38,648 nt of DNA, taken from assembly GCA_029717555.1 (NCBI GenBank), contig JAMDHS010000133.1, forward strand, positions 1 through 38,648, given 5' to 3'. Made by a program: the position numbers and the translations under genes. The notes beneath the pieces are model-generated. The model did no database searches, was not told where the DNA came from, and saw only the letters and a list, made by a program, of their open reading frames with translations. This document shows positions 1 to 38,648 of this stretch, in pieces (the first letter of the stretch is position 1; every line of letters begins with the position of its first letter). The DNA is from Peribolospora baueri (taxonomy: Eukaryota > Basidiomycota > Peribolosporomycetes > Peribolosporales > Peribolosporaceae).

Positions 1-5
1 CTCGG

Positions 6-32
6 TTTTTTTTTTTTTTTTTTTTTTTTTTT
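6..32. repeat. poly-T tract in an intron of the F-BAR gene
   Basis: About 27 consecutive T residues lie just upstream of a 3' splice site (CAG at 50-52). It probably forms part of the polypyrimidine tract of the intron before the first visible exon of the F-BAR gene. Homopolymers of this length are slip-prone and their exact length may be a sequencing artefact. Confidence 0.7.
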
Positions 33-52
33 CATTTTTCATGCGTGTACAG

Positions 53-3000
53 GGCGGCGATCGAGGATGACTATGCTCGGAGATTGGCCAAGCTCGCCAA
101 GCAATCGCTAGCAAAGGATGAGTTTGGGTATGTGGAGCAACCTTTTTCTAATGGATACGGACGTCGCGTTGTTCTGTGTCGGTCATGCTGATCCGCTTCA
201 GTCGTCCTCCCCAGCTCGCTTCGAAACTCCCTGGACACCGTCCGCGTTGAGACCGATGCGACGTCGCGGGCACACATGGAACTTGCCAGTCAAATCCGTC
301 GCGATTTGGAAGGCGCAGTCAACGAGTTTGTGGCCAAGACGGGCTCCAAGAGGAAAGCGGTGAGTTTCCCTCTTTTCCAGCGCCTCACTTCCAACCTTTG
401 CGCGCGGGGGCCGATTTTCGTCGCTCCGGTGGCAATGTCCTCGCTTCCTCAGGATCAAGTAACCATCGAGAAATTGTTCAGAAACAAGCAGATGCAGGAG
501 CAGTATGTGAACAAGGTGAGTCCGCCTTTATATATCCACAACCGCCCAGGCATCATCGTGCCCTTAGTCTTCGTCCATACTCGGTGTGCAGGCGAAGGAA
601 AAGTACGAGCAGGATTGCATCAAGATCAACAGCTACACCGCACAGACCAACCTTGTCCAAGGCAAGGATCTCGACAAGGTGAGCCGGATACCTCGTCCAG
701 ATTGCACTGCTCGATGTCTTGGATCGCAAGCTCAGTACACAAGAGCTTTTCTACATTTCCCTTACGAACAGGTGTCCGCCAAGCTGGATAAAGCGCAAGC
801 TACCGTGACGAGCAACGAGCGGGACTATCAGATGTTTGTGCGGGCGTTGAAGGAGACGACGAACCGGTGGAATCTGGAATGGAAGGCGTTCCTTGACGTG
901 AGTCGGCGCCATTCCGAGAGGTGATCCGAGGCGCTTTTCTTCTTTCAAGCGACATGGGCGCTGACTCCGGTATGACTTTTTGTTTGTTTCTGTTAGCAAT
1001 GTCAAGACTTCGAAGAAGAACGTGTCGAATTCATGCGCAGCATCCTCTTTAACTATGCCAATATACTCTCCGCAGTATGCGTCAAGGACGACGAGGTGAG
1101 TCGACCTTGTCAAGTCCTCCTCTGCTAGTAGTCCCATGTCCTCAATTCAGTCCGCACTTTCCCTCACTGTGACGTTTGCTACACCCGATGGGGACATAAC
1201 AGAGCTGCGAACGAATTCGCGTAGTTATAGAACAGGGCGACACGGAAAGGGACATCGTTCTTTTCATCCACCAGAATGGGACGGGCGCGAAAATACCGGG
1301 TGAGCAGCGGTAGATTACCCTGAAGGGCGCACGGGTGAAATGTCGCCGAGCTTACTGTATTGCGCTGTTCAACCCAATTCAGATCCTCCTCGCTTTGTCG
1401 ACCTCGCCAATGGCCAGTCCGTTCCGTCTAAGCCGACCCATACGATCGCCAATTTCCAACGGAGCACCACACGACAGCCACCCCCTCCACCTCCCGACCT
1501 GCCCTCCTATGACGGGCCGCCGCCACCAGAACGGCCCAAGTCCACGGGTTCTACGTTCCAAAGGGCAGACCCTGACCTTACTTCGCGATCGCAGCCGCAA
1601 GGGACAGGGGAGGACAGAGCTACCGGCGACGCTCCAGGCCCCATTGCAACGTCTCGTCCGCCACCTGGTGGAGGGCCTCCGCCAGGTATGCCTGGCGCTC
1701 AAGGCTTGCCAGGTATGCTGCGGTCGGCTTCTCCTAGTTCCGCTCCACCGGTCCATCCGCCTCCTGGAGGAGCAGCCGTACCGGGCCCACCTCCGTCTAC
1801 TTCTTCGGCTCACTTTACGGCACCTTCCGTCCACCCGCCCTCCGGTGCGGTCGGCCTGCCAGGAATGGCTCGCTCCCCATCTCCGGCTCCTCCACCTCCC
1901 AACGACGACCCGATTGCCAAGGCGCTCAGCGTCCTCAAATCGCAGAACGGCAGCATCAGGAGCACGGCTTCTCGGAATAGCGTTCTGACAACCTTGGCCT
2001 CAGCCGGATCTGCTGCGTCTACGATCGCGTCGAGAGGGCAACCTTTAGAGGGTTATCAGCGAGCACCGTCGCCGTCGGTCTCTGCACCGCCACAGCAATT
2101 CTCAGCTCCGCCGTCGTCTTTCTCCGTCCCGTCACCATTGTCCTCTGCTCCGCCGCGGTCCACCTCGCCACAGCCAAGTGCGGTCATGATGAGGCCACCG
2201 CCTCGTTCAACCAGTCCTGTACCAGTGGAAGAGGTGGTCATCAATTACCAACAGAGCTTGCCTGGCGAGAGAAAGAGCCCGAGTCTCAGTCGACAGAACT
2301 CGATGGCCTCCACTTTCCGAGGCCAGCCAGAGTACCCACCTGCGCAAGGCATCCCGCAGCAAGAGCGAGGCAGGCCCGTATCTGGCTTTGCCGGCGTAGG
2401 GGCCAGAGGCAGGAGCCCGAGTCCACAGCCTTTCCAGACGAGCACCCTCCAGTCACCAGCACAGGTGCAACCTCCACAGAGGGCCACGTCGCCTTTGGGC
2501 ATCCAGCTCGACGCCACAGGCAGCGTAACTCATGATCAAATGGCGGAGGAGTACATGCGACGTCAACAGTCCCAGCAAGCCCAACAACAGGGGCAGGTCC
2601 ATCCGCAGGTGCACGCTCCTCAGCCTCAACAGCCCATGGCCCAGACGACGCCCTCGCAGCAAAGGCATCCGAGCTACAGCCAGCAGCCGACGTCTCCGAT
2701 GTACTGGCATTCGCAGCAACTCTCGCACGCGTCCGTGTACAGCCAACCGCCTCAGCCTCAGCCGATGCCTTCATATCAGCAGCCGCCTCAACCACTGCCT
2801 TCCTATCAGCAGCCGCCCCAGCCAATACCTTCATATCAACAGCCGCCTCAGCCAACACCGTCGTACCAGCAGCCACCTCAGCCAACGCCGTCATATCAAC
2901 AGCCGCCTCAGCGATCTCCGTCATATCAGCAGCCGCCTCAGCCATCGCCGTCATATCAGCAACCATCCCAGCCGATGGCTTCATATCAGCAGTCATCCCA

Positions 3001-3633
3001 AGCGATGCCTTCATATCAGCAGCAGCCCCCGCAACAGCCTCAACAGACGCGACCACAGCCACAGCAACAGCCATCGCCGTCTCACAGGTTAAGCTCGGCC
3101 TCCAACCCGCTGCACGTGTTGAGTCAGTCTTCGCAAGGCGTTACGCTCCTGCAGTCGCCGTACGCTCAGCAACCCACGTTGGGAAGCCTGCACTCCCAGC
3201 AGCCGCCCTCGCAGCCTAACCCGAACTCGCCTTCCAGCTATCAAGGACGGCCGAGCACTATATCGCAGGCGCCGTCCTTGGCACACCCCGCGCAGCAGTC
3301 GCAACCACAGCAACCTTCCGCCTCTCCGACAGGCCAGTTCAGCGAGGAGGGCAAGCCGATCATATTTTACGGTGAGGGAGATCGGACTTACTTGTGATTT
3401 CGGCCGACTCGTTATCGGCTGCCGCTGACGTCGCCGCTCGTTAACTGTCAGTCAAAGCGCTGTTCGACTACGAGGCGACGATCGACGAAGAGTTCAGCTT
3501 CCAAGCAGGCGATATCATTGCCGTTACCGCTACGGAGCCGGACGGGTGGTGGAAGGGCGAGCTGCTGGACGAGAAGAGGCGCTGGCCTGGGAGGAACACG
3601 TTCCCCAGCAATTTCGTCGTGCTCCTCGTGTAG
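53..3633 (+). CDS. F-BAR and SH3 cytokinesis protein, Cdc15/Imp2/Hof1 type (5' partial)
   Basis: Scaffold protein expected to bind membrane through an F-BAR dimer and to organise the contractile ring at the division site. Exons read at 53-127, 215-359, 453-515, 592-678, 772-897, 997-1095, 1203-1299, 1383-3371 and 3452-3633, all with GT-AG borders and consistent phase. The first seven give the F-BAR helices (for example IEDDYARRLAKLAKQSL, then SCERIRVVIEQGDTERDI). The long eighth exon is a disordered Pro/Ser/Gln region of about 660 residues carrying a tandem PPQPxPSYQQ array. The last exon is a complete SH3 domain starting ALFDYEA, with GWWKGEL and FPSNFV. The stop is TAG at 3631-3633. The beginning of the FCH region is missing, so roughly the first 30-40 residues lie left of the window. 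The family assignment is firm; which of Cdc15, Imp2 or Hof1 is the closest cannot be decided here. Confidence 0.9.
2747..3030 (+). repeat. coding minisatellite, about 30-bp unit, PPQPxPSYQQ repeats
   Basis: Roughly nine to ten imperfect tandem copies of a 30-bp unit encode the decapeptide PPQPxPSYQQ inside the disordered linker of the F-BAR protein. The unit length is a multiple of three, so gain or loss of copies keeps the frame. Units vary mainly at the residue after PQP (M, L, I, T, S) and in third codon positions. Copies at the 3' end are the most diverged. Confidence 0.9.
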
Positions 3634-3924
3634 CTCGGGTCAGTTCCCTAGTGTACCCTCGTTCTCTTCCGCCGCTGCGCGTTTGCCGCAAGAGGCTCCC
3701 TTTCGAGTTCTGACGTCTTTGCCCTCGAGGTCCTTGGAGTGAATATGTTTTGCATGAATTTGTCCCTCGCATGAGTGTTGCAACGCTGACGAAGATCCAC
3801 AGTGATGACATAACATATTCCAAACGATGGAACCTGCCGTACGATAGCTGAAGCTAGACCCTTGCACGCCTTCCCCGTTTCAGCTTCCCCTTGGCCAACA
3901 ACATACGAGGCCGGAAATGCTAGA

Positions 3925-4165
3925 GAAGTTACCGCAGGGACAAGTGGCTCGTGGCATATTGCGAGGACGTCAAGATGCGCCTACGTAGTGATCCGATGTT
4001 CTCCGACATGAGCTCCCCCTTCCTTTCCGTACCTTTAACACCGTCGTGACGCGCCGTTACATGACACGCATTGCGAAGACAGCGTCTAGAGTTGATACGA
4101 GAGAGTAGCTAAACCTCTACTCCCCCTGTAGAGTTGAAAGCCTGCGTAATCATTTCAGACGGAGC
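3925..4165 (+). pseudogene. decayed fragment resembling 28S (LSU) rRNA domains V-VI
   Basis: Several of the most conserved blocks of eukaryotic large-subunit rRNA appear here in the right order and on one strand. At 3928-3955 there is a close match to the peptidyl-transferase segment (GTTACCGCAGGGACAAG, then TGGCTCGTGGC). TGATCCGATGT follows near 3989-3999, ACCGTCGTGA at 4040-4049, ATGACACGCATTGCGA at 4061-4076 and TACGAGAG, the sarcin-ricin loop core, at 4096-4103. The sequence between the blocks is diverged and spacing is altered, so it is not a working rRNA. The comparison is from memory of conserved LSU motifs, not an alignment. It could be a relic of rDNA inserted near the chromosome end, or part of an rRNA-derived short retroelement. 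Confidence 0.55.
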
Positions 4166-4289
4166 AGGGATCTTACGGAACGGGAGACAACTCCCTTATC
4201 GCAACAGATTATGAAACCGGCGATGCGCTCATCGACGGCGTCGAATCCCTCAACATCCGCGTCAACTTTTCTTCACTCTCCTCGTCCTC

Positions 4290-5090
4290 GTTAAATGAGC
4301 AATCTGTCGCCCAACCCACTTGATATTAACCCTCCACGTACTCGCACAGCGCCTGCTGTCACGCCTGCTGTCAGTCCACCTGCGGACCTGCACCAGGCAT
4401 GTCCGAGACGCTTGTCAGTGACGTAATCCTCATATCTCATGCTATGCGACAGGTCGACAAGGTCACTGTCACAAACCTCCGCTCAGAACCTCGTGCTCAT
4501 AGGCTCGGACAAAGGAGCTGTGACGTTGCGAGGTTAGAACATAGGAGCTACGGTGCTGCACCGGTTCATGAACGTGTATATAAAGAGAGCCCGACAGGGC
4601 GTCCGCATCTTTCCTCCCCAAGCTAAGAATATTCAGTGACCGGTACAACCTTTTGCTTCAGGCCAAGACCCAGCCTCAGCCCCTCCTAGTCATCGACGGG
4701 CGACCGATCAGCTCCGGGCCCGTCACCCATTACGTCGAGACCGGGCTACGCATTAGTTCCCATCGGGAGACCCTCCTTTTTGATGTCACCCGTCTCGCCC
4801 ATTATCCCATCGTTTTGGGGATCCCCTGGTTGCGTCGCCATAACCTTTCATCGACTGGCGGCGCGACAAGCTCCAGTTCACCTCCAGTCATTGCGTCCAA
4901 TCCTGCGTCGAGGATCCTCCAGCCGTTTCAGCCGTGCCTCTTGTTCCAGCAGCTCCCCAGTCTACAGAATGTCCCAGCACCGAGGTCGTCCAGGTCACCA
5001 TCCAGCCCAGCCCCGTTCAGTCCAGTCCAGCCCGGCCCAGCCCTATCCAGTCCAACCCAATTCCACTGAGTCCAGTTCCCAGCCAAGAGG
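4290..5090 (+). mobile_element. broken Ty3/Gypsy-type LTR retrotransposon remnant (gag start and protease pieces)
   Basis: A fossil. A gag-like beginning (MSNLSPNPLDINPPRTRT) starts near 4295. From about 4650 a second piece resembles the retropepsin C-terminal part of Gypsy polyproteins, with the family-typical VLGIPWLRRHN near 4812-4846. A proline/serine/glutamine-rich, CCAGC-repeat linker follows. No reverse transcriptase or integrase piece is recognisable. An LTR-like repeat sits between the two pieces. The element is heavily broken, with at least three breaks and most of pol missing. The age looks old, but no LTR pair is available to date it. Confidence 0.7.
4467..4640 (+). repeat. LTR-like dispersed repeat, copy 1
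   Basis: About 170 bp beginning TGTCACAAACC and ending shortly after CTAAGAATA closely match a second copy at 26231-26400. Both carry the block GTGTATATAAAGAGAGCCC, a TATA-box context followed by a conserved stretch, as expected for the promoter part of a short LTR. This copy lies inside the Gypsy remnant, between its gag-like and protease-like pieces. It may be a solo LTR or a small non-autonomous element; its exact ends are uncertain. Confidence 0.65.
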
Positions 5091-6313
5091 GGCTCCTTGA
5101 GGCTGGGAAGACGCTCTGCCAGACTCACCATCTTGACGAGGTACCGCCAAGACGCTGTCTTGGGGCGCTCTGCCTTTCCCAGCAGCGAGAGCAGGCGATC
5201 CACGGCCGCAGCCACTGCTAAAGGATCACTGTCTTTCATCCCGTACCGTATGAAGATGGACTCTCGGTTCGACAGCAGACTAGGGAGGGTCGACGGCAGG
5301 AGAGCACGCGAGGCGCCGACTCCAGAACGGTGGAGGCGTTCTTCTCTTCCGTTTCATCGGCGTCAAGGTCTTGAAGGACGTCGGGGAGAGCATGACGACA
5401 TCTGAGCGTGAAGAAGCGGCCGCCAGTCGGGTTTGACCTTTTTGCCTGTGCTCCCACACACGTGCTCCACGCGTGGGCGAGAGATGGCCTTGCCATCGCA
5501 TTCAGCACAGGTAGGCAGCACCAGCGCTCGTGTAGTCTATGCTCCCTCAAGCGCCGCCTGTTCGTTGCGACGCGACGGTCACATGACCCTTCGCACCAAA
5601 AGGTCAAGCTGTCCGTCCTGTCCTGGTCGGTCGCCTGGAGCGGTTCTGTGCTAGAATGGGCCGCCAGCCAAGCCGTCCGCTGCCTCTCCGTCTTGAGTGT
5701 TGTTTCCCGGCCCCGTTTGTACTCCGTGTTGGCCTTTGCGTGTGTATTCTATGCCGGTCTGTTCATGTGTATTATATGTCGGTCTGTTGCAGTCTGTCGC
5801 ATGTGTAATCAGCAATTAGTCCGAGAGCGGGTTGGGCTCGGTTCCATTAGGCCAAAGTCGTTCGCGAATCTTTTGAATTTGTCGCCCCATGGGAAGGAAG
5901 ACATGGGTTATGGGTTACGCTGCACATTCATATAACAATGTATCGGAGAGCCCATGCGGGCCTCTCGTCTGGACGCCTTGTAACCTAGAGGCATGATTAC
6001 ATAAGACCCTCTGGCGGCTGTAATTGCCCGTGATCAAAGCCTCGTCTGCCGCAATCGGTGCCGATCATCTAAATTCGCTGGCCGTTGCAGCGGGTACGCG
6101 GGTGGGTTGGTTTGTCCTTTGTGAGGCATCCGTTGTTGGAACACCGCCGGCGGGCCGAATGATCGCCCATAGCCTAAATGTTCCTGGGTGCGCCCTCGTC
6201 GTCCAGGCAGGCAGGCCCCGCTCTGGTTCGGCCGTTGCGGGTCTGCTTAGGACGGCGTGACAGGCGGCGCAACAGATCGTGCGAGAGGGCGAGCGCATGC
6301 GGTGCTGGGATGG
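5091..6313. other. gene-poor stretch with decayed repeats; possible minus-strand coding relic
   Basis: No confident gene is visible. On the minus strand, about 5100-5600 has open stretches including AVDRLLSLLGKAERP, which looks protein-like, but I recognise no family and see no start or splice framework. At 5741-5792 there is a short imperfect 25-bp tandem repeat (GTGTATT, then GGTCTGTT). Around 5880-5960 the sequence changes character and could be the outer edge of an LTR-type element. The segment probably belongs to the same transposon graveyard as its left neighbour. Confidence 0.35.
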
Positions 6314-6320
6314 TATATAA

Positions 6321-6400
6321 AGCGAGAGTTGGAAGAGCGTCAGAGTGTAATTGTTAGCCGGTTTATCTGAATGTCCCTGGTTCGATCCCGGGTGGTCGGA
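6321..6400 (+). pseudogene. tRNA-Tyr(GUA) relic with intron, 5' side degraded
   Basis: The 3' two thirds of a tyrosine tRNA are clear. An anticodon stem TCAGA/TCTGA (6340-6344, 6366-6370) encloses a loop with anticodon GTA at 6347-6349, split after position 37 by a 14-nt intron (6351-6364), the place where fungal tRNA-Tyr genes carry an intron. The T arm CCTGG-TTCGATC-CCGGG is at 6376-6392. The acceptor 3' strand TGGTCGG plus A73 ends at 6400 and is followed by a T6 Pol III terminator at 6401-6406. G72 implies the C1-G72 pair typical of eukaryotic tRNA-Tyr. The expected 5' acceptor strand is absent: a TATATAA-like sequence stands in its place, and the D arm is only partly conserved. I therefore call it a pseudogene. 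Confidence 0.7.
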
Positions 6401-6411
6401 TTTTTTGGAGT

Positions 6412-6432
6412 CAGTCGGCCTTCGGCCGACTG
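6412..6432. other. perfect 9-bp hairpin just downstream of the tRNA relic
   Basis: CAGTCGGCC and GGCCGACTG are exact reverse complements separated by TTC. The hairpin begins five bases after the T6 tract that ends the tRNA-Tyr relic. No function is evident; it may be a leftover of a small inverted-repeat element. Confidence 0.6.
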
Positions 6433-6492
6433 GTCTGAGTGGTCTGACGCCTTGAGCTATGGTCGGAAACGATTACATGGGAGTTCTCTTGG

Positions 6493-7295
6493 ATGCCTTT
6501 TGACCTGTACGACAACAACGACGGCCCGTCCAACGACGACGAGACGCGCAAGGAGTTCGAGGACTCCCCGCGGGGCGAGCAGCACGAGCAACACGAGCCA
6601 GGCGAACGACGCGACTCGTTCGACAAGTCGGACGATGCACCGTCGGCCGCCGCCGCTGCTCCTCCTCCTGCGAGGACGGAAGGCGGCGGCGGCGGTGGAG
6701 GTGCAACGGCTGGGTCTACCACCGAGTCGTCCAAGTTCCCCCTGCCGCCACCGCCCGTTGCCTCTTCTGATGGAGGCGCCAACGGTGCGCACCTACTCTA
6801 GCGCCGTCGCAGCACAGTTTGCATCATACAACCAGACACCAGACCAGGAGCGCATTCGGCGAGCGGATGCGGACCAGCAGTCCGACAGGCCCAAGACCGG
6901 AAGGATCGCCCCTCATGAGATGCCTGAGGAAGGGTGAGTAGCGCCCCGTGTTCGTCTTCTATCTGTCTGCCACCGGTGCTGGTCATTCCCGCCGTTGCCC
7001 TATTGCCTCCGTCTGTCTGTCTGTCGTCGCTCGGCAGCCAGCTGCATTCACACCACGTAGTCGGTCGCACCGCGTCGCATCGCGTAGAAGTAGGACTTAG
7101 TTCCTTACGTAGCCCCGTCTCTCTACCTATGCCGATGTCATTCTCAGTTTGAGCCATCTGGTCGGTCTCGACAAGACGATGCCTCGACGCAAGGAGTATC
7201 GGGCAGCCGTCCGTCGTCTACGTAAAGCGGGCAGAGGAGAGTTGCATTGGTCTACTCGCCGAAAGGGAACTTCTGCCCTACCCAACCCTCGGTGA
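6493..7295 (+). CDS. small unrecognised protein gene, 5' structure uncertain
   Basis: The 3' half is well supported. A reading frame open from an ATG at 6770 (MEAPTVRTYSSAV) runs to 6933, a GTGAGT donor follows at 6934, and CAG at 7145-7147 opens the next exon in phase. That exon yields LSHLVGLDKTMPRRKEYRAA and ends at TGA 7293-7295. Upstream, an ATG at 6493 starts an acidic, then Ala/Pro/Gly-rich segment (MPFDLYDNNDG) in another frame; it may be a first exon joined by an intron I could not place, or a separate frame. No family is recognised. The charged, low-complexity composition suggests a small soluble or disordered protein. Its end overlaps the end of the convergent dehydrogenase gene by about 44 bp. 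Confidence 0.45.
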
Positions 7296-9051
7296 GGGTC
7301 CACAACTTGCGAGCGGACTCCTACAAGGCAGGCGAAGGACATCACCGAGGCGGGACGGTGGGGCAAGAGCGACGGTGAGCGCTTGCCGAGCATAGCACAC
7401 GAGTCTAAGAGCGACTCACCTTGTCCCTCGCATAAGGGGCGGCGACATCGTTGGCAATCTTTCCATCGGCGAGATAGCTGCCGGATTGATCTGGGGATAA
7501 GAAGGGAAGAGGGAGGACAGAGATGAGCGAGTGCGGTCGGTCCATCGGACGGCGACGAGCCCAAATGGGACGGCACGTACCCTTGATTGTCTCGTCAAAG
7601 GCTGCCGCGAGGACGCTGGATGTGGACGGAAAGGTTGGTAGACGGACGGGAAAGATGTCAGACGCATGTCCCCACCCGCGACGTCGGTCGCACTCACTTG
7701 ACGGCAGCCTGCGTTCGGGTCATGAAAGGGATCTGGTAACCACCGCGAATGTGGGCCACAGTGATCCTTTCGCCATTCGGCCCAAAATAGCCTGCGAGCG
7801 ATGGCGACGTGAGCGGTGCCGACCACTGCGTCGGGCATGATCCGAGGTCGCTCACCTTCCTTGATCATGTGCTCGGTCGATAGGCTCCGGTTGAAGTTGG
7901 TGTAGGTCACTTTGGAAGCGGGGAAAGGGGATGAGTGAGGGTGAGCGAGGATCAAAGATAGGCGAAGAGACAGGCGGTGCGCTCACGTCCGGGATGAGGA
8001 GCGAAAACGAGGATGCTGTCCTCGTTTAGTCGGTCGGCGAGTTCCAAAGAGGACAACATGACGGCCGTCTTGGTTGAGCCGTAAGCGACCCAGGTATCGT
8101 AGGGCTCCTTCTCGAATTGGGGATCGTCGAACCGGAACGGGCTGGCGTAGTGGCCCGAGCTGGCCACGTTGACGATGCGCGGGAGGGGGCCTCGGATGGC
8201 CTTGGCCGCCTTGGCCGTCTCGCGGAGCTTGGGCAACACGAGGTTGGTGAAGAGCCAGGGCCCGATGTAGTTGACGGCCAGCTGCGCCTCGAGCCCAGTC
8301 GAGACGGTCTCGCGGAATTCGGTCACGTTGCCGGCGTTGTTAATCAGAACCTGGGAGGGCGGGGGAAGGGAAAACCAGAGAGGCAGAGGTAGGAAGGAAA
8401 GAGAGGATGGCCTTTGATCAGTCCAGCTCCGTTCGACCTGTTTATCATATGCGTCCGAGGCCGAGCCCTTGTCCTCCCTTCCGTCCTGTCCGCTCACGTC
8501 GACGTGGCCGGGAAGGGCTAGGACCTCGTCGGCGGCCTTGCGGATGGAGTCGAAGGAGGAAAGGTCAAAGGCGAGCGGGACGAGGTCGACGTCTGGGGCT
8601 TCGCGACGGATGTTCTGGATCGACTTGTTGGCGCTGCGGGGAGGACGGGAGGATCATGGGGCGCACCGGACAAAGGCAGCGACGGGGAAACGAGGGGTCA
8701 GACATGGATTGAGCACGACGTCAGGCAGGGGTTAGCCCCGGCGGGCGATGAGCGAGAGCGACGAGGAACCCCCGCGCGACACCCACTTCTCCAACGTCCG
8801 GCCGTGGACTACGATCCGCTTCGCGTCGTTGACGGCGATGAGCCTGGCGATCTCGGCGCCGATGCCGCCGGGGGAAGCGCCGGTGACGATGACTGGCGGG
8901 GAGAGGGAGAAGGAGGAAGCGGGGTGGGGTATCAGAACCGTCGCCGCTGGTCCGCCGTCGCCCAAGGTGCGCTGGCCTCTCTCTCACCGCTCTTGCCCTT
9001 AATGCTCGGAGCGAGGTCAGCGATGACCGTGGCTGGGTCGACGGCGGACAT
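7252..9051 (-). CDS. short-chain dehydrogenase/reductase (SDR)
   Basis: An NAD(P)-dependent oxidoreductase acting on an alcohol or ketone, possibly tailoring the product of the adjacent polyketide synthase. Nine exons join in phase: 9051-8988, 8892-8787, 8633-8498, 8350-7987, 7909-7856, 7791-7698, 7615-7581, 7490-7420 and 7320-7252, for 330 residues. Visible signatures are the Rossmann motif TGASPGGIG near the N-terminus, LINNAG, the catalytic serine context NVASSGHY and the catalytic YGSTK. The C-terminus ESARKLWTLTEGWVG is typical of fungal retinol-dehydrogenase-like or WWOX-like SDRs. The length is normal for that group. It shares orientation with the PKS, which ends about 610 bp upstream. 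The substrate cannot be read from sequence; cluster membership is inferred from position. Confidence 0.9.
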
Positions 9052-9661
9052 GATATGGAAGAACGGCGGGCTTTTTGGGGAGGGGCTTGATGGAGGGAGA
9101 AGGGGGACGGGGAGAAAAAGGACGTGCTCTATATGTGTGTCTTTAGCCTGCTCGCCTCGCGTCACTGTCTGGTCGTAAGTAAGTCGTGTATTTCTCTGAG
9201 CGGAGGTCGGTGGACGACGGGATGGGTTTGGAGAGTCCGAGAGCTACGTGATACTCTGTCGAGTGCATACAGTCTCAAGTCTGGCAGTGAGGGGCATACG
9301 ACGTCCGACGAGCCAAATCAATCGCACTTTGCGCCGAGATTAGCCGCCATTGCCGCAGTAGGAGACGAGGCCAGCGTTGGCGCTATGAGGAGATGAAGAA
9401 TTGATCTGTGATGAGCAGCAGGCTGCTGGGTAGGGCCAACGCTCTGCAGTTCCCTTGGGCGGCTAAGCTGACACCACGCTCGACCTCTGCCTCGTTCGCC
9501 GGCAGGTCGATCCAAGTTCGCTGCCCAGGTGGTCCGGGGTGTGGAGCCACACATGTATGTGACGAGCCGGAAAACACGAACGTTCTTCATAAAATAGGGA
9601 TGCGGACAAATGCCAAGGTATATCAAAAGTGAAGAAGAAACGACCAGAGAAAAGACTTCAA
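9052..9661. promoter_or_regulatory. intergenic: PKS 3' end and SDR promoter
   Basis: About 610 bp between the PKS stop and the SDR start, both on the minus strand. It must hold the PKS 3' UTR and the SDR promoter. No further coding signal, RNA gene or clear repeat is seen. Confidence 0.5.
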
Positions 9662-12600
9662 TCATCTACAGATGTCCGAACGGAACCATCGTCGGGCAGC
9701 GGCGAACAAGGCGGGAGAACGGAGGATGGAGTAATGCGACACGTCGTCCACCACTTCGACCTGACAAGACGGCAAGGTAGCCGCGAGTAGCCGAGCCTCT
9801 GCCTCCCCGCCGTTAAAGCTGCGCGACGCCAGGACGAGGAGGACCGGCGACGAGACTCGGAGCAAAGACAGCACCACATCCCTATCACCCTCGTGAGCCG
9901 CATCAAGGACGAAAGAGGACAGGGCCCGCATGTGCGACCGGAATCGAGAGGCCCACGCCTTGGCTACCGGTAGCGAGACACCGTCGGCGGTCAGAGCGGA
10001 GGCCAGCGCTCCAGCGGAGACATCATCGAAGAACGGCGGCGGGTGGCCGTCGCCACCGCCCTTCCCCGCCTCAGAAGCCTCTGCGCGCATCGCTTCGAGG
10101 ACCGGCTGACCCAGCGCAAGCAGGTCGCCGTCGCGCGCCCGTCGCGCACCGTCTAGGAACGAGGGGCTAGCCAGATAGATCGGCGACTGATCCACGAGCA
10201 GCAGCCGACACTCTCGTCCCTCGGCCTCGAGTAACCTCGCCACTCTCAAAGCGACGATGGCGCCGAAGGAAAAGCCGGCGAGCAGGTACGGTCCACGAGA
10301 TTGCCGTCTCACCAGCTCTGACCGGCTCGCTTCGGCCAGTGCATCCAAACTCTCGCACTCCTCTTCCGCCTTCGACACCACGACGGCACCGCCGAGAGCA
10401 GAGGCGAGGGCGGACAGTTGGTGCGTGCCCCCGCCGGCCCCGGGAAAGAGGAACACTCTCGTGGCACCGCCCCCTTGATCCTCCGACTGCTCGTCCCCAA
10501 CCGCCGTGGCGCGCCCCTGCTCCACGTCGTACTTCTCTCTCAGCGACTTCAGAGTGGTGGAAAAGAGGACCTGCATCTGCGGCACCTCCATACCCAGCTC
10601 TCTGCGCAACTCGGTGCTCAGCCGCACGCCTGTGAGCGAGTCCAGGCCGTAGTTGGCCAAAGCCAGATCTGGCTCGAGCTTGGACGGGTCAACGTCGAGG
10701 ACACGTGCGACGATCGCGTCCGTCGGCGGCATGTCTTCAAGCTCGTCCTTAGACCCAGAGCGCTTCCGGCCGTCGACCAGATGGCCCATCGTCCGGGACC
10801 GGGCTGACTCTGCCACCGTCTTGATGTCCACGTGCGGGACGTAGACGCCGACCTTTCCGTTCCGCAGGAGCAGCAGCGCTTGCTCGACATGTTGCAGGTA
10901 GTCTTCAGCTTTGACGCCCCACTTTTGACCGAGCTGCAGCGCCGCCTTGGTTCCGACGTCGTCGAGCGTGCGTCGGTAAATGCCGCCGTCGAGCAGCGGC
11001 ACGACCGCCATGGCCACGGCGTTGGGAAGCGGCGCCAGCAGCTCCTCGAGGCCGGCGTTGGCGATGGTGTACGTAGCCTGGCCTGCAGAGCCCGCGATGG
11101 TGGCCAACGACGAGGCGCCGATCACAAAGTCGAGCGTTTCGGAACGAACTATCGACAGCAATCTACCAAGCGCATCCACCTTGACGCCCCACGGCACGTC
11201 AAAGTCGTTCTGCGTCCGCGTCGTGATCATGCCGTCCGTCAACTGGACTGGAAGGTACACCAGACCGGCCAGACGCCGCGTCCTCATCAGATCATGCACG
11301 AGGGCGCCTGACTTTTCAGCGTCCGCCGCGTCCACGGCGGCGATTCGGAGCTCGACGCCGGCCCGACTCTCGATGTGCTCGATAATGCCCCGTTCGCGGT
11401 GCCACCCGGGACGATCGAGGGTGTCGCGCCCCGAACGCGAGGTCAGACAGATGTGTCGAGCGCCTCGGTCGACGAACCAGCGGGCCATGCGGACGCCCAG
11501 CCCTCCGCACCCGCCTACGATCAGATACCAAGCCTCTGCATCGAGCTGCAGGCTGTCTGGCGCCACGCCAACGGCTCGACAGGTAGACGAGACGGCAAAA
11601 GGCGTATCGGACGGGTGGGCTTCGATAAGTTCGGAAGCCGGAATGGCGAAACCGTCGTCATCGGGAGTGTCTCCGGGCGGCCCGTGCGCAAGAATCTCCT
11701 TCAAGCCTCGGAGCACCCTCCTTATGCGCGGATGCAGCAGCTCGATGTCGCGACTGAGTTCTACCGCTTCGACGCCGGGGAAGCGCTGGGAACCGAACAT
11801 GACCGCTACCTTTGATGTGGGCCGGGCCGTGTACGCTTCCGGCAGAGCTGAGGTGGCGACCAGCAGGTCGAACCGGCGAGAGCGCAGATGCCAGAGACGA
11901 CGGAGGACTTGTTCAGGTCCGCCACAGCAGGGCTCGTCGATCACCGTCACCACGTCGATGTCCAGTGCCGAGGCGGCCGAGGCGAAAGCGTCTGCCATGA
12001 CGCGGCCGCCGACGAACAAGACCGACGACGGAGGGTCCAGCACTGAAAAGCCGGAGGCGTCGATAGCATACAGAGCGAACACGAGGCCGAGCAGATAGCG
12101 TTGGCCGGTGACGGCACCGGCTTCAACGCGGACGATGAGGTCTTCATTCAGCGCGACTTTGCTGGCCAAAAGGGGCGAAAAGCCGATCAAGGTCGCTCCC
12201 TGCCCGCTCTGCCCGTGCACGAGGCAGGCACCGGAGGAGATAAAGATGCCGCCATCGACGGTGACCGCGACCTTGCCCGGATCGAGAGCGGGCGCGTACG
12301 CAGCTTCGAGCTTGATGGCGTCCGCTCCGGTGTCTGAGCGCGAGTTGACCAGTCGCCATTCTGGCAGCGGGGACATCTTCTCAGCAGCGTGCTCCGGCCG
12401 CAGCAAGCGAACCAAGCGACAGACCTGCATAGTGCCGTCACCCACGAAACGAACCTCAACCTCGTGGTCAGGCACCGACGCGACTCGCTTTAGCAGGTCC
12501 TCACGAGCCGGCTGTGTCAAGACAGAATCGAACAAGACGACCCGGACCCCAATGTCGAGGTCCACTCGGAGAGAACGACCGAAGGCCAGGGCGCCCGCCG

Positions 12601-15600
12601 AGTCACCACACACTGTCAATTGGGCGTCCGGGTTCTGTGCCAGCTCAGTCAGCTCGGCGACCAACTTGGCCTCCTGACCTCGTTGGTGCCAGAGAACGCG
12701 GGACGTGCGATCGTCGCCGCCGTACCTCCCATTGGCGCCGTCTACGGGATCAGTCCAAGCTGGGTCGAGACGCGCCTCAAAGACCATACGGCGGAGATGG
12801 GTGCCGGCCTCGTCTCGCATGCCGACAAAGCGGTCGAAACCGTGCCGTTGAAAGTGGGACTGCCACTGTTCGCAGGTCTGAAGGGGGTGGGAACGCGAAT
12901 CCGCGAAGCCCCACCAATCTTTAAGAGTGCCGAACAGAAAATTGAGGAAGGCGGTGCCGGGTGCCCGGGCGCGCTCGAGCCCGCCATCCGCCTCAACGAC
13001 GAGGACAAACCCGCCGGGAACGAGGAGAGACCGCGTGGCCGAGATGGCCGCGTCGAGATTCTTGGCGACATGCATCGTGTCGGCCATGACGACGATGTCG
13101 AACGACCGCGGCAGCACGCCCGACTGAGGCCTGTCGGCGTTGAGATCGAACAGCGCCGTCGACACGCCGCCGTGCTCGATCGTTTCTGCCGCGGTGCGGG
13201 CGAGGTGGGCGGACACGTCCGTGATCACCCACTCCATTTCCAGGTCTGGCTGCTCCACGAGGACTTCTGACCATGCGCGAGAGAGTAGCCGTGTGAGTTG
13301 ACCAGTGCCCGCCCCGAGTTCGGCCACCTTGATAGCACGCTTGCCGGCCGCGGCGAGGAAGCGGACGGTCTGGGCGAAGAGGTTGGCGGCGTTGTGGAAG
13401 GACTGGTCTGCGCTGGCCTCGGACTTGTAGTAGTGGGTCATGACGTCGTCGCGGAAGAGCGCCTCGACGGCCGCTCGGTCATCGATCAAGACCTTGTTCC
13501 AGATGCTCTCGAGCCTACGGGCGATCTCGTAGTGATGTGGATGACGGTCTTTCAACGGCGCGAGCTGCGCCAGAGACGAACCCTGCTTATCCACGGAAAC
13601 CCGTTGGGCCAACGAGGACAGCCAGGCGTAGTGCCTCTTACGGTCGATGAGGTCGCTCGGCTGGGATCCAGAGGAGATGATCCGACGAGCCATGGCGGAG
13701 GCCCATGCGTCCAGGGCTTTGTAAGTCGGGAGCATCGAGTCCACGGGCATCGGAGCTCGTGCGGATATCGCGGCCCGCTCGAGGTCGAAGGGTCCGACGT
13801 TGGCCCACGGCTGCCAAATCTCGGTGATGGCGCCAACGTGGGGGTTGGCCGCGTTGGAGAGACGCTGAAGCCTGAAGCCGTCCACAGTGAAGAGGACTAC
13901 ACCGCGGAGGTCAGTGGCGACCACGTTGAACTCCATGCGATCGGGCTCGAGCAGCGTACGGGTGACGTGGGACAAGAAGGACGGCTCGGAAGGCCGCCCG
14001 TACAGGCGGACGCGCCTGGCAAAAGAGGGCAGGAAATAGTCGAGCATGTACCCTCCTAGATCGGAGCAATAAGGGAAGACCAGCGCGGCGGCGGCTTGCC
14101 AAGCGGCGTCGAGGATGGCGGGATGAAGGCGGTACGACCCATAGCGATCGAGATCACCCACGTTGCCGCGGACAACGCCGAGGGCCTCCGAGTAATCCTC
14201 CCGGAAATGGGCCACCTCCACGCGACAGAACTTTGCGCCAAAATCGAACCACTTGCCAAACTTGCTGGTCGTTTGGCCGAACCCGTAGAACTCGTCCCGT
14301 TCGACCCGCAACGGGCAACGGGAGCGGACGGTTTCGAGGTCGACGGGAGGCGGTCTAGCTGAAGGCGCTCCGCCGACTAGAGTGCCGTCTGCGACGAGGC
14401 GGTCGAACGTGACGTTACCCTATGGGAAAAAGCAACGCCAAGAAGGAAGTCAGGCGGGCGCCAACAAAGAAGGAAAAGACCATGCCGGGCTCGGCTCACC
14501 ATTCGCGTCGCTTCGTCCATGCCATCCCGCTTGGCGAGCTCGGTCGAGGTCCGCACCGTGTAGGTCGGCCCGTCGCGCACGACTTGGACGGTCATCGCAA
14601 TGTCCTTGGGCGTACTCAGCGCGCTGTAGAAATTAGCGTTCTGGATCTCTTGTACACCAAACTCAAAGCCCATCTCGACCAGCGCTGAAGCGGGCACGAT
14701 GGCCTGGCCATCGATGATGTGGTCCGCGAGGTCGGGATGGGTCATCTGCGAGAGCCGGAGGCGAGGATGACAGAGTGGCTTCCACGCCTCTACGTGCTTG
14801 GAAAGGTAGCCCGGGCCTTGAAGTATTCTACGCGCTTTGCGGTATGGATAGGCGACGACCGAGCGGCCGAAGGTAGGCGGGGACGCCGGGCACGGGTCCC
14901 GCATGATCAGGTCGAAGTGCACATCATCGACACCCTCCATCCAAAGGTCTCCAATGGCCTGGAGCAATGCCACTCCTTCCGCCTTGGCGCACTCGTCGGC
15001 GTCGCGCCAGTCGGCCGCTCTCCGAGAGACGGTGCACACGTGTGCCGTCCCTAGCGTCTGTGCGACGTACGGCGCGAGGGCGGGGTGGGCGGACAGCTCG
15101 ACAAAGACCGTCGATCCGGGACCCGCGCGGCTGGCGACGGTCTGGATGGCGTCCGAGAACAGGACCGGCTTTCTAGCGTTGTCCCACATGTCGTCCGGCG
15201 TTGCGAACGAGCCCGACGGAACGAATCGGCCCGTGACGGTCGAAACGAACGGCTTTCGATGGACGGCCTTGCGCTCGGACAAGCCCTCGAAGACGGCATG
15301 GACGCCGGACACGTAAGTCTCGCGACACCGGTCCACGAGCTTCGAGTGAATGGGTGTGCGGGTGCGCAGCAGGCCCGCGGAGTAGCCCCCAGCTTTGGCC
15401 TCGTCGACAAACGCAGAGAGAGGAGCTGCAGCACCAGAGACGAGATAGGCGTCCGGGCCGTTGAATCCGGCGATCTCCAACTCTTGCTGGCCCTCGAGGA
15501 GCGGCAGGAGCTGAGCCAGGGGAGCGTGGAAGTAGGCCATGGAGCCGGAGCCTTCGATCTCTTTGAAAGCTCGGCCACGGGCCACGGCGAGCCGGACGAC

Positions 15601-18245
15601 CGTCTCGCGCGAGCAAGCGCCGGTGGCGTAGAGCAAAGCAGTCTCTCCGGCGCTGTGGCCGACGAGAAGATCCGGTCTGATGCCGAACGAGACGAGGAGG
15701 TCGAAGAGGGCCATCTGAAGCACGGCGATGGCGGCGAGGGTAACGTCGATCGACCAAGCAAATGTGTCCGCCGCTGCTCCCGGCGATGGGGTCGCGAAGA
15801 GTCCATAGTCTCGGACGAGGGAGACGCCCATCTCCTCGCTGTAAGCGGCGTCGCCTCGCAAAACCGCTTCGCGAAAGACATCGTACTTGGCGAATAGGCA
15901 TCTTCCCATGCTGCAGGAGCAGAAGGAAGGAGAGAGAGTCAGCTTCTGCATTAGCAAGGGTGAAGGCGGCGCAAGCGACTCACTGGAAATGCTGAGGTCC
16001 CTGACCGGAAAAGAGAAAGACAATCGTCGGAGTGACGTCCGGCCGCGCCCTGGGCTCGGCGAAGCGGAGGTTCTGCCTTTGAGCGTCAAATCCGGTGGCG
16101 AAAGAGCGGAACGGCATGGCGCGAGCGGTTCGAGCCATGGCCAAGAGGGGGACGTCTTCGGAGGTCTCTTTCCACTCGTCTGCGATCGCCAGGAGACTCC
16201 GGTGCGTCAACGCACCGACGCAGAACAGGCTTGGCGTCCGCGAGGAGGACATGCGGCGCACACATCCCGCGCCGTTACCGTTCGCGAGCAGGGCACGATG
16301 TGCGCTAGGAGCGGCTTCGAGCACGACGTGGGCGTTTGCCCCACCGAAGCCGCTGCTGGCGACCGAGACGAGCGGCAGTGGCTTGCCTGCCGTATCGACC
16401 TCGGCAACCTCAGTGCAGACGCGAAGATCGTACTTTGCCCAATCGACGGCCGAGGTCGGAGTGGCAAAGTTGATGTTGGGGAGGAGCTGTCGGGAGGAGA
16501 GAACGTAGCACATCTTGACAATGGAGACGAGGCCCGCCGCCAGCTCGGTGTGTCTACGGAAGGCCGAGTTGGTCAGTTGCGGGGCGAGGCACGCGTGGTG
16601 GTGTCACGGAGGAACTCACCCCACGTTGGACTTGACCGAGCCGACCGACAGCGGTCGTCGCCGTCGGTGCTTCTGGAAAGCGAGCTCGCCGATCGCCGCG
16701 AGTTCTGCAAACGGGGAAGATGAGCAGGTGATGTGGAGGATCAGTCGACACATCAGATCTGCTTACCTGTGCTATCGCCCACCTTGGTGCCGGTACCGTG
16801 AAGCTCGACGAAATCAACGTCTTCGAGGTCACGCGCGGCCGCTCGGTAAGCTCGTGTGATGACGTCTTGCTGAGCGGGACGGCTCGGGGAGACAATGGAT
16901 AGCCCGCGGCCGTTCGAGTTGATGGCCGAGCCGAGGATCTGCAGGGCCGATGAGAAGGAAGGAAGAAGCGAATTGAAAGGAAGACAATGGAACGGAATTG
17001 GGGGTGGAGGCTCACGTTGGCGTAGATGCGGTCGCCGTCAGCGACCGCCTTTGAGTATGGTTTAAGGATGAGCGCTACGGCTGCCTCGGACCGCACGTAA
17101 CTGGAGTGAAGGACCGCGGTCGCAGGAGGGAGGTATGAGATGAGCGAAGAGGCCTCTCAAGAAGAACCGGGAGCGTTACTTGCCCGTCTGCGGCTTGATC
17201 AAACGGGGAACAGGTGCTGGTTGGAGAAAGGACGCCGAGCTTGGAGAAGCCGATCCAAGACTCGAGACTGCGAGGGACACGCGAGAAGGGAGACGGGCGG
17301 TGAGGTTAGACAGAGAGGATGATCGAGCTTCTTTGAACAGTCAACCGGGACAGCGGACACCGCACCCACTCTCCGATCCAGTTGGCGGCGGCGACGACGG
17401 CCTGGCAGCACTCCCCTGCAAGGAGGCCGCGGACGGCCAGATGAAGGCCGACCAGGCCCGCGGAGCAGGCGGTATCGACGGGGAAGCTGGGGCCTTTGAG
17501 ATCGAATATGAAGGAGATACGGTTAGCGAGCATGGTCGATGCGATGCCGGATTCGTAGTACTCGTCCGCGGCGTAGAGGGCGTCGTCCCAATTCTCTGCC
17601 CCCGCCGGCGGGTTGGCGGCGCCGACATAAACGCCGGTGTCGGAGCCACGGTAGTCGACGCCGGCGTCGCGGAGTGCGTCGAAAACGGTGGAGATGAGGA
17701 GGAACTGGACGGGCGTCATCTTCTGGAACTCGCGCGCGTTGATGCCAAACTCGGTGTGGTCGAACTCTTCCGTGCCGGAGAGAAAGCCGCCGGAGTCGGG
17801 CAGGACCTGTCCTTGGCCCTTTCCGTGCCACCTGTGTTCATGCGGTGGAAGAAGAAGAGGAGGACGGACGAGCGGGGTAGGCGAGAGGTTGGGGAGGGGT
17901 GGGGGAGGGGCGTCACATGCGTCAGTGCACGGACTCGTGGCCAGTGGCCGTTCAGACGAAGGAAGCTGCTCACGCATCGATGTTGAACCGTTCCTTCGGG
18001 ATCCGGGTGATTGACGACCCTGGTGACGCCGACCGAGAGGAGAACACCGTGAGACAGAGCACGACGCTCCCGAAGGGGGGAGAGGGCCTGGAGCTGGCCG
18101 GTGCCTGCTCACCTTTGTTCCTCAGGAATTGCTCAAAGCTGACCTTGTCGAGGTTGGGGCCGTTGCCGCCGTCGGGCAGATGGCAGGCGAGGCCGACGAT
18201 CGAGATGGCCTCCTTGCCAGCATAGCTGAGGTCGTCCAGAGACAT
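9662..18245 (-). CDS. type I reducing polyketide synthase, KS-AT-DH-MT-(ER-like region)-KR-ACP-TE
   Basis: An iterative multidomain synthase of about 2,500 residues in roughly ten exons. The KS has all three catalytic sites: DTACSAG (Cys codon 17467-17465), HGTGT near 16790, and KSNVGH split by an intron, followed by GFGGANAH. The AT has GHSAGE at about 15660. The DH has ADHIIDGQAIVP (HxxxGxxxxP, about 14725) and the second-site Asp in HPAILDAAWQ. The C-methyltransferase has VAELGAGTGQLT (about 13320). The stretch from about 12600 to 11570 lies where an ER would be, but shows no NADPH-binding glycine motif. The KR has VGGCGGLG and the SSLATIAGSAGQATY active-site region. The ACP has YGLDSLTG (Ser near 10640), and the TE has GFSFG (about 10268) with downstream Asp and SHY histidine. 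The last exon, 14419-9662, is 4.76 kb without an intron, whereas all nine or so introns lie in the 5' 3.8 kb. The start ATG at 18245 directly precedes the KS, as in reducing PKSs. Confidence 0.93.
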
Positions 18246-20082
18246 GTAGTAGAGAGCTGCCGGTGTGGAGCGAAGCGAGGGTTAGGGTTGTCGTTATCAC
18301 TTCGGAAGCGGGGTTGAAAGGGGAAGAAGGAGGGTGGAGGAGTGGAGGAGGGTATATGGGTGTCGTCTTGAACCTGGCGAAGCGAATGTGTGCGAGCAAT
18401 CGAATGGCATTGGCGCCAAGCTGTCGGAGATCAGCCTGCGCGGTCACCGGTGCCTCGATACAACACTCGTCGAGCACATGTTGTGGCGCGAAGCTAAGAC
18501 TCAGCGAGGGCAACCGCAAGCTTGCTTCTTCGCTGCTTTCGGCAGTGCTTGGAAGTCGGCCTGGCGCCCGGCTGTGAGCGGCACACCGTAAGCAAAGTTG
18601 ACTCGGTGCTCTCCCGCATGTCCCGGTTTCTGCACCAACCCGCGAGGTCGGGACAGGGGCCACAGCCACCATCCTCACTGATGGCTGCCATGGGCCGTGG
18701 CAGCACATCAAACATCCCGAAGATGGGGGCTCTAAGGGCATTGGGCTTGGAGTCACGGAGTCTGTCTGTCTATCTATCGGCCAGCGCTGGTCACTGCGAC
18801 TGCGACCGCCAATCTGACTGTCACTACTTCCGCCTCGGCGCCGTGGGGGATAGCTGCCGTTCTGGGGCGGGTGCGCTCGGTGGGCGTCTCGGTTAGTACG
18901 AGACTGTTCGAAAGTTCGACGCATGGACTGGAAGGGACGCGGTGGGATGCTGAGAAATCGCCGGGCCAGGCGGTAGGCAATTGGGGGCCGTCGGCCATTG
19001 AGAGCCGGCGGAGGGCGGGCACGAGCAAGGAAAACATGGGAGCTCCTGTTTAGATTTCGACGACAGCGAGCCAGCGGCAGGAAGAGAACGTGGACGATGG
19101 CTGCAGACGATAGCCGCCGATGCTGCTCGCTTACCGCAGCCGCAGGAAGTGTGCACCGCGCCTGCTATGGACGCAAGGATAACGCCAGCAGCAGCGAGCC
19201 TTAAATGTCGGAAGGACAAAAGATTGACGTTCTCTGTCCGCCTTGTAGCACCATAGATCAGACAGACAAACGGACATTTGTAGGGCGTGTTTAATAAGCA
19301 CGGCGAACAGGACTCGAGCGGCTCGGTGGAGCTTGACGCCGTCGGCATTGTGAGGCCGTGAGTGGTGTACAGGGCATAGGCAAGCGACCAGGGAGAGGTG
19401 CATGCCGTGCACTCGAGCACTTCGCGCCTAGCGGACGTGAGGCAGTGAGGGGGGTGGAGTGGAGCCGGATACGAGGCTAGCACACGAATTGATCAGAGGG
19501 AGGTACATGCGGCTTCTCTTTGTACTTGGGCAGGTCGCGCTTGCAGTATTCTCATGGGCCCGGATCCTGCCGGATGTTAAGTACGAATGCGATCAAGGGG
19601 CCGGCTTTTACGGCACGACCTGTGCGGTCAGACGTCTCATGACCCGTGACGACATCGCTCCAAAGCGGTGCTCATGGTGACTGCCGCCAGCGTTGGTCTG
19701 CAGCTGGGAGAAGCGGAGTTCCACCATTAGCGCGGCCCACTCATCAATGTCGTCGACCGGTCGTTGCAGGTGGCTGCAGCCAGTGTATCGGCACCATTCG
19801 GGCCATGCAGTATGTACGATCGTCGAGAGCTTGCGAGACTAGCCCAAGCGCTGGCTCTCTCGCGGCCATACCCGCCTCCAACGCGCTTTCATTTGCCAGA
19901 ACGACGCATGCGTTCAAGCCGGACTGGTCCTTTCGACAATCTCACTCAATCAGGGGATTGGGCCGATGCTCCTGCACTCATCTCCTTCTTACGAAACGGT
20001 GCTATTGGGATACTGTGAAATTGGGAACTGCTCCATACATCTAGACTTTCGTCGGAGACCAGGCTGGACGGGGGCAGCCACA
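18246..20082. promoter_or_regulatory. 1.8-kb intergenic region upstream of the PKS
   Basis: Between the PKS start and the end of the reductase gene. No open frame here shows family motifs, biased composition or a splice framework. The segment next to 18245 should contain the PKS promoter. Short CTGT/CTAT runs occur near 18767-18777. No transcription-factor gene for the cluster is seen. Confidence 0.5.
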
Positions 20083-21589
20083 TCAGGTCGCCGGCTGGGG
20101 GACGGCCAAGACGAGCTTCTTCCCTGGTACCTTACCGATGCGGGGCCAGGTGGTCTTGATGACCTCGAGCCAGCGGGACGTTTCCTCGACCTGGACGACC
20201 TCGGGCACGCTGGGGACTATTTTGCCCTCCTCCAGAAGGCTCGGAATTTTTGCCCACACCTTCGCCCCGAACTGTTGATGCGGGTAGCTGAACTCGAAGC
20301 GGGGAATATGCGCCGGGTCCTGACCGAGCAGAATAGCGGCACCAAAGGGGGACATGTCGATGCCTTTCTTGGCCAGCTCCTCGGCGTCTGGGAAGCCGTT
20401 TTCGTTCCCAACGATGGTGAGGCGCGACCGAAAAGACGACGCCCCCGGGTCGACGCACTCGAGGACGGCCGGGGTGGCCAGGTGCGAGCCAAAGGCGTCG
20501 ATCACCACCGCCGCACCCTTGGACAGGTCCGCGTCACTGCTGAGGATAGATCGGATCTCCTGGGCCGCCGAGGGGGAGCGGTAGTCGACCGTGTGGGTCG
20601 CACCGACCGACTTGAGTAGGTCGAACACTCTCGGCGAGGCGGCTGCGACGACGGGCGTGTTGGCGGGGACGGAGAGGCGGGCGAGCTGAACGGCATAGAA
20701 GCCCACGGCCGAAGAGGCACCCCAAACCTTTTCGAGACGGCGAGCAGGAATGAGTGGAGAAAAGAGGAACTCATGAGAGAACCATGAGATGCGAAACGAA
20801 TCGACCCAAGGCGATCACTCACAACCACGGCTGCTACCGGCTCCTTGAGCGTCTGGGGCAGGGCGACGTCTTCGCTAAGGACGGCCTTGGTGGACAATCC
20901 GGCGCCGACGAACACGCCGGCGGCTGCCGTCGATAGAGTCAGCGGGACATTGACCGCCTTTTCGAGCGAGACCGAGTCGGGCACCTTGGCCGTCGTGTTG
21001 ATCGGCGCGACCGCATACTGGGCGTACCCGCCCTGGGCGAAAAGCCAGGAGCAGACACGGTCGCCGACTTTGAGGCCCGAAGCTTCGGCACCTTCGCCGA
21101 GCTAAGGGCGAGTGCGGGGAAGAGACACGAGGGTTCGACGACTTTGACTGAGGAAGACCGAATGTCGAGGATAGGGTCCGCTCACCTCGGCCACTGTGCC
21201 GGCGACGTCTGCGCCGAGAATGTGGGGCCAGGCTCTGACCAGGAAGCCGGCCTTTTGTTGGAACTAGACGGTAGACAAACGGCGAGAGGAGGAACGTTGG
21301 TCAGCTGTGCAATGGGGAGGATAGCGAGGACAAAACGGCGTGCGCCAGCCAGGCTCACCGGGTCTATGGGGTTCACTCCCGCGTACTGTACCTGCGGAGA
21401 AGAGGCGAGGGTGCGCCAGCCGGAATAAGACGGGTCAGCGCATGGATTCCTGATTCAACGAGACGGGCCGGCGGTTCGGTAGCTCGCCTTGATGAGGACC
21501 TCGTCCTTGCCGGGTTTGGGGATTTCGAGGTGAGACAGGACGGGGTCTTTGCCGAGCTCAGGCAGCTGGACGACAGCGTTGAGGGGCAT
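20083..21589 (-). CDS. zinc-free MDR oxidoreductase, candidate trans-acting enoyl reductase
   Basis: A medium-chain dehydrogenase/reductase of the quinone-oxidoreductase/enoyl-reductase kind, 378 residues. Exons are 21589-21488, 21391-21359, 21263-21186, 21101-20823 and 20727-20083, all in phase. The first intron appears to start with GC rather than GT. The GroES-like N-terminal half shows the family run YAGVNPIDP, then HILGADVAG and GLKVGDRV; the Rossmann half opens with VWGASSAVG. Structural-zinc cysteines are not evident, which fits enoyl or quinone reductases rather than alcohol dehydrogenases. It lies upstream of the PKS in the same orientation. Because the PKS lacks a recognisable ER motif, a LovC-like role, reducing the PKS-bound enoyl chain in trans, is a reasonable inference. 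A cluster-unrelated quinone reductase remains possible. Confidence 0.88.
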
Positions 21590-22219
21590 TTCGAAGAGCC
21601 TGCGTGTAGTTGAACGAAAAGGAAGAGGGAGCTTTGGCGAGGCGGGGCGATGAAGACGTCCAGGTATTTAATCGCAGACCTGCCGGCGGGCATTCATCAA
21701 TTTCGATAGAAGTTGTAGTGAAAGGGATGTTCAATATCGAGAAACCTCGTCTTTAGTGCGCACACTCTTGCAGCCGCCTAAGCTACTAGGCGGAAGAAAA
21801 AGTACCCCGGTGTCACCTTGGCCGTTCCGTTCCAACTCGGGACGATCGCTCAAACGTCCATATGACCTTGACCTTTGGAGTCGGATGCAAACCTAAGCCT
21901 TCTCAATCATCTCACGCCACATCGCTACCCTCCGACTGCCAACCTGCAGTTGCGTCCGCTCCAAGTGGGCAACGCTGCAGGTGTGAGGACTCAGCCTCGC
22001 TTTCCGTCAAGTCGACCATGCCCCTTGGCCCGCCGGCAATCCGGATGGGGTCGTCTGAACAGCGCTTTCCCGGCGCGCTGCACATAGCCCTTCTGTTCGG
22101 ACCGGCAGCCAGGCTCCCTCCCTTCCTCTCTCTTCCACCATTCCTTTCGTCTCCCTCGTCGCACTCAGTTCGACACACACTCTCTCTGCCATCGCCATTA
22201 TCACAGCACGTGCTCGACC
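21590..22219. promoter_or_regulatory. divergent promoter region between reductase and DUF2306-like gene
   Basis: 630 bp shared by two divergently transcribed genes. Pyrimidine-rich stretches (TCTCTCTTCC near 22125-22150) lie just upstream of the plus-strand ATG, typical of fungal leaders. No operator could be identified. Confidence 0.5.
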
Positions 22220-23140
22220 ATGACCGTTGCCCCGAAGACGAGGGCGGCCCCCGGGCAGTCGTCGTCCAAGCTGTCCTGGCTGTACATGGCCTCCCCCGTG
22301 CTCTTCCTGCTGCCGTACTGCCTTCTTGAGCTGACCCGGTACTGGACTTTTTCGGACGAGGAGAAGGAGGCCTTCCATAGGTCCTTCGACGATCTGCCCG
22401 CTTTGACCACGCTGAGGGAAGCGGTGAGCTCGCAGCGGCTACTACTCGTGCGCTCAGAGAAGCCAGCTGACCCCCGACGACCCGTCCGGTATGTCTCTGC
22501 CCCCTCTTCCCTCCTACAGAACGGGCACACCCCGATGGAAAAGTATGACGCCCGTCCGCTCATCTCGCACCACATGCACTTTGCTCCTGGTGTGCTCTGG
22601 TCCATCCTCATGCCGCTCCAGTTCACCTCGCGCGTTCGCGCACGTTGGCCAGCTCTCCACCGCGCCTCAGGCTATGTCTTCTTCTCCTCCTCGCTCTCCA
22701 TCTCGCTCTCCGCTCTCTATTTCAACTTGTCCGGCATCCTCTACTCCCACCCGAACCGTCTGCATATTGCCTGGGGCTTTGTGCCGACCGTGTCGATGCA
22801 GAACTTTGTCATGAACCTCGTCTTCCTCGGCACCGTGCCCCTCGCCGTGCAGGCAGCCAAGGAGCGTCGATTCGGAGACCACTACTGCTGGATCGTTCGG
22901 CACACCGGCATGGGCGTCGCCGCTGCGTTTCAGCGTCCCCTCATCATCGCCGGCAGTCTTTTTGGCGACCGGTTCAGGGACTGGATCGACGTGCCCGTCG
23001 GTCCGGACGCCTACGCGCTCGAGAGAGACTGGTTCGCCTTCACCGTCTTCGCCAGCCTTCTCCTCGCCGTCGTCACGGCCGAGATCCTCGTGGCGCGCCA
23101 CAGGCGAGGGCGGCGGCCTGCGAAGGAGCGGTTGTCGTGA
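22220..23140 (+). CDS. DUF2306-like polytopic membrane protein
   Basis: A single-exon protein of 306 residues with several hydrophobic helices: WLYMASPVLFLLPYCLLEL near residues 20-38, then helices around 120-140, 150-175, 185-215, 230-250 and 275-295. The core HHMHFAPGVLWSILMPLQF followed by ALHRASGY resembles the conserved H...P.QF...HR..GY pattern of DUF2306 membrane proteins, whose function is unknown. The start at 22220 is the first ATG and precedes the first helix. The C-terminus is basic (ARHRRGRR) and presumably cytosolic. It is divergent from the reductase, so it could be co-regulated with the PKS cluster, but nothing in the protein shows this. Confidence 0.8.
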   Translation: MTVAPKTRAAPGQSSSKLSWLYMASPVLFLLPYCLLELTRYWTFSDEEKEAFHRSFDDLPALTTLREAVSSQRLLLVRSEKPADPRRPVRYVSAPSSLLQNGHTPMEKYDARPLISHHMHFAPGVLWSILMPLQFTSRVRARWPALHRASGYVFFSSSLSISLSALYFNLSGILYSHPNRLHIAWGFVPTVSMQNFVMNLVFLGTVPLAVQAAKERRFGDHYCWIVRHTGMGVAAAFQRPLIIAGSLFGDRFRDWIDVPVGPDAYALERDWFAFTVFASLLLAVVTAEILVARHRRGRRPAKERLS

Positions 23141-24125
23141 CCGTTCTCACATCGCTTCTCTTTCGGTCCACCCGTCCTTCTTTGCCTTCCCCCGTTGCCA
23201 TCTGACTCACCACTTTCTCCTGTACTATACTGTTTGCAGGCAGCACATGCGAAGGTCCATTTTAATACCGGCGCGAGCCTTCCTATGATCTCTTCGTTGT
23301 CCACTTTGCATTCTTGCCTGTCTAGCCAGGTCACCCCCAATGTCGCACTGCGCTCGAGCACGGTGCTCCGCCTAACCCGAGTACAGGCGTGAATCGACGG
23401 GAATAGGGTCATGTGCCACGGGGGGTGATCTTGTAGTACTTGCTTGCCATGTATGGTATCCAGGAGCTAGGAAGTGAGACGTCGCCGCCTGCCGACGGGA
23501 TCTAGGAATAGCGTCGGCTCCGGCGGCAGCGGGGCGAGGCCGAGTGCCACAGATCAGTACTCGGTCAGTATTCGAGTGCCACAGATCATCAGTGTAAGAT
23601 GGAGTAATGGGCCCGCCAGAGTCATACCCGTGACGGCCTTGAGCGAGATAGCGTGTCGAGCTAGGGTGAGCCTAGTCCACGCATCCACGCACCCCCTCTC
23701 GCCTCCGCCATGTGCTCCGGGTCCTCTCAGCTGACACCACCACGACGTGAAGTGCTTTCGCTCCATGCGGTCCGGGGCGGTGCTGCTGCCGCTCCTGCGC
23801 CGGCTCACCGCACCCTATTTCGTTATAACCCCATCCAGGCCGCATGCTCAAGGCGATTAAACGGGACCGGTCAAGGGGACGCCAGCGGGACAGAGGGACA
23901 GGCGGTGAAGCATCTCCTCCTTCGTCTCCTCCTTCCTCCCGTCCCTCTTCCTCTTCCTCTTCCTCTTCCTCTTCCGCAATCGACTTTGGCGGCATTGCCT
24001 CGTCTCGGCCCCCTCACCTTTCTTCCTCATCTTCTCCACCACCTCCAGCGGCAGCAAACCAGCACCAACGCCAGCTCCAACGTCGACATCCCTCCAGCCG
24101 GTGGTCGTAAAGCGACAAAACAGCC
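23141..24125. other. intergenic region with a CCTCTT microsatellite
   Basis: About 985 bp without a supported gene. It contains a pure CCTCTT repeat at 23944-23975 within a wider C/T-rich tract, plausibly the leader of the following gene. A short direct repeat around CGAGTGCCACAGATCA is seen at about 23540-23590. Confidence 0.6.
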
Positions 24126-25707
24126 ATGTCCGCGCCGATCGACTACCACACCGCCCCGGTCAACGAGGTGATCGCCTACATCAACCTCTCCACGCGGATC
24201 GTGATTTCCGGGTCGATCGCCTTTGGCATCGTCGCCGCAGAGCTCATCGGCCACCTCCCCAAGGATGTGAGCCTCGTCCGTGACTGGAGATGGGTCAACC
24301 TGCTCTACTTCATTTGCAGGTGAGACAAGTGTCATGCCGCCGTTCGCCCTCTCGCTCCGACGTGAGGGACGGGCAGCCGCCGCGCTGATCAACTGGACCC
24401 AAGTGACATATTGCGTTTTCCCTCTGCGCTTTGCCTCTGCGCTTCAGATGGTCCGGAGTAGCGACGTCGGCCAGTTACGTGGTCATCAGCTCCATTGGCG
24501 CAAATAAGACAGGATGCCAGACGGGCTTCGAGTTCATGCAGGTCATGTTTGCCTTTGTTAGCGTCTCTGCAAGCTGCATCTTCTACCTTCGGTGAGCTTT
24601 CGCCCCGCACCTCAATATCCCCCCCCAGGCTGATCTTTACACCGATCCTCCTCTTCCCTCTTCTCTCCGCCTCCCAGCCTGGTCGCCATCTGGAACTTTA
24701 ACAGGGTCATAGCTGCTGCTCTGGGCGTCTACCTGGTCGGCATGTTCTCCTTCCAGGTGTACGCCGCCTTTGACTTTTTCGCCGTGCTTCAAAGCCCGTT
24801 CGGCCACATTGTCTGCGACGGCTCGGTCAGCAACAGGAACCAGGGCCTCTGCTGGTTCCTCACCGCCATCTTTGATACAGTCGTGCTCTGCCTCGCCGTG
24901 TTGAGGCTTTACAAGCGCCAAGTGTCGTCAGAGATCACCCGCGTCCTCCTCCGGGACAACGCGATCTATTACGGCATCATCACCGCTCTGTACATCATCA
25001 CCGGCTCGCTGTACTACGCCAATTCCGACCTCGTCGCCGAGTTTGTCATCGGACAGTATACTAACACGCTGAGGCGAGTCGCGCGCAGCTCGTTCAAACG
25101 GAGCGCGGAGCGTGATCTGATCATTGATCCGCGTACAACCTTTTGCCCGTTCCTTCCTGCTAGCTCCGTCGTCGCTTGCCGGGTGTTCCACAACCTCGCC
25201 AGCTACCGCACCTCCGGTGACTCGTCGGCGAGCGTCACCCCGAGAGCCGAAGTGACCTCCACCTCTGCCGGCCGGGGCAACCCGAGGCCCTCGTTCGCCA
25301 TGAGCGCCACCTCTCGCAGGAGAGCCGAGGTGACCTCCACCTCTGCCGGCCGGGGCAACCCGAGCGCCTCATTCGCCATGAAACCCGGGCAGTTCTCCAT
25401 CCGCGATGGCTCCATCCAACAGGACCGTCACGAGTCGCTCTCCACCCACGGGACCGATGTCCCCGTGTTTGCCATCAGGAGCATCGGCCGATCTCCCAGC
25501 GCTGCCGAATTTGAAGAGCCTTTTGCGGACCTGGAGGTGGCGTACGGTGACCCACGGGAGGGCTCATTTGACCGAGGCTCCGGGGCCTCCAGGTTGCTCG
25601 TCGACGGGGCGGCCGGGTACCCGGACGCCAGGCTCGGCGACGAGGCACACTTGGGGTCCAGCCAATGGCGCATCCATACCGAGCGCGACGTCGTCCGGAT
25701 GGGCTGA
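24126..25707 (+). CDS. polytopic membrane protein of a basidiomycete-expanded family (DUF6533/6534-type)
   Basis: Three exons, 24126-24319, 24448-24591 and 24678-25707, join in phase to give 455 residues. The N-terminal half has about seven hydrophobic helices, for example VISGSIAFGIVAAELIGHL, VMFAFVSVSASCIFYL, VIAAALGVYLVGMFSF and IIYYGIITALYIITG-like segments. The C-terminal 200 residues are hydrophilic and presumably cytosolic, with an internal duplication. The layout, with a Trp-Arg or Lys-Phe-Arg-Trp region before helix 2 and a conserved ACRVFHNL at the last helix end, recalls a large basidiomycete family of receptor-like seven-helix proteins of unknown function. A second member lies at 30529-33299. 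The family name is tentative. Confidence 0.75.
25240..25381 (+). repeat. direct repeat of about 60 bp inside the membrane-protein tail
   Basis: Two nearly identical copies encoding RAEVTSTSAGRGNP and SFAM lie about 84 bp apart. The spacing is a multiple of three, so the duplication preserved the frame of the cytosolic tail. Confidence 0.85.
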
Positions 25708-26143
25708 GCCGACGATTTCGGACGATACCTTGATCCGTCGGCGTGACCGCTCACCGTGTCACCCCGGGGTGTTCCCACTCGTACGCCTCGCCGCGCCGCC
25801 CCTCCCCCTTCCGGGGCTCTGTTCTCGTCCGATCGGGACCCACGCCTTTGACAGCGTATTTGTTTCCTCTGCTGTCATTATACGACTCCTTTCATCCTTC
25901 CTTTCGCTTTTACTTCCTAATATTCTCTGCGGTGGATGCATGACTCGAGATCACACCATACTCTCACCACTGGCAGGCGTGTCAACCCGGATGAGGTTCC
26001 TGGTTTCAAAGGCTTGAAGGGAAAGGAGATTTTCGTCGACTAGGGCGCGGGCCGTTAACTTCTTTCGATCATTCAGCAGTCGCAATGGTTGGTGCGGTAG
26101 CCGACCATGCTAAGCTGAGGCGCATGAGAGGAGCTCGGCTATT

Positions 26144-26168
26144 GGGGTTAGGGTTAGGGTCAGGGTTG
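26144..26168 (+). repeat. interstitial telomere-like repeat
   Basis: Four consecutive TTAGGG-type units, the third changed to TCAGGG and the last cut short. The G-rich strand is the plus strand, the same polarity as the terminal telomere 12 kb to the right. It sits just left of the second LTR-like repeat. Confidence 0.75.
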
Positions 26169-26230
26169 CAACAGGCTATGGACGCCCAAGCAGCTTATGC
26201 TAGCCAATATGTTACCCAAGAGCCTCAGGA

Positions 26231-26400
26231 TGTCACAAACCTTCGCTCAGAACCTCGTGCTCATAGGCTCAGACATAGAGGCGTTGCAAGGCTGGAACAT
26301 AGGAGCTGCGGCGCTGCACCGGTTCATGAACGTGTATATAAAGAGAGCCCGACAGGGCGTCACAGCTTTCCTCCCGAAGCTAAGAATACTTTTGTCACCG
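26231..26400 (+). repeat. LTR-like dispersed repeat, copy 2
   Basis: Same family as 4467-4640, starting TGTCACAAACC and sharing CAGAACCTCGTGCTCATAGG, the TATATAAAGAGAGCCC block and CTAAGAATA near its end. CTCAGG occurs both just before the repeat (26224-26229) and just after it (26401-26405 region), which could be a target-site duplication. No internal coding region accompanies it, so it looks like a solo LTR or small non-autonomous element. Confidence 0.65.
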
Positions 26401-26587
26401 CTCAGGTTTCCTCCAGAGTTCCCCGTCCAGCATCAGCACCTCTGTCCCAGCCTTCGCCCCATCCTCTTTCCTGTCCTCGTCCCTGTCTCCGACTTGTTTG
26501 CTCCTTGCTTTGCGTCGACTTCCGGTGGACCTCCATTCCGTCCCTCGCTCGTGACCCGACCTGAGTAGGGAAGTCCTCCCTGTCACA

Positions 26588-28453
26588 GGACGAGCAAGAC
26601 ACTAGAGGCGAGGCGAAGGGCCAGAAGCGCAAGGCGGGAGATGACGAAAATATCGAGGTCGGCGCTGTCGATGATGGAGCTGGAGACGCTGTAGGTCACA
26701 AGCGCGCGAAGACAGGTACGTTCTTCTCTCATAATCCACCTCCTTGTGTCCTCGCCGCTCATCCTCTGATGTTTTCCACTCTTTGTCAAACAGAAGCAAA
26801 AGCTCCCGAACGTGATCGTTCGACAGTCTTTGTTGCCGGATTGCCTAAAAGGACGGATCAAGAAGAGCTGAGCAAGCTATTTCGAGATGTAAGGGCATCC
26901 TACATTTTTCCTGCCGTAACTACATCGATGCTGATCTTATGTCTCTCGTTCAGTGCGGGGACATCCGCGAGATCAAGGTTCACGACCAAGAGGACCAAAC
27001 GGTGGCCACCGTCGAGTTTCATAACCGCAACGACGTCCCCACAGCCCTTACCAAGGACAAAATGGTTGTTAACAGGGCTCAGATTGAGGTTCACCGTGGC
27101 TCGGACAGCACCCTCTTTATCACCAATTTCCCTGAAGACTGGGACGATAAGGAGCTTCGGTCGAGGTTCGAAAAGGTACGGAAGAATCCATGTGGTGCCG
27201 GAGGAGTTTTTCAACGCTCATTTTTGTCCTTGACTTTCAGTATGGCGTCCTCTTCGACACGCGGTGGCCAAGCAAAAAGTTTAAGAATTCACGCCGTTTT
27301 GCTTATCTTCGGTTTAACTCGCCGGTGAGTCCCATTAAGCGTTTTCTTGTCCGTGACGAAGAGTGGCTGATATGATCTGCTTCGACACTCAGACTGCATC
27401 CAAGCTTGCTTTGGAACTTGATGGCGTCGAGGTGGCTCCAGGGCGCTCCCTCATCGTGCGGATATCGGACCCGGAAAGGAAGCAACAGCGTTCGGATGCC
27501 AAGTTAGACGAACGAGAGCTGTTCGTCCAGGGCTTGAGCCGGTTTGTAAAAAAGGAGGATCTGGAAAAGCTGTTCGGTAAAGTGAGTTACGGATTGAACG
27601 TGGAGCAGTACCCTAGGTGTTTGCGGGCTTGTTCCAATGCGTGGACAGACGCAATGCTGAAAAACGTCTGGAATCACAGTATGGCAAGGTCAAGGACGTG
27701 CGTGTAGCACTGAACGCGGACGAGACATGCAAGGGATTCGCATGGGTGGACTTTGAGGATGAGGTGGGTATTACGCATTTCTGACGTTTTCAAGCTCTCA
27801 TTTTAGGCTGACCTCTTCTCCCGCCTTGGGACGCCAGAACGAAGCACAGGTCGCCATGCGTGAGTTGCACAATACTCAACTCAAGAAACGTATAATGTCC
27901 GTCATGGTCACGGCACCGTATGCGAAAGCAGCAAAGGCACAGAAAGCGGAAGGAGGATCGGCAGGGTCTGGCCAGAGCTCCCGCATGGACGCCCGAGGCA
28001 AGACGGCACTGGTGTCTGGTCTTCCCGCTGAGGCGCAGGAGGCGAAGCTACAACAGGTTGTGGCAAAGGCGACCAGACTTAGGGCAGTAAAGACCATCGA
28101 GATGGGGAGCGCCGACGGAGGGAATGGCCCGAAGCAAGGCGAAGCCCGTGTCGTCTTTGAAAATGCGGCAGTGAGTTTCTAGGCACCTGAAGGCCATGTT
28201 TCGTTCTGCCTACAGGGTTTTTCTCATGAGTGGTACATTTGCCTTGTTGATACACCCGCAGGACTTTGGCAAACTTCTCTTGCTCTCAAGCATCGCCTAC
28301 GACGACAATGTCACCCTCACCGTCGCTCCGTACGAATTGGTGGTTGCTGGGAAGAAACCGGGGGGACAAGGGTTTGCACCTCGCAGCGTTACCAATGGCG
28401 GCCGAGGCAGGGGCCGAGGCAGAGGCGGGATTGGTTTCCGTGGCCACACTTGA
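26588..28453 (+). CDS. Prp24/SART3-like U6 snRNP RNA-binding protein, lacking its 5' part
   Basis: Helps U6 snRNA refold and anneal with U4 during spliceosome recycling. From a CAG at 26585-26587, exons with GT-AG borders read through an acidic/basic linker (GQKRKAGDDENIEV), RRM1 (STVFVAGLP and TVATVEF), RRM2 (TLFITNFPEDWDD and FAYLRF), RRM3 (ELFVQGLSRF and GFAWVDF) and a degenerate RRM4 (KTALVSGLP and ARVVFENAA). The protein ends in an RGRGRGRG tail at 28453. No in-frame ATG precedes the RRMs and the first visible exon begins at a splice acceptor, so the gene is 5' incomplete. SART3-type proteins carry a long HAT-repeat region before the RRMs, and none is seen upstream, where an LTR-like repeat and a telomere-like tract lie instead. 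The C-terminal Lsm-binding motif is also not evident. It is probably a truncated copy; expression is unknown. Confidence 0.85.
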
Positions 28454-28701
28454 AAACTTTTTGAGGTCCTTTTTTGTAAAACGAGGCGCTGTGAACCTAT
28501 GAGGATGTTTACGTCTCTCGGGAAGTGACAATGGCCGAGGGAGGAAAAGGGGAACAATGGACAAGAGGAAGAGAACGTAGAGCGAGGGTTGTATCCTATA
28601 GCGTGAGAGGCGCAAGGTAACCGACACACCCCCCTTTCAATTTAACATAGTACGATGAAGTGATTGCATACGCCATCCATCCCCGCTCGTCCAGCGCTCA
28701 A

Positions 28702-29020
28702 CTACCAGTACATGTCGTGTAGCCAGTCGTTTAGGTTGTATGGTCCCAGTCGACGTTGCCCCGGCGCCTTGTCGAACCCCAGTACCTGCTCGGTCGACCG
28801 TCACATCTTCGTCCTCCGCTCCCACTTCCACTTTCCCCTTCCGGGACGACCAAAGGTGAGCAGAGAGGAGACAGACGCCCACTAGGGCAATGTCGGCATG
28901 TATGAGAGGACGTTGATGAAGGAACCGGTATGACGGACGAGAAGATCGGAGGGGGGAAGACGGGAACGCACAACACTGAGTTGCACGTCGCGTCGGGCAT
29001 AGACCAGAACAGGTGCGTCA
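28702..29020 (-). CDS. possible minus-strand gene end, unrecognised
   Basis: A terminal exon at 28785-28702 reads VLGFDKAPGQRRLGPYNL, then NDWLHDMYW and a stop, after a plausible CAG acceptor. It has the look of a conserved C-terminus. Upstream on the same strand, about 29020-28800 is open with a hydrophobic helix (HADIALVGVCLLSAHLW) followed by charged residues. I could not fix the splice joining them, found no start, and recognise no family. It would be convergent with the RRM gene. Confidence 0.35.
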
Positions 29021-29129
29021 GTTCTCGTGCATGTCGAGCGTTGCTTATTTGAGGTAACCCTTCCCGTGCTAGATGATGGTTCGGGTCGGATTTGGCGAAG
29101 GACGTGGAGGGGTCGCGCTCGCGCTCGTC

Positions 29130-29173
29130 TTGTCAGTCAGTCAGTCAGTCAATGTGTCTGTCTGTCTGTCTCC
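29130..29173. repeat. TCAG and TGTC microsatellite
   Basis: About four to five TCAG units are followed by about four TGTC units. No coding context is evident. Confidence 0.8.
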
Positions 29174-30528
29174 CAGTCGCCATTCTGTCCTAACCTTCCT
29201 TTTCTATCGTAGCCTCATAACATCTACGACCGAGAGAAGAGGCGCGGCGCGCCCGGCTCGGTCCTGCTCGCTGATCCGCCGCTCTAATCTGCGCCCAACC
29301 GAGCGCCCTCCAGCTTATTAATCCGGCGAATGCCTTCACATGCGCTGCAAGCTGTGCATACTCGCGGGAAGGCTTCGGAGCAGGCGTCGAGGAAGAGCGA
29401 GAGACGGGCATTCGGGCGTCTGGACCTGTTCGGATCCTTCTCTGTCTCATTGCGATCTGCTTTCCCATCGCGCAGCACTGTGAGTGTGAAAATCTCGCTA
29501 TATCCCGCCTGACCCTCGCGTATCCTGCGAGTTCGTCCCGCCGATCTCTATGACGACCGAAGAGAAGAATCCAAATTTTTTTATTTCTCTTTCCCAAAAA
29601 AAGCCCCAGGGCAGCGCCGTGTAGATTTCAGACTGTCTGCCCTGCCTCCATGTCGGGGCCCCGCCTAGGAGGCGATCCCACTGCTGTCATGGCACCGGCT
29701 TGGTGCGACAACCGGCTATGGCGGTCGCCCGGCGCTACAGGATCGTACGTCCGAGATTGAGCTCGCAGTAGCTCGCTTGTTCGCGCCGCTGATCTGGTCG
29801 ATAACAGTTGTTTTCCTTTCTTCTCATTATTTTGCGGGGAGACCTGCAGGGACAGGAGGTTCCGCGGGATGGTAGGACCTAAGGCTGACGTGTCAACGCC
29901 ATTGCATATAACAGGCACATGCTCGGAAAGCCACCAATCGCTCCCGTGCGCTTTAGCAGGCTCGCCTAGCTATGCCACGTCCAAGGCCAAGGGTCGCGAG
30001 CTGATGCACATACGAGGGAAAGATTTACTTGGCCTACGGCGATGCGGGAAAGCCAAGCAGCGAGAAGCAGCTAAGCGGCGAAGACAGCAACGACAAACCT
30101 CGCGCACGCCGCGCAGGTAGCTAAGGTCGCGATTTGCAAGCCGGTTGTAGTTGCTGCATCAATCCGGTGCTGCGATTGGTACCCATAGCATGTGAGTGCA
30201 TGCGGCTTCCCTTCTGCGCGTCGCTTGCCTTGACCACAAGACCTCTGCCATCACATTGTCTTGTCGTTCCCATCCCATCCATCTCTTTGCCGTCAGCATC
30301 ATTCCCGTCGTGGCCAACTTGGTCGAAGCAGCCAGATCGATTCCCGTTCCTTCCCCGACGCCTTAGCAGATCTGAGCTTGTAGTACAAAAGCCCTCCACC
30401 CCTCTGCGAACGAACGTGATGAACGACATCCTCCCGCCCCTTCGCCATCGCCGTCGCCCCGTCGTCACGTACTCTCCTTTTGGAGGCGTTGCCCTCGCCC
30501 GCTTCCCCATCGTGCCAGCCTTGAGGAC
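29174..30528. other. gene-poor intergenic region
   Basis: About 1.35 kb in which no open frame shows a family motif or credible splice structure. A minus-strand open stretch around 29440-29190 (PSREYAQLAAHVKAFAG) is mildly protein-like but unsupported. C/T-rich sequence at 30400-30530 is probably the leader of the next gene. Confidence 0.45.
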
Positions 30529-33299
30529 ATGCCCCAACCCTCCATCATGTCGTCGGCCCCGTCCTCCGCCACCATGGTCTCCCTAGTCCCGAGGGTGGAC
30601 TGGAACGATCCAAAGCAGATTGCAATGGACGTCAAAGTTTGTGAGTGTGTCTTAATTGCTGTGGTAAAGCTCGCTAGAGCACCCGCACACACGCCTCGTT
30701 TATTCTTCCTGGCGCCTCGTCGTCCGATGATCCTCACCCGTCTTCGTTCGACGCCGTCCTCTGTCTGGTTCACCAGATCAAGCATACTTGTTTTGTCTCT
30801 TAGGAGTGTTGTGAGTACCTGACGAGGGTCGTCGCCTGCGCGTTCAAATCAGCGAGCATCTGCGCAAACCTTTTTCACTCCCCCGAATCGATTCTCCAGC
30901 ACCTGGGACTTTATCCTTTCCGTGAGCGCTCCTTCCCATGCTCTCTAGTTGTTTCTTCTTGCGCTGACTTCTGCCCGTCTTCTCTCCCTCTTGTCGACTT
31001 TCGCAGTCCTGGTACGACTTCAAAATTGTCACCGGACGGATCAAGTTCAGATGGCCCATGATATTCTACTTTGGGAGCCGTCTCGCCACGTTCGGTGCTC
31101 TCGTTCCAGTGTGAATCCCTAATAGTCCTACTCTCGCTACGATAGCTTACATTCCGTCCTCATAGTCATTCTTTCTCCTTTGCTGCCGCCTCGTAGCATC
31201 ATCACCAACAACGTGACGGACACCTTTTTGAACTGCAAAGCTCTCATCGTCACCGTTCTGTTTTTTGCTGGAGCCTCGGTCTACATGTCGGCAGCCATCT
31301 TCGTACTGCGCACGGTGAGTTAAATGTCTCGCATGACCGCCATCGTGGGCTACGTTTACTTACGGCGGCGCCCTTTTCTTCCTTATTAACGTTTATGACC
31401 GTTGCCATTCAGATCGCCGTCTGGGGCAGACGTCTGTGGGTGATCGTCCTTCTCGGCGTGTTGTGGTTGAGCCTAGTGACCGCCTGGTCCTATAACTGCA
31501 CTTCCATCATCAACGTATGGGAAGGAATTGGACAAGTGAGTACCGCTTTATGTTTTGCTCCCTCGGACCCGCTAGCTCTGCCAACTTTATAACGATCCCT
31601 GTCCTCCCTCACATCTTCTCTGCAGGGTTGTATACCTGTCCATGTCTTCCCATACTTTAGCGCACCCTATGTCGTCACTGAAGGTACGAAGGAGATGTCA
31701 TTGGTTCATGCACATGCGTTCAATCCATTCGATCTAAACGCTAGATTTCTTTGGATCTCATAATTTTGGAAAAAAAAAGTCATCGACGTCACCACCTTGT
31801 CCCTGACGGCGTACCAGGTAAGCGAGGCAAGGGAGACTAGAGACCGGCTTGTCTGTCGGCCAAATGGTTTATTTCCACCCTCTTGCCGCATCATAGCTCT
31901 TCAAAGTGCAAAGCAACGCTGCCAACCCCTCCAGCATTAGCATGGTCTTGTTCCAGCAGGGTCTTTCCTACTTTATGTGAGAATCTCCGCCGGAATCGCG
32001 AATCCAGAAGGAACTCGACATCGTCGAGCTTACGCTTACCAACGACACCTTGCCCCTCCCTTTCGGCAGCGTCAACGTCGTCTTCAACACCGTGTCGCTC
32101 GTGCTTATTTGGTCGAACGTAAACACAGGTGTGCTTGATTTCGGTCGTTCGTGATCGACGATGTTTTCGGCTAATCCATGTCATCGTCTGAATAGTGATG
32201 CACTTTATCAACTCGATCGCCGCTCTCACCTTTGCGTAAGTTGGCCTCACCTTTCGGCGTTTGTGCCATGGACGGCAGTCCGTTGACTTATCTTTTCCCT
32301 TTTCCGCTACTCTTTCCAGGTCCATCAGTGAGTAGTCGCCGAGGAATTTGTATTCCATTTCGCACAGGCTGATCTTGCCATATTCGTTATTGGACGTATA
32401 GTGTCATGCACGGCGTTCCGGTGAGCTAGTCGCCTCCTTGTGTAGCGTGATTGAAGGTGGCGGAATGATGTTGCTGACACCCTATCCGCTTCGCGCCATT
32501 TGCTTTCACCCCCACCTTCAGGGATCTCTCTACCGGCACCGTTCGGGAAGGGCACGGCTGGTTCGCCTCCTCGGAGAAAGGGAGGTTCTGGAATGTGAGT
32601 ACCTGACGGGATGTGGAACCATCATTCGCCCGGCGTTGATTTCCCTTTGTTCTTCCTTCCGCGATGACTCTCGTATTCAGGGATGGACCGAAGGTGGGTC
32701 TTTCTCCCACGACACAGGCACGTTCAAAGCTTACGTACTCCATCCGCACTTTGTATCTTCACCACCAGGTCAATCCGCCATTGGCCCCGTTTCACACGAT
32801 GGTACCGGGAGGCAGCCCAGTCGACCTCAAACCGGCGGTCGCAGCAGTCCCACTGGGGAAGGTGTCAGGATCACATTGAGCAAGGTCGTCCGAAGGTGAG
32901 AGCTGGCGCGGAGCTTGGTCACTCACGTTCGGCAGGACAATGACTGTCGTATGCAGTCCACTCACACCTTTACCCTCGCTTTCCTTCCCCACCTGGACAT
33001 TCAGGGACGGCTACGGATACGAGCGACACGACGACGTCGACTTGGCATCGCTATCCAATGCCGGCGGTGCCAAAGCTGGATCCGAGGGTTCCCAGATACC
33101 GCTGGACGGTTTCCACTCTGAAGAACCCATCTCGTCGCCCCAGCCCGCTCACTCCCATTTCGCCCGTGCAGCCGACATCGAGGCCTCCACCTATGCCAAC
33201 AATTACCAAGTGGGAGAGGCCATCTTCGGGAATGGCACTTCTCCCGAAATCGGCGCTCATGAAATTCGGTATCCGAACAGGCATCCGTTCGCTGGCTAA
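30529..33299 (+). CDS. second polytopic membrane protein of the same family, many small exons
   Basis: At least 14 short exons. The following join in phase: 30529-30640, 30777-30810, 30900-30921 (22 nt), 31007-31110, 31197-31314, 31413-31535, 31626-31683, 31780-31817, 31897-31976, 32070-32128 and 32196-32235. They give hydrophobic helices with the family features: YLFCLLGVFTWDF, ITGRIKFRW-like VTGRIKFRWPMIFYF, IAVWGRRLWVIVLLGVLW, then SYFIVNVVFNTVSLVLIW and MHFINSIAALTFA. Beyond 32236 the exon pattern is unclear. An 8-nt exon (32320-32327) is possible, and later exons give a hydrophilic tail ending EIRYPNRHPFAG at 33299. The repeated aromatic and KFRWP signature links it to the gene at 24126. 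Function is unknown; a plasma-membrane receptor-like or transporter-like role is only a guess. The unclear region after 32240 leaves open that the copy is damaged. Confidence 0.75.
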
Positions 33300-34800
33300 A
33301 GGTCGGCTGCCAGAGGATTGTGACGAGCTCGCTTTCGTCCCTCTCTCTCCCCCCCACCTTCCTTTCCATTCATCATTTTGTACGGCCAAAAAAAGTCCGT
33401 TCAGTCCGAGACATTCCTACATTTCTCGTCCACTCCTTTCCCTTCTTGTTTCCCGCGTCGGACCGACTGGATGTCGGTGGTCGGGTCGACCTGCGGCTGA
33501 CCTTCTTAGGTACTATCCGTAGCTGGAGTTAATCGATTTTGGGCTCTTTAACTTTATGGAAATGAAAAGGGTTTCGCACATGCAAAGGTTATTGATACAA
33601 TCTTGCATTTGACGCAGTAACAGAATGGAATATCGTCGAGGACGCCCGCGATCTTTTCGTTTAACGGCCGAAGACAAGGGCGATGACGGCTGAGGGGCGG
33701 CCCATCGCGTGAGTGGCGGCGGCCGAGTATATATATATATATGTATATATATGTCGCCCATCGCACCTTTGAAAAAAAAAGTCGTAGGGAGTATTTGACG
33801 AGTAGATCCGGAGCGACTAGTCGTATACCCCCGGGAATGGCCGCAGGCGCGCAAGTCGACAGCAGAGGATAGGAAAGATATGGACGGCAGTTTACGAGGA
33901 GCGGTCGTCGACGACGTCGTCATCGGGCAAGAGCGGGAGAGATGTACGGAGGGACGGGTCGCAACGTGAAGCACTACCCCGCTATCCCACCTCGTCCACG
34001 CCCGTCTTTCCATCCGTAAATGCAACCTTTACTTACCGGCTGGAACCGCCTAATTTTATCGCTTCGATCGGATATTTAACTAGGACTGGGGACAGGGGCC
34101 CGGAGCTGGGGCTAGGCTCTGAACATCTACCCTAGGAGCTAGGAACTAACATCTCCCTCGGTGTCGATCGACGACGGGTTATTATATGCGTACAGAGAGG
34201 GGAGACGAGCTCGAACGAAGGAAGAACGGATGACGAGGGAGCCAAAGAACCGAAAAGGGAAGTGATGCGGGCCAGGGGATTGGCGATGGGACGAGGCGAC
34301 TAGGAAACAGGTAAGAAAGAGACATGAGGAACGGCTGACGACCATCCACCGCGATGTTTACTTGGATGGGTGGTCTATGCGGAGTTGAGACGGTACGACG
34401 GAAGAGAGGCACAGTCCGTGGTGGTATGGACGTTACCACGGTTCGTGTTCAAAACCTTTTACAACCCCATCTGGGATGGAGTCGATTTGCGTCCCGTCTG
34501 GGACCTTTACCTCTCCCAATGGGTTGATCTCGGGTTCGTCCCTCAGGGCACTCGGATCATCAATTGTAAAAGGAAGACACGTAGCCTCGGTGACCTTTTG
34601 AACGCGTCAAACAAGAGATCTATCCAGGGAGAGTCGCGTTAAACGCGTGCAGTTGGATTACGACCCTAATCCTAATGAACTAGGCACGCGACCTACCGCA
34701 GGTACGTCACCTGACCAATCAGGTGACACGGCTCCCGCGTCTATCCCGACGTGACGTGACCCGATATTTCCACGATGAAATTTTTTCGCGACCGCCACAA
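33300..34800. other. gene-poor subtelomeric stretch
   Basis: Contains an AT-rich TATATA tract at 33727-33752 and an unrecognised plus-strand open frame at 34370-34642 (PRFVFKTFYNPIWDGVDL) that looks somewhat protein-like but lacks context. There is also a two-unit C-strand telomere-like motif CCCTAATCCTAAT at 34664-34676 and a perfect palindrome at 34706-34727. No confident gene. Confidence 0.45.
34706..34727. repeat. perfect 9-bp inverted repeat around CCAA
   Basis: GTCACCTGA and TCAGGTGAC are exact reverse complements separated by CCAA, so the centre reads CCAAT. It lies about 75 bp upstream of the ribozyme candidate and 280 bp upstream of the Penelope-like open frame. It may be an E-box/CCAAT-type protein-binding site or mark the 5' edge of the element. 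Confidence 0.6.
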
Positions 34801-34876
34801 GGGAGAGAGCTGATCGTTGCTACCTGACGAGCCCTCGGGCGAAACAGCAAAAGCTTTCTGTCACAGCTTGCTCTTT
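34801..34876 (+). ncRNA. candidate hammerhead ribozyme of a Penelope-like element
   Basis: All core parts of a type I hammerhead occur in order. CTGACGA at 34824-34830 matches the CUGANGA box. A stem II of GCCC/GGGC with a two-base loop at 34831-34840 has the preferred G10.1-C11.1 pair. GAAA follows at 34841-34844. Stem III is formed by ACAG (34844-34847) and CTGT (34858-34861), and the predicted cleavage triplet GTC ends at 34862. An outer helix for stem I can form between 34801-34812 and 34864-34875 (AGCTG with CAGCT plus purine/pyrimidine pairs), but the bases next to the core (C·A, A·C) do not pair, so stem I is imperfect. Hammerheads are known in the terminal repeats of Penelope-like elements, and this lies 110 bp before such an open frame on the same strand. 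Confidence 0.6.
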
Positions 34877-34987
34877 CTTCTCGACGGCTTGGTTTTTTGG
34901 TCCAGCTACTTCATGGCCACCCCCAAGTTGACATCCAAAAGCCAACCCCCAGCCCTCTCCCACCCCTTTCCACCCCTCCGGTGAAAA

Positions 34988-37175
34988 ATGACCCACCCCA
35001 CCCCCGCCACCCAACGCCGCAATAAACGTCTCGCAGTCGACCCCTTAAGGGAGGAAGACCTGGTGAACAGCCTAGCTGTATCCCAGTTAGAGACACCCCT
35101 CTCCTTCCTTGAAACCTACAAGGAGCACGTTGCTGTCTACACCAGCAACGCGTCGAGGGCCTTTCGCGCAGAGGCTGGCGTGGCCGAGCTGGAAACAGCA
35201 AAAGCCACTGGGGTTTACCCCCCAGCGATCGCCAACGCAGTCAAACTGCCTCCTTTTCAAGTTTCAGACTTTGCTCGAGCCCAAATAAGGGAAGACATCG
35301 TTACTGGAACCTCTGAAAGACATCGTTACTGGAACCTCTGAAATGGAGCAAGCGGCTCAGACTTGCCAAACTGCTCTTCTCAACCAACTCATTTGGGTCA
35401 GACAAAGGGAGCTCGAGCTCCTCACTCGTCTCCAAAAGGAAGAGAGAGTAGTACCGCAGAGTAGTACCGCAGCTGGCCCGTAGCCTTCGCGAGAAAGCGG
35501 CCTCCTTAACCGCTATGGCTAAAGTTCTCCCAGGCGTCTATGAACCCCATATCAGGACTCTCTGCGGGCGCTTCCGTAGCTCTCTAGATCAAATCCGCGT
35601 GAACTCCGCTTCCCGAGTCTCAGCGGCCTCTGATCGCAAAAAAGAGAAAAAGGAGGCCTTCCTACGCAGTCAACATGATGCTATCAATACTCATGACTCA
35701 ACGACTGTACAGGAAATGGTCAACGAGGCAGTGGAGAGGCGACTGCGCAGCAGTACCCTCCCTACCCCAGGACCTTCTAGAGCCACTACTAGTCGGCCAT
35801 CACTGCGTGTACCCAAACCCTCAGGACCTTCTAGGTTATCCAGGGACAAAAGGGACACAACAAAGCAGCAGAAGAAGAGCTCCTACGGCCAACGCGCCAA
35901 GAAGAAACGGCAGGACCCTAAAAAGTCATCCTCTTGGTATGTAGGCCCTCACTTTAACGTGAGAAAAATGGCTACATATCCTGACATCTTCTTTCGCGCT
36001 ACCCCCGCAGAACGCGCAAAGTTCGTATACCGGCAGTCGTCCCCTCTGTTTATTGACACCTTGTCAAAAACAATGAGGTACACAACATTGCCGGTAAACC
36101 TCTGTCACTCCAGGTCAAACGGACCCTAACCTTCAATATGAAGTTTATTCCGAAACCTAGAATGTCAGATAGCGAATGGACAACCTCTATTGAGGATTTC
36201 GAACGACGCGCTCGCTGGAGATGGTTTTTCCGTGATAAACCAGATCTTGAACCCTTCGTCCCAAGGCTCCACATTCCCAGCTAGACCCCCGCTCTTAAAC
36301 AAAGTCACCGTTTTGAGCACAGCCTCGCTGTTGGTCGTTCTGCGTTAATGACAGCGATTCACACCGCTGCCAGGAATCGTCCTCCGACGGCCCCAAACGT
36401 CGGTAAAAGGACTTGGACTGCCCTTCGTGAATTCCTATCAGATGAAGACACCTAGTGCTCCCCACTGATAAGAATCTCGGAATGGCCATCGTCTCCAAGA
36501 CATGGTACTTCAGCGAAGCGCAAAGGCAACTGAGCGATCGGTCCGTGTATGCCATCGCAAACCCTAACCCAAGGGCTTGGCAAGCTACCCTCCGACGCCT
36601 CACAGAGCTTTACCGGTCTTCCCTTTCCTCCCGAGAAAGGAAGTGGTTACTCTCCTCCGAGGACCTCTTGACCGGAAATGATCTACGCCTCCCGCAGTTC
36701 AAGCTGATTCCCAAGATCCATAAAAATCCCATCGCCGGACGCCCCATCGTCCCCAGATTTGACGCCTTTTGGTCAAGGGCATCTACATGGATCGACTATA
36801 AGCTGCAACCGCTTCTGCCGAGCTACCCCTGGATCCTCCGCGATTCCAAGGAATTTGTTAAAGGGATCATAAAGCTATCCGGACAAATTTCGCCGACACA
36901 GCGGCTCTGCCTTGTATCTGGCGACGTTGAAGCAATATATCCCTCCATTCCCCCGGAAGGGTTGCGAACACTACGCTCCGTCATCTCCAAGTCTAGGTAC
37001 GATCAAGGCATAAAGGATCTCATCCTTTCCTTGCTCACCCAAGTCCTCTGGAACAACTACTTCACTTCCTCTGGGGTCACCTACAAGCATCCGAGGAACA
37101 GCCATGGGGACGAGCTGCGCACCAGCGTACGCTAATCTCTTCATGGCTTGGCACGAGCAACAGCTCACCTCGGAG
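34988..37175 (+). mobile_element. Penelope-like retroelement reverse transcriptase relic
   Basis: A retroelement relic with a long N-terminal region beginning MTHPTPATQRRNKRLAVD, a basic Lys/Arg-rich part near 35840-35930, then the reverse transcriptase. RT signatures typical of Penelope-like elements include KFIPKPRMSDSEW near 36140, LPTDKNLGMAIV near 36460, FKLIPKIHKNPIAGRPIV near 36700-36755, SGDVEAIYPSIP near 36918-36953 and the motif AMGTSCAPAYANLFMAW near 37103-37155. The catalytic YxDD block and the rest of the C-terminus are missing, so whether it carried a GIY-YIG endonuclease cannot be judged. The element is broken at several points and truncated at its 3' end. It contains small internal tandem duplications. 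Endonuclease-lacking Penelope-like elements (Coprina type) are known to sit at basidiomycete telomeres, which fits its position 1.4 kb from the chromosome end. Confidence 0.8.
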
Positions 37176-37179
37176 TGAA

Positions 37180-37734
37180 AATGGGAGGAGATGATCTGTG
37201 CCTTCTAGCGATCGAGAGGCCGACTTCGGGCTCAAGTTCATCCTGGAGAGTGTGCATCGACGAGTTCGAGGAGAGGGACGGTCTGCTTTTTGCGAAGCGC
37301 TTCCGAAACATTGAGGCACACGAGAAGGGGGAGGTCCGGACGACGACCGGACTGTCTTGCCGCACTGTCTGGCCGAAGAGATCTCCCGCAAAGAGGCCGA
37401 CTACGCGGCGCGGACCAGCCCCTTGCTGATCGACGTCGTGCTTCCGCGCTTCATGGAACGGGACGAGTGGATCCAACTCAGCCACCAGCAAGGCTACGAC
37501 GTGGACTCGCACCGGGTGTGGAACAATGCCCAGTCTTTCCAGCGCGTCTCCAAGCCGGTCGAACTGGCAAACGGTGGGGAGGACATGGCCTTCTACCATT
37601 ATGGCTCCGACAACGAATATCGCAAGCTGCTGACAGCCGTTCGTGGTGATACTCGTCTCAACAGTCTCGCTTACGTCGGCGCGGCGGTGCAGTGGGTTGC
37701 ACGCACCCGCAGAATGTCGAATCGAACATGATCT
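37180..37734 (+). pseudogene. unrecognised coding fragment between the retroelement and the last gene
   Basis: An open frame without an ATG covers about 37320-37731 and has protein-like composition (AEEISRKEADYAARTSPL, YHYGSDNEYRKLLTAV, AYVGAAVQWVARTRR). Further upstream the same strand shows DREADFGLKFILESVHRR, ended by a stop before the main open stretch. It abuts the truncated retroelement, so its 5' part was probably lost or displaced. I recognise no family, and no splice sites restore an intact start. Confidence 0.4.
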
Positions 37735-37871
37735 CATTTGTCAAGTCATAGTTAGTCATTGGAAACGATTGTCCCAGTCAATTAGGTAGAAACCGTATCG
37801 AGTCCCCTTCTCTCTCCAAGATATGTGTGTGGTCACGTGTAGAGAACTGTGGTTCGTAGTCCTAGACTGGG

Positions 37872-37880
37872 TATATATAT
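37872..37880 (+). promoter_or_regulatory. TATA box upstream of the terminal gene
   Basis: TATATATA at 37872-37880 lies 127 bp before the ATG at 38007, followed by a CT-rich leader (CCTCCTCTTCTTCC). This is a plausible core promoter for the P-loop gene, and would allow transcription running towards the chromosome end. Confidence 0.5.
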
Positions 37881-38006
37881 GACCCTTCGCCTCCTCTTCT
37901 TCCAGTTCCCTTCTTTGCCCTTTTCTTATCGCCCATCACCAACTCAGGCACACCTCTCAAGGCAAAGATCCACCTCCCCAGGCACACCGCCTAAGGCACA
38001 GCAAAG

Positions 38007-38648
38007 ATGCCCACGCAGCAGACGCCACACAAGCTCTTCATCCAGATGTCTGGTGCACCAGGTTCTGGGAAGAGCACGATAGCAAGACTTCTCGGACGCT
38101 CGATCGGCGGAGTGGTCATCGATCATGACGTCCTCCGATCCAGTCTTCTCGATTCCAACATTTCGTTCGACCAGGCGGCAAAACATTCTTACCAGCTTCA
38201 ATGGACGCTAGCCCAAGATGTCATGAAGCAAGGCCACAGCGTCATCATCGACAGCACCTGCAACTTCCCGGAGGTTCTTGACCAAGGGTCCGCATGTGCC
38301 AAACAACACGGCCACGCCTATTGGTATGTCGAGTGCAAGGTCCAAGACGTCGACCTGCTGGACCAACGGCTGCGCACTCGAGCTCCGATGACGAGCCAGC
38401 GAACTGGTGTCGACTGTCCTCCTGCTGCTGCTGCAGCACGTGGCGCTCGTGACGGCGAAGACTCTCGCGCTCTCTTCAAGAAGTGGATTGAGCACCCGTG
38501 CCGTCCAGAGGACAACGTTGTGATGGTTAGGGTTAGGGTTAGGGTTAGGGTTAGGGTTAGGGTTAGGGTTAGGGTTAGGGTTAGGGTTAGGGTTAGGGTT
38601 AGGGTTAGGGTTAGGGTTAGGGTTAGGGTTAGGGTTAGGGTTAGGGTT
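38007..38648 (+). CDS. P-loop kinase-like protein (AAA_33 type) truncated by the telomere
   Basis: The ATG at 38007 starts a single open frame. The N-terminus has a Walker A loop, SGAPGSGKST (residues 15-24), then IDHDVLRSSL, SVIIDSTCNFPEV (a Walker B/lid-like region typical of small ATP-binding kinases) and the basic lid RLRTRAPMTSQRTGVD. Proteins of this class phosphorylate small molecules or nucleic-acid ends; the substrate here is unknown. The gene-derived part is 173 codons and ends in EDNVVM at 38525. There the telomeric repeat begins, and the frame reads GTT-AGG, so it continues as Val-Arg repeats for 41 codons with no stop to the end of the window. The natural C-terminus is lost. The break is at the repeat border, consistent with telomere healing of a chromosome break. 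Confidence 0.85.
   Translation, partial: MPTQQTPHKLFIQMSGAPGSGKSTIARLLGRSIGGVVIDHDVLRSSLLDSNISFDQAAKHSYQLQWTLAQDVMKQGHSVIIDSTCNFPEVLDQGSACAKQHGHAYWYVECKVQDVDLLDQRLRTRAPMTSQRTGVDCPPAAAAARGARDGEDSRALFKKWIEHPCRPEDNVVMVRVRVRVRVRVRVRVRVRVRVRVRVRVRVRVRVRVRVRVRV
38526..38648 (+). repeat. terminal telomere, perfect TTAGGG repeats
   Basis: About 20.5 perfect hexamer copies with the G-rich strand running 5' to 3' towards the window end. This is the orientation of a right chromosome end. The sequence stops mid-unit, so the true telomere length is not shown. Confidence 0.97.

Follow-up and report, generated by a model that had tools for sequence, protein, structure and literature searches.

A probably decayed type I hammerhead ribozyme in a telomere-associated, Penelope-like retroelement of a fungus

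The window analyzed here, a stretch of 38,648 nucleotides of Peribolospora baueri DNA, ends in a telomere ((TTAGGG)n at 38525-38648 on the forward strand, located by tandem repeat and pattern searches) and contains the letters of a hammerhead ribozyme core amid pieces of a putative Penelope-like retroelement (PLE). The question raised by this locus is whether these letters represent a functional ribozyme, the remnant of one, or a coincidence, and what such a ribozyme could do for the element that carries it. Our preferred reading, to which we assign a probability of about 0.8, is that the motif represents a decayed type I hammerhead of an endonuclease-deficient, telomere-associated fungal PLE. 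The fold, its conservation, its place in the element, the telomeric tail and the absence of a detectable endonuclease are established at the level of sequence comparison.

All parts of the motif lie on the forward strand. The core letters CTGACGA (34824-34830) and GAAA (34841-34844) and the GTC triplet (34860-34862) were read directly from the DNA and are found in the right order and where an earlier, sequence-only reading had placed them (34824-34862), giving a CUGANGA...GAAA core with an NUH triplet and, as that reading had correctly deduced from the letters, predicted cleavage after 34862. The motif scored 74.7 bits with our own covariance model, of which it is itself a training member. Stem II and its loop (GCC-CTCG-GGC, 34831-34840) comprise only 3 bp and a CUCG loop instead of the four base pairs originally described, since only 2 nt would remain in the loop if a fourth C-G pair formed. 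The four-bp stem III, on the other hand, was found as described: it consists of A15.1-U16.1 and CAG/CTG, with 34844-34847 pairing with 34858-34861 and closing a 10-nt loop (34844-34861 overall).

Stem I is composed of two helices. The inner one, delimited by alignment, is formed by GCTAC (34819-34823) and ACAGC (34863-34867), with three of five pairs present and the two core-proximal pairs mismatched, a defect that the first inspection had already recorded. The outer helix, which that inspection did not list, was found by folding and in the pairing table, and it joins GGGAGAGAGC (34801-34810) to GCTCTTTCTT (34870-34879) by ~9-10 bp across an internal loop of eight nucleotides on the 5' side (34811-34818) and two on the 3' side (34868-34869). 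Internal loops of 8/2, 6/2 and 4/2 were present in the pairing table, and loop II is a candidate partner for this loop. Stems II and III being paired and both the 5' and 3' ends lying in stem I, the layout is that of a type I hammerhead.

The surroundings of the motif identify it as the junction of two head-to-tail copies of the element. The upstream copy A is 5'-truncated; a protein search of the same genome placed residues 285-391 of the reverse transcriptase (RT) encoded on contig C151 at 34430-34751 (+), with the RT stop codon at 34752-34754, and copy A is further supported by DNA matches from 34435 on to C151, C12 and C109 at 82-90%. The downstream copy B is a PLE ORF with frameshifts that runs from an ATG at 34988 to a break point at 37175 (+), with RT residues 7-109 matched by protein search at 36890-37193 and the DNA match to C12 and C151 stopping at 37174/37175. 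Since the C-terminal RT piece of copy A occupies the preceding bases, the ribozyme lies in the 3' UTR of copy A, ~50 nt past its stop codon and ~125 nt ahead of the copy B ORF, and is followed by a decayed remnant of a C-rich telomeric tail (34943-34951, +), recognized by alignment with CCCTAACCCT in C12, C126 and C151. The original description of a motif upstream of a PLE ORF was accurate with respect to the coding strand and the downstream ORF, frameshifted though it is, but the motif is more than a leader of that ORF. A hammerhead serving as the leader of copy B alone was rejected, the RT stop of copy A being just ahead of the motif.

Two other features of the window are recorded here. A P-loop kinase ORF (AAA_33, zeta-toxin-like by Pfam) at 38007-38522 (+) leads directly into the TTAGGG array, and pieces of a highly reducing polyketide synthase (AT, DH, MT, KR, ACP and TE by Pfam) occupy a subtelomeric position at 9665-16089 (-).

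A chance match of hammerhead-like letters was evaluated with a descriptor that called for the core, GAAA and NUH, with 3 bp or more in stem II and 4 bp or more in stem III. It was run over both strands of simulated first-order Markov sequence matching the window in composition and 134 Mb long, the equivalent of six genomes of 22.1 Mb each. Without stem I, the descriptor matched 11 times, so that the core with stems II and III alone is expected ~1.8 times per genome, and a looser pattern matched 18 places in the real genome versus 13 for its reverse; by these counts alone a coincidence would be conceivable. However, five of those 18 places are copies of the element or its relatives (C12, C37, which is the window itself, C98, C106 and C151), and no simulated match was obtained when at least 2 bp of stem I were demanded, whereas three of the nine aligned copies (C151, C109 and C98) satisfy all descriptor rules with a 5-bp stem I. 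The expectation of the sequence-only reading that chance was unlikely is thus upheld by the core conserved in related copies and by the empty simulations, and a chance match, which we consider extremely improbable, is for practical purposes refuted by this conservation.

Library models were less informative. That reading had staked its case on a covariance-model score above threshold or conservation of the core in related copies; no such score was obtained, but the core is conserved. At the Rfam gathering thresholds neither the window nor five sister loci gave a match, the type I hammerhead score was not reached, and a genome search with the type I model yielded nothing at the gathering score among the 73 of 4111 candidates scored; for the one sub-threshold place in that search, on C113, no other support was seen. 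In a lax search of 34700-35000, the sole hammerhead match (13.8 bits) fell under chance matches to unrelated families such as mir-994 (21.1). The intact C151 hammerhead found its best Rfam match in RAGATH-1-hammerhead (RF03152) over the full model length, yet below the cut-off (19.7 versus 56.3 bits), and the best Rfam hammerhead score of C98 was 14.4 bits. Additionally, folding energies were ordinary (z of -1.5 to +1.4 over seven copies), and in C151, C98 and C106A, the better of two hammerheads on C106, the predicted minimum lies 3-5 kcal/mol below the hammerhead fold. Energy alone fails to single out the hammerhead fold.

The comparison with other copies in the genome, which had been recommended as a check, revealed a conserved core and sisters with a full stem I. 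A DNA search with 34741-35100 returned 6 places including itself, and one with the 3' region of C151 returned 11 including itself; six of the latter span the ribozyme core (C151, C12, C109, C37, C1 and C98), C126 holds just the 3' part of the ribozyme, and four stop short of it (C77, C33, a second place on C1, and C117). No rule is broken in the hammerheads of C151 and C98, which are intact. The triplet of C109 is GUA, the stem III loop of C12 is gone, and the core of C1 reads CTGACGG.

These sisters allowed the window's mismatched stem I to be interpreted. Two explanations had been offered for it, decay or an unusual stem I, and the alignment favors the former: a perfect GCTGC/GCAGC stem I is kept by each of the remaining five sequences in the model alignment (C151, C12, C1, C109 and C98), so the unpaired stem I of the window is read as decay by one G-to-A change per side. 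The latter, a natural variant, was ruled out, as the sisters have the pairs. The window copy is thereby probably inactive, the two G-to-A changes beside the core presumably having abolished cleavage. The motif could instead be a ribozyme that is intact and active, its stem I being of an unusual kind, in line with its unaltered core letters and an outer stem I that still spans 9-10 bp; we find this improbable, given that both window changes are from G to A relative to the sisters and neither is compensated. No RIP-type mutation bias was evident in the window copy (21 derived changes in 443 sites).

More diverged hammerheads were reached by several routes, C98 by DNA search, C147 by our covariance model in an RT locus, and C106 by a pattern match in a locus taken for its RT piece. 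The model, R2, was built from six sequences and run over 24 sources (142,688 bases), where it recovered its six training members, C1 twice in overlapping loci. Outside the training set it identified C147 (49.7 bits) and C106 (35.3 and 18.5 bits), together with four further weak matches with E of at least 1. Because it carries GGAA and GUG, the C147 hammerhead is regarded as decayed. When the core and stem II/III rules were applied to eight other sources, they were satisfied by C151, C109, C98 and C106A and failed by C12, C1, C147 and the second C106 copy. Homology and the tail are what link the C98 and C106 hammerheads to the element.

The arrangement of these two loci deserves description. 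At C98 (L029, 1585-1633) an intact hammerhead is accompanied by (AACCCT)3, and no RT was detected in the ~1.5 kb flanking it to the left and right. At C106 (L044, 2190-2444) two hammerhead ends meet 3' to 3', with ~32 bp separating their telomeric bits, an arrangement that resembles an inversion or a short fragment with a cap at either end; C106A, the first of the two, lies on the strand opposite to the C106 RT piece.

When four lineages (C151, C98, C147 and C106A) are compared, identity is 72-84% over the 47-49-nt core and 41-64% over the 57-74-nt tail that follows it, against 42-46% for shuffled tails; some likeness persists between the tails of C151, C98 and C147 (54-64%), and that of C106A stands at 41-52%. 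The diverged C98, C147 and C106 copies retain most of the core with different loops, and GAAA is kept in eight of nine aligned copies, the exception being C147. In both C106 copies a stem II C-G pair is replaced by U-A on both sides. The four pairs of stem III are invariant among the nine copies where both letters are present, the fourth pair being gapped in two. The outer stem I uses different letters in C151 (GAGC/GCUC), C98 (AAGC/GCUU) and C106A (AGGG/CCCU) and is mostly gone in the decayed C147.

In the alignment, which was fitted to the model, 96.2% of cells are paired versus 21-59% for slid structures, and three pairs changed on both sides, a number reached in 2 of 500 shuffles. The number of further pair types hardly exceeded that of shuffled alignments (4 versus 3.5; 225 of 500), and the degraded second C106 copy accounts for some of the both-side changes, those in stem I.

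The element itself is represented here by the C151 protein, which has 391 aa, carries the YIDD form of the YxDD motif, and matches RVT_1 with 32.7 bits; RVT_1 gave no match in the broken window copy. This protein matches 22 pieces of the genome including itself, and on C12 and C151 the order along the element strand is RT, ~550 bp, and then the block corresponding to 34435-34948. The pieces suggest an element of ~3 kb, of which no intact copy was seen and in which no accessory ORFs were noticed. No Pfam match to GIY-YIG was found in the C151 RT, a C12 piece or four window pieces, and the two genome-wide matches fall on C68 and C20, contigs on which the element was not seen. The Penelope-like label is putative and rests on the sequence-only reading, the lack of a detected endonuclease, the telomeric tail, and RT motifs that we take to be of Penelope type. 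Coprina, the clade of endonuclease-deficient fungal PLEs, would be the candidate clade here. The host is identified as a fungus by 26 genome matches to PF04082, a family of fungal transcription factors that gave none in 14 control genomes (prokaryotes as far as named).

Searches for relatives of the RT elsewhere gave nothing significant in the PDB (best E 0.54) and none in viral contigs. In the C61 lineage (RT 47% identical) the locus read contained no hammerhead core letters, and no supported hammerhead was found at the C61, C33, C118, C84 and C77 RT pieces within the loci covered. Other rearranged pieces were also observed. On C12 (L015, 7603-8403, -), a P-loop ORF with LPGSGKTWFGERL continues in one frame into a 5'-truncated PLE copy, and LPGSGKTWFGERL is also encoded near the C98 hammerhead, at the start of L029. 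On C126 (L019, ~4200-4690), the same PLE stretch (window 36010-36206) occurs twice, inverted and close together.

Reverse-complement telomeric tails mark the 3' end of the element in C151, C12, C126, C98, C117, C106, C109 and C147, and in decayed form in the window. The distance from the cleavage site to the C-rich repeat is 79, 75, 79 and 62 nt in C151, C98, C147 and C106A, respectively. In the scheme that we favor, a ribozyme ~50 nt past the RT stop and 62-79 nt ahead of a short C-rich telomeric tail would form a fold that presents this tail, the tail would pair with the G-rich (TTAGGG) 3' overhang of a chromosome and prime reverse transcription, and cleavage would trim tandem or read-through transcripts into units, the ribozyme-tail block preceding the next ORF in tandem copies. 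A difficulty for this cleavage scheme is that cleavage upstream of the tail would strip the tail from its RNA; internal priming on uncleaved tandem RNA would avoid the loss of the tail and fits the insert ends described below.

Four junctions into a PLE ORF could be read, those of the window, C12, C1 and C126. In C12, C1 and C126 the tail joins an identical 5'-UTR start (CGATAAAAGCC) 89-90 nt from the cleavage site, with their 5' regions just 87-89% identical to one another; the window junction is altered. Either common descent from one founder tandem or the fixed unit boundary of a tandem or circular RNA would explain this constant join.

The 5' ends of the inserts were readable in seven copies and lie in or at the ribozyme in three of them, with none at the cleavage site. 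That of C1 falls on the base that opens the inner stem I, give or take ~12 nt, since letters that match as if by chance blur the edge; that of C126 is ~10 nt ahead of the cleavage site; and that of C98, judged by eye, is at about the outer stem, where the real edge might be masked by divergence of the 3' UTR. In the remaining four copies (window copy A, C12, C151 and C109), the cut is inside the ORF.

These ends and joins bear on two further explanations. According to one, the hammerheads would be complete and possibly competent as monomers, and the element would be copied from tandem or circular RNA primed at an internal telomeric tail: the overhang of a chromosome end would anneal to the CCCUAA block that separates the ribozyme from the ORF, with synthesis continuing round to the ribozyme of the preceding unit. 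We regard this as unlikely, and it would nonetheless explain the constant join of tail to 5' UTR in three of four junctions (C12, C1 and C126) as well as the three of seven copies (C1, C126 and C98) whose 5' end falls in or at the ribozyme. The other explanation, a possible one that we hold to be doubtful, sees the ribozyme mainly as a terminal RNA structure that shields or presents the tail and stalls the RT, with cleavage occasional or absent. The C1 and C126 matches that begin in the motif, and C98 at about the outer stem, speak for stalling; however, window copy A, C12, C151 and C109 end inside the ORF instead, the core is kept in lineages with far more diverged tails, and GAAA and NUH would be dispensable if the role were purely structural.

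Our main reading, that of a decayed hammerhead in a telomere-associated element, was also considered against the orientation of the copies at chromosome ends. Terminal addition would leave the 3' end toward the centromere; among the telomere matches listed (of 133), the three contigs with a telomere show the 3' end facing the telomere in the window and C117, and away from it in C109. Simple terminal addition does not give the orientation of the window and C117. The C117 copy (L030, 379-413) is a 35-nt remnant of the 3' end with telomeric repeats, located ~275 bp inside the telomere with its 3' end telomere-facing.

Hammerheads of PLEs are already in print. PMC6155905 states that all available PLE sequences carry them, usually in minimal form without helix III and tertiary interactions, and a similar statement on PLEs and Terminons appears in PMC7761336, which also calls their activity in vivo and their role a mystery. 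According to PMC11167929, reverse transcription by a PLE of Anolis begins internally, RNA that has not been processed is inserted in vitro, and the hammerhead of this PLE needs the protein to cleave. Excerpts of PMC5040776 list five Rfam type III hammerhead annotations in Pleurotus ostreatus without naming, in those excerpts, an element for them. Among the titles listed by searches of mostly non-subscription literature on hammerheads and PLEs, fungi or telomeres, none dealt with a fungal PLE hammerhead, an absence of little weight. Compared with what is usual, the fold described here is fuller. The fungal genome, 22 Mb in size, holds only a few telomere-tailed copies, from about four lineages, and so would be a compact setting for testing cleavage, tail priming and tandem copying with this fuller ribozyme; the case also shows that library models miss such a form.

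Amongst known systems, canonical PLE hammerheads, located in the pLTRs, share with the present one the type I layout, terminal repeats adjoining the ORF, stems I and II, and the core. Whereas they usually lack helix III and tertiary contacts, according to PMC6155905 and PMC7761336, the element here has a 4-bp helix III with a loop and a stem I with an internal loop and an outer helix. Retrozymes are similarly retroelement units bounded by hammerheads, but they are non-autonomous and without coding capacity, and the element here encodes its own RT, the solo C98 unit without a nearby RT notwithstanding.

Endonuclease-deficient PLEs were described in PMC3846280 as priming from exposed chromosome ends, as the only PLEs reported in fungal genomes, and, in fungi, as not sharing the repeat organization of endonuclease-bearing PLEs. 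The element resembles them in its fungal host, the absence of a detected GIY-YIG domain and the link to telomeric repeats, and it differs from the fungal PLEs described there by a ribozyme-tail block both after the RT and before the ORF. The Terminon/Athena elements of bdelloid rotifers differ in other respects, the present element having a fungal host with TTAGGG telomeres, a suggested length of ~3 kb without noticed accessory ORFs, and, in the window and C117, a 3' end toward the telomere. As described in PMC6431247, these elements share with ours a hammerhead followed at the 3' end by short reverse-complement telomeric repeats, which in Terminons pair with the overhang, an RT without an endonuclease domain, and 5'-truncated copies arranged head to tail.
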